Shown here in pieces: positions 1 through 64,000 of a DNA stretch of 64,000 nucleotides. The stretch comes from Maribacter ulvicola (lineage in GTDB: Bacteria > Bacteroidota > Bacteroidia > Flavobacteriales > Flavobacteriaceae): positions 62,001-126,000 of the forward strand of contig NZ_FTMA01000002.1 in assembly GCF_900155985.1 (NCBI RefSeq), given 5' to 3'. Positions within the stretch are counted from its first letter, which is position 1. Every line of letters begins with the position of its first letter. The notes beneath the pieces are model-generated. The model ran no database searches. It saw only the letters and a program-made list of their open reading frames with translations, and had not been told where the DNA came from. The position numbers and the translations under genes were made by a program.

Positions 1-42
1 GCACCTTTTTTTTGTCCAATTCCCAAAATATACAGTTTTAAA

Positions 43-2895
43 ATGCCAAAAAGAAAAGATTTAAACTCAATTTTATTAATAGGGTCAGGTCCTATTGTTA
101 TCGGTCAAGCATGTGAATTTGATTATGCAGGTAGTCAATCGTTACGTTCATTACGAGAAGATGGTATAGAGACTATTTTAATAAATAGTAACCCTGCTAC
201 GATTATGACAGATCCTACAATGGCGGATCATGTTTATTTAAAACCATTAACTACAAAATCTATTTTAGAGATTTTGAAAGCTCACCCTCAGATTGATGCG
301 GTTTTACCAACTATGGGAGGACAGACGGCATTGAATCTTTGTATTGAAGCAGATAAAAAAGGAATTTGGGAAGATTTTGGTGTAGAATTAATAGGTGTTG
401 ATATAGATGCCATTAATATAACTGAAGATAGAGAGCAATTTAGAGAACTAATGTTGAAAATTGGTGTTGGCATGGCACCGCAAGCAACGGCAACATCATT
501 CTTAAAAGGTAAGGAAATTGCTCAAGAATTTGGTTTTCCATTAGTAATACGAGCTTCATATACACTTGGTGGGGCAGGGGCATCGATTGTTTACAAGCCA
601 GAAGATTTTGATGAGCAATTAAGTTATGGTCTAGAGATTTCCCCAATTCATGAGGTGATGATCGATAAAGCCTTAATGGGGTGGAAAGAGTATGAGTTAG
701 AGTTGCTTAGAGATAAAAATGATAACGTTGTTATTATCTGTGCTATTGAGAATATGGACCCTATGGGTATTCATACCGGAGATTCTATTACTGTTGCTCC
801 GGCAATGACACTTTCAGATAGAACGTATCAGAAAATGCGTGATATGGCTATACATATGATGCGTAGTATAGGTGATTTTGAAGGCGGATGTAACGTTCAA
901 TTTGCTGTTAGTCCAGATGAAGAAGAGGAAATTATAGCAATTGAAATAAATCCTAGAGTGTCAAGATCGTCAGCATTGGCTTCAAAAGCAACTGGTTATC
1001 CTATTGCAAAGGTGGCAACTAAATTAGCTATTGGTTATACGCTTGATGAGTTGGATAATCAAATTACCAAATCAACTTCGGCATTATTTGAACCAACCTT
1101 AGATTATGTAATTGTAAAAATACCACGTTGGAATTTTGATAAATTTGAAGGTTCTGACCGCACTTTAGGTTTGCAGATGAAATCTGTAGGAGAGGTAATG
1201 GGTATTGGGCGTTCTTTTCAAGAAGCCTTGCATAAGGCCACGCAATCTTTAGAAATAAAACGTAACGGCTTAGGAGCTGATGGAAAAGGCTACCGTAACT
1301 ACGAGCAAATTATTAGTAAGCTTACCATACCTAGTTGGGATCGTGTATTTGTAATTTATGATGCTATACAAATGGGTATACCATTAAGTCGTATTCATGA
1401 GATTACAAAGATAGACATGTGGTTCTTAAAACAATATGAAGAATTATATAGCTTAGAAAAAGAAATTACAAAATTCACGATAGCCACTCTTTCAAAAGAT
1501 TTATTATTGGAAGCTAAGCAAAAAGGCTTTGCGGATAGGCAAATAGCGCATATGCTAGATTGTTATGAAAGTGAAGTGTATAACAAACGCACAGAACTTA
1601 ATATTAATAGGGTTTACAAACTGGTGGATACTTGTGCTGCAGAATTTAAGGCAATGACACCATACTATTATTCTACTTTTGAAGAAGAAATAGAAAAACC
1701 AGATGGTACGCGTTATGTTGAAAATGATAGTATAGTTACTGATAAGAAGAAAATTGTAGTGCTTGGATCAGGACCAAATAGAATTGGTCAAGGTATTGAA
1801 TTTGACTATTGCTGTGTACATGGGGTACTGGCTGCTGCGGAATGTGGTTATGAAACCATTATGATCAACTGTAATCCAGAAACGGTCTCTACAGATTTTG
1901 ATACCGCAGATAAATTGTATTTTGAGCCAGTTTTCTGGGAGCATATTTATGATATTATTCGCCATGAAAAGCCAGAGGGCGTAATTGTTCAGTTAGGGGG
2001 GCAAACCGCACTTAAACTTGCTGAAAAGCTATCTAAATATGGTATAAAGATATTAGGAACAAGCTTTGAGGCATTAGATCTAGCAGAAGATAGAGGTAGT
2101 TTCTCTGATCTTTTGAAAGCTAATGATATTCCGTTCCCTCAATTTGGAGTAGCGGAAACCGCAGACGAAGCCTTGACACTTTCAGATGAACTGGATTTTC
2201 CTTTATTGGTAAGACCATCATATGTTTTAGGTGGTCAGGGAATGAAAATTGTGATCAATAAAGAAGAGTTAGAAGAGCATGTAGTAGACTTATTACGTAA
2301 AATACCGAATAACAAGTTGCTATTGGATCATTATTTAGATGGGGCCATAGAGGCAGAGGCTGATGCTATTTGTGATGGAGAAGATGTGTACATTATTGGT
2401 ATTATGGAACATATAGAACCTTGTGGTATACACTCTGGAGATTCTAATGCAACTTTGCCACCGTTTAATTTAGGCGAATTTGTTATGCAGCAGATTAAAG
2501 ATCATACCAAGAAAATAGCCTTAGCACTAAATACAGTTGGTCTTATTAATATACAGTTCGCTGTTAAGGATGATATTGTATATATTATTGAAGCTAACCC
2601 TAGAGCATCACGTACGGTTCCTTTCATTGCAAAGGCATATAAAGAACCTTATGTAAATTATGCCACTAAGGTGATGTTAGGTGAGAAGAAGGTTAAAGAT
2701 TTTAATTTTAATCCTCAATTGGAAGGCTTTGCCATTAAACAGCCAGTATTCTCTTTCAACAAATTTCCTAATGTCAATAAGAATTTAGGTCCTGAAATGA
2801 AGAGTACAGGGGAAAGTATCTTATTTATAGATAGTTTAAAGGATGATGAATTTTATAACCTTTATGCTAGACGTAAAATGTATTTAAGTAAATAG
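43..2895 (+). CDS. carB: Carbamoyl-phosphate synthase large subunit, short form
   Basis: Makes carbamoyl phosphate from bicarbonate, ATP and glutamine-derived ammonia for pyrimidine and arginine synthesis in the cytosol. The 950-residue product holds the two homologous ATP-grasp synthetase halves. The first begins with GSGPIVIGQACEFDYAG near residue 14 and the second with GSGPNRIGQGIEFDYCC near residue 573. The protein stops soon after the GPEMKSTGES segment, so the roughly 120-residue C-terminal MGS allosteric domain of the E. coli enzyme (1073 aa) is missing. I recall this short form as usual in Flavobacteriia. The ATG at 43 gives the expected N-terminus. The small subunit gene carA is not in the window. 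The identity is certain; loss of UMP/ornithine control is inference. Confidence 0.97.
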   Translation: MPKRKDLNSILLIGSGPIVIGQACEFDYAGSQSLRSLREDGIETILINSNPATIMTDPTMADHVYLKPLTTKSILEILKAHPQIDAVLPTMGGQTALNLCIEADKKGIWEDFGVELIGVDIDAINITEDREQFRELMLKIGVGMAPQATATSFLKGKEIAQEFGFPLVIRASYTLGGAGASIVYKPEDFDEQLSYGLEISPIHEVMIDKALMGWKEYELELLRDKNDNVVIICAIENMDPMGIHTGDSITVAPAMTLSDRTYQKMRDMAIHMMRSIGDFEGGCNVQFAVSPDEEEEIIAIEINPRVSRSSALASKATGYPIAKVATKLAIGYTLDELDNQITKSTSALFEPTLDYVIVKIPRWNFDKFEGSDRTLGLQMKSVGEVMGIGRSFQEALHKATQSLEIKRNGLGADGKGYRNYEQIISKLTIPSWDRVFVIYDAIQMGIPLSRIHEITKIDMWFLKQYEELYSLEKEITKFTIATLSKDLLLEAKQKGFADRQIAHMLDCYESEVYNKRTELNINRVYKLVDTCAAEFKAMTPYYYSTFEEEIEKPDGTRYVENDSIVTDKKKIVVLGSGPNRIGQGIEFDYCCVHGVLAAAECGYETIMINCNPETVSTDFDTADKLYFEPVFWEHIYDIIRHEKPEGVIVQLGGQTALKLAEKLSKYGIKILGTSFEALDLAEDRGSFSDLLKANDIPFPQFGVAETADEALTLSDELDFPLLVRPSYVLGGQGMKIVINKEELEEHVVDLLRKIPNNKLLLDHYLDGAIEAEADAICDGEDVYIIGIMEHIEPCGIHSGDSNATLPPFNLGEFVMQQIKDHTKKIALALNTVGLINIQFAVKDDIVYIIEANPRASRTVPFIAKAYKEPYVNYATKVMLGEKKVKDFNFNPQLEGFAIKQPVFSFNKFPNVNKNLGPEMKSTGESILFIDSLKDDEFYNLYARRKMYLSK

Positions 2896-2923
2896 TCTGT
2901 ATATTGGACTACTGTTGTAGGTA

Positions 2924-2959
2924 GGAGGGAAATTTTAATGAAATTAAAACTTTCCTTCT
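2924..2959. terminator. Stem-loop between convergent carB and acyl-CoA ligase
   Basis: GGAAATTTTAAT (2928-2939) pairs with ATTAAAACTTTCC (2943-2955) with one bulged base, and weaker pairs extend it on both sides. It overlaps the stop codon of the convergent ligase reading frame. No clean U-tract follows on either strand, so a role in termination or 3'-end protection is only likely. Confidence 0.3.
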
Positions 2960-4570
2960 GCGTATAACTTCCTTATTTCTTTCTTGTCAAATTTACCAAC
3001 ACTTGTTTTTGGTACTTCATTAATCGTTACATATTTATCGGGAATTTGATAATTGGCAAAATCTTTGGATAAAAATTCTTTTAGTTCTTCAGAAGACACA
3101 AGTTCATTTTTATTAGCTAATACTAATGTAGCTAGAGGTCTTTCAGACCATTTTTTATCAGGTATGGAGATAACTGCGGCCTCCTTTATTTTTGGATGAG
3201 ACATTAATGCCAATTCTAGCGAGACACTGGAAATCCATTCGCCTCCACTTTTTATTAAATCTTTAGTACGATCGGTTATTTCCATATAACCGTTAGCATC
3301 AATAGTACTAACATCTCCAGTTTTAAACCAGCCATCTTCTGTGAAATTGTCTCGGCTATGGGTTTTAAAATAAGATGCAATGACCCAAGCACCTTTTACT
3401 TGTAGTTCTCCCATTGTTTTGCCATCTCGTGGCGCTATTTTTCCATCATCGCCAACAATACGCATTTCTATGCCGGGAAATTCGATTCCCTGTTTGGCAC
3501 GTATTTTAATTTGATCTTTTTGATTAAGGTTTTCGTGTTTTTTTTTGGAGTCTGCTTGCAGTTCCAAGTGGAGATGTCTCTGTCATTCCCCAAGCTTGAA
3601 CTCCTTTTATACCAAAGTCCTTTTCAAAATTTTCGATGAGACTTGCTGATAATGCTGAACCTCCTACTAAATATTCTTCTAAGGCTAATTTTTTCTTTGG
3701 TGGATTTTTTTTCATTTCCTCATAAATACCTCTCCAAATAGAAGGTACGCCGTTAGCTTTATTAATATGCTCGCTTTCTAGAATTCTAATAATAGCATTT
3801 GGTTTAAGGTGTAAAGATGGCATCACCATATCTGAACCAGTTAACAGGCACATGTACGGAAAACCCCAGGCCATAACGTGAAACTGCGGTACAATAAGAA
3901 GAATAACATCTCTATTGCTATAATTTCCGGCATTAGGGGTAAGAATGGTCATAGCATGCAAATAGGTAGACCTGTGTGAGTATAAAACCCCTTTGGGCAT
4001 ACCTGTGGTACCACTAGTATAGCACATGCCGCTGGCGTCGTTTTCTTGTAGTTCAGGCCATGCTATAGTGTCTAATTGCTCTCCTATTAAATCTTCATAA
4101 TGTATGGTATTTGGTAGTGTAGTGGTAAAACCTTTTGGGGCGTTGATAATTATGAACTTTTCAACGGTCTCTAGTTTTGGTGCAATTTTTTCCAGAAGCG
4201 GAACTAATGTAGCATCTACAAAAATGACCTTATCTTCAGCATGATTTATTATAAACTCTATTTGTTGAGATGACAACCTAATGTTTATAGTATGGCAGAC
4301 CGCCCCTATACCAGGAATTCCATAATACAATTCCACGTGCTGATAGTGGTTCCAAGCAAAGGTGCCTACCATATCACCTTTGGTGATGCCAAGTTTATTT
4401 CTCATTGCATTGGCCAATTGACAACATCTTTTGTATAGTTGACCGTATGTATATTCATGTCTGCTTCCATCGGGCAGATAAGAGATTAACTTTTTGTCAG
4501 CAAAAGCACTCCTTGCATAGTTTAATATGGTAGTAGTGGTTAGTGGGTAGTCCATTATTAATCCTTTCAT
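2944..4570 (-). pseudogene. Long/medium-chain fatty acid-CoA ligase (AlkK/FadD-like), frameshifted
   Basis: This would activate fatty acids to acyl-CoA via an acyl-adenylate. The gene is split over two frames. The 5' part (start ATG at 4570 or 4555, stop at 3524) carries the AMP-binding P-loop YTSGTTGMPKG and the GMTETSP motif. The 3' part (to 2944) carries the GDVSTID hinge region, TDRTKDLIKSGGEWIS and the catalytic-lysine segment KTSVGKFDKKE. The break lies in a run of nine T on the plus strand (3538-3546, A9 in the mRNA). Removing one A joins SRLQKK to HENLNQKD and restores a family-typical protein of about 540 residues. It is either a real disruption, a slippage-prone phase switch or an assembly error. 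No other damage is visible, so any inactivation is recent or conditional. Confidence 0.85.
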
Positions 4571-4785
4571 AAAAACATAGTTTAGGTTGAAAAAAAATGG
4601 TATTTCATTAAAAATAATCAAATTAGTGTAGTAAATCGTTAAAGTTTTAACATAAATAAGAGAGGCGTGTACGTAGCGGGTCAATAGATTAGTGGAGGTG
4701 CTTTTAGGTTAAAAAAATAATTTATCAGATAATAGACTGTAGCTCTTTATTCCTAATCTTGTTTCATTAAAAATTTAGAAGGGTA

Positions 4786-6066
4786 ATGGTGAAGCGGATT
4801 GTGACAATTGTGGTTATTTTAATGTTGTTTTTTCTAGGATTAACCTATTGGTCAATGTCAAGCACTAGTAAAACTTTTGATACATGTGAAATTTTAGGAC
4901 TATCTGATATTAAGGACATAGATTTTAATAAATATGATTCAGTATTAGTTGCTGCAAGTACATTATATGAGGGTAATAGTATTAAAAATGTCATGCAAGG
5001 CCAACAGTATAGGCAAGCTTGGTCTACACCTGTAAACGTACCTATTTTATACCTACAAGAGATTGGTGGGAATGCAAAAATTTTAGAAGAAGGGGGCGGA
5101 AAGCAGACCCATTCATTGAAATTACAAAAAGATGATGGTACCTTGTTGACCTTGCGTAGTGTCTCTAAAGATCCTTCACCACTAGTACCAAAAGTTGCCC
5201 AGATTTTAGGTTTAGAAAATATTATTGTAGATGGTATTTCTGCTCAGCACCCTTATGCGGCTTTGGTAGTAGCTCAACTTTCAGAGAAAGCTAAAGTATT
5301 GAATACCAAACCTAATTTGGTGTTTGTGCCTAAGCAGGATGAGTTGTTAAATTATAACGATAAATACGGAAACCGCCTTTTTCTTTTAGAATTTGAAACA
5401 AAGGGTAATGCAAATTGGATGGGTCTTAAAAATGTTGATTCATTGGTGGATACGGATAATCTGCAGAAGCTAAAATTAAAATATCCAGATAAAGTTGGTA
5501 TTGATGAAAATTCATTGGTAAGAGCACGGTTATTTGATTTGTTGATAGGTGATTGGGATCGTCATTCTAAACAATGGGGTTGGGCAATTGAAAATATTGG
5601 AGATTCTATACAAGCAATTCCATTGCCATGTGATCGAGATAATGCATTTTTTAATATTGAAGGTGTATTACCAGCTATTATTACGAACAATTCATTTTTA
5701 CCAGAAGTGCAATCTTTTGAAAAAGAAATTGATTTTTTACCAGGTTTGATCGCTCCCTTCGATGTTTATTTTATGAGAGATATACCCTTATCCGTATTTG
5801 AGAAAGAAGCAAGGGAATTACAATTATTATTAACAGATGAAGCTATTGAGTCTTCTTTTTCTGTTTGGTCTGATGAGATTTTTAAGTTGGATGGAAAAGA
5901 GCTAATTGCAAAAATTAAGAATAGACGAAATGCTTTACTTGATTATGCTGTTTTATTTCAGCAAGAATTGGCTAAAAGTGAAGAATTGACCGAAGCACTT
6001 AAAGGATCTGAAGATGTAAAAATGAATAATGAACAGAAAGCATGTTTTAACTGTGCCAGTGAATAG
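4786..6066 (+). CDS. Membrane-anchored/secreted protein with HipA/FAM20-like kinase motifs
   Basis: Not a named family for me. Residues 4-22 form one hydrophobic segment, probably a signal anchor, so the rest (426 aa in all) should be periplasmic. The fold signature is kinase-like: a glycine-rich GGGKQTHSLKL (103-113), LRSVSKD (123-129), then LFDLLIGDWDRHSKQW (about 249-264) and PLPCDRDNAFF (279-289). The last two resemble the catalytic LxGNxDxHxKN and metal-binding motifs of HipA and FAM20/CotH-type kinases. I recall the same GDWDRHxxQW...RDRDQ block in domains attached to Bacteroidota outer-membrane barrel proteins. The next gene starts 39 bp downstream on the same strand, so the two may be cotranscribed. 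The substrate is unknown, and kinase activity is inference from motifs. Confidence 0.75.
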   Translation: MVKRIVTIVVILMLFFLGLTYWSMSSTSKTFDTCEILGLSDIKDIDFNKYDSVLVAASTLYEGNSIKNVMQGQQYRQAWSTPVNVPILYLQEIGGNAKILEEGGGKQTHSLKLQKDDGTLLTLRSVSKDPSPLVPKVAQILGLENIIVDGISAQHPYAALVVAQLSEKAKVLNTKPNLVFVPKQDELLNYNDKYGNRLFLLEFETKGNANWMGLKNVDSLVDTDNLQKLKLKYPDKVGIDENSLVRARLFDLLIGDWDRHSKQWGWAIENIGDSIQAIPLPCDRDNAFFNIEGVLPAIITNNSFLPEVQSFEKEIDFLPGLIAPFDVYFMRDIPLSVFEKEARELQLLLTDEAIESSFSVWSDEIFKLDGKELIAKIKNRRNALLDYAVLFQQELAKSEELTEALKGSEDVKMNNEQKACFNCASE

Positions 6067-6105
6067 TTGCCGTTTTGAATATTGCAAATCAATGAACTTG
6101 AAATT

Positions 6106-7326
6106 ATGAATGAAACTATAGTAATAAAAGCTGAAAAATATATTAAAAACTTGTTATCTGAGCAGATGAACAAGAATTTTCTCTTTCATAGTCAAGGTTA
6201 TGCGAGTAAAACCTTTAGCAAAACCAAAAATATATTAGAATCTTCAAATTATGAAAGTGTTGAAATAAATAACGTGTTAATAGCTACATGGTTCATTCAT
6301 GCCGGCTTTGCTGTAGATTATGAGAATCATATAGAGGAAAGTGTGAAATTTGCTACGGCTTTCTTAAAAGAAAATAATATCTCCCAGCCCAATGTTGAGG
6401 CTATAGTTCATCTAGTAGAGAGCGCCTGGCAAAGTGATAGGCCTAAGAATGATTCTGAAGCCATTATAAAGGATGCGGGTACATGGTTTTATGCATCTGA
6501 AGACTTTGAAGAAATGCTTCAATTATTAAGGTTAGAGTTAGAAAATTTTAACGAAACAGTTCCTGATTTAGATACATGGAGATTAGAGTATGTGGAAAAG
6601 CTAAGGATAAAACATCGCTATTATACCGACTATGCCAAAGAGAACTGGCAAGAACGAAAAGAAGATAATATTCTTTCTCTGATTTCTAGATTACAGAAAG
6701 CAGAAAAAACTGAAAAGAAAGAAATATTAAAAGCAAAGTTGAAAGATGAGAGTCCGCAACGGGCCATTCAATCTTTATATCGTATAGAACTTAGAAATCA
6801 TATAAAGTTAAGTGACATTGCAGATACCAAGGCTAATATTCTACTTTCTGTAAATGCCATAATAATATCTCTTTTATTGGCAAATCTTATACCAAAACTA
6901 GATTCACCATCAAATTCTTATCTCATTTATCCTACGGTGATTTTTGTTCTATTCAGCATTGCGTCAATGATCATGTCAGTTTTAGCGACAAGACCTAAGG
7001 TAGACAATACAGATGTGGTAGAAGAAGAAATTAAGAAGAAGGATACTAATTTCTTGTTCTTTGGAAATTTCCATAGCATGGAGTTGAGCGACTTTAAATC
7101 TAAATTAAGGGATATTATAAAAAATAAAGAATCTATTTATGATTCATTGAGTATGGATTTATATTATCTAGGGAAAGTACTGCAAGAGAAGTATAGATTA
7201 TTACGGTGGACGTATACCGTGTTTCTTATTGGCGTAATATTATCTGTTATAGCATTTGGCTTTGCATTAAAGTACTACGGTATGGAAGAAGAGCTACTAG
7301 ATGCGGTAACACCGGTACCTAAATAA
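6106..7326 (+). CDS. Pycsar-effector-like membrane protein (degenerate HD domain + DUF5706)
   Basis: About 406 residues from the ATG at 6106; an in-frame TTG at 6082 is less likely. The C-terminal part (about 225-395) matches the DUF5706/Pycsar effector membrane family, with LRNHIKLSDIADTKANILLS before two membrane segments (about 250-264 and 272-294), LLFFGNFH-like NFLFFGNFHSM near 315, and a third membrane segment (366-392). In defence relatives this region is thought to damage the membrane when cyclic pyrimidine nucleotides appear. The N-terminal part aligns with the HD phosphohydrolase domain of flavobacterial homologues, but the HD pair reads IH (residues 64-65, ATWFIHAGF) and the later KDAD reads KDAG (122-125), so metal binding should be lost. 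No pyrimidine cyclase gene lies beside it. The family call is strong; a defence role is unproven. Confidence 0.82.
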   Translation: MNETIVIKAEKYIKNLLSEQMNKNFLFHSQGYASKTFSKTKNILESSNYESVEINNVLIATWFIHAGFAVDYENHIEESVKFATAFLKENNISQPNVEAIVHLVESAWQSDRPKNDSEAIIKDAGTWFYASEDFEEMLQLLRLELENFNETVPDLDTWRLEYVEKLRIKHRYYTDYAKENWQERKEDNILSLISRLQKAEKTEKKEILKAKLKDESPQRAIQSLYRIELRNHIKLSDIADTKANILLSVNAIIISLLLANLIPKLDSPSNSYLIYPTVIFVLFSIASMIMSVLATRPKVDNTDVVEEEIKKKDTNFLFFGNFHSMELSDFKSKLRDIIKNKESIYDSLSMDLYYLGKVLQEKYRLLRWTYTVFLIGVILSVIAFGFALKYYGMEEELLDAVTPVPK

Positions 7327-7336
7327 ATATAGGTAG

Positions 7337-7675
7337 TTAATTAAACCAAACCGCATATTTTTTACGTCTAAGTTCAAGTGCCAACTGCTTTTCCATTTTC
7401 AAAGCATCCACTCTTGATTTTATAGGATCTATATGATTAAAAAGGCTACCGCGTAAGTACAAGCCGTATTTCTGTACAATTTTAGAAGAAATGCTGTGTC
7501 CTTTCTTACTCAGAGCACCATTTTTATGTTGATCAAAACGCTCTTTAGGAGTTTTGCTGGTCATGCCAACATATAAACATTCTAGTACACCGTTGAATTG
7601 TGGATTTGCTTCTCTAAATTTTCTGTTTTCGGAGAATACCTTTTTGGACAATTCTATGACATAAATAGCGTACAT
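7337..7675 (-). CDS. GIY-YIG domain protein
   Basis: Small 112-residue protein made almost wholly of a GIY-YIG nuclease fold. YAIYVIEL at residues 2-9 and LYVGMT near 34-39 supply the two signature strands. ERFDQH (about 45-50) gives the Arg and His positions, and the Glu of MEKQLA (about 94) the metal ligand. Stand-alone GIY-YIG proteins of this size are usual in Bacteroidota, and their targets are mostly unknown. It converges on the Pycsar-like gene with only 10 bp between stop codons. Housekeeping repair and defence are both possible. Confidence 0.75.
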   Translation of the reverse strand: MYAIYVIELSKKVFSENRKFREANPQFNGVLECLYVGMTSKTPKERFDQHKNGALSKKGHSISSKIVQKYGLYLRGSLFNHIDPIKSRVDALKMEKQLALELRRKKYAVWFN

Positions 7676-7736
7676 TGTATTTACAGTATGAAATATGGAC
7701 TAATGCTCTGGGTTGCTATATTTTAAACTATAGCGA

Positions 7737-7817
7737 TAAAAAAAAGTATTTGTCTTTTGAGCCTTTAAAAGTTGTGTAAACACTAGCTTATCAGAAAACC
7801 ATAAAAAGACAAATACT
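7737..7817 (-). terminator. Long-loop inverted repeat with T8 tract downstream of gnd
   Basis: AGTATTTGTCTTTT (7745-7758) and AAAAGACAAATACT (7804-7817) are a perfect 14-bp inverted repeat with a 45-nt spacer. Read on the minus strand, the second arm runs into eight T (7745-7738) about 90 bases past the gnd stop codon. This fits a terminator with an unusually long loop that contains a small GTGT/ACAC hairpin. Confidence 0.55.
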
Positions 7818-7837
7818 GTTATGTACTTATAAAGGAT

Positions 7838-9238
7838 TTAGTCTTCCCATTCTGTATGGAAAATACCATCACGATCTAAACGCTCATACGTGTGAGAACC
7901 AAAGTAGTCTCGTTGCGCTTGAATAAGGTTTAAAGGTAATTTACTGGACGTGTAGGCATCAAAATACGTAAGTGAGTTTGATAATCCTGGTAACGGAATT
8001 CCGTTTTGAGCACCAAAAGCTACTAACTCTCTAGCAGCACCTACCGTTTCTTTTACCTTATCTACAAAATTTGGAGAAAGCAAAAGGTTAGGTAATGTTG
8101 GTTCGGTTTTGAAAGCCTCCGTGATATCAGCCAATAAACCGGCACGTATAATACAACCTGCTCTCCATATTTTAGCAATTTCTGATATATCTAAGTTGTA
8201 ACCGTATTCTCTTGAGGCATCGGCTAATTGATGTAATCCTTGAGAATAGGTGATAATGAATGAAAAGTAAAGTGCTTTTTCTGTAAGCTCCTCTAGCTTC
8301 TCTTTGTCCATATGGGTTACCGTTGGTCTGTCATATAGGGCATCAGCCTTAATTCTTTCGTCTTTCAATGCAGAAAGTTCACGCATACTTACAGCCACAT
8401 CTATAGACGGAACGGGAATACCAAGATCCATTGCATTCTGGCTTGTCCATTTACCGGTACCTTTCTGTTTTGCTTTATCTAAAATCTGATCAACCAATCT
8501 TCCTTTGGCCAAGTCATCTTCTTGTTCGAATATTTCAGAAGTAATTTCAACTAAGAATGATTGTAATCTTCCAGCATTCCATTTTGCAAATGTGCTGTGT
8601 AATTCATCATTATTGAAATCTCCTCCTTTTTTAAGAACATCATAAATTTCAGAAGTCAACTGCATTAATCCGTATTCTATACCATTATGAACCATTTTCA
8701 CATAATTCCCGGCAGATTTAGGACCTAAATAAGCAACACAAGGTTCTCCGTTGTACTTAGCGGAAACTGCTTCAAAAATAGGTTTTATGTGCTCATAAGC
8801 AGATTTTGAACCACCTGGCATAATACTAGGTCCTTTACGCGCACCTTTTGCGCCGCCAGAAACTCCTGCACCAAAAAAATTAATGCCTTTTTGTTGTAAA
8901 TAAGCTTCTCTTGTATCCGTATCGGTAAAGAAAGAGTTTCCTCCGTCAATGATAATATCACCCTTGTCCATATGTGGTAATAGCGATTCTATAACACCGT
9001 CTACAATTTTACCTGCAGGTACCAACAGCATTATTTTGCGTGGTTGTTTTAGGTTTTTTACAAATGTTTTAATGTTACTGGAAGCACTTACTTTATCTAA
9101 ATCTCCACCTAAAGTTTTTAAGGCCTCAACTTTTTCATCGTCTAAATCATATCCATAAGCAGAAAATCCGTTATCAGCTACATTAAGGATAAAATTTTGT
9201 CCCATTACTCCAAGACCTACTAAACCAAAATCATACAT
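7838..9238 (-). CDS. gnd: 6-phosphogluconate dehydrogenase, decarboxylating
   Basis: Oxidises 6-phosphogluconate to ribulose 5-phosphate and CO2 with NADP+, the last oxidative step of the pentose phosphate pathway. The 466-residue length is the usual long-form size. The N-terminal Rossmann motif GLGVMGQN (residues 7-14) is followed by the substrate-binding GGNSFF and the catalytic KMVHNGIEYGLMQ block near residue 180. The C-terminal tail GIFHTEWED is typical. It is transcribed divergently from zwf-pgl across a 185-bp spacer, so the full oxidative branch is grouped here. Confidence 0.97.
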   Translation of the reverse strand: MYDFGLVGLGVMGQNFILNVADNGFSAYGYDLDDEKVEALKTLGGDLDKVSASSNIKTFVKNLKQPRKIMLLVPAGKIVDGVIESLLPHMDKGDIIIDGGNSFFTDTDTREAYLQQKGINFFGAGVSGGAKGARKGPSIMPGGSKSAYEHIKPIFEAVSAKYNGEPCVAYLGPKSAGNYVKMVHNGIEYGLMQLTSEIYDVLKKGGDFNNDELHSTFAKWNAGRLQSFLVEITSEIFEQEDDLAKGRLVDQILDKAKQKGTGKWTSQNAMDLGIPVPSIDVAVSMRELSALKDERIKADALYDRPTVTHMDKEKLEELTEKALYFSFIITYSQGLHQLADASREYGYNLDISEIAKIWRAGCIIRAGLLADITEAFKTEPTLPNLLLSPNFVDKVKETVGAARELVAFGAQNGIPLPGLSNSLTYFDAYTSSKLPLNLIQAQRDYFGSHTYERLDRDGIFHTEWED

Positions 9239-9334
9239 AAATTGAATGTTTTATAATTACAATACATTAAAATGTTACAATTCTTATTTTTTTACTATTA
9301 GTAACAAAATGTGAACCAAAAATAATTTAAAATA

Positions 9335-9362
9335 TTGACTTTAAATCCAAATTGTATCTTAA
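9335..9362 (+). promoter_or_regulatory. Candidate zwf promoter
   Basis: In the gnd/zwf divergent spacer, TTG at 9335-9337 is followed after 17 bases by TATCTTAA (9355-9362), a partial match to the Bacteroidota -7 consensus TAnnTTTG. It sits about 60 bases before the zwf start. The match is imperfect. Confidence 0.35.
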
Positions 9363-9423
9363 TAACGCCCAATAATGGCTTACTTTTTAAGATATTTGAA
9401 CAATAAAAGAATATCATCCTAAA

Positions 9424-10956
9424 ATGAAGAAGACAGAAAATCAGATGCTCGTAATATTCGGGGCATCTGGAGATTTAACAGCAAGAAAACTTATACCAGC
9501 TATATTCAATTTATACAAGGGAAATGATTTACCAGAAAATTTTGTAGTTCTTGGAGTTAGTAGAAGTGATTTAGGCGATTTAAAGTTTAGAAGTAAGGTA
9601 GTTTTAGAAAGCCCCTATTTAGAAAAAGAGCGAAAAGAATTTGATGCCGATTATATTCAAAAATTTGCTGACAAACTGTTTTATGAAGATTTAGGCTCAG
9701 ATTATGATACCTCATATGAACGTTTAGAAAAAAGGATTTCAGACTTGGATCAGAAATATGGGACTGCAGGTAATCATATGTTTTATTTATCTACACCGCC
9801 AAGTTTATATGAGCCAATAGCAAAGAATTTATCTGATCAAGGATTAAATGATGAATCTACAGGCTGGAGAAGGATTATAGTAGAAAAACCATTTGGGTAC
9901 AGTTTAGAATCTGCCAAGGAATTAAATAACGGTTTACATACTTATTTTAAAGAAGGTCAGATATTTAGAATAGATCATTATTTAGGAAAAGAGACAGTTC
10001 AAAACTTATTGGTAACACGTTTTGCCAATAGTATTTTTGAACCACTTTGGAATAGGAATTACATTCACCATGTAGAAATTACCAATGCAGAAAGTGTAGG
10101 TGTAGAAAAAAGAGGAGGCTATTACGACAAATCAGGAGCATTGAGAGATATGTTTCAAAGTCACTTATTGCAGATAGTTGCTTTAATAGTAATGGAGCCA
10201 CCTTTGAGTGCCGATGCGGAAGAAATTCGTAATGAGAAGCTTAAAGCTTTAAAGTCTCTTAAGGTCATGAATGATGAGAAGACGCTTTATGAGAATACTA
10301 TTAGAGCGCAATATGTATCTTCTAAAATTGACGGTCAAGAAGTTCAGGGATACCGTGAAGAAGAAGGGGTAGATAAAAACTCAACAACAGAAACTTTTGC
10401 TGCTGTTAAGTTCTTTGTAGATAACTGGCGTTGGGCAGATGTACCTTTTTACGTGAGAACAGCGAAAAGAATGCCAACCAAAGTAACTGAGGTAGTTATT
10501 CATTTTAAAACGCCTCACCATCAAATTTTCAAAGAATCTGGCATTAGCAATAAGGATAACAAATTGATAATTCGTATACAGCCAGATGAGGGTATATTAT
10601 TGAAATTTGGAGTAAAAGTTCCGGGGCAGGGGTTTGAGGTAGAACGTGCAAATATGGATTTCTACTATTCTAGCTTAACAGAGACACATGTAATGGAAGC
10701 TTATGAGCGTTTATTGTTGGATGCCATGCAAGGTGATGCAACTTTATATGCAAGAGCAGATGAAGTGGAGGCTGCTTGGGCATTTGTGGATCCTATTTTA
10801 AATTATTGGGAAAATGGAGAAGAAGTGAAAATGTACGGCTATGCAGCGGGCGTTTGGGGACCTGAGAATGCTAATGAGCTTTTTGAAGGAGAAGGAGAAT
10901 GGAGAAATCCTAGTGAGAATTTAGCAGATGAATCCGGTTACTGTGTAATTTGCTAG
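9424..10956 (+). CDS. zwf: Glucose-6-phosphate 1-dehydrogenase
   Basis: Oxidises glucose 6-phosphate to 6-phosphogluconolactone with NADP+, the entry step of the oxidative pentose phosphate pathway. The 510-residue protein is family-sized. Seen motifs are the nucleotide-binding GASGDLTARKL (13-23), the EKPFGYS segment and the active-site RIDHYLGKE near residue 181. The gene is followed after 28 bp by pgl on the same strand, so the two form an operon divergent from gnd. The ATG at 9424 lies at the expected N-terminus. Confidence 0.97.
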   Translation: MKKTENQMLVIFGASGDLTARKLIPAIFNLYKGNDLPENFVVLGVSRSDLGDLKFRSKVVLESPYLEKERKEFDADYIQKFADKLFYEDLGSDYDTSYERLEKRISDLDQKYGTAGNHMFYLSTPPSLYEPIAKNLSDQGLNDESTGWRRIIVEKPFGYSLESAKELNNGLHTYFKEGQIFRIDHYLGKETVQNLLVTRFANSIFEPLWNRNYIHHVEITNAESVGVEKRGGYYDKSGALRDMFQSHLLQIVALIVMEPPLSADAEEIRNEKLKALKSLKVMNDEKTLYENTIRAQYVSSKIDGQEVQGYREEEGVDKNSTTETFAAVKFFVDNWRWADVPFYVRTAKRMPTKVTEVVIHFKTPHHQIFKESGISNKDNKLIIRIQPDEGILLKFGVKVPGQGFEVERANMDFYYSSLTETHVMEAYERLLLDAMQGDATLYARADEVEAAWAFVDPILNYWENGEEVKMYGYAAGVWGPENANELFEGEGEWRNPSENLADESGYCVIC

Positions 10957-10984
10957 TTAAGTAGAAGGTTAATAAAAGTGTGAA

Positions 10985-11716
10985 ATGAAAATGGAATTAA
11001 AAGTTTATCAAAATAAAAAAAAGGTAGCGGAAGAATTTTCAAAATATTTAATTGAAAAATCAAATACGCAAAAAGAGTTTCATATTGCCTTATCTGGTGG
11101 TAGTACACCTAAAATTGTATTTGATGTTTTGGCAGAAGAGTTTACCAATGATGTAGACTGGAAGAATATTCATTTATATTGGGGAGATGAAAGATGTGTG
11201 GATCCCACAGATGCAGAGAGTAATTATAAAATGACGGTAGAACACCTCATTTCTAAAGTAGATATACCAGAGGGGAATATTCATAGAATAAAAGGAGAGC
11301 ATGATCCTAAGGAAGAAGCGGAACGTTATGGCGAGTTGTTAGATAAGGAACTACCAAAGGAATTGGGTTTGCCTCAGTTCGATTTAGTGATTCTTGGCAT
11401 GGGAGATGATGGCCATACCGCATCTATTTTTCCGCATGAAATCAACTTATGGGTTTCTCCGGATAATTGCGAGGTAGCCATACATCCAGAATCTGGTCAA
11501 CGCCGAGTTTCTCTTACAGGAAGAATAATAAATAATGCCAAAACCGTTGCTTTCTTGGTAACTGGAGAAAGTAAGGCGGAAAAAGTGAAGATAATTGTAG
11601 ATAGGGAAGAAGGATATTTAGAATTTCCTGCAAGTCACGTAGCACCTAAAACAAAAGACTTGGTCTGGTTTTTAGATGCTGCCGCGGCAAAACTTCTTAC
11701 TTCATATCAATCTTAA
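10985..11716 (+). CDS. pgl: 6-phosphogluconolactonase
   Basis: Hydrolyses 6-phosphogluconolactone and so links Zwf to Gnd. The 243-residue product is a DevB/SOL-type lactonase. It shows ALSGGSTPK near residue 35, the YWGDERCV motif near 73 and LGMGDDGHTASIFP near 137, the usual phosphosugar-binding and catalytic segments. It is the second gene of the zwf-pgl operon. Its last 20 bp overlap the 3' end of the convergent thioesterase gene. A second in-frame ATG at 10991 is equally possible as start. Confidence 0.95.
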   Translation: MKMELKVYQNKKKVAEEFSKYLIEKSNTQKEFHIALSGGSTPKIVFDVLAEEFTNDVDWKNIHLYWGDERCVDPTDAESNYKMTVEHLISKVDIPEGNIHRIKGEHDPKEEAERYGELLDKELPKELGLPQFDLVILGMGDDGHTASIFPHEINLWVSPDNCEVAIHPESGQRRVSLTGRIINNAKTVAFLVTGESKAEKVKIIVDREEGYLEFPASHVAPKTKDLVWFLDAAAAKLLTSYQS

Positions 11717-12242
11717 TATTTTCAGATTGTAATTCCTTAATATATTCTTCTGAATTAAAAGATTTAGATTCAAATTTAGTATCTCTTTCTTGAGCCTCTA
11801 ATTTGCGGTATTTGCTACGGGCAAATCTTCTAATACCTTGGTCGTCAGAAATAATTAAACCTGGTACGGGAACATTTTTACCATCTGTTCCCTTAGCTAC
11901 CATGGTAAAATAGGATGAGTTACAGTGCTTTTTTGTGCCTGAAGTAATATTCTCAGACTCTACACGTACACCAACTACCATAGATGTTCTACCTGTATAG
12001 TTAATACTTGCTTTCAAGGTCAATAATTCACCTACTTCAATGGGGTTCAAGAAGTTTACACGGTTTACAGATGCAGTTACACAATACTGTTGAGAATGTT
12101 TAGAGGCACATGCGAAGGCAATTTGATCCATTAAGTTCAGTATATGGCCGCCATGTACTTTGCCCCCAAAATTAGAATGGGACGGAAGCATTAATTCTGT
12201 TATAGAAACTCTAGATTCTTTTGCACTTTTATACTTTTCCAT
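11697..12242 (-). CDS. Acyl-CoA thioesterase, hot-dog fold (YciA/BACH-like)
   Basis: Hydrolyses acyl-CoA to free acid and CoA in the cytosol. The 181-residue protein shows the hot-dog active-site segment GGKVHGGHILNLMDQIAF (about 28-45), with the helix-capping Asp in MDQIAF, and the later MVVGVRVESEN strand. Similarity to YciA and cytosolic acyl-CoA hydrolases is clear, but chain-length preference cannot be read. It follows the 121-residue membrane protein gene in operon-like order on the minus strand (30-bp gap). Confidence 0.88.
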   Translation of the reverse strand: MEKYKSAKESRVSITELMLPSHSNFGGKVHGGHILNLMDQIAFACASKHSQQYCVTASVNRVNFLNPIEVGELLTLKASINYTGRTSMVVGVRVESENITSGTKKHCNSSYFTMVAKGTDGKNVPVPGLIISDDQGIRRFARSKYRKLEAQERDTKFESKSFNSEEYIKELQSENIKIDMK

Positions 12243-12272
12243 AATCTTGTTCTTATATAATTTGGCGGATTT

Positions 12273-12638
12273 CTAATTTCTAAAATGAGGTGATTTTTCT
12301 GCGTGTACCTCGGTTATGAAGTATTTAGTGTCACCTAACCAAAAGAAGGTGGTGTAACGTTCTACGTAACTCACTTTTACGTATTGACCTTGATACTCTT
12401 TTAGTTTTTCAATTACCTCTTTATCCTTGTCCAATACAGAAAAAGAGAAAATTTGAGCACCTGAAATTCCCTGACTAATTTCTCCTTCCCAAGTTTTCAC
12501 TAATACACCTTTATGGCTAATTTTTATAAGCTCTCCGGATCTAACTCCTTCACTAAAAGTAACAAAATATATAAAAGCATAATATAGTGCGCAAATGACA
12601 ACAATGCTTAATAAAAATACCGATACTATCTTTTTCAT
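12273..12638 (-). CDS. Conserved membrane-anchored protein of unknown function
   Basis: A 121-residue protein with one N-terminal membrane helix (about 5-28) and a small soluble domain rich in beta strands: LIKISHKGVLVKTWEGE, then a GQYVKVSYVERY strand. I recall flavobacterial homologues labelled 6-phosphogluconate dehydrogenase. Nothing in the sequence supports that label: there is no Rossmann motif and the protein is far too short. The name probably spread from its position near gnd. It lies between rmuC and the thioesterase on the same strand. Confidence 0.7.
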   Translation of the reverse strand: MKKIVSVFLLSIVVICALYYAFIYFVTFSEGVRSGELIKISHKGVLVKTWEGEISQGISGAQIFSFSVLDKDKEVIEKLKEYQGQYVKVSYVERYTTFFWLGDTKYFITEVHAEKSPHFRN

Positions 12639-12676
12639 AGATTTGTTTTTAATATACTTAATAGTTGGGTTTTTAA

Positions 12677-14020
12677 TTAAAATTTAGGTGCTTCATCAAA
12701 GTCGTCATCTTCAATCGCCCGATTGATTAGCGATTCCGGAATTGATTTTTTTGCTTTCGCACCCATCTTTTTTAGTTTTTCAATTGATGTGATAATATTG
12801 CCACGGCCATCAACTAATTTATTCATAGCGCCGCGGTATTCATCTTTAGCATCGTCCATTTTTTTGCCTACTTTCATTAGGTCACCAACAAAGCCTTCAA
12901 ATTTATCATAAAGTGCACCAGCTTGCCGTGCAATTTCAATAGCATTTCGTTGTTGCTTCTCATTATTCCACATACTATCTATGGTGCGTAAGGTAGCAAG
13001 AAGTGTTGAAGGTGTAACAATAATAATATTTTGCTCAAAAGCTTTATTGTATAAAGAGCTATCTTGATTTATAGCCAAAGCGAATGCAGGTTCAATAGGG
13101 ACAAACATTAAAACAAAATCTGGACTCTCCATTTCATACAAGTCTTCGTATTTCTTAGCGGACAATTGGTCTACATGCCTTCTTAATGAATTGATATGGT
13201 CTTTTAAAAACTTCTCTTTAAAATCATCTTCGGCATTGACATAGCGCTCGTAATCGGTTAAGGATACTTTAGAATCTACCACCATTTTCTTACCATCTGG
13301 TAGATTGATGATAACATCTGGTAGAACCCGACTACCATTTTCACGAGTAAAGCTCTGTTGCACAAGATATTCGCGATCCTTCTCTAATCCTGATTTTTCT
13401 AGAACGCGCTCCAAAACCAGCTCGCCCCAATTTCCTTGCATTTTACTGTCACCTTTTAAGGCTTTGGTCAAGTTCTCTGCTTCTTGGGTAATTTTTATGT
13501 TTTGGGTTTGTAGATTTAGTAACTGTTCTTTTAAAGCAGAATGTATACTAATGTTTTCTTTCTGGCTTTCTTCAACCTTTTTTTCAAAAAGAAGAATTTT
13601 TTCATTTAACGGCGTAAGAATATTTTTAATGTTCTTCTCATTGCGCTCGGTGAATTTTAAACTTTTTTCTTCCAGTATTTTATTGGCAAGATTTTCGAAT
13701 TCCTTGGTGAATTTCTCTTGAAGCTTTTCAACTTCTTCTTTCTGTTCTCTATTCTTAAGTTGCAAATTTTCTACATTTGCTTGATAACGAACAATCTGAT
13801 TGCCTAATAGCTCTTTATCTGACTGTAGTTGTACTTTTTGTGTCTCACTCTCTTTTAATCTATCTTGAAAAACAGAAAGATTATTAAGCATTTGCTGCTC
13901 ACGTTCCTCTAAAGTGCTTTGCCGAGATTTTGTTTTTAAGAGTTGAATATAATTACCCAAAAAATATCCTATGGCAAGACAAAGGATTCCGATGATGAAG
14001 TACATATAAATTTCGTTCAT
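12677..14020 (-). CDS. rmuC: DNA recombination protein RmuC
   Basis: RmuC limits inversions and rearrangements at short inverted repeats and is predicted to have a nuclease-like core. The 447-residue protein has an N-terminal membrane helix (about 4-25), a long coiled coil (about 30-190), and the conserved core with MQGNWGELVLERVLEKSGL (about 194-212), LPDVIINLPDGKKMVVDSKVSL (about 232-253) and the LMFVPIEPAFALA segment. The last two carry the acidic and Lys residues of the restriction-endonuclease-like fold. Length and order match the family. Confidence 0.94.
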   Translation of the reverse strand: MNEIYMYFIIGILCLAIGYFLGNYIQLLKTKSRQSTLEEREQQMLNNLSVFQDRLKESETQKVQLQSDKELLGNQIVRYQANVENLQLKNREQKEEVEKLQEKFTKEFENLANKILEEKSLKFTERNEKNIKNILTPLNEKILLFEKKVEESQKENISIHSALKEQLLNLQTQNIKITQEAENLTKALKGDSKMQGNWGELVLERVLEKSGLEKDREYLVQQSFTRENGSRVLPDVIINLPDGKKMVVDSKVSLTDYERYVNAEDDFKEKFLKDHINSLRRHVDQLSAKKYEDLYEMESPDFVLMFVPIEPAFALAINQDSSLYNKAFEQNIIIVTPSTLLATLRTIDSMWNNEKQQRNAIEIARQAGALYDKFEGFVGDLMKVGKKMDDAKDEYRGAMNKLVDGRGNIITSIEKLKKMGAKAKKSIPESLINRAIEDDDFDEAPKF

Positions 14021-14132
14021 TGGTGTTTAAAAGTAATCTGGTAAAGATACTTGATTGGGTATTAAAGTTTAAATGAGCCGGTCTGTTTTTAATTATAATT
14101 ACAGATGGCGTCTCGTATAATTATCAGAATCT

Positions 14133-14930
14133 CTACTTTTTTATTCTAAAAGAGCCGGTATTTGCATCAAAAGAAATAGTATCGGCAGGGAAGAGGGAAT
14201 CAAAATTTTTGTTTTTTATTAATTTGCATGGCTCATTGAATGCATTCTCACTTCCATCTAAAATCAGCATTTTATCACATAATTGGATAGCAAGTTCAAT
14301 TTCATGGCTTGTAAACAAAATTACTTTGTTCGTCTCGTGTGCAATAGATTGCAACAGTTTTAAAATTTGAACCTTGTGGTACAGATCTAAATGGGTAGTA
14401 GGCTCATCAAGCAAAATAACATCTGTATCTTGAATTAGGGCACGTGCAATGAGTACACGTTGTAATTGACCATCGCTAAGCTGAAAACACTTTTTATCTA
14501 AAAATGGTGCTAATTCTAAAAGCGTTATACTATTGTTGATAATGGAAATATCTTTATTTGCCAATGTACCTATCCAATTGGTATAGGGTTGTCTGCCCAA
14601 AGCCAACAACTCAAACACCGATAGATTTTTAGAAGCAATAGGTTCCGTAAGAACTACGCTTATTTTAGAAGCTATTTGTAATTCATCATAAGAAGATAAT
14701 TCTTTTCCATCAATTTCTATAGAACCGGAAATCTTTGGTTGAAAGTTACCTAAGGTCCGTAATAAGGTAGATTTTCCTATTCCGTTGATACCAACAATAG
14801 CACCAAGTTCTCCTTTCCGTAATTCAAATGAAATATTAGGTACAACAAGGTTATCATCATACCCAACGGATAAGTTGTTGATGAAAAGGGTACTATGTGA
14901 TGTGCTTTTAGCGATGATGTCAGTTTTAAA
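14133..14930 (-). CDS. ABC transporter ATPase, BtuD/FecE type, start codon unclear
   Basis: ATPase of the B12-type importer encoded upstream. The open frame runs without a stop from right after the permease stop codon (14931) to 14133, 265 codons. It contains all ATPase motifs: Walker A GINGIGKST, signature LSDGQLQR, Walker B VILLDEPT and the H-loop TSHE. No ATG, GTG, TTG or CTG occurs in frame before Walker A. The first usual start is a GTG at 14618, which would delete Walker A. Likely explanations are an AUC start (14918 or 14915), translation coupled to the permease, or a lost start codon. Homology clearly begins upstream of 14618 (INNLSVGYDD). The function call is strong; the start is unresolved. 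Confidence 0.85.
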   Translation of the reverse strand, partial: FKTDIIAKSTSHSTLFINNLSVGYDDNLVVPNISFELRKGELGAIVGINGIGKSTLLRTLGNFQPKISGSIEIDGKELSSYDELQIASKISVVLTEPIASKNLSVFELLALGRQPYTNWIGTLANKDISIINNSITLLELAPFLDKKCFQLSDGQLQRVLIARALIQDTDVILLDEPTTHLDLYHKVQILKLLQSIAHETNKVILFTSHEIELAIQLCDKMLILDGSENAFNEPCKLIKNKNFDSLFPADTISFDANTGSFRIKK

Positions 14931-15959
14931 TTAAAATATCATTTTTCTTTTACGAATCAACAGCCAAATTACCACCGGTGCACCAAAAATACTAGTAATT
15001 GCGTTAATTGGTAAAACACTTACCGAGCCAGGTAACTGCGCAATAGTATCACACAGTAACATTAAAATGGCGCCACAACAAAGTACAGCAGGTATTTGAA
15101 TTTTATGATCTGTGGTATGAAATAGTTGTTTGGTAATGTGTGGCACGGCTAAACCTACAAAAGCAATAGGACCGGCAAAGGCGGTTATAGATCCAGCAAG
15201 TAAGCCTGTGGCTACTATGATTATGTACCGTGATTTTTGTAAACCTACGCCTAAGCTCTTAGCGTAATTTTCACCTAGTAAAAAAGCATTCAAGGGTTTT
15301 ATGGATATAATGCTGAGAAAAATTCCTATTAGCGTGCATAAAACTACTATGAGTAATTGCGTCCAAGATAAATTACCCAAGCTCCCAAAAGACCAAAAAA
15401 TGTATTGCTGCAGTTTTTCAGCTTTGGAGAAATAAGAAAGTACGCTAACAATAGCAGCGGTAATACTCCCAAACATAAGCCCTATAATCAATAATGCCAT
15501 GGTATCTTTAACTTTAGCGGCAACTACCAGAACTAGTGATAAAACCAAGAATGAACCAAGACTAGATGCTATGGCCAGTGTAATGTCATTGAAGGTTGAA
15601 AAAGCAAACGCTCCAGAAAATAGCGAAGTCCCCATAATTAAGAGCGCTGCGCCTAAACTTGCACCAGAACTAATACCAAGTACATAGGGCCCGGCTAATG
15701 GATTTCTGAATAGGGTCTGCATAAGCAGTCCACTCAGAGATAACCCGCCACCAACCAATATGGCAGTTATTGCTTTTGGTAGTCTATATTCCCAAATAAT
15801 ATAATAAGAAGCATCTTCAGTAACCGTTCCAAATAATGCTTTTAAGGTTTCAAGAAACGAAATGCTAACAGAGCCTAGACAAATATTTAAAATAAAGCAA
15901 AGAAGCAATACTGCCAGCAAGGTTATAAAATGAAAGCTATATGTAGATTGTTTTGACAA
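14931..15959 (-). CDS. btuC: ABC transporter permease, FecCD/BtuC family
   Basis: Inner-membrane channel of an importer for vitamin B12 or a siderophore. The 342-residue protein has about ten hydrophobic helices and the family segments VGGGLSLSGLLMQTLFRNPLAGPYVLG and GPIAFVGLAVPHI. The start is TTG, directly after the TAA of the substrate-binding protein gene (TAATTG), which points to translational coupling. The B12 assignment comes from the neighbouring cobalamin riboswitch and BtuB-like receptor rather than from the permease itself. Confidence 0.88.
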   Translation of the reverse strand: MSKQSTYSFHFITLLAVLLLCFILNICLGSVSISFLETLKALFGTVTEDASYYIIWEYRLPKAITAILVGGGLSLSGLLMQTLFRNPLAGPYVLGISSGASLGAALLIMGTSLFSGAFAFSTFNDITLAIASSLGSFLVLSLVLVVAAKVKDTMALLIIGLMFGSITAAIVSVLSYFSKAEKLQQYIFWSFGSLGNLSWTQLLIVVLCTLIGIFLSIISIKPLNAFLLGENYAKSLGVGLQKSRYIIIVATGLLAGSITAFAGPIAFVGLAVPHITKQLFHTTDHKIQIPAVLCCGAILMLLCDTIAQLPGSVSVLPINAITSIFGAPVVIWLLIRKRKMIF

Positions 15960-17108
15960 TTAAAGCAGTGGTTTAAAAAAATAAGGTTCATAATTGGGTA
16001 ATAATCCAGGGTGTAAAATATGGATTAAATCTTTTAGAACAAGATCTGGTCTTTGAGGTCCTAGCTCATAGTATAAAGTTCCTCCAGTTTCTCCTTTTGT
16101 ATTTGCGGTGGTAAATATGGTTCTGTTTTTAAAGGCATCGAACTGTATATAATGAAGACTTGATGCTTCCATTTCTTGGTAAGTGGCGAATTGTGCAGGT
16201 CCGATCCAAAACTCTGCATTTTGCCCAACATCAAGGACACTCTCCCAGCTTAAAGAAAGACTTCCGTTTTCATCCGTAGAGCTCCATAGGTAATTTGCAT
16301 TGGCATCTTTTAGAAAATTTGCAGCCCAACTTTTTCCACCGGGTAAATACCAAACATCATTGTACATGGCTCCACTTAATACAGTGGGTTTGTTTTCAAC
16401 TTCAGCAGCTAGTTTTTTGGCTTCTAGGTAAGCTGTTTCAATTTTATTAAAAATAGCGTCGGCTTCTTTGGTTTTGTTAAAAAAAGGAGCAAAGAATTTA
16501 ATCCATTCCGCTTTTCCCAAGGGAGTTTCTTCTATCCAATCGCCATTATATATTACAGGAATATTAGCCCTTTGTATAGTTTCATAGGTACTATTGCCAT
16601 CATTAATGGCGAAGCCGAAGATGAGGTCTGGTTGCAATTCCAAAACAGCTTCTATATTTATATTTTCGTTGACGCCTAATTCCTTAATTTTTCCGTCGTC
16701 TATTAATTTTCTTGCTGCTAAAGAAGAAATGTATTTGGTATCAGGAAAGCCAATAAGCTGATGTAAAACACCCAATTCTTCTAAAGCGGGAATATGCGTA
16801 GTAGAGGTTACCACAATATTTTCAACAGGGGTGGAAATTATGGCATCATATTCATTTTTGTCTAAGGTAACACTTGCTAGAATTTCTTTAGGAACCAAAG
16901 CATATGTATGGGTAGTTTCTGCATTTGCCCATGGTTTTAAGATGTTGATGATGGTAATGCCGTTACTTTGGGTTTCTATGGTAAAACCATTGGCATATTG
17001 TATTGCAGTAGTGCTAACATTGGCATCAATGAATGTGGTTTCCTTTTTCTCTTGCTTGCATCCGCATAACAAAACAAGGTAACTAATAAGTAGTAGGCGT
17101 TTAAACAT
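15960..17108 (-). CDS. btuF: Periplasmic substrate-binding lipoprotein, BtuF-like
   Basis: Captures the ligand, probably cobalamin, and delivers it to the BtuC/BtuD-like transporter. From the ATG at 17108 the protein is 382 residues and starts with a lipoprotein signal ending in LLCGC. An upstream in-frame TTG (17132) would spoil this signal. The two-lobed class III binding protein is recognisable from NIVVTSTTHIPALEELGVLHQLIGFP and the later LQPDLIFGF segment. It is the first gene of the leftward operon. A good -7 box (TACTTTTG) lies 22 bases upstream. Confidence 0.88.
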   Translation of the reverse strand: MFKRLLLISYLVLLCGCKQEKKETTFIDANVSTTAIQYANGFTIETQSNGITIINILKPWANAETTHTYALVPKEILASVTLDKNEYDAIISTPVENIVVTSTTHIPALEELGVLHQLIGFPDTKYISSLAARKLIDDGKIKELGVNENINIEAVLELQPDLIFGFAINDGNSTYETIQRANIPVIYNGDWIEETPLGKAEWIKFFAPFFNKTKEADAIFNKIETAYLEAKKLAAEVENKPTVLSGAMYNDVWYLPGGKSWAANFLKDANANYLWSSTDENGSLSLSWESVLDVGQNAEFWIGPAQFATYQEMEASSLHYIQFDAFKNRTIFTTANTKGETGGTLYYELGPQRPDLVLKDLIHILHPGLLPNYEPYFFKPLL

Positions 17109-17129
17109 GGTGGTATTTCGTCTATTTTT

Positions 17130-17137
17130 CAAAAGTA
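17130..17137 (-). promoter_or_regulatory. Candidate -7 promoter box for btuF
   Basis: On the minus strand TACTTTTG is a perfect match to TAnnTTTG. Transcription would start about 16 bases before the btuF ATG. That leaves no room for a riboswitch in this leader. No clear -33 element was seen. Confidence 0.5.
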
Positions 17138-17177
17138 GTATTATAAAAGTTTACTTAGAAAGATTAAACTAAATGTT

Positions 17178-17185
17178 TACTTTCG
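17178..17185 (+). promoter_or_regulatory. Candidate -7 promoter box for the riboswitch-btuB transcript
   Basis: TACTTTCG is one base from the TAnnTTTG consensus and lies just before the start of the conserved cobalamin riboswitch, where a start site is expected. Confidence 0.45.
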
Positions 17186-17192
17186 TCGTGAA

Positions 17193-17380
17193 TTTTGGTT
17201 TTCATTGCTTTTGCTGATGAGATTAAAAGGGAATCTAGTGAAAATCTAGAACTGTTCCCGCAACTGTAAGCTTAGTCTTTTTTATAAAGATGGCTCCTAT
17301 TTCTTCAATACCACTGTTATTAGTTTAATGGGAAGGTAAATAGTAGTACGTAAGTCAGGAGACCTGCCAAATTATTAATA
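17193..17380 (+). ncRNA. Cobalamin (AdoCbl) riboswitch
   Basis: The leader of the BtuB-like receptor gene carries the conserved core in order: AAAAGGGAA near 17226, GTGAAAATC near 17238, the hallmark CCCGCAACTGT near 17258, a GGGAAGG segment near 17331, and GTCAGGAGACCTGCC (B12 box) at about 17353-17367. Spacing fits the class I cobalamin riboswitch. It should shut down receptor synthesis when cobalamin is plentiful. The ends given are approximate. Confidence 0.95.
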
Positions 17381-17390
17381 TAGATTCGAT

Positions 17391-17411
17391 AGACTTTCGG
17401 GTAAAAAGTCT
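17391..17411 (+). promoter_or_regulatory. Expression-platform hairpin before btuB
   Basis: AGACTTT (17391-17397) and AAAGTCT (17405-17411) form a 7-bp stem with a 7-base loop that ends 8 bases before the ATG at 17420. No long U-run follows. Control of translation initiation by the riboswitch is therefore more likely than termination; this is inference. Confidence 0.55.
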
Positions 17412-17419
17412 TTGTTGTG

Positions 17420-19246
17420 ATGAAAAAGTTAATTTCAATAGTATTAATATTTTGTGCTACTGTAGGTTATGCACAACGAGATTCCATTTTAAAGTTGGAT
17501 GAAGTTGTTGTGTCTGATACTAGAGTTAAACAGTATGCTGAGGGGTATAAAGTAACTGTATTGCAAGATAGTATTATACAGCGTACTAACGGCCTTCTTA
17601 CTTCATTACTGGCTTTTAATTCTAACATTTATTTTAAAGAGAATGGATTTGGAATGGTTTCTTCTCCTGCCTTTCGAGGAACCAATGCTTCGCATACCGT
17701 GGTAGTATGGAATGGTATTAATATAAACTCACAGTTAAACGGACAAGTAGATTTTAATACAATAAACCCATTTAACTACAACTCTGTAAGTATTCGTAGT
17801 GGTGGTGGAAGCGTACAGTTTGGTTCAGGTGCTATAGGAGGTAGTATACATTTAAATAGCGATTTATTATTTAAGGAACACTTTGATAATCAGGTTTCTA
17901 TTGGTTATGGAAGTTATAATACAAAAAAGCTAAATTATAATCAGAGTTATGGTAGTAAATCAATTTCTTACAGTTTAGGGGTAAATTATAATGCATCGGA
18001 TAATAACTATAAGTATTTAAATACAGACGAAGAGAATAGGAACGGAGCGTTTGAAAATCTAAATTTAAATTGGAATATAGGTTATGTTCTTTCTCAAAAT
18101 CAAGTGTTGAAATTATATCATCAAACTTTTATCGGTGATAGAAATTTGTCGGGAACTTTAGTGTTTTTAGGCAGAAGTAAGTATAAAGATAACCATTACA
18201 GAACGCAAGTAGAGTGGGGGCATTTTGGGGCAAAAGCGACATCTAAAGTAAAACTAGCCTACTTGCAAGAAGAATTTAAATATTTTGAGAATAAAGATGT
18301 AGCTATTAATTCTTTAGGGAAGGTGTCTAATTTTTTGGCAAGATATTCTTCAGATTATAAACTTTCTAAATTCTTTAGGGTCAACTATTTTTTAGAGTAT
18401 AATAACTATAAAGGTGCGGGAGATAGTTTTGGAAGTCCAAAAAGGGATGATTTTTCTGCAACAGCACTTATTAAGCATACTATTTCTTCTGATCTTGTTT
18501 ACAACTTGAGTGTTAGGCAAGATTTTTCTTCAGATTTCTCAAGTCCTTTGATTTTTTCGTTTGACGGTAAATATAGTCTTACCGACAATTACAAGGTTAA
18601 GATAAATGCATCAAAAAATTTTAGGACCCCTACTTTTAATGATTTATACTGGCAACCTGGTGGAAATTTAGATCTTAATCCTGAAAAATCATACCAAGTA
18701 GATTTTGGCAATATATTAAATATTGGTGGTGTTTCTTTGCAATACAATGGTTATTATATTTCAACTAAAGATATGATTAAATGGTTGCCTAATAATGAAG
18801 GATTTTGGTCTCCGATTAATATAAACGATGTTGAAATTTATGGGGCAGAGGCCAAATTAGAAGTAGATTATCCTTTAGGTAAAAACCAAGAGGTAGGCAT
18901 TAAGGCAAATTATGCCTATACTGTCTCAGAAGATAAAAGTACTAATGAGCAGTTAATTTATGTGCCATTCCATAAGGCAAATGGTACATTAGAATATAGA
19001 ATAGCGGACTTAAATTTATTTTACCAACATTTGTTTAATGGTTCTGTATCTATTATCGGTGGGGAATTAAAAGAATATGAGGTTTCTAACCTTGGAGTAA
19101 CTTATTCGGCTGATATATTGAAGAAAGATTTAAAATACACCATAGGAGTTACGATTAACAATGTGTTTAATACGTATTACGAAAACGTAGCATTGCGTCC
19201 AATGCCCAACAGGAATATACAAACACAATTAATACTAAATTTTTAA
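17420..19246 (+). CDS. btuB: TonB-dependent vitamin B12 receptor, BtuB-like
   Basis: Outer-membrane receptor for TonB-driven import, most likely of cobalamin. It is 608 residues from the ATG at 17420; a GTG directly before it is a weaker start. A signal peptide (MKKLISIVLIFCATVGYAQ) leads into the plug domain with LDEVVVSDTR (TonB-box-like region), then the barrel, ending in the typical aromatic terminus LILNF. It has no N-terminal carboxypeptidase-regulatory domain, unlike SusC-type receptors. The ligand is assigned from the cobalamin riboswitch in its leader and from the BtuG-like gene 2 bp downstream. Confidence 0.93.
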   Translation: MKKLISIVLIFCATVGYAQRDSILKLDEVVVSDTRVKQYAEGYKVTVLQDSIIQRTNGLLTSLLAFNSNIYFKENGFGMVSSPAFRGTNASHTVVVWNGININSQLNGQVDFNTINPFNYNSVSIRSGGGSVQFGSGAIGGSIHLNSDLLFKEHFDNQVSIGYGSYNTKKLNYNQSYGSKSISYSLGVNYNASDNNYKYLNTDEENRNGAFENLNLNWNIGYVLSQNQVLKLYHQTFIGDRNLSGTLVFLGRSKYKDNHYRTQVEWGHFGAKATSKVKLAYLQEEFKYFENKDVAINSLGKVSNFLARYSSDYKLSKFFRVNYFLEYNNYKGAGDSFGSPKRDDFSATALIKHTISSDLVYNLSVRQDFSSDFSSPLIFSFDGKYSLTDNYKVKINASKNFRTPTFNDLYWQPGGNLDLNPEKSYQVDFGNILNIGGVSLQYNGYYISTKDMIKWLPNNEGFWSPININDVEIYGAEAKLEVDYPLGKNQEVGIKANYAYTVSEDKSTNEQLIYVPFHKANGTLEYRIADLNLFYQHLFNGSVSIIGGELKEYEVSNLGVTYSADILKKDLKYTIGVTINNVFNTYYENVALRPMPNRNIQTQLILNF

Positions 19247-19248
19247 AA

Positions 19249-20667
19249 ATGAAATTGAAACACTTTATGCTAACAGCGGCTTTGGCCTCATTTATACTCA
19301 TATCTTGTAGTGATGATGACGATATGCCAACACCAGGAACAATAGGAATATCTACAACAAACGATAGTTATGATGAGGGGGATGGAACGATCGGAATAAC
19401 AATCAGTACATCTAGCGTATATGCTACAGATGTAACCATTAATTATGAATTAACAGGAACAGCGACTGAAGGGGAAGATTATCAATCTTTGGCCGGGTCA
19501 GTAGTTTTACCAGCTGGAGAAACAACAATAGTAGAAAGTTTAACTCTAATTGATGATACAGAGGTAGAATCTTCTGAAGAGGTAATTTTAACTATTACAT
19601 CTACTAGTAATGATGAGGATATTATAGGAGCTAATAATTCCTTAATAATAACTATTACGGATAATGATTCTTACCCTTTTGAAAATGGAATATTGGTTTC
19701 TCATGAAGGCAATTTTTCGCAAGGAAATGCTTCTATTTCTTTTGTTTCGGGTGATTTAACGACAGTGGAAAACGGTATTTTTAAAACTGTAAATGATGTA
19801 GATGCATTAGGAGACACTGCACAAAGTATTTCTTTTCATGAAAATATGGCTTATATCGTAATGAATGGTTCTCAAAAGATAGAAGTTGTAAATCGTTATA
19901 CCTTTGAATCTGTTACCACTATTGGAGGTCCAAACGAGACGGATTTTTTAAACCCTCGTTATATGGCTATAGCTAATGGTAAAGGGTATGTTACGAATTG
20001 GGGAGACGGTTCTAATCCTGACGATGATTACGTTGCTGTGATTGACCTAGAAACAAATACCGTTGAGTCTACTATATCGGTAGCTGAAGGACCAGAGAAA
20101 ATTATAACGAAGGATAATACGATTTATGTAGCGCTCCAAGGAGGTTTCAATCAAAATAACGGAGTTACTGTAATCGATGCTACAACAAATTCTGTTACTA
20201 CGACCATTACAGTGGGTGATCGCCCTAATTCAATGCAAATAGATGATAGTGGAAACCTTTGGGTATTATCAAGTGGAAATCCAGCTTGGACCGGAAATGA
20301 GACTGCCGGACAAATAGATAAAATTAATACTTCAGATAATACAGTTACAACAACAATGAATTATGCGGTTACAGAACATCCAGGTAGTTTAGAAATTGAA
20401 GGAGCTACGCTTTATTATTACTCTGGAGGGTCTGTATATGCTATGGATACTACAGCTAGTGTATTGCCAACGACTGCAGAAATTGAAGGTCTTCGCTTTT
20501 ATGACATGGCTGTTATTGATGGTAAACTTTATGGCGTAGATGCTAAAGATTTTGTTAGTAATGGATCTTTAGAGGTTTATGATTTATCGGATAATACCTT
20601 GTTCGCCTCTAAAACACTTTCTATCATTCCAGCAGGAATATATTATAACGAAACAGCAGCAAGATAA
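19249..20667 (+). CDS. Surface lipoprotein: Calx-beta domain plus BtuG-like beta-propeller
   Basis: Probably a surface B12-binding partner of the receptor, like BtuG of Bacteroides. The 472-residue protein has a lipoprotein signal ending in LISC followed by SDDDD, which resembles a surface-export signal. Residues about 35-140 match a Calx-beta domain (TEGEDYQSLAGSVVLPAGE, ITITDND). Residues about 145-470 form a YncE-type propeller with repeats such as VAVIDLETNTV and GVTVIDATTNSVT, and end with the BtuG-like PAGIYYN. It starts 2 bp after the btuB stop, so both are under the riboswitch. The Calx-beta addition is unusual to me. Confidence 0.85.
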   Translation: MKLKHFMLTAALASFILISCSDDDDMPTPGTIGISTTNDSYDEGDGTIGITISTSSVYATDVTINYELTGTATEGEDYQSLAGSVVLPAGETTIVESLTLIDDTEVESSEEVILTITSTSNDEDIIGANNSLIITITDNDSYPFENGILVSHEGNFSQGNASISFVSGDLTTVENGIFKTVNDVDALGDTAQSISFHENMAYIVMNGSQKIEVVNRYTFESVTTIGGPNETDFLNPRYMAIANGKGYVTNWGDGSNPDDDYVAVIDLETNTVESTISVAEGPEKIITKDNTIYVALQGGFNQNNGVTVIDATTNSVTTTITVGDRPNSMQIDDSGNLWVLSSGNPAWTGNETAGQIDKINTSDNTVTTTMNYAVTEHPGSLEIEGATLYYYSGGSVYAMDTTASVLPTTAEIEGLRFYDMAVIDGKLYGVDAKDFVSNGSLEVYDLSDNTLFASKTLSIIPAGIYYNETAAR

Positions 20668-20734
20668 GTTGTAATTAAAAAAATGTACGATCCAAAATAA
20701 TCGATATAAAAGATTATCATAAGATTTAATTAAT

Positions 20735-20776
20735 TAAAAAAAAGCTGAACAATGTTATTATTGTTCAGCTTTTTTT
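20735..20776. terminator. Bidirectional intrinsic terminator
   Basis: AGCTGAACAAT (20743-20753) pairs perfectly with ATTGTTCAGCT (20760-20770). An A-run precedes and a T-run follows, so it can end both the rightward B12 transcript and the leftward S41 protease transcript. Confidence 0.9.
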
Positions 20777-20858
20777 AATCCTTTAATGGCTTCAAGAAAA
20801 CTTGTATTCATTAGCGCAATATTGTAGCCTTCTTTCTAAATAAAGTATTCAATTAAAT

Positions 20859-22328
20859 TTAAAACGCTAAGTCATAAACCGTGTCATCAATCATTTTATC
20901 GCTCATAAGGCTGTTTTCTTTAGAGCTGCTTATAATATTGATTGGGTATTTAACGGTAAAATCGCGTTTACCTGTAGCTCCTGTTATAATTGCTATTGCT
21001 TTGGCCAACAAGGGTTCATTTTCTTCGCCTAAAATACCCAGGTTGCTATAATCTTCTTTTAGCTCATGATCTGGCTGTAGGCCGCTAGTAAAATCATAAA
21101 AACCATCGGCGTTTTCATTTCTACCTATTAAAGGCTGTATGGCCCATTGATTATCAGAATTAATATTGTTTACTCTTGAAGGTGTGTATAGATAGGAATT
21201 GTCACGATCATCAACTAGTGTAGTAGAGAATTCATTTTTCCCCCTAGTTACATCACCAATTTGAATTACATCCATGTATGGTTCTAAGCTGTTGATCAAC
21301 AGTTCACTTGCCGATGCGGAACTTGCCGTGGTAATTACATACAGTTTCGTTAAGCCTAATGAATTTATAGTTTCTCCATTTATCTTATCTGCAAAATAAA
21401 CCTCTAATTGATTGTCGTTGAACTGTTCTTGCAGCTTATCGTTATAACGCTTTCTTAAAAAGAGGTCAGAGGTGTTTGTACCGTAAATCATACTAGCTAA
21501 CAAGCGCGTTGTATTTACAGAGCCGCCAGGGTTATAACGTAGGTCCATTATTAAATTGGTAATGCCTGCAGATTTTAAATCCTTTATGGCAGAATAAAGA
21601 TCATCATCATACTCGTTGGTAAACTGATTGTATAGAATGTACCCAATGTTTTCACCACCAATTGTAAATGATTTAGAAAGATATACAGGGTTTTCAGCTA
21701 AACCTTCTTCTTTGGTAAGTGTAACTTCAACATTGTTTGGAGTTATATTTCCATTGTTGAAATCTGCCATATTTAAGGTGTATGTGTCATTTTCACCAAA
21801 AAGCAAATTAGTATAATTAGTAGAAGTCAGGGTTTGGCCGTTAACACCGGTAAATAAGTCGCCACGTTGAATTTCTACCGTAGCTGCGTTTGAGTTGGGT
21901 ACAATGTAACGGACAAAACCAAAAAGTTCTTGACTGTCTTGAAAACGCACAAGTCCAAATTCTAAGCCATTACTTTTAGAAATGCCTGCTAGTGAATTGG
22001 TTAGTTCACGATAGTCTTCATTGTAGAAGCTGAATCTATCTTGAATATACTGTAGTTTATTCTCAAAAAAGGCTGCTGGATTATCTTCGGAATCAAGAAA
22101 GGAAGTATATGCCGCTCTACCTGCTGGTGTATTTTCAAAACGGTCGTCAGCTAAATCATCAACATTTTCTTGCCAGAAATACCAAAAGTTCATGGCTTTC
22201 CACATAAAATCCTGGACAACTACATCTGCAGATCCATCTGGGTCAACCGTGTTAGGTAATGACAGGTTATCATCTTTAGAACATGAAAATACAATGGCAG
22301 CAACAACTAATATTAATATCTTTTTCAT
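20859..22328 (-). CDS. S41 family peptidase lipoprotein (copy 1)
   Basis: A secreted or surface-anchored C-terminal-processing-type serine protease. The 489-residue protein has a lipoprotein signal (IVFSC), an S41 N-terminal helical region, a PDZ-like segment (RGDLFTGVNGQTL, about 160) and the protease core. The catalytic Ser is in SSASASELL and the Lys in TRGKNEF. It is closely related to the adjacent upstream gene, so the pair arose by tandem duplication. Substrates are not readable from sequence. The gene ends just before a strong bidirectional terminator. Confidence 0.92.
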   Translation of the reverse strand: MKKILILVVAAIVFSCSKDDNLSLPNTVDPDGSADVVVQDFMWKAMNFWYFWQENVDDLADDRFENTPAGRAAYTSFLDSEDNPAAFFENKLQYIQDRFSFYNEDYRELTNSLAGISKSNGLEFGLVRFQDSQELFGFVRYIVPNSNAATVEIQRGDLFTGVNGQTLTSTNYTNLLFGENDTYTLNMADFNNGNITPNNVEVTLTKEEGLAENPVYLSKSFTIGGENIGYILYNQFTNEYDDDLYSAIKDLKSAGITNLIMDLRYNPGGSVNTTRLLASMIYGTNTSDLFLRKRYNDKLQEQFNDNQLEVYFADKINGETINSLGLTKLYVITTASSASASELLINSLEPYMDVIQIGDVTRGKNEFSTTLVDDRDNSYLYTPSRVNNINSDNQWAIQPLIGRNENADGFYDFTSGLQPDHELKEDYSNLGILGEENEPLLAKAIAIITGATGKRDFTVKYPINIISSSKENSLMSDKMIDDTVYDLAF

Positions 22329-22355
22329 AATTAGGGAAACTGAAATGTTATAGAT

Positions 22356-23891
22356 TTATTTCTTTTCAACTAAAGGAATTTTAGTACTTGGAACACTATT
22401 GTTCAATAGTAAAGTAGCATTTCTTGGGTCATGAAGCTTGGAACTAGAAACTAAATTTGCGGGAATCAGTGCTTCAGACTTGCTTTTTCCACTAATTCCA
22501 GTAATCTCTTGTATAGCTCTTTTAAATAAAGGTTCGTCGGCGTTGCCTAAAATACCTAAATTGGTAATATCCTCAGAAAGTTCAATATCAGGCACTAAAC
22601 CATCAACATAATCAGAGAAACCTGCACTATTTTCAACTCTACTAATAATAGGTTGTAAGCCCCATTGTACATTTGGGTTAATGTCATCAACATTTTCTGG
22701 GCTATAAATATTCCCGTTTTCCGGATCATCCACAAATAGAAGCGACCCTTGATTTTTACCCACCGTAGTACCACCAATGTGTATGACATTCATATACGGA
22801 GCTAAACCTACCATAACTAGTTCACTCGCAGAAGCAGAACCTTCTGTAGCAATAATATATACGCTGTTTAAATTTAATGTATTTAAGGCAGCGTTAGAAT
22901 TATTATCATTGGTACCTGTTGTACTGACAAAAAAGTTATCAGTAAAACTACTATCAAACTCAGCTTGTAATTTAGCATTATAAATCGTTTTGAAAAGTAA
23001 ATCTGATGTATTTGTACCTTTTATTAAACTGGCTAACACTGCTGCGGTAGAGCCTCTACCACCTAGGTTATATCTTAGGTCCAATACCAATTCATTAACG
23101 CCTTGCGACAAAAATTCTGCAAATACAGCATTCATTTCGTCTTCAGAGCCAGCAATAAATTGATTATACATTAAATAACCAATTTTTTTATCACCAGAAG
23201 TAATAACATTGCTTACATGAATGGGATCTTCTACCAAACCTTCAAATTTGGTCAGGGAAACATTTTTGTTATTAGGGCTAATACCACCATTGACAATTTC
23301 TGCCATATTCAAAACATAGGTGTCATTATCTCCAAAAAGTAAGTCTAGATTATTGTCATCGGGGTTGTCTCTGTCAGAATACAAGGTTTGACCATCAACG
23401 CCAACAAATAAATCTCCTCTTTTAATATCCTTGCCAGAGGCGTCAGAATTTTTAACAATGTATTCTACAAAACCAAAAACTTCGTCGGTACCTTCAATAC
23501 GGCCTAAACCAAATTGAAGTCCGTTGCTTTTAGATACACCCGCAGAACTGTTTACAAGTGTTGTGTAATCATCGCTATAAAAAGTAAAACGGTCTTCAGA
23601 AAACAATAATTTATTCTCTAAAAGGGCTTCAGGGTCTTCATTTTCTGAAAGATATTCTTCATATGCTGTTTGTGTATCAAAACGATCATCTGCCAAATCT
23701 GGCACATCACCTTGCCAGAAATAATAGAGATTTAAGGTTTGCCAAAAAAAGTTTTGAACCTCAATATCTACTTCTACGATCTCTTCATCAGGAGTTTCAA
23801 TTTCTTCTTCTTCAATGACGGTATCATCATCATTATTACAAGAAGTGATCATAACTCCTAAACAAAGGAGGGACAGGAAAAATTTTTTCAT
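22356..23891 (-). CDS. S41 family peptidase lipoprotein (copy 2)
   Basis: Paralogue of the gene 27 bp downstream, and first in the leftward pair. From the ATG at 23891 it has 511 residues and a lipoprotein signal ending in MITSC followed by an acidic run (NNDDD). A longer frame from 23918 would bury that signal. The PDZ-like RGDLFVGVDGQTL and the S41 dyad (GSASASELV, TVGKNQGS) are all kept, so both copies should be active. The C-terminus carries a basic tail missing in copy 1. It is divergent from the ECF sigma gene across about 210 bp. Confidence 0.92.
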   Translation of the reverse strand: MKKFFLSLLCLGVMITSCNNDDDTVIEEEEIETPDEEIVEVDIEVQNFFWQTLNLYYFWQGDVPDLADDRFDTQTAYEEYLSENEDPEALLENKLLFSEDRFTFYSDDYTTLVNSSAGVSKSNGLQFGLGRIEGTDEVFGFVEYIVKNSDASGKDIKRGDLFVGVDGQTLYSDRDNPDDNNLDLLFGDNDTYVLNMAEIVNGGISPNNKNVSLTKFEGLVEDPIHVSNVITSGDKKIGYLMYNQFIAGSEDEMNAVFAEFLSQGVNELVLDLRYNLGGRGSTAAVLASLIKGTNTSDLLFKTIYNAKLQAEFDSSFTDNFFVSTTGTNDNNSNAALNTLNLNSVYIIATEGSASASELVMVGLAPYMNVIHIGGTTVGKNQGSLLFVDDPENGNIYSPENVDDINPNVQWGLQPIISRVENSAGFSDYVDGLVPDIELSEDITNLGILGNADEPLFKRAIQEITGISGKSKSEALIPANLVSSSKLHDPRNATLLLNNSVPSTKIPLVEKK

Positions 23892-24103
23892 AGTTTTTTT
23901 AATTATAATTATCAGCATTTAGGTATTTAGAATGCATATGGGTACACTGAAAATAAACATTTAAGTAAGTACGTATATAATTAGTATAAGGATGTTAAAT
24001 TTACTTACAAGAGATTTAAATAAAAATTATCTGTAACAAAATTAGTTTAGTATCGTCTTCATTTTGTAAACCGTTAAGAAAGTTTACGAACAGCCAAACC
24101 AAA

Positions 24104-24613
24104 ATGAAACAAACAGAGTTTTTAAATATTGTATTGCCTTTTAAAGATAAGTTATTCCGCATGGCCAAAAGATTGTTGGTCTCTACGGAAGAAGCTGAAG
24201 ATGCAACACAAGAGATTTTAATAAAGTTGTGGTCTAAGAAGAGTAAGATGGAGAGCTATAAAAATGTAGAAGCTTTTGCCATGACAATGACCAAGAACTT
24301 TTGTTTGGATAGACTAAAATCCAAGCAAGCCGGGAATTTAAAATTGGTACATAGTAATTACACAGACTCCAGTACTTCTTTGCAAGGTCAATTAGAAGCA
24401 AAAGATAGTATTAATTGGGTAGAGCGAATAATGGCAGAATTACCTGAGCAACAAAAAATGGTATTACAATTGCGAGATGTTGAACAGTATGAGTATGAAG
24501 AAATAGAAAAACTATTGGATATGAAGCCTACGGCTATAAGGGTAACTTTATCAAGAGCACGAAAAACCGTGAGGGAAAAATTAATGGAAAAGCATAATTA
24601 TGGAATTGCATAA
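24104..24613 (+). CDS. ECF-type RNA polymerase sigma factor
   Basis: A 169-residue alternative sigma factor with only regions 2 and 4. Region 2 reads EEAEDATQEILIKLW (about 29-43), with the -10-binding helix in the NVEAFAMTMTKNFCLDRL block. Region 4 (about 115-160) is the helix-turn-helix YEYEEIEKLLDMKPTAIRVTLSRARKTV. Its last 14 bp overlap the next gene, a membrane protein in the anti-sigma position. Followed by three DUF4252 genes, this is a layout I recall from other Bacteroidota. The inducing signal is unknown. Confidence 0.93.
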   Translation: MKQTEFLNIVLPFKDKLFRMAKRLLVSTEEAEDATQEILIKLWSKKSKMESYKNVEAFAMTMTKNFCLDRLKSKQAGNLKLVHSNYTDSSTSLQGQLEAKDSINWVERIMAELPEQQKMVLQLRDVEQYEYEEIEKLLDMKPTAIRVTLSRARKTVREKLMEKHNYGIA

Positions 24614-25037
24614 CATAGAAAAATTAATAGAAAAGTATTTTGACGCGACCACAACAGTTGCTGAAGAAGAAACGCTTAGAACGTATTTTTCAGGGGATGA
24701 GATTGCTCCTCATTTAGAGCAACACGCGCCTTTGTTTAATTACTTTAAAAAAGCAAAAGAAGAACGCTTTACAAAGCAGGTACCATTAAAACCTAGAAAA
24801 AACTATTTGAAATGGGTATCCGTTGCTGCTATAGCAGTCTTTATGGTAGGTCTTTATTTTTATCAGCCTACATCAGTTCCGGAAACTTTGGCAGATGAGT
24901 ATACACCAGAAGAAATAGAATCTGCAAAAGAGGCATTGGCCTTATTGGCAATGAACTTTAATAAAGGTACGGAGCAATTGAACCATTTAGAAGAATTTGA
25001 AAAAACAACGAATAAATTTTTAACGAAAAATAATTAA
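24600..25037 (+). CDS. Probable anti-sigma factor, single-pass membrane protein
   Basis: A 145-residue protein whose ATG lies inside the 3' end of the sigma gene (14-bp overlap), a strong sign of coupled synthesis. The N-terminal region (1-60) is soluble and would face the cytoplasm and bind the sigma factor. One membrane helix follows at about 64-82 (WVSVAAIAVFMVGLYF), with a short acidic outer tail. No zinc anti-sigma motif (HxxxCxxC) is visible. The role is inferred from position and topology. Confidence 0.72.
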   Translation: MELHNIEKLIEKYFDATTTVAEEETLRTYFSGDEIAPHLEQHAPLFNYFKKAKEERFTKQVPLKPRKNYLKWVSVAAIAVFMVGLYFYQPTSVPETLADEYTPEEIESAKEALALLAMNFNKGTEQLNHLEEFEKTTNKFLTKNN

Positions 25038-25038
25038 A

Positions 25039-25593
25039 ATGAAAAAGATACTTGTATTAACACTTTTGGTGTTAGCCCCAATAATTAGTAATGCTCAAGA
25101 TATATTTGAGAAGTATGAGGACAATGATAAAGTGACCTTTGTTGCCATGCAGCCTAAAATGTTTCAAATGTTGGGTAAAATGAGCGTAAGTTCAGATGAT
25201 CCAGAAGCAAAAGAATTTTTTGAGCTTGTAAACTCTATTACTAGTTTTAAGGTAATAACCACGGAAGACCCCGCAATTTCTAAAGATGTGGATGGTTGGG
25301 TAACGAACAGACTTAAAAGCTCATCTTTTGAAGAACTGATGAGGGTTCGTGACGGTAGTTCTAATGTGAAGTTTTATGTTAAGGAAGGCAAGGACAGTGA
25401 CCATGTAAAAGAGCTCTTAATGTTTGTAACCGGTTTAAAGGACATGGATATAGATGTAAATGGTAAAAAATTAGAAACGGTGTTACTGTCTTTAACTGGT
25501 GATATCAATTTAAGATCAGTATCTAAATTGACCGATAAAATGGATTTACCAGGAGGTAAACAGTTAGGTAAGGCTTCAAAGAAAGGGAACTAA
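25039..25593 (+). CDS. DUF4252 secreted protein (copy 1)
   Basis: A 184-residue exported protein with a cleavable signal peptide (MKKILVLTLLVLAPIISNAQ) and one DUF4252 domain (about 40-165), including ELMRVRDGSSNVKFYVKEG and LETVLLSLTGDINL. It starts 1 bp after the anti-sigma gene, so it is in the sigma operon and is probably an output or modulator of it. The biochemical role of DUF4252 is unknown to me. Confidence 0.85.
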   Translation: MKKILVLTLLVLAPIISNAQDIFEKYEDNDKVTFVAMQPKMFQMLGKMSVSSDDPEAKEFFELVNSITSFKVITTEDPAISKDVDGWVTNRLKSSSFEELMRVRDGSSNVKFYVKEGKDSDHVKELLMFVTGLKDMDIDVNGKKLETVLLSLTGDINLRSVSKLTDKMDLPGGKQLGKASKKGN

Positions 25594-25704
25594 AAACATA
25601 TTAAAAGTGCGGACCCTCTAATTCTAGAAGAGGTAAGAAAATAAGTATTCATCAAATCATCAATCGCCGAAACCTTATAATGGTTAGGCACAAAAACAAC
25701 AATC

Positions 25705-26247
25705 ATGAAAAAAGTAGCAGTAGTAATTTTAATGGCAATTTTACCCGCATTGGGTTTTTCACAATCTGTATTTGACAAGTATGAAAATATGGATAACGTA
25801 GGTGCGGTCATTGTAAACAAGGGTATGATCGATCTAGTTTCTAAATTAGGTAGTATAAGTGACGACGCAGAGGCGAAAGAATTCTTGGAAGTGGCTAGCG
25901 GATTAAAAAACGTAAAGGTATTTATGACAGAAGATTCGTCAGTCTCGGCAGACATGTCATCAACAGTTAAGAAATATCTTAAGTCTTCTAAATTAGAAGA
26001 ATTAATGCGCGTAAAAGATCAAGATGTCAATGTAAAGTTCTATGTTAAAGATGGTAAAAAGAAAGACCATGTATCAGAATTACTAATGTTTGTTAGTGGT
26101 TTGGAAAATGTAGAAGTAGGGCATAATGGAAGAAAGCTAGAAACCGTTTTGGTCAGTCTTACCGGCGATATCGATTTAAATAAAATTGGGACTTTAACCA
26201 GTAAAATGGATTTGCCTAAAGATCTCAATAAAGCATCAGGGAAATAA
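25705..26247 (+). CDS. DUF4252 secreted protein (copy 2)
   Basis: A 180-residue paralogue of the preceding gene with its own signal peptide (ends ALGFSQ). The shared segments ELMRVKDQDVNVKFYVKDGKK and LETVLVSLTGDIDL show a recent tandem duplication. It is separated from copy 1 by 111 bp, enough for a separate promoter, though no clear -7 box was found. Confidence 0.85.
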   Translation: MKKVAVVILMAILPALGFSQSVFDKYENMDNVGAVIVNKGMIDLVSKLGSISDDAEAKEFLEVASGLKNVKVFMTEDSSVSADMSSTVKKYLKSSKLEELMRVKDQDVNVKFYVKDGKKKDHVSELLMFVSGLENVEVGHNGRKLETVLVSLTGDIDLNKIGTLTSKMDLPKDLNKASGK

Positions 26248-26315
26248 TAATTATTCTAGAAAAAGGGTTTTCCATACCATTGGAAGGCCTTTTATCTATT
26301 TTTAAAAAACATCAT

Positions 26316-26855
26316 ATGAAAAATGTATATTGGGCATTACTCTTGGTAATTGGTTTTATGATTTCCTCGTGCTCATCAGAACAGAGCTTACAGCAGTATT
26401 ATATTGCCAGTGCGGAGAATCCTAATTTTATGTCTTTTGATTTGCCTTCTAGTCTTTTAGATATAGAAACAGCAAATTTGACCGAGTCTGAAAAATCAGC
26501 GGCTTCATCTTTGAAAAAGTTGAACATTTTAGCATTTCAAAAAAAACCTGATAATGAGGAAGATTATTTTGTTCAAAAAAAAATGATCAAGACCATTCTT
26601 AAAGGAGATGACTTCAGTGAGTTAATGAAAATGAACACGCCCTATGGAAAAGCGACTATACAGTTAAAGGGAGATGATGACACCATTGACGAGCTTGTTA
26701 TATATGGAGATAATGATGAAAAAGGGTTGGTTTTAGTTAGGGTGTTAGGTGATGACATGAATCCTGCGAGTTTTATACAGCTAATTAATGCAATGGAAAA
26801 ATCTGATTTTGAAGGAAAGGGACTTGGTAAACTTGGGGACCTAATTAAAGGTTAG
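26316..26855 (+). CDS. DUF4252-like lipoprotein (copy 3)
   Basis: A 179-residue protein from the ATG at 26316; the earlier in-frame TTG (26280) would place 12 residues before the signal. The signal ends in ISSC, so unlike copies 1 and 2 it is a lipoprotein. Sequence is more diverged but keeps the same domain order, including the FSELMKMNTPYGKATIQLKG strand and a late LIQLINAM-type helix. It is the last gene of the sigma cluster, followed by a terminator. Confidence 0.8.
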   Translation: MKNVYWALLLVIGFMISSCSSEQSLQQYYIASAENPNFMSFDLPSSLLDIETANLTESEKSAASSLKKLNILAFQKKPDNEEDYFVQKKMIKTILKGDDFSELMKMNTPYGKATIQLKGDDDTIDELVIYGDNDEKGLVLVRVLGDDMNPASFIQLINAMEKSDFEGKGLGKLGDLIKG

Positions 26856-26880
26856 ATAAGGATATACATGTTTTAAAAAC

Positions 26881-26912
26881 AACCCGTTACTTAATTGTAA
26901 TGGGTTTTTTTA
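26881..26912 (+). terminator. Intrinsic terminator after DUF4252 cluster
   Basis: AACCCGTTAC (26881-26890) pairs with GTAATGGGTT (26897-26906) with one G-U pair, followed by a T-run. Confidence 0.85.
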
Positions 26913-27017
26913 TTTGTATAAAATGTGGTTTGCCCTATTTTTTTGTGACCATTCAAGAAAACTGGTGTCATAATAAATGAGCACATTTAAATAACAACCT
27001 AAACAAACAAATTACAA

Positions 27018-27827
27018 ATGGAAAATGCACAAGTATGGATTGACAAAGGAATTGAATTAGCAATGGAGTTTGGTCCCAAAATTATTTTAGCACTTTTAAT
27101 CTACATAATTGGTTCTTGGATTATTAAGAAAATAATTGGAGTTGTAAATAAGGGAATGACCAAACAACGGTATGATGAATCGTTAAGAAAGTTTTTGCTA
27201 AATCTGGCAAAATGGGTTCTGACCGTATTTTTAATTATCACGGTTATTTCTACATTAGGAGTTGAAACTACAAGTTTTGCAGCGGTTATTGCAGCAGCAG
27301 GCTTGGCAATAGGTCTTGCATTGCAAGGCTCACTTTCAAATTTTGCAGGAGGTGTTTTACTGATCATCTTTAAACCTTATAAAATTGGAGATTTAATTGA
27401 AGCACAAGGTGTCCTTGGAAGTGTAAAGGAAATAGAAATATTTACCACGAAATTAGTAACACCAGAGAATAAGTTAGCGATAGTACCTAACGGAGCTATG
27501 GCAAACGGCAACATAGTAAACTATACTGCCGAAGGAAAAATTAGAGTTGATACTACAGTTGGTGTAGATTATGGGTCTGATCTTCAAAAAACAAAAGAAG
27601 TATTATTGGCAATGTTAGTGGCTAACCCAAAAGTATTACAGAATCCTGCTCCATCTGTTAACGTTTCTGAATTGGCAGATAGTTCGGTGAATTTAGCTGT
27701 ACGTCCTTTCTGTAAGCCAGAAGATTACTGGGATGTGTACTTTGCTACTATTGAAGGAACTAAGAAAGCGTTGGATAGCGCATGTATTGAAATTCCTTAC
27801 CCACACGAAGTGCAAATTAATAAATAA
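27018..27827 (+). CDS. Small-conductance mechanosensitive channel, MscS family (copy 1)
   Basis: Releases solutes when membrane tension rises after osmotic downshock. The 269-residue protein has the minimal MscS plan: three membrane helices (about 15-38, 60-82 and 85-115), the glycine/alanine-rich pore helix AAAGLAIGLALQGSLSNFAGGVLL (about 92-115) and the cytoplasmic beta domain with VPNGAMANGNIVNY. Length is near that of E. coli MscS (286). It is monocistronic, ending at a strong terminator. A second MscS gene converges on it. Confidence 0.94.
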   Translation: MENAQVWIDKGIELAMEFGPKIILALLIYIIGSWIIKKIIGVVNKGMTKQRYDESLRKFLLNLAKWVLTVFLIITVISTLGVETTSFAAVIAAAGLAIGLALQGSLSNFAGGVLLIIFKPYKIGDLIEAQGVLGSVKEIEIFTTKLVTPENKLAIVPNGAMANGNIVNYTAEGKIRVDTTVGVDYGSDLQKTKEVLLAMLVANPKVLQNPAPSVNVSELADSSVNLAVRPFCKPEDYWDVYFATIEGTKKALDSACIEIPYPHEVQINK

Positions 27828-27847
27828 ATTAGTCTAGTTAGTTGATT

Positions 27848-27880
27848 AAAAGCCCGTTGAATTTGCTCAACGGGCTTTTT
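27848..27880. terminator. Strong intrinsic terminator between convergent mscS genes
   Basis: AAAAGCCCGTTGA (27848-27860) pairs with TCAACGGGCTTTTT (27867-27880), giving a GC-rich stem flanked by A- and T-runs. It can serve both strands. Confidence 0.92.
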
Positions 27881-27977
27881 AAATTTTACGTGATAATTAA
27901 GATTCTGTGCTTGTGCGGCATTTCTCTAAAATAAAGCCAAATCTTGCGTACGTATCTTAGATTAGTCCTGTGAAATG

Positions 27978-28859
27978 TTATTCTTTTATGAGCTGTAAAT
28001 TATTTTTTCCGAAATCCATTGTTCTAATTGGAAATGGAATATTGATATCACGTTCGTCAAAATGTTTCTTAATGATTTTTATAGCTTTATGTCTTGCGGC
28101 ATGTTCTTGTTTCACATTGACGCAATCTGTCCAAAAGCGAACCATAAAGTTTATGGAGCTATCTCCAAATTCGGTAAAAAAGAATTCAACATCTTCGTGA
28201 TCGTTCTGCTTAAAATTATCAGTAATGATTTTTATTGTTAAGTCTTCTACCATTTGTAGGTCACTTTCATAACCTACACCACAGTTTACAAAAATTCTAT
28301 TTCTATCATTCATGGAGTAATTGGTGAAAGACCCATCTATAAATTTTGAGTTGGGTATGACCACCACATTATTGTCTGGTTTTTTTATAATAATGTTTCG
28401 TAGACTTATTTCGGTAACAAAGCCAGAAACACCATCAGCAGTGATAAAATCATTGATTTTAAGCTGTGGCATGAAAGAAAGTATAAGCCCGCCAAAGGTA
28501 TTGCTTAAGGTTCCTTGCAACGCCAAACCAATTGCTAGCCCCACAACACCTGCACCTGCTAGTATACTAGTTAATACTCTATCTAGGTCAAGTACGCCTA
28601 AGGCAATAAAGAATCCGATCAAAATAATAGCTACAAATACAACTTTTGCAATTATTTCTTGAATAGAGACTTGGGATATTTTTCTTAGAATGGTTTTTTT
28701 AAGAATTTTACGTATACCTCTTGCCAGAAAATAAAACAAGAACATGACCAAAATCGCCATAGCGAAATTTGGTAATTTTAAGATGATAGATTCTAACCAA
28801 CCATCTAATTTATCCCATAGATTACTTACAGATTCTTCAACTGAGAAATTTGTTTGCAT
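27978..28859 (-). CDS. Small-conductance mechanosensitive channel, MscS family (copy 2)
   Basis: Second MscS-type channel, 293 residues. The pore helix AGAGVVGLAIGLALQGTLSNTFGGLIL and the beta-domain motif VVIPNSKFIDGSFTNYS are kept, but the N-terminus is longer than in copy 1 and the sequences are clearly diverged, so this is an old paralogue rather than a recent duplicate. Having two differently gated MscS proteins is common. It converges on copy 1. Confidence 0.93.
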   Translation of the reverse strand: MQTNFSVEESVSNLWDKLDGWLESIILKLPNFAMAILVMFLFYFLARGIRKILKKTILRKISQVSIQEIIAKVVFVAIILIGFFIALGVLDLDRVLTSILAGAGVVGLAIGLALQGTLSNTFGGLILSFMPQLKINDFITADGVSGFVTEISLRNIIIKKPDNNVVVIPNSKFIDGSFTNYSMNDRNRIFVNCGVGYESDLQMVEDLTIKIITDNFKQNDHEDVEFFFTEFGDSSINFMVRFWTDCVNVKQEHAARHKAIKIIKKHFDERDINIPFPIRTMDFGKNNLQLIKE

Positions 28860-28916
28860 ACAATTTTAGTTTTGTGTTCATGGTAATATATATGATGAGA
28901 AGCACAATCTAAAATG

Positions 28917-28941
28917 CATATCGCCCAAAACGGGCGATATG
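28917..28941 (-). terminator. Hairpin downstream of purB
   Basis: CATATCGCCC (28917-28926) and GGGCGATATG (28932-28941) are a perfect 10-bp inverted repeat with a 5-base loop, 44 bases past the purB stop. On the minus strand only a short broken T-stretch follows, so it may be a terminator or a 3'-end stabiliser. Confidence 0.6.
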
Positions 28942-28984
28942 GAGTATATGAACTAAATAAAAGTTTTTATGCATTAAAACTGGA

Positions 28985-30328
28985 TTAAATACCAGTGTAA
29001 TTACTAGGCGAAATTTGTTTTAATTCTTTTTTAATCTCGTTAGAAACTTCTAATGTATCTATAAAGTTAGCAATAGAGTTCTGGTTAATTTTTTCATTAG
29101 TACGTGTAAGTCCTTTTAAGGCTTCATAAGGGTTTGGGTAACTTTCACGTCTTAATATGGTTTGAATAGCCTCTGCCACAACCGCCCAGTTATTCTCTAG
29201 GTCTTGTTCAAATTTCTCTTTGTTTAAAAGTAATTTGTTCAATCCTTTTAAAGTAGATTGAAAAGCTATAATAGTATGTGCAAAAGGTACACCAACATTT
29301 CTAAGAACTGTACTATCGGTTAAATCTCTTTGTAGTCTAGAAACCGGAAGTTTAGCTGCCAAGTGCTCAAAAATAGCATTTGCAATTCCAAGGTTACCTT
29401 CAGAGTTTTCAAAATCTATAGGGTTTACTTTGTGTGGCATAGCTGATGAACCAACTTCGCCAGCTTTAATTTTTTGCTTAAAGTAATCCATGGAAACATA
29501 GGTCCAAAAGTCGCGGTCAAGATCTAAAATGATCGTGTTTATACGTTTTAGGCCGTCAAATAAAGCGGCTAAATGATCGTAGTGTTCAATTTGAGTAGTG
29601 GGGAATGAGTGTTGAAGCCCTAATTTCTCTTGAACAAAGTTTTGACCAAAGGCTTTCCAGTCTATAGTAGGGTATGCAACCAAGTGCGCATTGAAATTAC
29701 CGGTAGCTCCACCAAATTTAGATGCACTAGGTATATCGTTCAATAGATTAAATTGTTCTTTTAAACGGGTTACAAAAACCATGATTTCTTTTCCCAATCG
29801 GGTAGGAGAGGCAGGTTGACCATGTGTTCTTGCAAGCATTGGTATAGTTGACCATTCTAAAGCGAGAACATCTAATTTTTCTAATAATTCAAAATACTGA
29901 GGAACATACACATCATTCATAGCTTCTTTGATAGAAAGCGGAACAGCGGTGTTGTTAATGTCCTGGGAAGTTAATCCAAAATGAATAAACTCTTTATATG
30001 CAGAAATACCCAAGGAGTCAAAGGCCTTTTTTATGAAGTACTCAACTGCCTTAACGTCATGATTTGTGGTTTTTTCTATTTCTTTGATCTCTTGTGCATC
30101 GGCAGTAGAAAAATCCGTATAAATTTTTCTTAGGGAATCAAACTTTGAGGTGTCAAAAGAAGAAAGTTGAGGCAGTGGTATTTCGCAAAGCGCAATAAAG
30201 TACTCTATTTCTACTCTTACTCTATATTTTATTAAGGCTTCTTCGGAAAAATAAGCAGATAACGATTTTGATTTAGAGCTATAACGACCATCAATAGGTG
30301 ATATGGCATTTAGTGCATTAAGAGACAT
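28985..30328 (-). CDS. purB: Adenylosuccinate lyase
   Basis: Catalyses two fumarate-releasing steps of purine synthesis, SAICAR to AICAR and adenylosuccinate to AMP. It has 447 residues from the ATG at 30328; the TTG two codons earlier is less likely. The fumarase/aspartase signature GSSAMPHKVNPIDFEN lies near residue 294, TSQDINNTA near 122 and the catalytic-His segment ARTHGQPASPTRLG near 170. A perfect -7 box lies 26 bases upstream. Length and motifs match the E. coli-type enzyme. Confidence 0.97.
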   Translation of the reverse strand: MSLNALNAISPIDGRYSSKSKSLSAYFSEEALIKYRVRVEIEYFIALCEIPLPQLSSFDTSKFDSLRKIYTDFSTADAQEIKEIEKTTNHDVKAVEYFIKKAFDSLGISAYKEFIHFGLTSQDINNTAVPLSIKEAMNDVYVPQYFELLEKLDVLALEWSTIPMLARTHGQPASPTRLGKEIMVFVTRLKEQFNLLNDIPSASKFGGATGNFNAHLVAYPTIDWKAFGQNFVQEKLGLQHSFPTTQIEHYDHLAALFDGLKRINTIILDLDRDFWTYVSMDYFKQKIKAGEVGSSAMPHKVNPIDFENSEGNLGIANAIFEHLAAKLPVSRLQRDLTDSTVLRNVGVPFAHTIIAFQSTLKGLNKLLLNKEKFEQDLENNWAVVAEAIQTILRRESYPNPYEALKGLTRTNEKINQNSIANFIDTLEVSNEIKKELKQISPSNYTGI

Positions 30329-30353
30329 AGTCAACAGTTAAATTAGTAAGGGG

Positions 30354-30361
30354 CAAATATA
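30354..30361 (-). promoter_or_regulatory. Candidate -7 promoter box for purB
   Basis: On the minus strand TATATTTG is a perfect TAnnTTTG match, 26 bases before the ATG. No clear -33 TTG at the usual distance was seen. Confidence 0.5.
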
Positions 30362-30458
30362 CCTAAACGCGCCAAAGTTTAAAACCTAAAAAGCTTTAAG
30401 TTGTAGTCAAAAATAGCATTTAGTGAATAAGGATATAGGGTTTTAAATAATTTGAGGC

Positions 30459-31013
30459 TTATTTCTCTAAAGCCTTTAATGTTATTCTAGCACGCGCCTT
30501 ATATGCAGAACTTCCGTTGTCATAATTTTGTTTAAGAATTAGGCCAAGTTCCGGATGAATCCATTTTATTTGTTTTCCTATCAATAGTAGTGTGGTCATT
30601 GCATATGCTTTAGGGGCAACTTTATGTTCACCAATTAGCCAATCAAAAGCAGCTTCTGTAATGATGTTTAGTTGATTGTCAGATAATCTTTTTTTTGAAT
30701 TTTTAGAGAATTCGTTTAATGCTAAGAGTTGACAAATTTTTGCAGCCGGGCGAATAGATGATTCTAGTGTAATATGCTTTAAGGTTTTTAGAAATGGGTG
30801 AATATTAAAATAAATAAACTGTAAATCTCTTTTTGCAACATTTTCCAATACCCAGGCTGCTTTACATGAAACCGGGTCTTTATCTTCTTTTATTATCTCA
30901 ACAAGTTTAGGAACCAGCTCCGGAGATTCTTCAATTTTTGATGCCATTTTATTTCGGTTTTCTCTAGCAGCGCTTACATAATTCAGAGCTTCGTTAAGTT
31001 CTTCCTTTGTCAT
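30459..31013 (-). CDS. HEAT-like helical repeat protein of unknown function
   Basis: A 184-residue, all-helical soluble protein. Segments such as LVPKLVEIIKEDKDPVSCKAAWVLENVAKRD and the later KAYAMTTLLLIG helix pair look like degenerate HEAT/ARM repeats, suggesting a protein-binding scaffold. There is no signal peptide and no catalytic motif. I recall homologues next to purB in other Flavobacteriia, sometimes wrongly labelled adenylosuccinate lyase. The gap to purB is about 130 bp on the same strand. Confidence 0.7.
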   Translation of the reverse strand: MTKEELNEALNYVSAARENRNKMASKIEESPELVPKLVEIIKEDKDPVSCKAAWVLENVAKRDLQFIYFNIHPFLKTLKHITLESSIRPAAKICQLLALNEFSKNSKKRLSDNQLNIITEAAFDWLIGEHKVAPKAYAMTTLLLIGKQIKWIHPELGLILKQNYDNGSSAYKARARITLKALEK

Positions 31014-31046
31014 AAAATTGTATCTTTATTTTTTATTTCCCCAAAT

Positions 31047-31520
31047 ATGAAATTACTAAAAAAAATTAGCCTAGGTATAGTCATTATATTCATAACCCTG
31101 CAATTTTTCAGTCCTACAAAAAATATAGCCGCTGGTAACCATACAGAGGCTTTTATAGACCAAACCAATCCTACTCCAGAACTTAAGCGTTTATTTGAGT
31201 CCTCTTGTTATGATTGCCATAGTAATCATACAGATTACCCTTGGTATAATAATATAGCGCCTATTTCATTTTGGCTTGCAGATCATGTTAAAGAGGGTAA
31301 GGAGCATTTAAATTTTTCTGATTGGGCTAATTATTCTTTGGATAAAAAGGATAATCTATTAAAAGAGATAGAAGAAGAGGTGGTTAATGGTAATATGCCA
31401 TTATCCCAATACACTATTTTTCATAATGGCACGGCTATTTCTGCCAATGAAGTGAATAAATTGGTAGAATGGGTAAGGCAGACTAGAATTATTTATCAAT
31501 TAGGGAAGCAACCAAATTAG
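31047..31520 (+). CDS. Haem-binding domain protein (c-type CxxCH)
   Basis: A 157-residue protein with an N-terminal membrane anchor or signal (about 5-22) and a Haem_bd-type domain. The c-type haem motif CYDCH lies near residue 53, followed by HTDYPWYNNIAPISFWLADHV and HLNFSDW, characteristic of this family. It should sit in the periplasm and carry one covalently bound haem, probably for electron transfer or sensing. It ends inside the 3' end of the convergent sirtuin gene (32-bp overlap). Confidence 0.85.
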   Translation: MKLLKKISLGIVIIFITLQFFSPTKNIAAGNHTEAFIDQTNPTPELKRLFESSCYDCHSNHTDYPWYNNIAPISFWLADHVKEGKEHLNFSDWANYSLDKKDNLLKEIEEEVVNGNMPLSQYTIFHNGTAISANEVNKLVEWVRQTRIIYQLGKQPN

Positions 31521-32175
31521 GGGTTCCTTCCACTGCAGTTTTGGCTATAATGGTTACATTTCTTTTATGAGATTTTGAGATGGCAGGTTTTGGATCGATG
31601 AAATAAATTGGCGTTGCAAGGTCGACAAAATCAATTAAACTTGCTGCAGGGTACACTTGCATAGAAGTACCTATAATAATCAAATAATCTGCTTTTTCAG
31701 TAATTGCAATCGCTTTTTCCAAAAGAGGTACAGCTTCACCAAACCAAACAATGTGCGGTCTTAATTGAAATCCATTTTTACAGGTGTTACCCAATAAAAT
31801 ATCATTCTTGCACTCAAAGATTTCATCAGTAGAATTAGTACTTCTAGATTTAAGTAATTCACCATGTAAATGAAGTACATTGGAACTGCCTGCACGCTCA
31901 TGGAGATCATCTACATTTTGGGTAATTATATGAACATTGAAACTTGCTTCTAAATGGACCAAGGCGTTGTGGGCAACATTGGGCTCAACAGTTAATAATT
32001 GTCTTCTTCTTTGATTGTAAAATTCTAAAACTAATTCTGGATCGTTTTCAAATCCTTCAGGTGTGGCCACTTCCATAACATCATGACCTTCCCATAACCC
32101 ATTGGCATCTCTAAATGTTTTTAGACCACTCTCTGCTGAAATTCCGGCTCCCGTTAAAACGACAATATTTTTCAT
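31489..32175 (-). CDS. cobB: Sirtuin, NAD-dependent protein deacylase
   Basis: Removes acyl groups from lysines using NAD+. The 228-residue protein has the sirtuin NAD motif VLTGAGISAESGLKTFRDANGLW (5-27), TQNVDDLHERAG near 96, catalytic-His segment LHLHGEL and RPHIVWFGE. The region that usually holds four zinc cysteines has only two single Cys (FECKND and NTCKNG), so a classical Cys4 zinc site cannot form. The Tyr/Arg pair that favours succinyl or malonyl lysine is also not seen after GLWEGHDV. It is divergent from the TrmH-family gene. Confidence 0.92.
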   Translation of the reverse strand: MKNIVVLTGAGISAESGLKTFRDANGLWEGHDVMEVATPEGFENDPELVLEFYNQRRRQLLTVEPNVAHNALVHLEASFNVHIITQNVDDLHERAGSSNVLHLHGELLKSRSTNSTDEIFECKNDILLGNTCKNGFQLRPHIVWFGEAVPLLEKAIAITEKADYLIIIGTSMQVYPAASLIDFVDLATPIYFIDPKPAISKSHKRNVTIIAKTAVEGTPNLVASLIDK

Positions 32176-32222
32176 AAAAAAATTAAATATGTATAAAAAT
32201 ATACTTTTCTTATCTTGGGGGC

Positions 32223-32879
32223 ATGATTGATTTGAAGCTTTTGAGCTATTTAGAAGAATTTATTTCAGAAAACAGAAAGCAGCGTTTTATAGATATATTG
32301 GAACAACGTACAAATTTTTTAACGGTTGCGGTTGAAGATGTATTTCAAATGCACAACACTAGCGCGGTTGTAAGAAGTTGTGAATCTTTTGGTGTGCAAA
32401 CTGCTCATTTAATAGAGGATAGAAACGGTCAACATTTAGATGCGGAAATTGCCATGGGAGCTCAGAAATGGGTAGATATAAAAAGATATCAAAATTCAAA
32501 ACAGGTAATAGATTCGTTACGAGAAAAAGGATATAAAATTGTGGCTACTAGTCCGCATGCAGATAGTTCACTATTACAAGATTTTAAAATAGAAGGTAAA
32601 ACAGCTGTATTTTTTGGTACAGAGAAAACCGGTTTGAGCGATTATGTATTAGAAAATGCAGATGCCTATTTAAAAATACCCATGGTAGGTTTTACCGAAA
32701 GTCTTAATATATCTGTTTCCGCTGCTATTATTTTGCAACATTTAACGACACAATTAAAAGCTACAGATGTGGCGTGGGAATTAACAGAAGAAGAGATCTT
32801 GGAAAAGCGGTTAGATTGGACAAAAAAATCCATTAAAAGTATAGATGATATTTTACAACGGTATACTACTGTTAACTGA
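32223..32879 (+). CDS. trmH: SpoU/TrmH family RNA 2'-O-methyltransferase
   Basis: A knotted (SPOUT) methyltransferase that methylates a ribose in tRNA, probably guanosine 18. The 218-residue protein has the three SpoU motifs: VEDVFQMHNTSAVVRSCESFG (about 38-58), FFGTEKTGLSDYVLENAD (about 127-144) and IPMVGFTESLNISVSAAIIL (about 149-168). The C-terminal extension after the knot fits TrmH. The exact target is inferred from length and overall similarity. A -7-like TATCTTGG ends 4 bases before the ATG. Confidence 0.88.
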   Translation: MIDLKLLSYLEEFISENRKQRFIDILEQRTNFLTVAVEDVFQMHNTSAVVRSCESFGVQTAHLIEDRNGQHLDAEIAMGAQKWVDIKRYQNSKQVIDSLREKGYKIVATSPHADSSLLQDFKIEGKTAVFFGTEKTGLSDYVLENADAYLKIPMVGFTESLNISVSAAIILQHLTTQLKATDVAWELTEEEILEKRLDWTKKSIKSIDDILQRYTTVN

Positions 32880-32919
32880 AAAATAGCTAACTTGTTAATC
32901 AACAAATATTTAACAAAAT

Positions 32920-33447
32920 ATGTATACGGTATTAATAATTTTCGGAGTAATTGTAATCTTGATTATTTTTCTAGGATTAATAGCGCCCAAAAGTTATCAA
33001 GTATCTAGAAGTATAGAATTGGATCATCCGCCAGAACAAGTGTGGGGTCATTTAAAGTTTTTAAAGAAACAGCAAGAGTGGTCACCATGGGCAAGAAAAG
33101 ATCCCAATATGAAGATTACTTTTACGGGGGTTGACGGTGAGATAGGGGCTATAAGTCACTGGAACGGTAATAAAGAAGTAGGTGAAGGGGAGCAAGAGAT
33201 TACCAGAATTATAGAAGGAGAGCGCATAGAGCAAGATTTGCGGTTTTTAAAGCCGTATAAGTCCCAGTCAGATTGCTACATGAATTTAGATGCTTTGGAT
33301 GGAAATAGGAGCAAGGTTACTTGGGGGTTCACTGGTAAGAATAAATTTCCCATGAGTATTATGATGCTGTTTATGTCAATGGATAAAATGGTGGGTAAAG
33401 ATTTTGAACAAGGATTGCAGAATCTTAAAGCTAATTTAAATAAATAG
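32920..33447 (+). CDS. SRPBCC/polyketide-cyclase-like membrane-anchored protein
   Basis: A 175-residue protein with an N-terminal membrane helix (about 3-22) and a START/SRPBCC hydrophobic-ligand-binding domain, seen in SRSIELDHPPEQVWGHL, EWSPWARKDPN and VTWGFTG. The ligand is unknown. It is followed after 2 bp by a VOC-family gene, and both may be cotranscribed with the trmH-like gene 40 bp upstream. Confidence 0.85.
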   Translation: MYTVLIIFGVIVILIIFLGLIAPKSYQVSRSIELDHPPEQVWGHLKFLKKQQEWSPWARKDPNMKITFTGVDGEIGAISHWNGNKEVGEGEQEITRIIEGERIEQDLRFLKPYKSQSDCYMNLDALDGNRSKVTWGFTGKNKFPMSIMMLFMSMDKMVGKDFEQGLQNLKANLNK

Positions 33448-33449
33448 AT

Positions 33450-33815
33450 ATGATAGCATGGTTTGAAATTCCTGTAGCAGATATGGAACGGGCTCAAAAG
33501 TTCTATAAGTCCATCTTAGATGTCTCTATTACGGTAAATAATTTTGGGGAATTTGTAATGGGGTTGTTCCCGGACAAACAAACTGTTGGTCAGGCAAATG
33601 GTGCTTTGGTACTACATGAGCAGTTTGTGCCTAGTTTAACTGATGGCTTTCTGGTGTATTTGGCTTGTGAAGATGCTGCAAAAGTACTGGATAAGGTTGA
33701 AAAAGCAGGCGGACAAATAATACAGCCTAAAACCGAAATAGGAGAAGGGCATGGATTCATGGGAATTTTAAAAGATACGGAAGGAAATAGAATAGCCGTA
33801 CATTCCAATTCTTAG
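33450..33815 (+). CDS. VOC (glyoxalase/bleomycin-resistance) family protein
   Basis: A 121-residue one-domain VOC protein. It begins with WFEIPVADMERAQKFYKSILDV, the usual first beta-alpha-beta unit, and ends with GFMGILKDTEGNRIAVHS, the usual last strand. Such proteins bind a metal through His/Glu at strand ends; here the N-terminal His is replaced (WFEI), so metal binding is doubtful. The substrate cannot be read. The start lies 2 bp past the SRPBCC stop codon. Confidence 0.88.
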   Translation: MIAWFEIPVADMERAQKFYKSILDVSITVNNFGEFVMGLFPDKQTVGQANGALVLHEQFVPSLTDGFLVYLACEDAAKVLDKVEKAGGQIIQPKTEIGEGHGFMGILKDTEGNRIAVHSNS

Positions 33816-33819
33816 TAAG

Positions 33820-35511
33820 TTATTTTTTTAGTTCCAATAGGACAATCTCGGCATCATTTTCTAAAATAACTGTAGAGTTTGCAACTGTAACTTCTGTGTT
33901 GGAGTAGCGGTCATACAACTTTGTGCCATCGCCAAAAATACCTTTTACTGATATTGTCTTTTTCCCTTTTGGAAGATTCAGTCCAATAACTACTTTATCT
34001 ACATAGTCATCTTTAGTGAAATATCTGCTAAAAACGTAGGGCGCTTTGGTAATTCTTTTATGTATACCGGCACCTATAGCTGGGTGGTCATTTCTGAATG
34101 TTCCTAGCTTCTGCCAATGGGCTAGCGTTTCCTTTGTTTTGGGCAAGCTGTCCAATTCTTCCCAATTCATAAAGGAGCGTAAGGTAGCATCGCCCTCCGT
34201 GCCTTCAATGGTTAAACTACGGGCAGTTTCATCACCATAATATATTTGTGATGCACCAGGGGTTAAAAGTAACACATTGGCAGCCCTTTTAGGATCAGTT
34301 CTAGTTTGGTCATAAGGTTGGCCATCGTCATGCGAAGTAAGGTAATTTAAAATACTCTTGTCTTTAAAGGTAGTGTGCAGTAGTTTGCTGTATTTGGAGA
34401 AAATAGTTTCATAGTCCTTTTTAGCATCGGTCTTTAGTTCAAAATTGATAAGACTTTTGAATCCGTTATCAAAGTAGTTTACTTTTTTGTCCCCTAGGTC
34501 AAATTCTTGTCCGCCAGAAATTCCATAATTATATACTTCACCTACCATATAAAAAGGATTATTATCCAAGACCTTGTCCTTATTTTTCTTTTTCCAAAGT
34601 TCAAATGCCAAAGAAGCTTCCTTGTATAATTCTGACCAGGAATTTTCATTAACATGTTTTACAGTGTCCACTCTAAAGCCATCTACTCCGTATTTGTTAA
34701 CATAGTCCGTAAGCCATTTTATAATATAAAAACGGGGAGCTCTGGGGTAACCTGTTCGGTCAAAAAACAATTCAAGCTCATCTAGCTCTTCGCTTAGTCT
34801 GCCTTCGGCTTTCCATTTGGCAAGTAAGGCATCGGGTAAGTTTACTGTAGCATCAGACTCCGTCAATATATCCGGTAGGTTTTCAACCAATGTGCATGCC
34901 GTAGTATTGTCATAAGTAGTGAATTCGCAAGTGGGAGAGGTACGTACCCATTCTTCTGGCCATACCGGGTCTTCTGCGGTAACAGGGCCAGTGTGGTTCA
35001 AAACAACATCCAACAAAATTCTAATTCCGTTTTCATGAGCTGTTTTTATGAGGATGTCTAAATCTTTATTAGTTCCAAAATTTGGGTCAAGGGCCGTCCA
35101 ATCTTTTGCCCAATAGCCATGATATCCATACGTATTTCCGGTACCCTCATCTGTAGCTCCATGAATTTGCTCCACTACAGGAGTAAACCAAATAGCATTT
35201 ACGCCAAGGTCATTGAAATAGCCCTCTTTAATCTTATCGGTAATCCCTTGAATATCTCCACCTAAAAAGCCTCTTAGTTTACCGGTTTCTTTATCACGGT
35301 TAAAATTTAGGTCATTATGGGTATTTCCGTTATTGAAACGATCGGTAAGCAGAAAATATACGGTAGCGGCTTCCCATTGAAAATTGGGATTTTTTTTAGG
35401 AACTTCTAGTGAATCTTCAACAGGATCAGAAGTCTCTAATTTTTCTTTGCTCTTGGGTTGGCAAGAAATCAATGCTATAAAGAATAGCCCAAATAAGAAT
35501 ACGTTTTTCAT
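33820..35511 (-). CDS. GH13 alpha-amylase-family lipoprotein
   Basis: Hydrolyses alpha-1,4-glucans or maltodextrins at the cell envelope. The 563-residue protein has a lipoprotein signal (ALISC) and a full GH13 barrel. The four conserved regions are readable: LLDVVLNHTG (region I), DGFRVDTVKH (nucleophile Asp, about 280), VGEVYNYG (acid/base Glu) and TSHDDGQPYD (transition-state Asp). A C-terminal beta domain follows. It is not inside a visible starch-utilisation locus: no SusC/SusD pair is adjacent. The gene upstream is a carboxypeptidase-regulatory-like protein. Confidence 0.92.
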   Translation of the reverse strand: MKNVFLFGLFFIALISCQPKSKEKLETSDPVEDSLEVPKKNPNFQWEAATVYFLLTDRFNNGNTHNDLNFNRDKETGKLRGFLGGDIQGITDKIKEGYFNDLGVNAIWFTPVVEQIHGATDEGTGNTYGYHGYWAKDWTALDPNFGTNKDLDILIKTAHENGIRILLDVVLNHTGPVTAEDPVWPEEWVRTSPTCEFTTYDNTTACTLVENLPDILTESDATVNLPDALLAKWKAEGRLSEELDELELFFDRTGYPRAPRFYIIKWLTDYVNKYGVDGFRVDTVKHVNENSWSELYKEASLAFELWKKKNKDKVLDNNPFYMVGEVYNYGISGGQEFDLGDKKVNYFDNGFKSLINFELKTDAKKDYETIFSKYSKLLHTTFKDKSILNYLTSHDDGQPYDQTRTDPKRAANVLLLTPGASQIYYGDETARSLTIEGTEGDATLRSFMNWEELDSLPKTKETLAHWQKLGTFRNDHPAIGAGIHKRITKAPYVFSRYFTKDDYVDKVVIGLNLPKGKKTISVKGIFGDGTKLYDRYSNTEVTVANSTVILENDAEIVLLELKK

Positions 35512-35562
35512 TTCCCGGTTATTTACAATAAAACTATAACAAGGATCTCACTTTAAAAAATA

Positions 35563-36333
35563 TTATTTCTTTCTATTGAGAACTTTGTACTCTTCATAAC
35601 AACTGCTTATGGCGTCCAATATCTGAAGGTCATTAGCCGTGGTGATAAATGATTTGGAATAATTACAATTGTTTAGGATATCTTGAATATCTACTTTTTC
35701 TAATTGCAAGAATTCAGTAAGTGTTTCCCTGTCAAATTTAGAAGCAAGTAGATTTCTAATTTCATCATCTTCTCTCATTTGCCTTAGTTTGCGCATTTGC
35801 GCAGGTTTCTTTCCAAAGAGGTTTCGTAATAGATCGGCCGGGTTGAGAATGGCGCCTAATACTTTAGTTACGGCACTTGGGTTTTTATTACCGCCTTCAT
35901 AACTTACGCCTAAGCCAGAAATGCTGTATTGGTAAGCGTTGTTGATAGGTAAATTCTTTACATCTATTTCTAAATAGCCAGTGAGCTGATAAGGTCTAAC
36001 AATGACTTCCTCTAACGCATATGCTAGTTCTGTCAACGCAATTTCGGTACCTTCAAATTTGAACATATCATTGGTTACCCTTATTTTTTGTGACTTAAAG
36101 CCTAAAAAGGAAAAATACAAGGTATCATTAACTGTTGCGGTAATGGAAAACTCGCCTTTCTCGTTGGTTATGGTCCCAAAAACTTGATTTAGGTTTACAA
36201 CGTGCACACTTTCTAGCGGTTCATCAGATTGTGCATTTATGACAACAGCTTTAAGGCGTTGACCATCTGTTGTTTCTTGAGAGAAACCAATAAATGAAAG
36301 TAAGATAAGTGTAAAGAATAAAAAGTTTTTCAT
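35563..36333 (-). CDS. Secreted protein with carboxypeptidase-like regulatory (CarbopepD_reg_2) domain
   Basis: From the ATG at 36333 it has 256 residues and a signal peptide ending near IGFSQ; the upstream in-frame start at 36369 would mask it. Residues about 25-105 form the beta-sandwich with AVVINAQSDEPLESVHVVNLNQ, GTITNEKGEFSI and FSFLGFKSQKI, the plug-extension domain often found before TonB receptors, here without a barrel. The remainder is helical and unrecognised. It may be an envelope scaffold. The amylase gene follows 51 bp downstream on the same strand. Confidence 0.82.
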   Translation of the reverse strand: MKNFLFFTLILLSFIGFSQETTDGQRLKAVVINAQSDEPLESVHVVNLNQVFGTITNEKGEFSITATVNDTLYFSFLGFKSQKIRVTNDMFKFEGTEIALTELAYALEEVIVRPYQLTGYLEIDVKNLPINNAYQYSISGLGVSYEGGNKNPSAVTKVLGAILNPADLLRNLFGKKPAQMRKLRQMREDDEIRNLLASKFDRETLTEFLQLEKVDIQDILNNCNYSKSFITTANDLQILDAISSCYEEYKVLNRKK

Positions 36334-36370
36334 TATACTGACAGCGTAATTAGGTTGCAAACAAAACAAA

Positions 36371-36394
36371 AAAAATACGCCGAAGCGTATTTTT
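36371..36394 (-). terminator. Intrinsic terminator after deaD
   Basis: AAAAATACGC (36371-36380) and GCGTATTTTT (36385-36394) form a perfect stem with a CGAA loop, just past the deaD stop on the minus strand. Confidence 0.88.
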
Positions 36395-36407
36395 AATATA
36401 CAATTAA

Positions 36408-38225
36408 CTAAAAGAAATCTCCCTTTCTTTTATTGCTGCGTCTTTTTCCAGAGTTGGGTGAGCTAGATTCGCTACGCTCGCGTCTTCTGCCTTTAGACTC
36501 GCGATCGCCGTCTTTTCTACCTCTTCCGCCACGGTCATCATCTCTTCTACCGCCGTTTCTTTTTCCTCTAAAACCGCCACCGCCGCTTCTGCGTTTACCG
36601 CCGCCACCGCCAGGGTTTTTGGAAACCTCAACGTTTACAAATCTGCCGTCAACCTTAAAGTCCGTGAATTTATTTAGGATTTGTTGTGTTACTTCAGCCT
36701 CTGTGTTAAAGAAAGAAAAGCTCTCTTTTACATCAACTTTGAATACATCTTCTTGTCCTAAGCCTACTGTGTCTCTAATAAAGTCTTTTAAAGACATCCA
36801 ATCATAACCATCTCTTTCACCAACGTTTACAAAGTAACGAACCGCTCCACTTGTTGGTATTTCAGCTCTATCTCTTCCTTCACCACGATCTCTACCGTTG
36901 TCAGAAGAGTTTAAATCTTTGGATTTGTTATAGTAATTAAAGAATCTTGTAAATTCAACAGAAACAATTTTTTTAATTAATTCTTCGCGATCTATACCTT
37001 CAAGGACATCATTGATAGCAGGTAGATAAGCATCTACATCTTCATTGATCTCAGTATCTTTAATCTTATTTGCTAAGTGATATAATTGAATCTCACAGAT
37101 TTCCATTCCCGTAGGAATTTTTTTAACTAGAAATTTCTGATTGATTTTATTTTCAATGGCTCTGATCTTACGTTGTTCACTACGGGTAACAATAACCATA
37201 GAAATACCAGATTTACCAGCTCTACCAGTTCTACCGCTACGGTGTGTGTAGGTTTCGATCTCATCTGGTAATTGGTAGTTGATAACGTGTGTAATATCAT
37301 CAACATCAATACCACGTGCAGCAACATCAGTTGCTACAAGCATTTGAATTTGCTTTTTACGGAAAGAGTTCATTACCAAATCTCTTTGATTTTGACTTAA
37401 ATCTCCGTGTAATGCACCGGCATTGTATCCGTCTTCAATTAATTTTTCGGCAACTTTTTGAGTATCGCGTTTTGTTCTACAGAAAATAACCGAAAATATA
37501 TCTGGGTTGGTATCAGCCAATCTCTTTAATGCAGGGTAACGGTCTCTACCACCAACAATATAATATTCGTGTTGTACGGTAGATGCACCAGAATTTTTGG
37601 CTCCCACAGTAATTTCTTGTGGCGAGTGCATAAATTTCTTGGCAATAGTTGCAACCTCTCTAGGCATTGTTGCAGAGAACAACCATGTAGATTTATCATT
37701 AGGCGTACCAGAAAGAATATCTTTAATATCTTCCATGAAGCCCATATTCAGCATCTCATCTGCCTCATCAAGAACACAATAGTCAATTTTTGAAATATCA
37801 ACAAGACGCCTGCTGATCATATCTTTCATTCTACCAGGTGTTGCAACAATTATTTGTGCACCTCTCTTAATTTGTCTTGCCTGTTCCGTAATGCTTGCAC
37901 CGCCATATATGGCAACTACATTGATATTACGTTCGTATTTTGAATACGCTTGCATTTCTTTCGTAATCTGCAGGCAAAGCTCACGGGTAGGTGATAATAT
38001 TAAACCTTGTGTAGTTCTGCTATCACTATCAATTTTTTGAATTAATGGAAATCCGAATGCGGCGGTTTTACCCGTACCTGTTTGCGCTAGGGCAACTAGA
38101 TCGGTTTCACTTTCCAATAAAATAGGGATTGCTTTTTCTTGAACTTCTGAAGGGGTTTCAAAACCCATATCAGTAATAGCATCTAATAAGGACTTTTGTA
38201 GTCCCAGTGCTTCAAACTTTATCAT
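36408..38225 (-). CDS. deaD: DEAD-box ATP-dependent RNA helicase
   Basis: Unwinds structured RNA in ribosome assembly and cold adaptation. The 605-residue protein carries the Q-motif region (FETPSEVQEKAIP), Walker A AQTGTGKT, DEAD box VLDEADEMLNMGF, SAT motif and HRSGRTGRAGK. A DbpA-type RNA-binding domain follows (about 455-535), and then a low-complexity tail rich in Gly, Arg and Lys, typical of flavobacterial DeaD. Upstream is a -7 box about 110 bases from the start, giving a long leader such as cold-shock genes often have. Confidence 0.95.
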   Translation of the reverse strand: MIKFEALGLQKSLLDAITDMGFETPSEVQEKAIPILLESETDLVALAQTGTGKTAAFGFPLIQKIDSDSRTTQGLILSPTRELCLQITKEMQAYSKYERNINVVAIYGGASITEQARQIKRGAQIIVATPGRMKDMISRRLVDISKIDYCVLDEADEMLNMGFMEDIKDILSGTPNDKSTWLFSATMPREVATIAKKFMHSPQEITVGAKNSGASTVQHEYYIVGGRDRYPALKRLADTNPDIFSVIFCRTKRDTQKVAEKLIEDGYNAGALHGDLSQNQRDLVMNSFRKKQIQMLVATDVAARGIDVDDITHVINYQLPDEIETYTHRSGRTGRAGKSGISMVIVTRSEQRKIRAIENKINQKFLVKKIPTGMEICEIQLYHLANKIKDTEINEDVDAYLPAINDVLEGIDREELIKKIVSVEFTRFFNYYNKSKDLNSSDNGRDRGEGRDRAEIPTSGAVRYFVNVGERDGYDWMSLKDFIRDTVGLGQEDVFKVDVKESFSFFNTEAEVTQQILNKFTDFKVDGRFVNVEVSKNPGGGGGKRRSGGGGFRGKRNGGRRDDDRGGRGRKDGDRESKGRRRERSESSSPNSGKRRSNKRKGDFF

Positions 38226-38334
38226 AAATATGTTATACTAAATCGCAAATATGAATGTTGCATAGAGCGATTATCGTTTATAACCTATTAGACTCGGCGC
38301 AACACATGCTATACCAGCGGCGTTAATTAAGCGG

Positions 38335-38342
38335 CAAAGATA
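38335..38342 (-). promoter_or_regulatory. Candidate -7 promoter box for deaD
   Basis: On the minus strand TATCTTTG is a perfect TAnnTTTG match 109 bases before the deaD ATG, implying an untranslated leader of about 100 bases. No clear -33 element was seen. Confidence 0.5.
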
Positions 38343-38383
38343 CTACGAATAATTGAATCCATATAATTTTAAGTGAAGTAATA

Positions 38384-39028
38384 TTACGGGGCCAATGTAT
38401 AGCCATATATTGACAGGGAAGTACCTATAATACCAAAGATAACCATTAAGATAATAAGTGCTTTTTGTAGCCTAGGACTGTCATAGATTATTATACATAC
38501 GGCACCAAGAACAATACATATTTGATAGAATAGTAAAGCGTAATCAAATCTTTTTGTGGCATAATCGTAGGTTTGTGTTAATTGTTCCCATTGTTTAACT
38601 CCGGTAATAATACCCATTTCTCCTTCTATATCCTGAGCCCAATTTTCTTTACCAACAAAAGAAGAACCTAAAAGAAGTTCTGTTTTTTCAGATTCATATT
38701 TGGTTATTTTTTTTTCAACCTCTGCCACTTTATGTTTAATGGTTGCAATTTTATCGTCTGTAACAATGCCACTTTCTATTAATGCCTTTAAATAGTCAAG
38801 TTCACTTTCTTTTAAACTTTCTTTGATACTTTTAGCCTGGTACCAACTAGAGTAGCTTACAACATTGTTGTGGGCGATCATCATTTCTTCTTCTAACTCG
38901 CCGTTCACCATTTGTGATATAGCCATAAGAGCGGCAAATAATGCTATTAGTACGCCTCCTATAGCTTCTGCACGTTCTGATGCAACTGATACTTCTACGG
39001 TTTCATTATCTTTTTTACCCTGCAGCAT
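38384..39028 (-). CDS. DUF4337 family membrane protein
   Basis: A 214-residue protein with one membrane helix near the N-terminus (about 25-42) and two at the C-terminus (about 160-210), separated by a coiled-coil region (about 95-125). The SSWYQAKSIKESL segment after the first helix is what I recall of DUF4337. The function is unknown. Its first 14 bp overlap the rdgB stop region, so the two are cotranscribed. Confidence 0.75.
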   Translation of the reverse strand: MLQGKKDNETVEVSVASERAEAIGGVLIALFAALMAISQMVNGELEEEMMIAHNNVVSYSSWYQAKSIKESLKESELDYLKALIESGIVTDDKIATIKHKVAEVEKKITKYESEKTELLLGSSFVGKENWAQDIEGEMGIITGVKQWEQLTQTYDYATKRFDYALLFYQICIVLGAVCIIIYDSPRLQKALIILMVIFGIIGTSLSIYGYTLAP

Positions 39029-39602
39029 GAATACTATTTAAATGTGCTATCAATTTTTTAAATGCCTGTGCCCTGTGGCTTATTTTGTTTTTAATGGATA
39101 AAGGTAGTTCGGCAAATGTCTCCTTATATCCATTTGGCTGAAAAATTGGGTCGTAACCAAATCCCTTTTCACCTTTTTTTGTCTGGGTAATGACTCCTTC
39201 AATTTTCCCTTCAAATATATGTGTTTTACCATTTAGGTTTAGAGCAATAACTGTTTTGAAGTGAGCGGATCTATCTTTTTTACCTTTAAGGTTGGCCAAT
39301 AGTTTGTCCATATTGGCGTTAGAATTGTTTTGGGGTCCTGCATAACGGGCAGAGTACACGCCGGGTTCTCCGTTTAGTGAGTTCACCAAGAGCCCTGTAT
39401 CATCTGCAAAACATGATAATTGATAGTTTTTGGTTACGAAGTTTGCTTTTAGTTTTGCGTTTCCCTCAAGCGTAATTGCGGTTTCGGGTATATCTGTGGT
39501 GCAACCTATTGTTTCTAAATTTATGAGTTCTATTTGGGATGGAACCAAAAGTTGAACTTCTTTTAATTTGTTAGGGTTGTGAGTGGCAAATACTAGCTTC
39601 AT
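39015..39602 (-). CDS. rdgB: XTP/dITP pyrophosphatase (Ham1/RdgB)
   Basis: Cleans inosine and xanthosine triphosphates from the nucleotide pool. The 195-residue protein has the family N-terminus LVFATHNPNKLKEVQ, FADDTGLLVNSLNGEPGVYSARYAG near 65-89, and KGFGYDPIFQPNG near 145. The C-terminal SHRAQAFKKL block completes the match. Confidence 0.96.
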   Translation of the reverse strand: MKLVFATHNPNKLKEVQLLVPSQIELINLETIGCTTDIPETAITLEGNAKLKANFVTKNYQLSCFADDTGLLVNSLNGEPGVYSARYAGPQNNSNANMDKLLANLKGKKDRSAHFKTVIALNLNGKTHIFEGKIEGVITQTKKGEKGFGYDPIFQPNGYKETFAELPLSIKNKISHRAQAFKKLIAHLNSIHAAG

Positions 39603-39661
39603 AGGAACAATTTGGAGTCTGGTTTGTCAATTTAAATCATCAAAAGTAGTAATTTTATGAA

Positions 39662-40114
39662 ATGGAGTTAAAAGTACCACCGGTTTTAGTGTTTTTATGT
39701 TTTGGATTGATGATGTTCCTATTGGCAGAGTTCCTACCTATTGGTTATTTCGATTTTTTGGGCAGATTGTTATTGGCAAAGCTCTTGATCGGTATTGGTG
39801 TTTTCACAGCGCTCTTTGCTTTAGTTCAATTTAGAAAAGTAAAAACGACCATAGATCCTTTAAACCCTGACAAGGCTTCTAATTTAGTGGTAGGCGGAAT
39901 TTTTAAATTTTCTAGAAACCCTATGTATTTAGCGTTGCTGCTTCTATTGTTGGCGCTAGGTGTTTTTTTAGGTAATGCTTTTAATATACTGATCGCTGCT
40001 GGTTTTGTAAGTTATATGAATCGATTTCAGATAATTCCTGAAGAACAAATTCTATTAGGTAAATTTGGGCGTTCCTTCAAAGATTATTGTATATTAACAA
40101 GGCGCTGGTTTTGA
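39662..40114 (+). CDS. Isoprenylcysteine carboxyl methyltransferase-like membrane protein
   Basis: A 150-residue integral membrane protein with four to five hydrophobic helices and the ICMT/PEMT C-terminal signature: GGIFKFSRNPMYLALLLLLL (about 79-98) and a late EEQILLGKFGRSFKDYC, the Glu and Arg used to bind S-adenosylmethionine. In bacteria the substrate of this family (small lipids, isoprenoids or cysteine thiols) is generally unknown. Confidence 0.85.
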   Translation: MELKVPPVLVFLCFGLMMFLLAEFLPIGYFDFLGRLLLAKLLIGIGVFTALFALVQFRKVKTTIDPLNPDKASNLVVGGIFKFSRNPMYLALLLLLLALGVFLGNAFNILIAAGFVSYMNRFQIIPEEQILLGKFGRSFKDYCILTRRWF

Positions 40115-40211
40115 GTTGATTATGCTTAATGGTATTGCTATATGTGCTAATACTTATATATATTAACTAATTAGCTTATAATTTAATATATTAGCGTTTT
40201 AAATAATAATC

Positions 40212-40817
40212 ATGATAGCTATAATTACTGGAGATATTATTAATTCTGAGAATCATCCTAGTGATCAGTGGATGGATCTATTAAAGAATTATTTAAAACA
40301 ATTTGGTGCATCGCCAATGAATTGGGAGATTTATCGCGGTGATGAATTTCAGTTAAAGCTTACCGAAAAAAATGCATTGTTCACCGCTATTCGCATAAAA
40401 GCAATGTTAAAAACTATAAAAGGTTTAGATGTAAGAATGGGTATCGGTATAGGTTTAGAGACCTATGTTGGTACAGGGGTGACTGAATCTAACGGTCCAG
40501 CATACCAGCGATCAGGACGTAATTTTGAAACACTAAAGGAGAGTAAGGTAAATCTTAGTATTGCAACCGGAGAAACAGCACATGACCGCACATTGAATTT
40601 AATGTTGCGTTTAGCTTTAAATTTTATGGATGATTGGAGCGTTGTTTCTGCAGAAATTGTAACCTTGTCCCTAGATTACCCTCATTACTCACAAAAAGAA
40701 ATTGCACAGCAGTTGGGTATAAAACAATCTGCCGTAAGTCAGCGTTTAAAAAGAGCAAGATTAGATTTAGTTTTAGATGTATTGTCCTATTACAAAGAAT
40801 TAATTACCAGTAAATAA
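40212..40817 (+). CDS. SatD-like protein: cyclase-like palm domain plus helix-turn-helix
   Basis: A 201-residue SatD-family protein. The N-terminal part reads like a nucleotidyl-cyclase palm: ITGDIINSE (Asp8), YRGDEFQLKL (Asp44, Glu45), VRMGIGIGLE (75-84 region) and GPAYQRSGRNFETLK (about 95-109). The order resembles class III cyclases or GGDEF proteins. The C-terminal part (about 159-182, SQKEIAQQLGIKQSAVSQRL) is a clear DNA-binding helix-turn-helix. The next gene, a DUF3307 membrane protein, starts 2 bp later; I recall this pairing in other Bacteroidota. SatD naming is from family memory; cyclase activity is inference. Confidence 0.8.
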   Translation: MIAIITGDIINSENHPSDQWMDLLKNYLKQFGASPMNWEIYRGDEFQLKLTEKNALFTAIRIKAMLKTIKGLDVRMGIGIGLETYVGTGVTESNGPAYQRSGRNFETLKESKVNLSIATGETAHDRTLNLMLRLALNFMDDWSVVSAEIVTLSLDYPHYSQKEIAQQLGIKQSAVSQRLKRARLDLVLDVLSYYKELITSK

Positions 40818-40819
40818 AT

Positions 40820-41515
40820 ATGTTGATTTTCATAAAACTAGTTTTAGCTCATTTAATTGGAGACTTTGTTTTACAACCTACAAGATGGGTACTTCACAAG
40901 CAAGCGAACAAGATAAAATCTAAATTTTTATACGTACATGTGTTATTGCATTTTTCATTGTACATGCTCCTTCTTTGGGATCTATCCCTTTGGAAAATAG
41001 CAGTAACGGTAACTATTGCTCATTTTTTCATTGATACACTAAAATTGTATTCAAATGAATTGTTCAAGAATAAAAGTGTTCCGTTTTTCATAGATCAAGT
41101 ATTGCATATTTTGGTCATTTATGGTTGTGTTTTTTATACCAATTTATATGCTCATACCTTATTGTTGTTCGAAAATTTAGATTGGTACTTGGTAACGGCA
41201 ATTGTATTTGTAACCTATCCGGCAGCAATTATTATGGGTATGATTTTAGAGGGGATGTCCAATCAGATAGAAACGGATCATAAATCGCTCCCCAATGCAG
41301 GTAAGTACATAGGTATTATAGAAAGATTATTTGTTCTAATCTTTATAGTACTTGGTAGATGGGAAGTTATTGGTTTGCTAATAGCTGCAAAATCTGTTTT
41401 TAGGTTTAATGATCTTAAAGAACGTAATAATAGAAAATTAACAGAGTATATTTTAATAGGAACTTTAATAAGTTTTGGGCTGGCTATCTTGGCAGGGCTT
41501 CTATATATTTCTTAA
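40820..41515 (+). CDS. DUF3307 family membrane protein
   Basis: A 231-residue polytopic protein with about five or six hydrophobic helices. The DUF3307 pattern is visible: LAHLIGDFVLQP (about 9-20), a Lys/Asn-rich loop, YVHVLLHFSLYMLL, and AHFFIDTLKLY, with conserved His and Asp residues within the membrane. The function is unknown. It is translationally linked to the SatD-like gene, so the two probably act together, the regulator sensing or controlling something at the membrane. Confidence 0.85.
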   Translation: MLIFIKLVLAHLIGDFVLQPTRWVLHKQANKIKSKFLYVHVLLHFSLYMLLLWDLSLWKIAVTVTIAHFFIDTLKLYSNELFKNKSVPFFIDQVLHILVIYGCVFYTNLYAHTLLLFENLDWYLVTAIVFVTYPAAIIMGMILEGMSNQIETDHKSLPNAGKYIGIIERLFVLIFIVLGRWEVIGLLIAAKSVFRFNDLKERNNRKLTEYILIGTLISFGLAILAGLLYIS

Positions 41516-42081
41516 ATAATAGGGCTTTATATGATAAGCGCAGATTAAATGTTTCTTTGAATGCGTTGAAACCCCAAAAAAAATCAATGTTTTGTGGGCT
41601 TGCCCCTAGGTTGTTTGTGAAAGCAAATTTCAGTAGGGTGTTTTTTTGCAGGTAATTGGCAGTTATGTGTTTAAGATATGTAAAAGGATGGTGGATGATG
41701 TAAAATGTATGAATGTAAATCTGCTTTGGTATGTTGTAAAATAGCAATCTATAGTATTTACCGGTAAGTAGATTTGAACTGAAAATCTGATGTTTTGCTA
41801 TGCTGAAATAAAAATGGTGCCAATGCTCACGAATTAGGTAATACCATAAAAAAAGATAGTTTTAAAAGAAAGGTTGACTGGGGTAACGTGGTTTAAAAGA
41901 GAGTAACCATTTCATTGTCTGTTCTTTAATTTTTGAACTAAAAGATATTGATTTTATCAATTTACATCATTACATAATCTTTTTGTTTTATTTATAGGAT
42001 ATCATATATCAGCATAAATTAAATTTTTACTTTTGCTACTTATTTTAATAACAAAAATTCTTATCCAACCAAAAGAGAATA
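41516..42081. other. 566-bp intergenic region before serA
   Basis: The longest gene-free stretch. The right part holds the serA promoter candidate (42028-42035). The left part (41516-41747) is open on the minus strand, but the predicted peptide has no recognisable domain and overlaps the DUF3307 gene; it may be a decayed gene or repeat. No riboswitch, tRNA or strong hairpin was recognised. Confidence 0.5.
42028..42035 (+). promoter_or_regulatory. Candidate -7 promoter box for serA
   Basis: TACTTTTG is a perfect TAnnTTTG match, 46 bases before the ATG. No convincing -33 element was found. Confidence 0.5.
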
Positions 42082-43974
42082 ATGGTAGAAGTTAGTAGAA
42101 AATACGTTTTTGATTTTGACAGTACGTTGACTAGGGTAGAAGCATTGGATGTTCTTGCCGAAATGACTTTAGAAGGAAGATCCAACAAAGATGAAGTTAT
42201 TAAAGAAATTCAGAAAATCACCAACTTAGGAATTGACGGTGATATTTCGTTTACCGAATCTTTGGAACGTCGAATTCAGTTATTACATGCTAAAAAAGAA
42301 GATTTAGACGGGTTGGTAGATAATCTTAGAAATAAAATATCTAAGTCTATAGCCGCCAATAAAGATTTTTTTGAAAAGTATGCAGATGATATTTATGTGA
42401 TATCCTGTGGATTCAAAGAGTTTATTGATCCTATTGTAGAAGAATACAATATACCGTCTGATCGAGTGTATGCAAATACGTTTAAATTCGATGAAGAAGG
42501 GAGTATCATCGGTTTCGATGAGAAAAATGTGCTATCTCAGCATAATGGCAAAATAGATTGTCTTAAGCAAATGAACTTGGATGGAGAAGTCCAGGTTATA
42601 GGAGATGGTTACAGTGATTATGTAATGCGTGAAGCAGGTATAGCCGACAAGTTTTTTGCATATACCGAAAACGTGCATAGAGAAAAAGCCGCTAATAATG
42701 CGGATTATGTTACACCAAGTTTAGATGAATTTTTATTTGTGAACAAGTTGCCAAGAAATATTTCGTATCCAAAGAATAGAATTAAGGTTCTATTATTAGA
42801 AAATGTGCACACAGCTGCATTCGATAATTTATCAGAAGACGGTTTTTCCGTTGAATTGATTAAACATAGCTTATCAGAGGAAGAACTGCTAGAAAAAATC
42901 AAGGGCGTTCACGTTCTTGGTATTCGTTCTAAAACCCAGGTAACGCAAACAGTTTTAGACGCTGCCGACAAATTATTGGTGGTCGGTGCTTTTTGTATAG
43001 GTACCACTCAAATAGATTTAGATGCTGCCAAGAAAAAAGGTGTGGTAGTTTTTAATGCTCCGTACAGCAATACTAGGTCAGTAGTAGAATTGGCAATTGG
43101 TGAGATTATTATGTTAATGCGTAGTGTATTTGACCGTAGTAGGGAAATTCATGAAGGGCAATGGCAGAAAACAGCTGCAGGGTCTAGAGAAGTTCGTGGT
43201 AAGAACTTGGGCATTGTTGGTTATGGTAATATAGGTAAGCAATTATCAGTTTTGGCAGAAGCCATGGGTATGCGTGTGTATTACTATGATGTAGATGATA
43301 AGTTAGCTTTGGGCAATGCGGTAAAATGCAATTCATTAGAAGATTTGTTGAATGTGTCTGATGTGGTAACATTACATATAGATGATAACAAAGCAAACAA
43401 GAACTTTATTGGTGAGCGTGAAATACAGCAAATGAAGAAAGGTGCTATGTTGATAAATCTATCTAGAGGTTTCGTTGTAGATATTGATGCTCTGGCAAAT
43501 GGATTAAAGGAAGGTCATGTTGGTGGTGCCGCAGTAGATGTTTATCCAGATGAGCCACGTAGTAATGGTGAGTTTAAAACAAAATTACAAGGTTTTCCAA
43601 ATGTAATTTTAACTCCGCATGTGGGTGGTAGTACAGAAGAAGCTCAACGTGATATTGCTGATTTCGTTCCTAATAAAATAATGGATTATATCAATTCCGG
43701 TAATACGGTAGATGCAGTTAATTTTCCAAATATCCGTTTGCCAAAACAAAACAAATCACATAGATTCTTACATATACACAAGAATGTGCCGGGTATAATG
43801 GCCAAAATAAATAAGGTTTTGGCAGAGTATGAATTAAATATCTCAAGTCAATACCTTTCTACCGATAATGAAGTGGGATATGTAATTACAGATTTGGACA
43901 AAGAATATAATAAAGATGTAATCAAGGCTTTAAGAAAAGTTGAAAATACAATCAAATTTAGAGTATTATACTAG
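42082..43974 (+). CDS. serA: Fused phosphoserine phosphatase / D-3-phosphoglycerate dehydrogenase
   Basis: A 630-residue fusion for serine synthesis. Residues 1-225 are a HAD phosphatase of the SerB type with the nucleophile motif FDFDSTLTR (10-18, Asp11 and Asp13 region), VISCGFKEF near 110 and the metal-binding GDGYSDYVM near 173. Residues about 230-540 are phosphoglycerate dehydrogenase with GIVGYGNIGKQ, the catalytic Arg in INLSRG, and LTPHVGGSTEEAQ. The last 75 residues are an ACT domain that likely binds serine for feedback control. The middle step, SerC, is not in the window. The gene is monocistronic with its own terminator. Confidence 0.95.
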   Translation: MVEVSRKYVFDFDSTLTRVEALDVLAEMTLEGRSNKDEVIKEIQKITNLGIDGDISFTESLERRIQLLHAKKEDLDGLVDNLRNKISKSIAANKDFFEKYADDIYVISCGFKEFIDPIVEEYNIPSDRVYANTFKFDEEGSIIGFDEKNVLSQHNGKIDCLKQMNLDGEVQVIGDGYSDYVMREAGIADKFFAYTENVHREKAANNADYVTPSLDEFLFVNKLPRNISYPKNRIKVLLLENVHTAAFDNLSEDGFSVELIKHSLSEEELLEKIKGVHVLGIRSKTQVTQTVLDAADKLLVVGAFCIGTTQIDLDAAKKKGVVVFNAPYSNTRSVVELAIGEIIMLMRSVFDRSREIHEGQWQKTAAGSREVRGKNLGIVGYGNIGKQLSVLAEAMGMRVYYYDVDDKLALGNAVKCNSLEDLLNVSDVVTLHIDDNKANKNFIGEREIQQMKKGAMLINLSRGFVVDIDALANGLKEGHVGGAAVDVYPDEPRSNGEFKTKLQGFPNVILTPHVGGSTEEAQRDIADFVPNKIMDYINSGNTVDAVNFPNIRLPKQNKSHRFLHIHKNVPGIMAKINKVLAEYELNISSQYLSTDNEVGYVITDLDKEYNKDVIKALRKVENTIKFRVLY

Positions 43975-44024
43975 TGTACGGTGATCTAATATGAGTCATT
44001 ACCAGTAAAATCATATAGAATGTG

Positions 44025-44057
44025 AAGTGCAAGTTAAACGACTTGCACTTTTTTTTT
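44025..44057 (+). terminator. Intrinsic terminator after serA
   Basis: AAGTGCAAGT (44025-44034) pairs perfectly with ACTTGCACTT (44041-44050), followed by a T-run to 44057. Confidence 0.93.
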
Positions 44058-44146
44058 ATCCAATTTTCATTGTTTTCTACAACATTTTTAATTCTTAAAA
44101 GTTATGGTATTGATACAATTATAGTTTGTAGGAAATATCTCTAATT

Positions 44147-44965
44147 ATGTGGAATAAGATTTTATTGAAATTAAAATCTGGTAAAAGTTTCAATAACTAT
44201 TATCTGTTGGTTTTTACTGTAATTGTATTGACCATTGTGATACAGTCTATAATACAGTATTCTTTAGCACGACAACGACAAGATGCATTGAGAATAAATG
44301 TTGCGGGTAGGCAAAGAATGCTTTCGCAGGCAATTGTTAAGAATGTGTATGAGTGTAGGTTTGGTACATGTGACTATGGTCAGTTGCGTTTGGCAATGAC
44401 TAAATTATCAAATACAAACACAGCTTTGCAAAAAGGGAATGCAGCAACGGGGATTTTAGAACTTGATAATGATGAAATTCAAAAAAACTTTAATAGTTTA
44501 CAGCCGCATTTAAATTTCATTTTAGAATCAACAAATGACTTTAGTAATCTAAAATTAATAGATTTAGAGAGATTGTCATCTGAGTCGGACAAATTTCTTT
44601 TGATTATGGACGACATTGTCAATCAATTTCAAAAAGCTTCAGAAGAAGATATAAGGGCATTAATGATTGTAGAGTTGGAACTAGCAGTTTTTTCTTTGAT
44701 TATATTAATAATAGAAATATTTTTCTTTATTAATCCGTCCATAAAAAAGATGGCGATTCAAAATCAGAAATTAAAAGAAATAGCTTGGCATCAAACACAC
44801 GCCTTTAATTTGCATATGAAAAATATCAAGAACTACCATCGTGTTCTTAAAATTGAAAAAAAAGTGGAGCATAAAGAAGAGCTTATCTCTTTTTTAATGG
44901 AAGAACTTGTAGATTTAGAAGGTGTTTCTCAGAATATGGTGAAATCACTTAAAAAGCAAGCATAA
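44147..44965 (+). CDS. PilJ-type sensor membrane protein with DHp-like tail
   Basis: A 272-residue protein. Two membrane helices (about 19-38 and 178-197) flank a periplasmic helical domain of the PilJ/NarX N-terminal type, with the hallmark RINVAGRQRMLSQ (49-61). The cytoplasmic tail (206-270) begins NQKLKEIAWHQTHAFNL, very like the start of the dimerisation/phosphoacceptor domain of Bacteroidota histidine kinases (IAWxQSHxxR), with His218 in the acceptor position. No HATPase domain follows; the frame ends at 44965. It may be a truncated kinase, a phosphotransfer protein or a sensor with a partner. The family assignment of the sensor domain is firm. Confidence 0.8.
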   Translation: MWNKILLKLKSGKSFNNYYLLVFTVIVLTIVIQSIIQYSLARQRQDALRINVAGRQRMLSQAIVKNVYECRFGTCDYGQLRLAMTKLSNTNTALQKGNAATGILELDNDEIQKNFNSLQPHLNFILESTNDFSNLKLIDLERLSSESDKFLLIMDDIVNQFQKASEEDIRALMIVELELAVFSLIILIIEIFFFINPSIKKMAIQNQKLKEIAWHQTHAFNLHMKNIKNYHRVLKIEKKVEHKEELISFLMEELVDLEGVSQNMVKSLKKQA

Positions 44966-44990
44966 GCAGAAATAATGTTTCTTGAGCATT

Positions 44991-45464
44991 CTAATGATGG
45001 TGATAGGGCTCATTTTTTAAAATAGTATATGCCCTATAAATTTGTTCAGTTATAAATAAACGTACCATTTGGTGTGAAAAGGTCATTTTGGATAGGCTTA
45101 TTTTCCCAGAAGCCTTAGCATATATCTCGTTGCTAAAACCGTAAGGTCCTCCTATTAAAAATACCAATTGCTTTATACCAGAATTCATCTTTTTTTGTAA
45201 AAAATTAGAAAACTCAACAGATGTATACTGTTTTCCTTTTTCATCAAAAAGAATTAAAACATCTGTAGAGGCTAGTCTTTTAAGAATAAGTTCTCCTTCT
45301 TTGTCTTTTTGCTGATCTTCAGAAAGGTTTTTCGTCTTTTTTAAATCAGGTATGAGTTCAATTTCAAAATTGATATAATGTTGTAATCGCTTTTGATATA
45401 CCTCAATGAGTTCCTGTAGTTGAGAACTGTCGGTTTTGCCAATGGCTAAAAGTTTTATAGTCAT
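44991..45464 (-). CDS. rlmH: 23S rRNA (pseudouridine-1915-N3)-methyltransferase
   Basis: Methylates pseudouridine 1915 of helix 69 in 23S rRNA. The 157-residue SPOUT protein has the RlmH signature: VLILFDEKGKQYTSVEFS, QLVFLIGGPYGFSNEIY (about 99-115) and KMTFSHQMVRLFITEQIYRAYTI (about 126-148), ending in the typical PYHH. A perfect -7 box ends 4 bases before the ATG, so the transcript may be nearly leaderless. Confidence 0.96.
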   Translation of the reverse strand: MTIKLLAIGKTDSSQLQELIEVYQKRLQHYINFEIELIPDLKKTKNLSEDQQKDKEGELILKRLASTDVLILFDEKGKQYTSVEFSNFLQKKMNSGIKQLVFLIGGPYGFSNEIYAKASGKISLSKMTFSHQMVRLFITEQIYRAYTILKNEPYHHH

Positions 45465-45468
45465 ATGT

Positions 45469-45476
45469 CAAAAGTA
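45469..45476 (-). promoter_or_regulatory. Candidate -7 promoter box for rlmH
   Basis: On the minus strand TACTTTTG matches TAnnTTTG perfectly and lies directly before the rlmH ATG at 45464, placing the start site at or very near the start codon. Confidence 0.5.
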
Positions 45477-45529
45477 AATCAATTTCGCAAATGGATTTGT
45501 AATTTAGCAATACAATAGATGATATACAT

Positions 45530-46387
45530 ATGATTTCAGAAGAGCAATTTAAAGAAGAGATAACATTGATCATAGCAAATGCCATTCGTGAAGATGTGGG
45601 TGATGGTGATCATAGTTCATTGGCATGCATTCCAGATACCGCTACGGGTAAGGCAAAATTGTTGGTAAAAGACGAAGGAATTATTGCTGGGGTAGCTTTT
45701 GCTGAACTTGTATTTTATTTTGTTGACCCAAATTTGAAGATAGAAGTATTGATAAAGGACGGTACTCCGGTAAGTCATGGAGATATTGTTTTTTATGTGG
45801 AAGGTAGTTCTCAAAGTATATTAAAAGCAGAGCGTTTGGTGTTAAACGCCATGCAGAGAATGAGTGCAATAGCTACAAAAACCAATATGTTCGTTAATCT
45901 TTTAAAAGGTACGGGCACAAAGATTTTAGATACTAGAAAAACTACACCAGGTATACGCGCACTAGAAAAATGGGCTGTAAAAATTGGTGGTGGAGAAAAC
46001 CATAGGTTTGCCTTGTATGATATGATCATGCTTAAGGATAACCATATAGATTTTGCTGGCGGTATTACCAAAGCAATAGATAAGACCAAGAACTATTTAA
46101 AAGAAACAGGGCGTGATTTAAAGATTATCGTTGAGGCTAGAAACTTAGAAGAAATCAAAGAAATTTTAGAGTCAGAAGGCGTATATCGTATATTGATCGA
46201 TAATTTTAATTATGCAGATACGCGCACCGCGGTAAAATTAATAGGTAGTACCTGTTTGACGGAATCTTCTGGTGGTATTAATGAGAAAACAATTCGGGAA
46301 TATGCAGAATGCGGTGTAGATTATATTTCTTCAGGGGCGTTAACACATTCTGTTTATAATTTAGATCTGAGTTTAAAAGCGGTTTAA
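45530..46387 (+). CDS. nadC: Nicotinate-nucleotide pyrophosphorylase (quinolinate phosphoribosyltransferase)
   Basis: Converts quinolinate and PRPP to nicotinate mononucleotide in NAD synthesis. The 285-residue protein shows REDVGDGDHSS near the N-terminus, NAMQRMSAIAT, the DTRKTTPGIRALEKWAVKIGGG block (about 136-157) and KDNHIDFAGG. The C-terminal EASGGI equivalent reads ESSGGINEKT. It heads an operon: the next gene starts on the last base of its stop codon (TAATG). Confidence 0.96.
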   Translation: MISEEQFKEEITLIIANAIREDVGDGDHSSLACIPDTATGKAKLLVKDEGIIAGVAFAELVFYFVDPNLKIEVLIKDGTPVSHGDIVFYVEGSSQSILKAERLVLNAMQRMSAIATKTNMFVNLLKGTGTKILDTRKTTPGIRALEKWAVKIGGGENHRFALYDMIMLKDNHIDFAGGITKAIDKTKNYLKETGRDLKIIVEARNLEEIKEILESEGVYRILIDNFNYADTRTAVKLIGSTCLTESSGGINEKTIREYAECGVDYISSGALTHSVYNLDLSLKAV

Positions 46388-47355
46388 TGTCTTTAGAGGT
46401 CGAAGAAAAGCTAGAAAAGATCCCCATTGTAAACTGGTTGGTCAGGTTGTTAAAACAAATTAGGCTTCCCGGTTTTGAAGGGCTTTCAATTTATGATCTT
46501 TTAGAAATGTATGTGCTTGGTATTTTAAGGGGTACATTGTCTACACGTGCCAGTGCTATTGCGTTTAGCTTGTTTATGGCGCTATTTCCGTTATTGATTT
46601 TTATGGTGACTTTGGTTCCGTTTTTAGTGTCTTACATCAGTATTGAGCATGGCGATTTTGATGTACAGTTTCAGCTATTTTTAGAATCTTTTTTACCGAG
46701 TGCCACGGGTGACTATTTTGGTGATGTGTTTCAGCAAATAAAGGATCAAAAACGAGGAGGCTTGCTTTCATCTGCATTTTTACTGTCCATATTCTTAATT
46801 GCCAACGGGGTTAATTCCATATTTGGAGGTTTTGAAACATCATACCATATAGACCTAACACGCCATTTCTTTAGACAATATCTGTATGCTTTAATGGTAG
46901 GTCTCATTTTGGCTATTTTAATAATAGTGGGCTTTGTAGCGTATATATACTTTGAATTTTATGTGTTGGGGTATTTATCTGAGTTTGCAGCAAAGCAAGG
47001 CGGGTATATTTTGGGTGACGATGAAGTTATTGGTGTTCAAATAGCAAAGGTGCTGTTCTTTATAATTCTGTCGTATTTTACTACCGCGATACTTTATTAT
47101 TTTGGTACAAGAGAAGGTAAGCAGGCAAAATTTTTTTCTTTTGGGGCATTAATGACCACCACATTGTTTTTATTAACCTCATATCTTTTCGGAATATATG
47201 TTGAAAAGTTTGCTAGATACAATGAATTATATGGAGCATTGGGGGGATTATTGATTTTAATGGTCTACATATGGTTAAATTCTAATATATTGCTACTTGG
47301 GTTTGAGCTGAATGCCTCCCTTAATACTTTACGTAAAATCACTAAAAAAGAATGA
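46387..47355 (+). CDS. YihY/BrkB family membrane protein
   Basis: A 322-residue integral membrane protein with about six helices, including LSTRASAIAFSLFMALFPLLIF (about 53-75) and the late GALGGLLILMVYIWLNSNILLLG (about 284-306), both hallmarks of the YihY/BrkB family once mislabelled ribonuclease BN. The transport role is unproven in the family. It overlaps nadC by 1 bp and the next gene by 4 bp, so it is translated in a tight operon. Confidence 0.92.
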   Translation: MSLEVEEKLEKIPIVNWLVRLLKQIRLPGFEGLSIYDLLEMYVLGILRGTLSTRASAIAFSLFMALFPLLIFMVTLVPFLVSYISIEHGDFDVQFQLFLESFLPSATGDYFGDVFQQIKDQKRGGLLSSAFLLSIFLIANGVNSIFGGFETSYHIDLTRHFFRQYLYALMVGLILAILIIVGFVAYIYFEFYVLGYLSEFAAKQGGYILGDDEVIGVQIAKVLFFIILSYFTTAILYYFGTREGKQAKFFSFGALMTTTLFLLTSYLFGIYVEKFARYNELYGALGGLLILMVYIWLNSNILLLGFELNASLNTLRKITKKE

Positions 47356-47792
47356 TAAATAAAACTGTACAATTAAGTATTCTCTTTATATTTTTTATTT
47401 CTATGAACATTTCTGCGCAATCAGTTTTTGGCACATGGAAAACTATTGATGATCGCACCGGTCTGCCCAAGGGTCTAATTGAAATTTATAAAAAAGACGG
47501 ATTAATGTATGGTAAAGTCGTTAAGATTTTAGAAGACGGACAAGAAAATAGAATCTGTGATAAATGTGACGGAGATTTAAAAGATAAACCGGTAACCGGT
47601 ATGGAGATTATTACCGGTGGTGAGTTGCATGATGATGGGGAATGGAAAGGAAAGCGATTATTTGATCCAGAACAAGCGATGACGTTTCGTTTTAAAATAT
47701 GGTTGAATCCAGATAATCCGGATGAGTTGAAAGTCCGTGGTTATTTGGCATTTATCTATAGAACACAAACATGGCTACGGGTGGAAGGGTAA
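47352..47792 (+). CDS. DUF2147 secreted protein
   Basis: A 146-residue exported protein with a signal peptide ending near ISAQ and one DUF2147 domain: SVFGTWKTIDDRTGLPKGLIEIY, then CDKCDGDLKDKPVTGMEII and a C-terminal YRTQTWLRV. These proteins form a small lipocalin-like barrel with a conserved cysteine pair (CDKC). The function is unknown. It lies between yihY and priA in the same operon. Confidence 0.9.
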   Translation: MINKTVQLSILFIFFISMNISAQSVFGTWKTIDDRTGLPKGLIEIYKKDGLMYGKVVKILEDGQENRICDKCDGDLKDKPVTGMEIITGGELHDDGEWKGKRLFDPEQAMTFRFKIWLNPDNPDELKVRGYLAFIYRTQTWLRVEG

Positions 47793-47794
47793 CT

Positions 47795-50251
47795 ATGGCA
47801 AACTTTATTAATGTAATATTACCAATTCCGTTAGAGAAAAGTTTTACCTATAGTATAACTGCTGAAGAGGCGGCGTTACTGCAACCAGGTATGCGTGTAG
47901 CCGTACCTTTTGGTAAATCAAAAATATATACCGGGGTTGTTCAGTGTATTCATCAGAATCCGCCAGAAGTCTATGAGGCAAAGGAAATCCACCAATTATT
48001 AGATGATTATCCAATTGTAAATACGACTCAGCTAAAACATTGGGAATGGATTGCTTCTTATTACATGTGTACCTTAGGGGAGGTAGTGCGTAGTGCCTTG
48101 CCTGGAGCATTTTTATTGGAGAGTGAAACATTGGTGCTTCGTAATAGAGAATATGAAATAGACGAAAACACCCTCTTGGACGATGAATTTTTGGTGTTTG
48201 AAGCTTTGCAGCATCAAACGATCTTAAAGGTACAAGAGGTTTCTGCAATTGTAGAGCGTAAAAATGTATTGCCAATTCTTCAACGATTATTAGAGAAAAA
48301 AGTAATCGTTTTAAAAGAAGAGGTGTATGAGCAATACAAGCCAAAGTTGGTCAGGTACGTAAAGTTGGGTACAGAACACGCATCAGATGAAAAGTTAGAG
48401 GAGCTTCTAAAAACTTTGACCAGGGCACCAAAGCAAAGTCAAGTAGTACTTACATTATTTCAATTACAAGGTAAAAGTCAGCACCCAATAAAAGTTTCTG
48501 AATTAGAAGCATCTAGCAATACCTCTAAAGCGGTTATAAAATCACTTGTAGACAAAGGAATTTTAGAGGAGTATTTTATAAAGACCGATCGGGTCAATTA
48601 TGATGGTGATGCAGATAATTCAGAAACTAAAGATTTAAATGAATATCAAAAGGCTGCGCTAGTAGATATTAAGGCTTCGTTCCAAACAGGAAAAGTAACC
48701 TTGTTGAAAGGGGTGACATCTTCAGGTAAGACCGAGGTGTATGTAAAATTAATAGAAGAATGTTTGGAAAAAGGTTTACAAGCATTGTATTTATTGCCAG
48801 AAATAGCTTTGACAACACAGCTAATAAGTAGGCTTCAAGAGTATTTTGGTGAGAAAATAGCTATTTACCATTCTAAGTATAATGTGCAAGAACGTGTAGA
48901 GGTTTGGCAAAATGTTTTACAGGAAAAACCTAAAGCACAATTGGTCATAGGGGCTAGATCGGCAATGTACTTGCCCTTTAGTAAATTAGGTTTGGTCATT
49001 GTAGATGAGGAGCATGAGAGTTCTTTTAAACAATTTGATCCGGCGCCAAGATATCACGCCAGAGATGCAGCAGTAGTTTTAGGACATTTACATAAGGCGA
49101 ATATTCTATTGGGTTCTGCGACACCAAGTGTAGAGAGTTACCATAATGCACAAACAGGTAAATATGGGTTTGCTGAAATAACAAGGCGCTATGGTAATGT
49201 GCTGATGCCGGAGATGGAATTGGTAGATATCAAAGAAGCTTCTAGAAAAAGAAAGATGAAAGGTCATTTTTCTGAACGTCTTTTTATGGAAATGGAAGAG
49301 ACGCTACAAGAAGGTGCGCAAATTATACTTTTTCAGAATAGAAGAGGTTTTGCTCCATTAATGGAATGTTTAACATGTGGTCATACGCCACAATGCCTTA
49401 ATTGTGATGTAAGTTTAACCTATCACCAATATAGAAATCAATTACGTTGCCACTATTGTGGGCACCATACCGCATTGCCAGAAATATGTTTTGCATGTGG
49501 TAGTCCAGATTTAGATACCAAGGGTTTTGGTACGGAACAAATAGAGAAAGAAGTATCTGGTTTATTTCCTGAAGCCAAAGTAGGTAGAATGGATTTAGAT
49601 ACTACCAGGGGCAAGCATGGCTACGAAAAGATAATCACGGCATTTGAGCAAAAGGAATTGGATATTTTGGTAGGAACGCAAATGTTGACCAAAGGACTGG
49701 ATTTTAGAAACGTGAATTTGGTAGGTGTAATGAATGCAGATTCATTATTAAACTTTCCAGATTATCGTGCTCATGAAAGAACATATCAATTGTTAACACA
49801 AGTAGCGGGTAGGGCAGGACGTACCAAAAAAAGAGGTCGTGTAATTATACAGACGTATAATCCGTATCATCAGATATTGAAGCAAGTGACCACAAGTGAT
49901 TATAAAGGTATGTATACAGAGCAGTTATATGAAAGGGAGCAATTTAAATATCCGCCGGTCAATAGAATTATCAAAGTAACCTTTAAGCATAAAAACTACC
50001 AAGTACTAAATGAAGCCGCAGATTGGTTTGCCGGTGCATTGCGTACTAATTTTGGTGGTACCGTTTTAGGACCTGAATATCCGCCTGTTGCGAGAATCAG
50101 AAATCAGTATTTAAAACATATTGTAATTAAAATTAGAAAAGCACATTCTCTTGCGCAGACTAAAGCTAATATTAGGCGAATAGAAAAGACGTTTAAAGCT
50201 GTGGCTATGTTTAGAAGTGTTAGGGTAATATATAATGTAGATCATATATAA
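47795..50251 (+). CDS. priA: Primosomal replication restart helicase PriA
   Basis: Restarts stalled replication forks by unwinding the lagging strand and loading the replicative helicase. It has 818 residues from the ATG at 47795, 2 bp past the upstream stop; an ATG at 47771 lies within that gene. Seen are the 3'-end-binding domain (SFTYSI...LQPGMRVAVPFG), Walker A KGVTSSGKTEVY, DEEHESSFKQ, and the zinc cluster with Cys pairs CLTCGHTPQCLNC and CHYCGH...CFACG. The last gene of the nadC operon. Confidence 0.96.
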   Translation: MANFINVILPIPLEKSFTYSITAEEAALLQPGMRVAVPFGKSKIYTGVVQCIHQNPPEVYEAKEIHQLLDDYPIVNTTQLKHWEWIASYYMCTLGEVVRSALPGAFLLESETLVLRNREYEIDENTLLDDEFLVFEALQHQTILKVQEVSAIVERKNVLPILQRLLEKKVIVLKEEVYEQYKPKLVRYVKLGTEHASDEKLEELLKTLTRAPKQSQVVLTLFQLQGKSQHPIKVSELEASSNTSKAVIKSLVDKGILEEYFIKTDRVNYDGDADNSETKDLNEYQKAALVDIKASFQTGKVTLLKGVTSSGKTEVYVKLIEECLEKGLQALYLLPEIALTTQLISRLQEYFGEKIAIYHSKYNVQERVEVWQNVLQEKPKAQLVIGARSAMYLPFSKLGLVIVDEEHESSFKQFDPAPRYHARDAAVVLGHLHKANILLGSATPSVESYHNAQTGKYGFAEITRRYGNVLMPEMELVDIKEASRKRKMKGHFSERLFMEMEETLQEGAQIILFQNRRGFAPLMECLTCGHTPQCLNCDVSLTYHQYRNQLRCHYCGHHTALPEICFACGSPDLDTKGFGTEQIEKEVSGLFPEAKVGRMDLDTTRGKHGYEKIITAFEQKELDILVGTQMLTKGLDFRNVNLVGVMNADSLLNFPDYRAHERTYQLLTQVAGRAGRTKKRGRVIIQTYNPYHQILKQVTTSDYKGMYTEQLYEREQFKYPPVNRIIKVTFKHKNYQVLNEAADWFAGALRTNFGGTVLGPEYPPVARIRNQYLKHIVIKIRKAHSLAQTKANIRRIEKTFKAVAMFRSVRVIYNVDHI

Positions 50252-50254
50252 ATT

Positions 50255-50287
50255 TAAAAAAGACCGCTATTAAGCGGTCTTTTTTTA
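50255..50287. terminator. Bidirectional terminator between priA and LytTR gene
   Basis: AGACCGCT (50261-50268) pairs with AGCGGTCT (50273-50280), extended by an A-run on the left and a T-run on the right. It serves both convergent genes. Confidence 0.93.
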
Positions 50288-50307
50288 AAGTAAAATTATG
50301 CCATATA

Positions 50308-51000
50308 TTATACGTTACTTAGCGCTTCGGCTAGTTCTGTCTTTTTGTTTCTACTGAGTGGAATAGATCTACCACTAACTTCAACATTTTTACTGTTGAA
50401 TTTTTCAACCTTTTCTAGGTTAATGATATATGATTTGTGAATTCTTAAAAATTTATCTTGAGGCAATTGCTTTTCAAAAGACTTCATTGTTGATAAGATA
50501 ACGATATTAGCTTCGTCGGTTACTAGTTTTATATAGTCGCCAAGTGCTTCTATCCACTTAATATCATTCAAAATAACCTTTCTTTTCTTAAGGTTGCTCT
50601 TAACAAAAATATGCTCTTCATCTTCGTTGACTCTGTGCAGTTGTTCATAATTTGCTACGGCTCTTTTAACAGACGCGTCAAAACGTGCCATGGTAATGGG
50701 CTTGTGCAAATAATCTGTTACATCATAGTCAAATGCTTTAAGTGCATAATCTGGTTTACCGGTAATTAAAATTACCTGAGGACTGTTTTCTAGGGACTCC
50801 AGTAGGTCGAATCCTGTAATGATTGGCATCTCAACATCAAGAAAAATAAGATCGATTTCATGGTTCTTGATTCCGTTTTTAGCCTCAATAGCATTACTGT
50901 ACTCAGCTACCATGGTTAAATTGGGATGATTGTTTACCAACTTGGCAACGGCCATCCTTTGCATAGATGAGTCGTCAACGATGATACTTCTTAACTTCAT
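50308..51000 (-). CDS. LytTR-family response regulator
   Basis: A 230-residue two-domain regulator. The receiver (1-118) has the acidic pair VDDSS, the phosphorylation site in LIFLDVEMP (Asp55) and the conserved Lys in LHKPIT. The C-terminal LytTR DNA-binding domain (about 135-228) includes ILNDIKWIEALGDYIKLV and FLRIHKSYIINLEKVE. No LytS-type kinase gene is adjacent, so it is an orphan here. It is divergent from the ribosomal protein operon across 229 bp. Confidence 0.95.
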   Translation of the reverse strand: MKLRSIIVDDSSMQRMAVAKLVNNHPNLTMVAEYSNAIEAKNGIKNHEIDLIFLDVEMPIITGFDLLESLENSPQVILITGKPDYALKAFDYDVTDYLHKPITMARFDASVKRAVANYEQLHRVNEDEEHIFVKSNLKKRKVILNDIKWIEALGDYIKLVTDEANIVILSTMKSFEKQLPQDKFLRIHKSYIINLEKVEKFNSKNVEVSGRSIPLSRNKKTELAEALSNV

Positions 51001-51198
51001 AAGGGTTGATTTGTGGGGTTAAATCATCGACAAAGAACAGGAAAAACAAGCTGAACTGCAACAAAAGATGTGAACAATGCACTGTTGATCGTGTAATTGG
51101 TAATGATGATATATTTAAGATTTGGTCTAATTTTAACGTTGTTACCCTTCAATAACGAAGAATATTCGTATTTCTTATATTTATTTTAAAAAAATATC

Positions 51199-51206
51199 TA
51201 TTTTTG
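51199..51206 (+). promoter_or_regulatory. Candidate -7 promoter box for rpsF operon
   Basis: TATTTTTG matches TAnnTTTG perfectly, 23 bases before the rpsF ATG, in an A/T-rich stretch. Confidence 0.6.
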
Positions 51207-51229
51207 CACTCCTTAAAAACAATTATAAT

Positions 51230-51571
51230 ATGAACCATTACGAAACTGTTTTCATTTTGAATCCCGTTCTATCTGATGTTCAGATAGAGGAAACAGTTAA
51301 GAAATTCGAAGATTTCTTAATTAACAATGGCGCCAAAATGGTAGCTAAAGAGAATTGGGGGCTAAAGAAATTAGCTTATCCTATTCAAAACAAAAAAAGT
51401 GGATTTTACCACTTGTTTGAATTCACTAACTCTGGTGAGGTAGTAACACCTTATGAGCAAGAGTTTAGAAGAGATGAACGTGTTATGCGTTTCTTGACCG
51501 TTAAATTGGACAAGCACGCTGTTGCATGGGCAGAAAAAAGAAGAACAAGAAACAAAACCGCTAAAGCTTAA
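51230..51571 (+). CDS. rpsF: 30S ribosomal protein S6
   Basis: A 113-residue small-subunit protein that binds next to S18 on the 16S platform. The N-terminus [21 protein letters not shown] and the KRKLAYPI-like [15 protein letters not shown] segment are typical. It is first in rpsF-rpsR-rplI, the usual order with S18, 5 bp apart. A lysine/arginine tail closes the protein. Confidence 0.97.
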
Positions 51572-51576
51572 GTATT

Positions 51577-51873
51577 ATGGCAACATTACAACAACAGGCA
51601 AAAGGAAAGAAAGATGGAGAGATCAGGTATCTAACTCCGTTGAACATTGAAACCAACACTAAGAAGAAGTATTGTCGTTTTAAAAAATCTGGTATTAAGT
51701 ACGTAGATTATAAAGATGCTGATTTTTTATTGAAGTTGGTAAACGAGCAGGGTAAATTATTACCTAGAAGACTTACTGGAACTTCATTGAAGTATCAAAG
51801 AAAAGTGGCACAAGCCGTAAAAAGAGCTCGTCATTTGGCGTTAATGCCATATGTTGCTGATTTATTAAAATAA
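51577..51873 (+). CDS. rpsR: 30S ribosomal protein S18
   Basis: A 98-residue protein that pairs with S6 on the platform of the 30S subunit. The basic core [25 protein letters not shown] and the [24 protein letters not shown] block (about 67-90) identify it without doubt. It carries a longer N-terminal extension than E. coli S18 (75 aa), which is usual in Bacteroidota. Confidence 0.97.
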
Positions 51874-51886
51874 TAAGAAAAGAATC

Positions 51887-52339
51887 ATGGAGCTTATATT
51901 AAAAGAAGACGTACAAAATTTAGGTTTTAAAGACGATGTAGTAAATGTTAAGAACGGTTACGGAAGAAACTTCCTTATACCTCAAGGCTTAGCTACTATG
52001 GCTACTGTTTCTGCTAAAAAAGTTTTAGCTGAGAATTTAAAGCAAAGAGCACATAAAGATAAAAAAGTTGTTGACGCTGCTAAGAAAGTAGAAGAAGCGT
52101 TAAAAGCTTTAGAGTTAAAAATTACTGCTAAGACAGGTGCTGCCGATAAATTATTCGGTTCTGTTACTAATGGTGATTTAGCTGATGCAATTGCAAAAGA
52201 AGGTCATTCAATTGACAAAAAATTCATTAGCATTCAAGGTGGGGCAGTTAAAAGAACTGGACCTTACAATGCACAGATTAGATTACACCGTGAGGTGATT
52301 GTTGATTTTGGTTTCGAAGTAGTTGGAGAACAAAAATAA
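51887..52339 (+). CDS. rplI: 50S ribosomal protein L9
   Basis: A 150-residue two-lobed large-subunit protein. The N-terminal domain reads ELILKEDVQNLGFKDDVVNVKNGYGRNFLIPQGLA, the rRNA-binding signature, and is joined by a long helix to the C-terminal domain with KLFGSVTNGDLADAI. Third gene of the operon, followed by a strong terminator. Confidence 0.97.
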   Translation: MELILKEDVQNLGFKDDVVNVKNGYGRNFLIPQGLATMATVSAKKVLAENLKQRAHKDKKVVDAAKKVEEALKALELKITAKTGAADKLFGSVTNGDLADAIAKEGHSIDKKFISIQGGAVKRTGPYNAQIRLHREVIVDFGFEVVGEQK

Positions 52340-52361
52340 TTAATTACTTGCGTTTAAAATT

Positions 52362-52394
52362 AAAAAGAGCTATGTAAACATAGCTCTTTTTTTT
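52362..52394 (+). terminator. Intrinsic terminator after rplI
   Basis: AAAAAGAGCTATG (52362-52374) pairs with CATAGCTCTTTTT (52379-52391), TAAA loop, T-run to 52394. Confidence 0.93.
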
Positions 52395-52399
52395 ATTGG

Positions 52400-52407
52400 T
52401 ATTTTTG
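52400..52407 (+). promoter_or_regulatory. Candidate -7 promoter box for the Oar-like receptor gene
   Basis: TATTTTTG is a perfect TAnnTTTG match just after the rplI terminator and 35 bases before the next ATG. Confidence 0.5.
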
Positions 52408-52442
52408 TTAGAGAACCCATAAATAACTCAAAACCAATAAAA

Positions 52443-55400
52443 ATGAAGAACAAAATGTTTTTTCAAGTACTGTTGTTACTTTTCATAAGTGCAACTTATG
52501 GTCAGGTTACCACATCTAATATTAGAGGTTTGGTAATGGATGACCAAAACCAACCACTTTTTGGCGCAAATATTGTCGCTGTCCACACACCAACAGGTAC
52601 AAAATACGGGGCAATTACCAATGAGGATGGTAGGTTTAACCTGCTTAACCTTCGAGTTGGAGGTCCTTACCGTGTTGAAATTTCTTATGTAGGCTTTAAG
52701 CCTTACAAACTTACCGATGTTAATTTGTCATTAGGGCAAACGTTCAATGTAGATATCAAATTGGCAAGTGAAAGTCAGGCATTGGACGAAGTTACTGTAG
52801 TCTCTGATCGTTCAGGTACGTTTAGTAGTGACCGTACAGGAGCTGAGACCAGTGTTGGTAGAAGAGAATTAACGCGCTTACCTACTATCTCACGTTCAGC
52901 ACAAGATTTTACGCGTTTAGAGCCAACGGCAAGTGGTAATTCTTTTGGCGGTAGAAATGATCAGTTCAATAACTTTTCTTTGGACGGTGCAATTTTTAAT
53001 AACCCTTTTGGCTTAGATGCGGCAACACCCGGTGGACAGACAGATTCGCAACCAATTTCTTTAGATGCAATTGAGCAAATTCAAGTATCTACAGCGCCAT
53101 ATGATGTTACACAATCTGGTTTTACGGGAGCTTCTGTAAACGCTGTAACCAAAAGTGGTTCTAATGAATTTCATGGAACGGTTTACGGTTTTTTCAGAAA
53201 TGAAGATATGACCGGTGGTAAAATTAAAGGTGACGATATTGTTAAGCCTAAATTAGATCAAAGTCAATACGGGGTAAGTATCGGCGGACCAATTATAAAA
53301 AACAAATTATTTTTCTTTGCGAATTTTGAAAGAGATGAACGTACAGATTTAGGCACGAACGGATGGGTACCTAATACAGGCTCAGGTGCAATTAATGAAT
53401 CTAGAGTATTGGAAAGTGATTTAATCGCTGTTAGAGATCAGTTGCTGGCCGTTGGTTATGATCCAGGTGCCTATGAAGGTTATACGCATGATGCAGAATC
53501 TACAAAAGGTCTTTTTAAATTAGATTGGAATATTAATGATAACAACCGTTTGGCGGTGATATATAATTTTTTGAACGCTTCTAAACAGAAGCCTGCCCAT
53601 CCTACGGCAATACAGTTTAGAGGCCCTAATGCAAATACATTACAATTTCAGAATTCTGGATATGAGCAAAACAATGAGCTTAAATCGGTACAAGTAGAAT
53701 TGAATTCCACATTGTCAGAAACAGCTTCAAACAAACTTCAGGTGGGGTATACTCATTTTAATGACTATAGAAATCCGTTTTCTTCTCCTGCTCCTTCTAT
53801 TAATATCGCCAAAGATGGGTCTAACTATATTATAGCGGGTCATGAGCCATTTTCTGCAAATAATAGGCTTGATCAGAAAGTACTTCAAATTACCAACAAC
53901 TTAAATTTTTATAAAGGAGACCATACCTATACAGTAGGTTTTTCTTTAGAGAAATTTATGTTTGATAATTCGTTTAACCTTACGGCGTATGGATTTTCTA
54001 AATTTGGCAGTGTAGATATTGCAGATTTTGATGCGTCTACATATGATTTTGCGGGTCCGCAAGCTACGTTTAATGCTAATAACGCCGTTCCTGACGGAGA
54101 AGGTTGGGCATTAGCAGAAACCAACGTAGGTCAATTGGCATTTTACGTACAAGATGAATGGAATGTAAACGAGAAATTAAAATTAACCTATGGTATTCGT
54201 TTTGATAAGCCATTATTTTTTGACTCTGCAGAGAAAGCACAAGATGTTATTGATAGAGGTTTTGTTATTGCTGATCGGCCTTATGAAAACCCTAACACGG
54301 GCAAAACTGTATTTATAGATAATACCCAATTGCCAACTAATGATTGGTTGATTTCACCAAGAGTTGGTTTCAATTATGATGTTTATGGAGATAGATCTTT
54401 GCAATTACGTGGTGGTTCCGGTATATTTACCGGTCGTTTTCCATTTGTATGGTTAGGAAACCAAATTGCCAATCCTGATGTGTTTTTCTTGCAAGCCGTT
54501 GATCCAGATTATAAGTTTCCTCAGGTTTGGAGAACCAATTTAGGTGCAGATAAGCGTTTAGATAACGGTATGGTGCTTACGGCAGATGTATCGTATACTA
54601 AAGATATCAATGGACCACACGTTCAAAACTGGGCAATTACTTCACCTTCCGCTAATTTATCAGGCGTAGATAATAGAGCAATTTATACCTCGGACGACTT
54701 GTTAAACTCTGAAGGGTTTGGTGCAGGGCCTTTTGTATTTACAAACTCGGATAAGGGTAGAATATGGAATGCATCTCTCAAAGCACAAAAAACATTCGAC
54801 AATGGTTTATATGCCATGTTAGCGTATAGTTATTTAGATGCTAAGGACGTGAACTCTATTGAAGCTGAGATCACATCAGATGCTTTTGCCGGAAACCCTA
54901 TTGTAAATGATGTCAATGCAGATGTGTTGGCGCATTCTAAGTACGGTGATAATCATAGGTTCATTGGTGTAGCTAGTAAAAATTGGGAATATGGTAACGG
55001 TAAATGGGCAACCACCCTTTCTACGTTTTTTGAATATGCGCAAGGGGGTAGATTTAACTATACTTATGGAGGTGATATTAATGGGGATGGTTCTAGTATA
55101 AACGACCTTATTTATGTACCTACATCTGCAGAAATTAATCAGATGCAATTTGCAGGTGCTGGTCAAGGAGCTGCTTTGGATACTTACATAGCACAAGATG
55201 ATTATTTAAGTGACCGCAGAGGGCAGTACGCTGAACGTTACGGAGCTTTAGCACCATGGAGAGGTAGATGGGATGTTAAGTTCTTGCAAGATTATAAAAT
55301 CAACGTAGCAAAGGGGAAAACCAATATTATTCAATTTAGTGCTGATGTGTTGAATATTGGAAATTTAATCAGTTCTGATTGGGGCTTGGTGCAACAACCA

Positions 55401-55550
55401 AATAATGTTCAACCCGTTGGTGTAACAGTAGATCCAAGTACAAATGTACCTACGTATACCTTTAATCCAGATTTGATTGAAACGTTTGGCTATGATGCTA
55501 GCTTGTTATCTAGATGGCAGGCACAAGTAGGATTGAGGTATATCTTCTAA
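52443..55550 (+). CDS. Oar-like TonB-dependent receptor with carboxypeptidase-regulatory domain
   Basis: A 1035-residue outer-membrane protein. A signal peptide ends near ATYGQ; residues about 25-110 are the carboxypeptidase-regulatory beta-sandwich (NIRGLVMDDQNQPLFGANIV); a plug domain follows with SFGGRNDQFNNFSLDGAIFNNPFG and a large barrel ends in VGLRYIF. The build resembles Oar of Myxococcus and its many Bacteroidota homologues, which export or import large substrates; the ligand here is unknown. It has no SusD partner and is monocistronic with its own promoter and terminator. Confidence 0.92.
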   Translation: MKNKMFFQVLLLLFISATYGQVTTSNIRGLVMDDQNQPLFGANIVAVHTPTGTKYGAITNEDGRFNLLNLRVGGPYRVEISYVGFKPYKLTDVNLSLGQTFNVDIKLASESQALDEVTVVSDRSGTFSSDRTGAETSVGRRELTRLPTISRSAQDFTRLEPTASGNSFGGRNDQFNNFSLDGAIFNNPFGLDAATPGGQTDSQPISLDAIEQIQVSTAPYDVTQSGFTGASVNAVTKSGSNEFHGTVYGFFRNEDMTGGKIKGDDIVKPKLDQSQYGVSIGGPIIKNKLFFFANFERDERTDLGTNGWVPNTGSGAINESRVLESDLIAVRDQLLAVGYDPGAYEGYTHDAESTKGLFKLDWNINDNNRLAVIYNFLNASKQKPAHPTAIQFRGPNANTLQFQNSGYEQNNELKSVQVELNSTLSETASNKLQVGYTHFNDYRNPFSSPAPSINIAKDGSNYIIAGHEPFSANNRLDQKVLQITNNLNFYKGDHTYTVGFSLEKFMFDNSFNLTAYGFSKFGSVDIADFDASTYDFAGPQATFNANNAVPDGEGWALAETNVGQLAFYVQDEWNVNEKLKLTYGIRFDKPLFFDSAEKAQDVIDRGFVIADRPYENPNTGKTVFIDNTQLPTNDWLISPRVGFNYDVYGDRSLQLRGGSGIFTGRFPFVWLGNQIANPDVFFLQAVDPDYKFPQVWRTNLGADKRLDNGMVLTADVSYTKDINGPHVQNWAITSPSANLSGVDNRAIYTSDDLLNSEGFGAGPFVFTNSDKGRIWNASLKAQKTFDNGLYAMLAYSYLDAKDVNSIEAEITSDAFAGNPIVNDVNADVLAHSKYGDNHRFIGVASKNWEYGNGKWATTLSTFFEYAQGGRFNYTYGGDINGDGSSINDLIYVPTSAEINQMQFAGAGQGAALDTYIAQDDYLSDRRGQYAERYGALAPWRGRWDVKFLQDYKINVAKGKTNIIQFSADVLNIGNLISSDWGLVQQPNNVQPVGVTVDPSTNVPTYTFNPDLIETFGYDASLLSRWQAQVGLRYIF

Positions 55551-55569
55551 GATTGTAAAATTAAGTTGT

Positions 55570-55600
55570 AAAAGCCCTAGCAAATATGTTAGGGCTTTTT
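55570..55600 (+). terminator. Intrinsic terminator after Oar-like gene
   Basis: AAAAGCCCTAGCA (55570-55582) pairs with TGTTAGGGCTTTT (55587-55599), one G-U pair, T-run to 55600. The T-run merges with the next gene's -7 box. Confidence 0.9.
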
Positions 55601-55607
55601 ATTTTTG
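55600..55607 (+). promoter_or_regulatory. -7 box overlapping a terminator, next to the DUF6495 start
   Basis: TATTTTTG matches TAnnTTTG perfectly. Its first base is the last base of the preceding terminator T-run and the ATG follows only 4 bases later, so the mRNA would begin at or next to the start codon. Confidence 0.5.
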
Positions 55608-55611
55608 CAAA

Positions 55612-56088
55612 ATGAAATATACGAGGCTAACAAAAGAACAATTAGAGGAACTGCATCCAGAATTTATTAATTTTTTGGCGACACAGTCTATAACCGGTGA
55701 TGAGTGGGATGCCCTAAAAAAGGATAAACCAAAAGTAGCAGAAGAAGAACTAGATGTTTTTAGTGATTTGGTATGGGAGGGTGTATTGACCAAAGTTTCT
55801 TATTTGGAGAATATTTCAGACAAGCAAATGCATCTTTTTCATTTGACCGATAAAGAGATGAAATTGATCTCGGTAAAGGTGATGAATCCAGAAATTGATT
55901 TGACCACTACTGTTGGTTTTGACTGGTTCAAAAGAAATTGGCAATCAGATTTTGTAGAATATTTGACCGCTGCAAAAGCGTATACAGACGATAAAAATGT
56001 AGATAAGTTTTCGTTGCTTCAGCAAGGTGCGGTTATTACAAAAGGAGAATTGTACAAATGGTTCGAAAAAGTAATCGTTACCAAATAA
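55612..56088 (+). CDS. DUF6495 family protein
   Basis: A 158-residue soluble, acidic protein with no signal peptide. It begins MKYTRLTKEQLEELHPEFINFLATQSI and has conserved blocks EELDVFSDLVWEGVL and LFHLTDKEMKLISVKV, which I recall as DUF6495, a family limited to Flavobacteriia and relatives. No function is known to me. It lies alone ahead of hisS, which has its own -7 box. Confidence 0.8.
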   Translation: MKYTRLTKEQLEELHPEFINFLATQSITGDEWDALKKDKPKVAEEELDVFSDLVWEGVLTKVSYLENISDKQMHLFHLTDKEMKLISVKVMNPEIDLTTTVGFDWFKRNWQSDFVEYLTAAKAYTDDKNVDKFSLLQQGAVITKGELYKWFEKVIVTK

Positions 56089-56144
56089 AACACTAAAAAT
56101 CTAAAATCCATACTACTAAAATATGGCCTTACTTTATGGAAGGT

Positions 56145-56152
56145 TATATTTG
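56145..56152 (+). promoter_or_regulatory. Candidate -7 promoter box for hisS
   Basis: TATATTTG is a perfect TAnnTTTG match 19 bases before the hisS ATG. Confidence 0.55.
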
Positions 56153-56171
56153 TAATTCAATATAAAAATTA

Positions 56172-57551
56172 ATGGCACAGAAACCATCTATACCAAAAGG
56201 TACCCGAGATTTTAATCCATCAGAAATTGCAAAGCGTAATTATATCTTTGATATCATCAAGAAGAACTTTCAGACCTATGGTTTTCAGCCTATTGAAACT
56301 CCTTCCTTTGAGAACTCTGATACTTTATTGGGTAAGTATGGAGAAGAAGGTGATCGTCTGATTTTTAAAATATTGAATTCTGGTGATTTTATACGTAAGG
56401 TGGATGATGCTACGTATGCAGATAAAAATTCAGCTACAATAGCACCTAGAATTACAGAAAAAGCATTGCGTTATGATCTAACGGTACCATTTGCGCGCTA
56501 CGTGGTAATGCACCAAAACGAGATAGATTTTCCTTTTAAGCGCTATCAAATTCAACCGGTATGGAGAGCGGATAGGCCGCAAAAGGGTAGATTCAGAGAA
56601 TTTTTTCAATGTGATGCAGATGTTGTCGGATCCAATTCCTTATTACAAGAAGTAGAATTAATTCAGCTGTATGATGCCGTATTTTCTGAATTAAAATTGG
56701 AAGGTGCAACCATAAAGATGAACAATAGAAAAATCTTGGCAGGTATAGCAGAAGTTATCGGGGCTAAAGATTTATTGATAGATTTTACCGTGGCACTAGA
56801 CAAGCTAGATAAAATAGGGGAGGACGGAGTTAAAAAAGAAATGCTGGCTAAAGGTATTACTGCCGAAGCTATAGAAAAAGCCACTCCGTTATTTTTACCA
56901 CAAGGCAGCAATGAAGAACAATTAGAGCGTTTAGACGCATTGTTAAAAGATTCTGAGGAAGGTAAAAAAGGACTGGAAGAGCTTCGTTTTATTCTAGAGA
57001 CAGTTTCTACATTAGGGCTTCAATCTGCTAAATTGTCAATAGATGTTACCCTTGCACGTGGATTGAACTATTATACAGGTGCCATTTTTGAAGTGGCGGC
57101 ACCAGAAGGTGTAAAAATGGGATCCATAGGTGGTGGTGGTCGTTATGATGACCTTACCGGTATTTTTGGTTTAAAGAATGTAAGTGGTGTAGGTATTTCA
57201 TTTGGCCTTGATCGTATTTATTTGGTTTTGGAAGATTTAGGACTCTTCCCAGAGGCAATTGATCGATCCCTTCAAGTATTGTGTGTTAATTTTGGGGATA
57301 AAGAAGCCATGGCAGCCTTAAAATTGGTAAGTCAACTGCGTAAATCTGGCGTTAAAGCTGATATGTACCCATCTAATGCCAAGATGCAAAAGCAAATGAA
57401 ATATGCCAATAATCGCAATGTTCCTTATGTCATTTTAATAGGCGAACAGGAGTTGGAAAATAATTCGTTTGTTGTTAAAAACATGAAAGAAGGCTCACAA
57501 AAAGAGTACAGTTTAAACAAGGTTTCAGATTTTGTAAGCTATTTAAGCTAA
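56172..57551 (+). CDS. hisS: Histidine-tRNA ligase
   Basis: Charges tRNA-His. The 459-residue class II synthetase has motif 1 (RNYIFDIIKKNFQTYGFQPIETPSFE), the LRYDLTVPFARYV block, motif 2 RADRPQKGRFREFFQCDADVVG (about 136-157), the histidine-binding LARGLNYYTGAIFEV (about 295-309) and motif 3 GGGGRYDDLTG plus GVGISFGLDRI. A C-terminal anticodon-binding domain follows (about 375-459). It is somewhat longer than the E. coli enzyme (424), mostly in the insertion region. Confidence 0.97.
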   Translation: MAQKPSIPKGTRDFNPSEIAKRNYIFDIIKKNFQTYGFQPIETPSFENSDTLLGKYGEEGDRLIFKILNSGDFIRKVDDATYADKNSATIAPRITEKALRYDLTVPFARYVVMHQNEIDFPFKRYQIQPVWRADRPQKGRFREFFQCDADVVGSNSLLQEVELIQLYDAVFSELKLEGATIKMNNRKILAGIAEVIGAKDLLIDFTVALDKLDKIGEDGVKKEMLAKGITAEAIEKATPLFLPQGSNEEQLERLDALLKDSEEGKKGLEELRFILETVSTLGLQSAKLSIDVTLARGLNYYTGAIFEVAAPEGVKMGSIGGGGRYDDLTGIFGLKNVSGVGISFGLDRIYLVLEDLGLFPEAIDRSLQVLCVNFGDKEAMAALKLVSQLRKSGVKADMYPSNAKMQKQMKYANNRNVPYVILIGEQELENNSFVVKNMKEGSQKEYSLNKVSDFVSYLS

Positions 57552-57684
57552 GTGTCTTAATATCAGATAAATTTTTACTGAGTCATTTTTGATTATATTT
57601 GGTTAACCAATCTGGTTGTGCAATTTTTTGTCGTATGATCAATATGTGTTTAAATCAAAATAAAATTTTATAATTAAAAATATC

Positions 57685-58455
57685 ATGACGAATAGCAACA
57701 AATTATCTGGAAAAAATATACTCATTACTGCCGGTGCTCAGGGAATTGGAGAAGCCATTACCAGGCATTTTATTGACAGTGGCGCCCATGTTGCTATTCA
57801 TTATTTTTCTAGTGCGGATACGGCAAACGAATTGGTGAAATATGCTACGGATAAGGGATTGAAAGCAATTGCAATATCTGGGGATTTGACCAAAGAAGAA
57901 GATGCCAATAGTTTAGTGGAAAAAACGGTTGAAGCTTTAGGAGATCTACATATTCTTGTAAATAACGCCGGTTCATTGGTTGCGCGTAAAATGCTTAATG
58001 AAATGGAAACAGAATTTTGGCATAAGGTGATGGATATCAATCTAACTTCAATGATGTTCGTTACACGGGCAGCAGCACCATATTTGTCAAAAAATGAAAA
58101 TAGTAGTATTGTCAATTTAGCATCTTTGGCCGGGCGTAAAGGAGGACACCCAGGATCTTTGGTGTACTCTACCAGTAAAGGAGCTATTTTAACTTATACA
58201 AGGGCACTTGCCTCAGAATTGGGGCCACAGGGAACAAGAGTTAATGCAGTTGCACCGGGACTTATCTTAGGTACTTCATTTCACAATACACACACAACTA
58301 AAGAATCTGCTGCAGAAACTACAAAAGGTATACCTATTCAAAGAGCGGGTAACGCTGATGATGTTGCCAGAGCTGTGTTGTATTTAGCCTCTGAATATGA
58401 TGGCTTTATTACTGGCGCTACGCTTGATATAAATGGCGGAGTTTATAACATGTAG
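57685..58455 (+). CDS. SDR family oxidoreductase (FabG-like)
   Basis: A 256-residue classical short-chain dehydrogenase. It has the Rossmann motif ITAGAQGIGEAIT (14-26), NNAGSLVARK near 92 and the catalytic Ser-Tyr-Lys set: Ser in NLASLAGRKG and YSTSKGA (Tyr and Lys). The C-terminal GFITGATLDINGG is the usual ending. The basic residue after beta2 that favours NADP is not obvious (HYFSSADT). The substrate is unknown; it is not in a fatty-acid cluster. Confidence 0.93.
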   Translation: MTNSNKLSGKNILITAGAQGIGEAITRHFIDSGAHVAIHYFSSADTANELVKYATDKGLKAIAISGDLTKEEDANSLVEKTVEALGDLHILVNNAGSLVARKMLNEMETEFWHKVMDINLTSMMFVTRAAAPYLSKNENSSIVNLASLAGRKGGHPGSLVYSTSKGAILTYTRALASELGPQGTRVNAVAPGLILGTSFHNTHTTKESAAETTKGIPIQRAGNADDVARAVLYLASEYDGFITGATLDINGGVYNM

Positions 58456-58590
58456 AATTCAATAAAATTATAATAAAACTAGTCGTCTAAAAGTGAATAG
58501 TTTTTATGCTATTAATTTACTCTTGTTCTGGTTTAGACGGCTTAAGAGTGTTTATTTTAAAGAACTCATTTTAATAGAGGTATATAGGCT

Positions 58591-59145
58591 CTATGAACTA
58601 TATATTCTTTTGGATATTTCTTTAAGAATAGTTTTATAATAAGAATTATCATGAGGTACATAGTTGTATGTAGTAGTGTTACAAATTGCTTTGCTAAATT
58701 GATTTAAAGATTCTAGTTTTAAGTCTTTCACCTCACTCTTCTGCTTTTGAAGTGCACTAAATGGTGACTTTAGTTCAGCTATGAACGTGTGATGAAACTC
58801 GTAATCTTTCAATGTTCTAGAGTGATTTTTAAAAGATTTATAAATTCCGATTTTTTCTAAATCCGGAGGGGATATAGTTAATCCTATTTCTTCCTGTACT
58901 TCTCGTATAACAGAGGTTAAGATAGATTCACTTGCACCAATATGTCCGGCAACGGAAACATCCCAAAGTAAAGGAAACACATCTTTATTTTTAGACCGTT
59001 GCTGCATTAGTATTTGACCATTTGGAGTATAGAACCATATATGCACCGTTTGATGAAACCATCCATTCTTATGCGCATCGGACTTCATGGCAGTTTTGCC
59101 GGTTAATTTTCCATGAGCATCTAAAATGTCTATAAGTTCATCCAT
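58591..59145 (-). CDS. NUDIX hydrolase, isopentenyl-diphosphate isomerase-like
   Basis: A 184-residue protein from the ATG at 59145. The frame can be read back to a TTG at 59166, but that lies within the preceding gene's terminator. The NUDIX box is complete, GHIGASE-x7-REVQEEIGL (about 74-96), with the lead-in VHIWFYTPNGQILMQQRS. The fold resembles YfcD and type I IPP isomerases, but the isomerase active-site Cys (usually in a TCC motif) is not seen, so a diphosphatase role is likelier. It follows the M42 peptidase gene on the same strand. Confidence 0.85.
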   Translation of the reverse strand: MDELIDILDAHGKLTGKTAMKSDAHKNGWFHQTVHIWFYTPNGQILMQQRSKNKDVFPLLWDVSVAGHIGASESILTSVIREVQEEIGLTISPPDLEKIGIYKSFKNHSRTLKDYEFHHTFIAELKSPFSALQKQKSEVKDLKLESLNQFSKAICNTTTYNYVPHDNSYYKTILKEISKRIYSS

Positions 59146-59153
59146 ATAATAAA

Positions 59154-59180
59154 AAAATCCCTCCAAAGATTGAAGGGATT
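59154..59180 (-). terminator. Terminator after the M42 peptidase gene
   Basis: On the minus strand AATCCCT and AGGGATT form a 7-bp stem with an 11-base loop, followed by seven T, just past the peptidase stop and right before the NUDIX start. Confidence 0.8.
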
Positions 59181-59189
59181 ATATAAAAT

Positions 59190-60278
59190 TTATTCGAAGT
59201 AGCTAAACGTTTCTCCATCTTTAATGGTAAGCAATGTTTCGTAGATTAAACGAATTACATTCTCCACATCATCTTTATGAACCGTTTCTACGGTAGTATG
59301 CATATAGCGTAGCGGTAAGGAAATTAATGCAGAAGCAACACCGCCATTACTGTAGGCAAAAGCATCTGTGTCCGTACCGGTAGATCTAGAAGCGGCCATT
59401 CTTTGAAATGGAATCTTTTTCTCCTCGGCCGTTTCAATAATGCGCTCACGTAATTTATTTTGAACCGCTGGGGCGTAAGAAATTACAGGTCCTGCGCCAA
59501 TTTCAGTATGTCCTTGCACCTCTTTTTTAATCATTGGTGTTGTGGTGTCATGACAAACATCGGTTACTATTGCTATGTTGGGTTTTATAGTGTGTGTTAT
59601 CATTTCTGCACCACGTAAACCTATTTCTTCCTGTACAGAATTGGTGATGTAAAGACCAAAAGGTAATTCTACTTTATTTTCATGTAAAAGGCGCGCAACT
59701 TCGGCAATCATGAATCCGCCTGCTCTGTTATCAATAGCCCTACATACATACTTATTTTTGTTGAGAATTTGAAACTCGTCCGGATAAGTAATTACACAGC
59801 CCACATGAACCCCAAGTTTTTCAACTTCCTCTTTGGTTGTAGCACCGACATCAACGGTTATATTCTCAATTTTTGGTGATTCTTCCTTATCTCCTTTACG
59901 GGTATGAATGGCAGGCCAACCAAATATACCTTTTACTATTCCGTTTTTTGTATGGATATTTACCCATTTAGAGGGAGCTATTTGGTGATCACTACCACCA
60001 TTTCTAATAACATGAATAAGTCCGTTATCTGTAATATAGTTAACATACCAAGAAATTTCATCAGAATGCCCTTCAATGACTACCTTATATTTTGCATCGG
60101 GATTAATAACTCCAACAGCCGTACCATATGTATCTGTAATAAATGTGTCTACATAAGGTTTTAGGTAGTCCATCCATATTTTTTGCCCTTCCCACTCATA
60201 TCCTGTTGGGGCAGCATTATTCAAGTATTTTTCCAAAAAGTCTTCAGACTTTTTGGTAATTATTTTTTTATCAGCCAT
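59190..60278 (-). CDS. M42 family metallopeptidase
   Basis: A cytosolic dinuclear-zinc aminopeptidase of the glutamyl/leucyl aminopeptidase (FrvX) type. It has 362 residues from the ATG at 60278; the earlier in-frame start at 60308 adds a hydrophobic stretch not typical here. Metal and catalytic segments are VIEGHSDEISWYV (His and Asp), CRAIDNRAGGFM (bridging Asp), NSVQEEIGLRGAE (Glu pair), VTDVCHDTT and the C-terminal PLRYMHTTVE His. All ligands look intact. Such enzymes often form tetrahedral dodecamers. Confidence 0.94.
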   Translation of the reverse strand: MADKKIITKKSEDFLEKYLNNAAPTGYEWEGQKIWMDYLKPYVDTFITDTYGTAVGVINPDAKYKVVIEGHSDEISWYVNYITDNGLIHVIRNGGSDHQIAPSKWVNIHTKNGIVKGIFGWPAIHTRKGDKEESPKIENITVDVGATTKEEVEKLGVHVGCVITYPDEFQILNKNKYVCRAIDNRAGGFMIAEVARLLHENKVELPFGLYITNSVQEEIGLRGAEMITHTIKPNIAIVTDVCHDTTTPMIKKEVQGHTEIGAGPVISYAPAVQNKLRERIIETAEEKKIPFQRMAASRSTGTDTDAFAYSNGGVASALISLPLRYMHTTVETVHKDDVENVIRLIYETLLTIKDGETFSYFE

Positions 60279-60348
60279 CAATGTAAGTTTAGGATACAAA
60301 CTTAACAATATTAGCGTTGTATTAATAATAACCTTCTTTAATAATCGT

Positions 60349-60356
60349 TAATTTTG
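60349..60356 (+). promoter_or_regulatory. Candidate -7 promoter box for DUF4294 gene
   Basis: TAATTTTG matches TAnnTTTG perfectly, 20 bases before the ATG at 60377. Confidence 0.5.
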
Positions 60357-60376
60357 GTAGGACTTTTGTTTAGCCT

Positions 60377-61066
60377 ATGGTAATGAAATATAACTTTATA
60401 CTTCTTTTTTTACTGATCAACAGTGTTTTTATTTGCAATGCACAAGTTGAAGAACAGGAGCTTGATTCGATTACCGAAAAAATGATTATTGTAACCGGTG
60501 ATTCATTAGTGCAAAGCTCAATAGCCTTAGAGGAAGCCTATGTATTTGGTAAGCTCAAGTTCTCTTCTTATAATGAAAAGTTACGTTATTATATTTTGCG
60601 TAGAAAAACACAAAAAGTATATCCGTATGCAAAAATGGCGGCTGAGCGTTTGGTGGAGTTAAACGATAGTTTAGCCAACTTGAAGAATAATAGAAAACGT
60701 AAGAAATATACCAAAAAAGTACAGAAGTTTATTGAAGAGGAGTTTTCAGAAGAGCTAAAGAAGTTAACGCGAACAGAGGGTCAGATTTTGGTGAAACTTA
60801 TTTACAGGCAGACGGGTACCACTGCTTTTAGTCTTGTCAAGGAATTAAGGAACGGTTGGCGTGCATTTTGGTATAATACTACAGCAAAACTTTTTAAGAT
60901 CAGTATTAAAGAAGAATTTCATCCAGATCTAATAGAAGAGGACTATTTAATAGAGGATATTTTACAACGTGCATTTTCTAAAGGTATATTGGAACGACAA
61001 GAAACGGTTTTAGATTATGATTATGATAAGTTGTATAATAAATGGAAAAAAACTCCTAAGAACTAA
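60377..61066 (+). CDS. DUF4294 exported protein
   Basis: A 229-residue protein with a signal peptide (ends VFICNAQ); the ATG at 60383 is an equally good start. The DUF4294 block covers about 70-190, with RRKTQKVYPYAKMAAERL, the LTRTEGQILVKLIYRQTG segment, ELRNGWRAFWYNTTAKLF and FHPDLIEEDYLIE. It is a helical periplasmic domain of unknown function. It converges on a small membrane protein gene, overlapping by 4 bp. Confidence 0.87.
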   Translation: MVMKYNFILLFLLINSVFICNAQVEEQELDSITEKMIIVTGDSLVQSSIALEEAYVFGKLKFSSYNEKLRYYILRRKTQKVYPYAKMAAERLVELNDSLANLKNNRKRKKYTKKVQKFIEEEFSEELKKLTRTEGQILVKLIYRQTGTTAFSLVKELRNGWRAFWYNTTAKLFKISIKEEFHPDLIEEDYLIEDILQRAFSKGILERQETVLDYDYDKLYNKWKKTPKN

Positions 61067-61302
61067 CGTGATTTTGTTTTTTCACCGAAGACTGAATTCA
61101 TGATAGTCATAATGCCTTTAAAGCCCATGAAAACTGCGAAAAAGGCTAGAGTTAAACCAACTATACATACAGGCCAGAACATTGAATGTTCTTGATTTTT
61201 AAATGCTTGCCATAAAATGAATGGTGCGGTAAACATTAGTACAACAGTAAATCCTAGTCGCTTTAATCCTTTTACAAGTAAATCTTTATCTGTTCTTCTC
61301 AT
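61063..61302 (-). CDS. Small two-helix membrane protein (DUF6095-like)
   Basis: A 79-residue protein with two membrane helices (about 15-33 and 42-66) joined by a short turn, with basic ends (KGLKRLG, KTKSR). I recall similar flavobacterial proteins as DUF6095. The function is unknown. Its start overlaps the DUF4249 gene by 17 bp, so it is part of that minus-strand operon. Confidence 0.75.
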   Translation of the reverse strand: MRRTDKDLLVKGLKRLGFTVVLMFTAPFILWQAFKNQEHSMFWPVCIVGLTLAFFAVFMGFKGIMTIMNSVFGEKTKSR

Positions 61303-62209
61303 TATCTGTAATTATAATACTATCCTTATATTCTTCTACAATGGCAAAGTAGCCTAAGGCAAAATTATCTATTTTTTCTAAATTGTTAGCCATCTCGTCA
61401 TTGTCCATACCTGTAATGTTGATGATGTTGCCCCGTACAGTTGCTGCTGGAGTTTGAAATGGACCTTGGTCACCACCAGATTGAACAATGATTTGGTTCA
61501 TGTAATTGTAAAATTGTTCATCTGCTCCTAACAGGCTAATAGTAACTTCTGAACTTGTGTTCAATTCCAATTCATTGTCGTAAAAGTATGAAAACACAAA
61601 TGTTTGCCCTTGGTAAAACTCATCTTCGGTTACTAGAAATTCTCCGAAATCTAAGTCTAATACGTAAAAATCATTTGTTGTATCACGATCGGTAAAGGTA
61701 ACTATAACCTCTGTTTCATCTTCAGAAAACAATGTCTCATCACCTTGTTCTAATGAGTCTATAGGAACTGATTTTACGTAGGTGGTCGTCGCTAGATATT
61801 GTTCAATATCTGTTGTAATTATCAATTTGAAAACATCACCTTCATTAATATTACTTACTCTAATTCTCTGATCACTATCAAATGATGGGTCAGGAACCCA
61901 TTTTCCGCTACCAGGTTCAACTTCTGCTAAATTTGATACTCCGCCACCTTCCAAAATTTCTGGAGTATCTTCTCTGGGAGTACCGTAATAAATGATAGCG
62001 CTTTGAATAGTTGCAACTGTATTTTCTTCAAAGAAGGCACTACTCTCTGAAAACATTATTTCAATGGGTAGATGCTCTTCGTTTTCATCCACTCTGATTA
62101 CCCCGTTTACAATGAGTCTGCTAACATTATCCGGAAGCTCTACATCAACGACATCTTCGCAAGAAGTAAAGAATGTTATGGTTAATATCAGTATTAAATA
62201 GCGTTTCAT
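61286..62209 (-). CDS. DUF4249 lipoprotein
   Basis: A 307-residue lipoprotein (signal ends FFTSC, followed by EDVVDVELP), with the DUF4249 beta-rich domain (RLIVNGVIR near 35, YKLIITT-like VFKLIITTD near 140, late MNQIIVQSGGDQGPF). DUF4249 proteins are nearly always encoded next to TonB-dependent receptors, as here (3 bp from the receptor stop), and probably act as a surface or plug partner. The substrate is unknown. Confidence 0.9.
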   Translation of the reverse strand: MKRYLILILTITFFTSCEDVVDVELPDNVSRLIVNGVIRVDENEEHLPIEIMFSESSAFFEENTVATIQSAIIYYGTPREDTPEILEGGGVSNLAEVEPGSGKWVPDPSFDSDQRIRVSNINEGDVFKLIITTDIEQYLATTTYVKSVPIDSLEQGDETLFSEDETEVIVTFTDRDTTNDFYVLDLDFGEFLVTEDEFYQGQTFVFSYFYDNELELNTSSEVTISLLGADEQFYNYMNQIIVQSGGDQGPFQTPAATVRGNIINITGMDNDEMANNLEKIDNFALGYFAIVEEYKDSIIITDNEKNR

Positions 62210-62212
62210 AGC

Positions 62213-64000
62213 TTATAATTTAAAATTGTAGGTAACCGCGGGTACAATGCCGAATATAGAAGTACGCACCGCTTCGTTGATACCAGTGTCGTCATTCTGT
62301 CTAAAGCTAATAGAAGCGGCATTTCTTCGATTATAAACATTGTAAAGGCTGAAAACCCATTCTCCTTTTATTTTTTTGGTTTTATTCTTCCTAGGAGTTA
62401 ATGTGGCTGAAAGGTCTAGGCGATTATATGCTGGTAATCGTTGTGTGTTGCGTAGACCATAATATGGTACGGTTAAATTTTGAAACTCAAATTGACCGAT
62501 AGGGTAGTTGGTAGGTTGCCCGGTTTGATAGGTGAAATTACCGCTAAAACTCCATTTCTCAGATACATCATAGCTTACGAACATAGAAATATCATGTGTT
62601 TTGTCATACGGAGTGTTGTACCAATTGCCAAAGTTGATACCGGTTTCAATATTGTTACGACTATTATCTGAAGCAGATGACCTGCCCGGTGTACGTTGTT
62701 CAGATTTAGAAAGGGTGTATGCTAGCCAGCCTTGAAGATTACCTTCATTTTTACGAAATAATACTTCTAGACCGTAAGCACGGGCTTCTCCATTTAAAAT
62801 AACCTGTTCAATGGCATTATTGGCAATCAAATTTGCACCATCTATATAGTCTATTCTGTTTTGAACGTCTTTATAGAAAACCTCAGTTTCAAAAGAATAA
62901 TCTCCGTCTTTTATATTTTTAAAATACCCAAAGGCATATTGATCTAATAATTGTGGTTTTGTAAAAGGTCCGCTGGGTGTCCAAACATCTAAAGGGGTAG
63001 GAGAGCTGGTATTGGATAATAAATGTAAATACTGGGCTAATCTTGTATAGCTAGCTTTAATGGAGCTGGTCTCGTTCAGTGTATAAGATAATGACGCCCT
63101 TGGTTCAAAATTACTGAAGTTAGATAAGCTGTTTCCTTTACTTGGATAAATAACATCAATAGGGTCGGCTTCCTTGTAAATAAGTAATAAAGGATCAAAT
63201 TCAACAGGATTATTATCCGCATAAACATTTAGTTCATCTTGGCCTAATCTCATAAAATGACTATAACGTAAACCATAACCTAGACTTAAATTATCTGTAA
63301 TACGATGCTCAAAATCTATGTAGGTAGCAAATTCATTGGCATATTTCTGAATTAGCTGTTCTTCTATAATTCCGGATTCAGCATTACTAGGTTCAATTTT
63401 ACCGGGGTTGAATTGGTAGTAAACATTGTTAACACCATAGTTTACTTGTAACTTATCTGTGCTGTAGTGTTTAAGGTCATATTTAATATTGAAATTACGG
63501 ATGCCGGAATTCCAATTAAATCCTACGAAATCTAATTTTAGTCCGTAATAGTAATCAGAATAAATTAGAGACAGGTTAGAGAAAAGTTTGTCAGAGAACA
63601 AATGGTTCCATCTAAAGTTGCCAACCGTATTTCCGTAGGTGTTCACAAAGCTATCATTGATACCAAATACATCTCTACCAAAATAACCGGACAGGAAAAT
63701 ATTATTTTTTTCGGTTACCCTGTAGTTTAATTTGGTGTTCAGGTCAAAAAAATAAGCGGTATTGTCCACATCAAAAAGGGGTAGAAAAAGATGGGCATAT
63801 GATGCTCTACCACCAATAAGAAATGCAGCTCTATCCTTTTTAATAGGTCCTTCAATTAAAAGTCTACTAGCCACGGCACCAATGCCTCCGTTCATTTTAA
63901 ACGCCTTACTATTGCCTTCTTTTTGAAAAATATCTAAAACCGATGACACTCTACCGCCATAACGTGCGGGTATACCACCTTTGTAAAGTTTTACATCTTT
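62213..64000 (-). CDS. TonB-dependent receptor, partial (cut by right window edge)
   Basis: The 3' part of an outer-membrane receptor gene, at least 595 codons. The frame continues to the window end. The visible N-terminal segment KLYKGGIPARYGGRVSSVLD is the last part of a plug domain. The barrel follows, with FDPLLLIYKEADPIDV and later NRLDLSATLTPR, ending AVTYNFKL. Its downstream partner is the DUF4249 lipoprotein. A full gene of about 800-900 residues is expected, with signal, regulatory and plug domains outside the window. Confidence 0.92.
   Translation of the reverse strand, partial: KDVKLYKGGIPARYGGRVSSVLDIFQKEGNSKAFKMNGGIGAVASRLLIEGPIKKDRAAFLIGGRASYAHLFLPLFDVDNTAYFFDLNTKLNYRVTEKNNIFLSGYFGRDVFGINDSFVNTYGNTVGNFRWNHLFSDKLFSNLSLIYSDYYYGLKLDFVGFNWNSGIRNFNIKYDLKHYSTDKLQVNYGVNNVYYQFNPGKIEPSNAESGIIEEQLIQKYANEFATYIDFEHRITDNLSLGYGLRYSHFMRLGQDELNVYADNNPVEFDPLLLIYKEADPIDVIYPSKGNSLSNFSNFEPRASLSYTLNETSSIKASYTRLAQYLHLLSNTSSPTPLDVWTPSGPFTKPQLLDQYAFGYFKNIKDGDYSFETEVFYKDVQNRIDYIDGANLIANNAIEQVILNGEARAYGLEVLFRKNEGNLQGWLAYTLSKSEQRTPGRSSASDNSRNNIETGINFGNWYNTPYDKTHDISMFVSYDVSEKWSFSGNFTYQTGQPTNYPIGQFEFQNLTVPYYGLRNTQRLPAYNRLDLSATLTPRKNKTKKIKGEWVFSLYNVYNRRNAASISFRQNDDTGINEAVRTSIFGIVPAVTYNFKL

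Follow-up and report, generated by a model that had tools for sequence, protein, structure and literature searches.

SatD as a candidate nucleotide-responsive regulator with an operator-like upstream array and a membrane protein partner

The satD locus

What might a protein that appears to join a cyclase-like domain to a DNA-binding domain do directly ahead of a gene for a membrane protein? The question is raised by satD in the window, by which we mean the whole 64,000-nucleotide stretch of the Maribacter ulvicola contig NZ_FTMA01000002.1 that was analyzed. There, satD (40212..40817, plus strand) encodes a 201-residue protein predicted to contain a palm-fold domain and a helix-turn-helix (HTH), and it lies head to tail with a gene for a 231-residue membrane protein (40820..41515, plus strand), with 2 bases between the two open reading frames. 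A PEMT-type methyltransferase gene (39662-40114), assigned by Pfam, precedes satD. Both reading frames had been located correctly in an earlier note made from the sequence alone, and all four motifs that it quoted are present in the translation. SatD belongs to the Pfam family SatD (PF16264), which it matches with an E value of 9.4e-13 and 48.7 bits against a cut-off of 29; the family name comes from Streptococcus mutans secretion and acid tolerance. The partner, defined by its reading frame, Pfam and the conservation of its neighborhood, matches DUF3307 (PF11750) with an E value of 3.5e-25.

The papers that mention satD or the SatD family do so, in their accessible parts, only in annotations or in results on expression or essentiality (PMC11323703, PMC5786311, PMC10326533). 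Among the literature matches listed, with few subscription full texts, we found no palm, nucleotide or operator function for SatD and no partner domain.

Predicted fold of SatD

The AlphaFold2 model of SatD, built on 49 sequences of which the others are 62-95% identical to the window protein, has a mean pLDDT of 87.6 and a pTM of 0.88. Its secondary structure follows the order β-α-β-β-α-β-α-β-α, succeeded by helices at residues 144-155, 161-168 and 174-200. Palm domains have this succession of strands and helices. Residue 8 falls close to where strand 1 ends, residue 44 lies between the second and third strands, and the predicted model contains the ferredoxin-like palm core of the palm-fold nucleotidyl cyclase superfamily. 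Foldseek matches to the model were modest (two reach E 0.001; best E 7e-4, TM about 0.4) and included adenylyl cyclase Ma1120 (E 7.1e-4), Csm1/Cas10, bPAC, GGDEF domains, GTP cyclohydrolase III and, at rank 20, the cUMP synthase 7r65. With VIA-align 2, the top match was GTP cyclohydrolase III (Z 11.7, 2.9 Å, 108 residues), followed by Cmr2 (Z 11.1, 6.0 Å, 153 residues), and matches were also obtained to Rv1625c (Z 10.8, 3.4 Å, 131 residues) and the DosC GGDEF domain (Z 10.8, 3.0 Å, 115 residues). The best 50 rows (Z 11.7 to 9.8), all of which we take to be palm-family proteins, comprise cyclases, GGDEF proteins, type III CRISPR complexes, GTP cyclohydrolase III and Y-family polymerases. Because rows with Z values within 1 of each other are tied, the fold alone does not single out a nearest family.

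Profile comparisons were carried out with hhalign between the palm part of a profile built from 37 SatD proteins and profiles of 30 class III cyclases and 29 GGDEF domains (one short locus was left out of the GGDEF set). The SatD palm matched the class III cyclases with a score of 36.1 (probability 75.5%, P 2.4e-5) and the GGDEF domains with a score of 29.3 (probability 42%, P 2.6e-4). The whole-protein SatD profile gave 36.7 and 29.0, respectively, and 14 canonical SatD palms matched more weakly, with scores of 27.6 (P 8.4e-4) and 23.4 (P 3.3e-3). In the controls, none of 20 column shuffles exceeded 15.1 and 15.3, respectively, reversed profiles scored between 9.7 and 13.7 (12.7-13.7 against the class III cyclases) and DUF3307 scored 13.7-14.9; the GGDEF and class III profiles, aligned directly to each other, scored 16.9. 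The alignment of SatD with the class III cyclases is colinear, pairing the strand-1 Asp with D8, the GD hairpin with G43-D44, IRIGIHSG with VRMGIGIG and GDAVNTASR with GPAYQRSGR. Thus, the motif order, which the earlier note had likened to that of class III cyclases or GGDEF domains, is retained in a colinear alignment that scores above the shuffled and reversed controls, and homology of SatD to class III cyclases is supported at the level of sequence profiles. When PDB sequences were searched with the SatD profile, HTH proteins came first and then the class III cyclase Rv1900c (profile positions 5-98, E 0.062), a match barely ahead of unrelated 14-3-3 proteins, so that this search adds little by itself.

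The C-terminal segment of SatD (residues 144-200; 40641..40811, plus strand) is predicted from a Sigma70_r4 match (E 8.4e-8) and the model helices to be an HTH resembling sigma-70 region 4, and HTH profiles match at residues 148-186. In the predicted model, SatD would therefore hold a sensory-type domain and an HTH in one chain, as HTH one-component regulators do. Structure prediction and fold search, proposed as a check when the protein was first described as a cyclase palm with a DNA-binding domain, gave a palm core and palm proteins among the best matches; together with hhalign and the HTH profiles they uphold that description. With good confidence, we assign to SatD a predicted palm of the class III cyclase/GGDEF/Cas10 superfamily (residues 1-121; 40212..40574, plus strand; model, structure matches and profile comparison) followed by an HTH.

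Conserved residues of the palm

Conservation was examined in 78 SatD proteins picked for diversity from 151 loci, with a median pairwise identity of 22%. Position 8 is Asp and position 12 is Ser in all 77 proteins with a residue there (one gap each); G43, D44 and G95 are present in 78/78 and Q47 in 75/78, and R75 is Arg in 69, with His in the other 9. D8 (codon 40233-40235, plus strand) and D44 (codon 40341-40343, plus strand) align with the two metal-binding Asp residues of class III cyclases and, from conservation and the profile alignment, are the presumed metal ligands. The places of the transition-state residues are variable: position 99, where cyclases have Asn, is V, H, T or Q in 60/78, with Asn outside the six commonest residues, and position 103, where they have Arg, is Arg in 23/78. 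Position 40, which aligns with a Lys before the GD hairpin that is presumably the purine-recognition Lys of class III cyclases, is Ile in 58/78, with Lys likewise outside the six commonest residues. The earlier note had found the cyclase-type Arg after Asn104 unclear and had cautioned that SatD might sense a nucleotide rather than act as an enzyme. Indeed, the Arg is not conserved, but Asn104 was the wrong place to look, as hhalign pairs Q99 and R103 of the window protein with the cyclase residues; the caution itself agrees with a metal Asp pair that is invariant across the 78 proteins and transition-state places that vary.

SatD shares with class III cyclases (Guanylate_cyc, PF00211), whose profile it matches better than that of GGDEF domains, the palm, the strand-1 Asp, the GD hairpin Asp, the (V/I)R-x-G-I-x-x-G strand and the Gly and helix after it. 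Unlike these cyclases, it does not conserve the Asn/Arg pair or the base Lys, and it has a C-terminal HTH, an operator-like array and a membrane partner. With GGDEF diguanylate cyclases (PF00990) it has in common the palm, an xGDEF hairpin, VIA Z values of up to 10.8 and a colinear profile match, but the GG(D/E)EF signature is not kept: the window protein reads RGDEF, the first Gly is replaced at position 42 by R in 44 and L in 29 of the 78 proteins, and the Glu place is Ser in 24/78. GTP cyclohydrolase III (MJ0145), which was compared by fold alone, is the top structural match, tied with others within 1. This enzyme hydrolyses GTP to formamidopyrimidine and, to our knowledge, has no HTH.

Judged by these alignments, selection acts strongly on the metal site of SatD but not on the accessory catalytic residues of the cyclases. 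Because the transition-state Asn and Arg are not conserved, SatD is less likely to be a standard cyclase than a nucleotide sensor or an enzyme of different chemistry, and we read the invariant metal site together with the variable catalytic places as pointing to metal-nucleotide binding without standard cyclase chemistry. SatD could instead be an active enzyme, with cyclase or other palm chemistry (for instance of the GTP cyclohydrolase III type), that signals to the membrane protein in the manner of a two-gene Pycsar-like module, the HTH setting expression only. Such an enzyme would account for the invariant Asp pair, the best structural match, the cUMP synthase among the Foldseek matches, the near-obligate membrane partner, and the correctly spaced alignment of Q99 and R103 of the window protein to the cyclase Asn and Arg. 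It is nevertheless rather unlikely given the residues found at positions 99 and 103 across the family, the missing Lys at the purine-recognition place and the lack of a PycTM match in the partner. At the other extreme, a palm that binds no nucleotide and acts only as a dimerization scaffold for the HTH would fit the unconserved transition-state residues, but the invariance of D8, S12, G43 and D44 at 22% median identity, from Bacteroidota to haloarchaea, makes this very unlikely.

The membrane partner

The gene that follows satD encodes a partner homolog in 145/151 loci or, as L248-L254 are second fetches of L081-L085, L087 and L088, in 138/144 distinct places. Four of the six loci with no adjacent partner are cut by contig ends; the other two, L201 and L213, are not so explained. 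The window partner comprises a DUF3307 domain (residues 3-111; 40826..41152, plus strand), which is the variable part, and an unannotated C-terminal membrane domain (residues 155-231; 41282..41512, plus strand), which is conserved. Specifically, E168, K191 and G214 are each found in 74 of 75 partners, R195 in 73, Y210 in 72 and R169 in 71, and the C-terminal motif pattern fits 71/73 (the broken or short L092 and L103 left out). The partners are of two kinds: 19/75 are short (<165 aa), one of them (L092) being a broken gene split over two frames (780-1409 of that locus), and the other 56 are long. No DUF3307, or any other Pfam match over the cut-off, was detected in the five short partners scanned, and DUF3307 stands in front in all five of the long kind scanned (the window, L111, L112, L114 and L116); DUF3307 therefore looks like an optional N-terminal fusion. 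Thus, the coupling of satD to a DUF3307 membrane protein that had been noted earlier holds as adjacency, but the conserved partner unit is the unannotated C-terminal membrane domain of about 75 residues, not DUF3307. This defines a membrane domain that travels with SatD.

Of 395 genomes in the phylum, SatD is present in 128 and the partner domain in 130; the two occur together in 124, against 42 expected. Related genomes are not independent, so that the hypergeometric figure for the co-occurrence overstates it. The 128 SatD genomes are those left from 149 after subtraction of 21 weak ones (best E 1.2e-6 or worse), of which the three with a listed place (G339, G411 and G095) match by the HTH only, and the 130 partner genomes include the weak G197 and the broken G257. 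Five genomes (G129, G155, G304, G439 and G442) have the partner domain with no SatD match in the same genome; a divergent or lost regulator is possible in these.

The AlphaFold2 model of the partner has a pLDDT of 75.9, with the C-terminal domain mostly below 70. No match with E <= 0.001 was returned for the model from the PDB, and the best matches among viral structures were phage DUF3307 proteins, at E 0.16 or worse. Searches of PDB sequences with the C-terminal domain gave no match up to E 1, and tblastn of the partner against phages gave none. The DUF3307 part matches the phage family PHROG 2470 (E 4e-13). Stand-alone DUF3307 proteins of 119-131 aa, which by their length are without the partner domain, occur in Ralstonia and Rhizobium phages and in a Podoviridae record.

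An operator-like array upstream of satD

The regions upstream of satD tend to contain tandem inverted repeats of ~20 bp with a period of 28-29 bp, which end right before the start codon. In Flavobacteriaceae the consensus is TATWAGC-N6-GCTWATA, and with up to 3 mismatches allowed, 2-4 copies are present in 50/50 upstreams, the window included. In the window, repeat 1 (40133..40152) is degenerate, with 3 mismatches, and lies 28 bp upstream of repeat 2 (40161..40180; 1 mismatch), and repeat 3 (40189..40208; 2 mismatches) ends 3 bases before the satD start codon; no strand is assigned to the three. The junction of repeats 2 and 3 (40174-40195) is a perfect GCTWATA-N8-TATWAGC. Across the 50 upstreams, between 1 and 8 bases separate the last copy from the ATG, and successive copies follow at steps of 28 or 29. 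The exceptions to this spacing are L016 and L017, in which a middle copy under the threshold leaves a step of 56, and a stray match in L037. Fifteen upstreams were counted with four copies, one of which (L037) includes this stray match, at -200. An operator-like array, of the kind that an HTH one-component regulator would have at its own promoter or a neighboring one, is a predicted feature of the sequence ahead of satD.

The TATWAGC motif has 178 matches, whereas 100 mononucleotide shuffles gave 3.9 on average and never more than 9, a comparison that is not independent, as the motif was read off the same upstream sequences. We also performed a motif-free test, which scores the best pair of like inverted repeats (spacer 4-9, period 26-33, ranges that were chosen after the arrays had been seen) against 60 dinucleotide shuffles. 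In this test, 48/78 satD upstreams, with haloarchaeal loci among them, beat all 60 shuffles, compared to 1/100 upstreams of other ORFs from the same loci, and at most 3/60 shuffles reached the score in 62/78 satD upstreams versus 4/100 controls. The best period was 28-29 in 71/78 satD upstreams versus 22/100 controls, and in 66/78 satD upstreams when the period was left free from 18 to 45. More than 3/60 shuffles reached the score in the other 16/78, which include L092 and L112, on a Sphingomonas insulae plasmid; no array was found ahead of satD in L112, and a further look around its preceding gene was likewise empty.

Outside the array, 45 loci of about 10 kb contain no operator-like site with <=1 mismatch, and satD is the only place in the 4.5 Mb genome with a perfect GCTWATA-N8-TATWAGC junction. 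Seven one-mismatch junctions occur in this genome, one of which is the other satD junction. Overall, the junction pattern is found in 89 places versus 69 for the control, and the single-site pattern with up to 2 mismatches in 141 places versus 98 for the reversed control, counts that do not support a wide SatD regulon. Two perfect single sites lie far from satD, at C5:1163403-1163422 and C5:1195191-1195210.

Half-sites and satD paralogs

Many other satD genes share this layout with different half-sites, among them TTGAAC, TTTAAC and GTTTCA types in less closely related Bacteroidota, TTAGCC in Vibrio, AACCC in Sphingomonas parapaucimobilis and Agrobacterium, and GTTCGG and ACAACC in haloarchaea. 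Half-site similarity correlates with HTH similarity (Mantel r 0.57, n = 52) and with palm similarity (0.62), half-site offsets with undefined correlations being passed over in the test. The partial correlation is 0.15 for the HTH given the palm (1/2000 permutations reach it) and 0.34 for the palm given the HTH; because the palm partial is the larger, shared ancestry explains much of the match between half-sites and HTH. Half-sites thus differ between clades and, by these sequence comparisons, appear in part to track the HTH. Four genomes have a pair of satD genes that differ from each other in their half-sites (G112, L106/L222; G228, L090/L215; G259, L104/L228; G267, L089/L232), as expected of insulated autoregulators. 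In a fifth such genome (G330), there is an array at L218 and none at L092, where the partner gene is split.

Is the array a set of DNA sites for SatD? We infer that SatD binds it from sequence, and half-site divergence also follows overall phylogeny; both points leave room for binding by another factor or for a role as RNA hairpins, with SatD working elsewhere. However, pair 3:16 of the stem is unpaired in 79/136 sites, 76 times as T against T, and a mid-stem position that is mostly unpaired favors DNA sites over RNA hairpins. The tie of the array to satD within the 45 loci and at the sole perfect genome junction, a period that stays constant while the sequence differs across bacteria and haloarchaea, and the different half-sites of paralogs in four genomes also run counter to this alternative, which we consider quite unlikely.

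A proposed mechanism

The computation yields a predicted palm, an HTH, an invariant Asp pair, an operator-like array and a near-obligate partner. The reading we favor, to which we give slightly better than even chances, is that SatD is an autoregulated, nucleotide-responsive one-component regulator that acts on the operator array and controls its membrane partner. The palm would probably bind a nucleotide and a divalent metal via D8 and D44, and a SatD dimer built on the palm would bind each palindrome through the HTH. Neighboring dimers would line up at 28-29 bp on two to four or more operators and cover the satD start region, a position from which SatD probably represses the satD-partner operon. 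A nucleotide signal would then alter the grip of SatD on the array and thereby change the amount of the membrane partner, in which the C-terminal domain, with its conserved charged residues, is the constant part.

According to the accessible part of one report, satD as annotated in Streptococcus pyogenes is essential in transposon studies and present in about 71% of genomes (178/249) (PMC11323703). A gene that is essential yet accessory fits a repressor of a harmful partner, and the proposed mechanism, if true, would explain the streptococcal case, as loss of the repressor would unleash the partner. It would also bring the cyclase/GGDEF/Cas10 palm into the set of domains that one-component regulators use for sensing, and it predicts the DNA that SatD targets, the gene it regulates and two residues of key importance. 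The module appears to be a new combination of parts of known kinds. More tentatively, and at less than even chances, it may represent an undescribed bacterial and archaeal signaling system in which a cyclase palm, recruited as a nucleotide sensor, acts cooperatively on a phased array and gates a dedicated membrane effector, with an operator code for each paralog, as a stress or immune switch.

Distribution and gene neighborhoods

A SatD match is present in the genome of the window and in 34/35 genomes of the same genus, the one miss being an 82% complete genome. In a set of 49 loci, the partner follows satD in 48 (L021 is cut by a contig end) and the methyltransferase gene precedes it in 48 (L029 is cut by a contig end); in L023 the methyltransferase gene is split over two frames (4456-4909). 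Thus, satD behaves like a core gene in the Maribacter lineage. SatD is also found on plasmid records from Segatella, Sphingomonas, Agrobacterium, Vibrio, Salinivibrio, Pseudoalteromonas and haloarchaea. On the Sphingomonas insulae plasmid NZ_CP048421.1 (L115, 14192-18643), a SatD-DUF3307 pair lies directly beside a Pycsar operon, which consists of a cyclase, an E2-associated Cys-rich protein and a Pycsar effector. A TIR gene is also nearby, and the search for an operator array ahead of this copy of satD was negative. In the plasmid neighborhoods of Agrobacterium and Haloplanus, genes of toxin-antitoxin or Abi type are found no more than 8 kb from satD. A clear defense set was absent from 6/9 distinct annotated plasmid neighborhoods (two with 3.5 kb flanks), a sample that leaves out two unannotated Pseudoalteromonas and three further Agrobacterium records; among the six, the Vibrio neighborhood has an Rpn-type nuclease. 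The proximity of plasmid SatD genes to defense genes is a lead. In viral contigs, 32 pattern matches to SatD included no relative, and phages gave one HTH-only match at E 0.6 and, with a second query, none.

These neighborhoods bear on whether the module is an anti-phage or addiction module, in which SatD silences a harmful membrane protein that is freed when a nucleotide signal changes. Its occurrence on plasmids, the copy beside the Pycsar operon and TIR gene, the two plasmid neighborhoods with toxin-antitoxin or Abi genes and the essentiality of the accessory streptococcal gene, as far as that report could be consulted, all suit such a role. Nevertheless, it is unlikely, as satD is carried by nearly the whole genus and occupies a single conserved position in the 49 loci, insofar as contig ends permit this to be seen; PADLOC returned weak matches to the HTH region of the window SatD (E 0.0034 and 0.011) and none to the partner; and most of the annotated plasmid neighborhoods have no clear defense set.

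Like Pycsar, the SatD module places a palm protein next to a membrane protein. Unlike Pycsar, in which a cyclase gene adjoins a PycTM-type effector, it has a different membrane protein, which gives no PycTM match, as well as an HTH and an operator-like array, and its PADLOC matches are weak and confined to the HTH region. A link to a Pycsar-like protein about 33 kb away, raised earlier as a speculation, was not borne out: no adjoining cyclase is apparent, and the one match to a class III cyclase that the genome contains lies on contig C10, not on that of satD. The protein in question (window 6082-7326, 414 aa) has a C-terminal PycTM domain (PF18967, E 2.7e-31) and resembles a Pycsar-type effector fusion standing alone; its N-terminal region gave no match over the Pfam cut-off, and no cyclase gene was apparent in the ORFs beside it. 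Elsewhere in the window, an acyl-CoA synthetase-like gene on the minus strand (2944-4684), as read from its translations, is divided into two overlapping frames (3524-4684 and 2944-3567), which may reflect a frameshift or a sequencing error.
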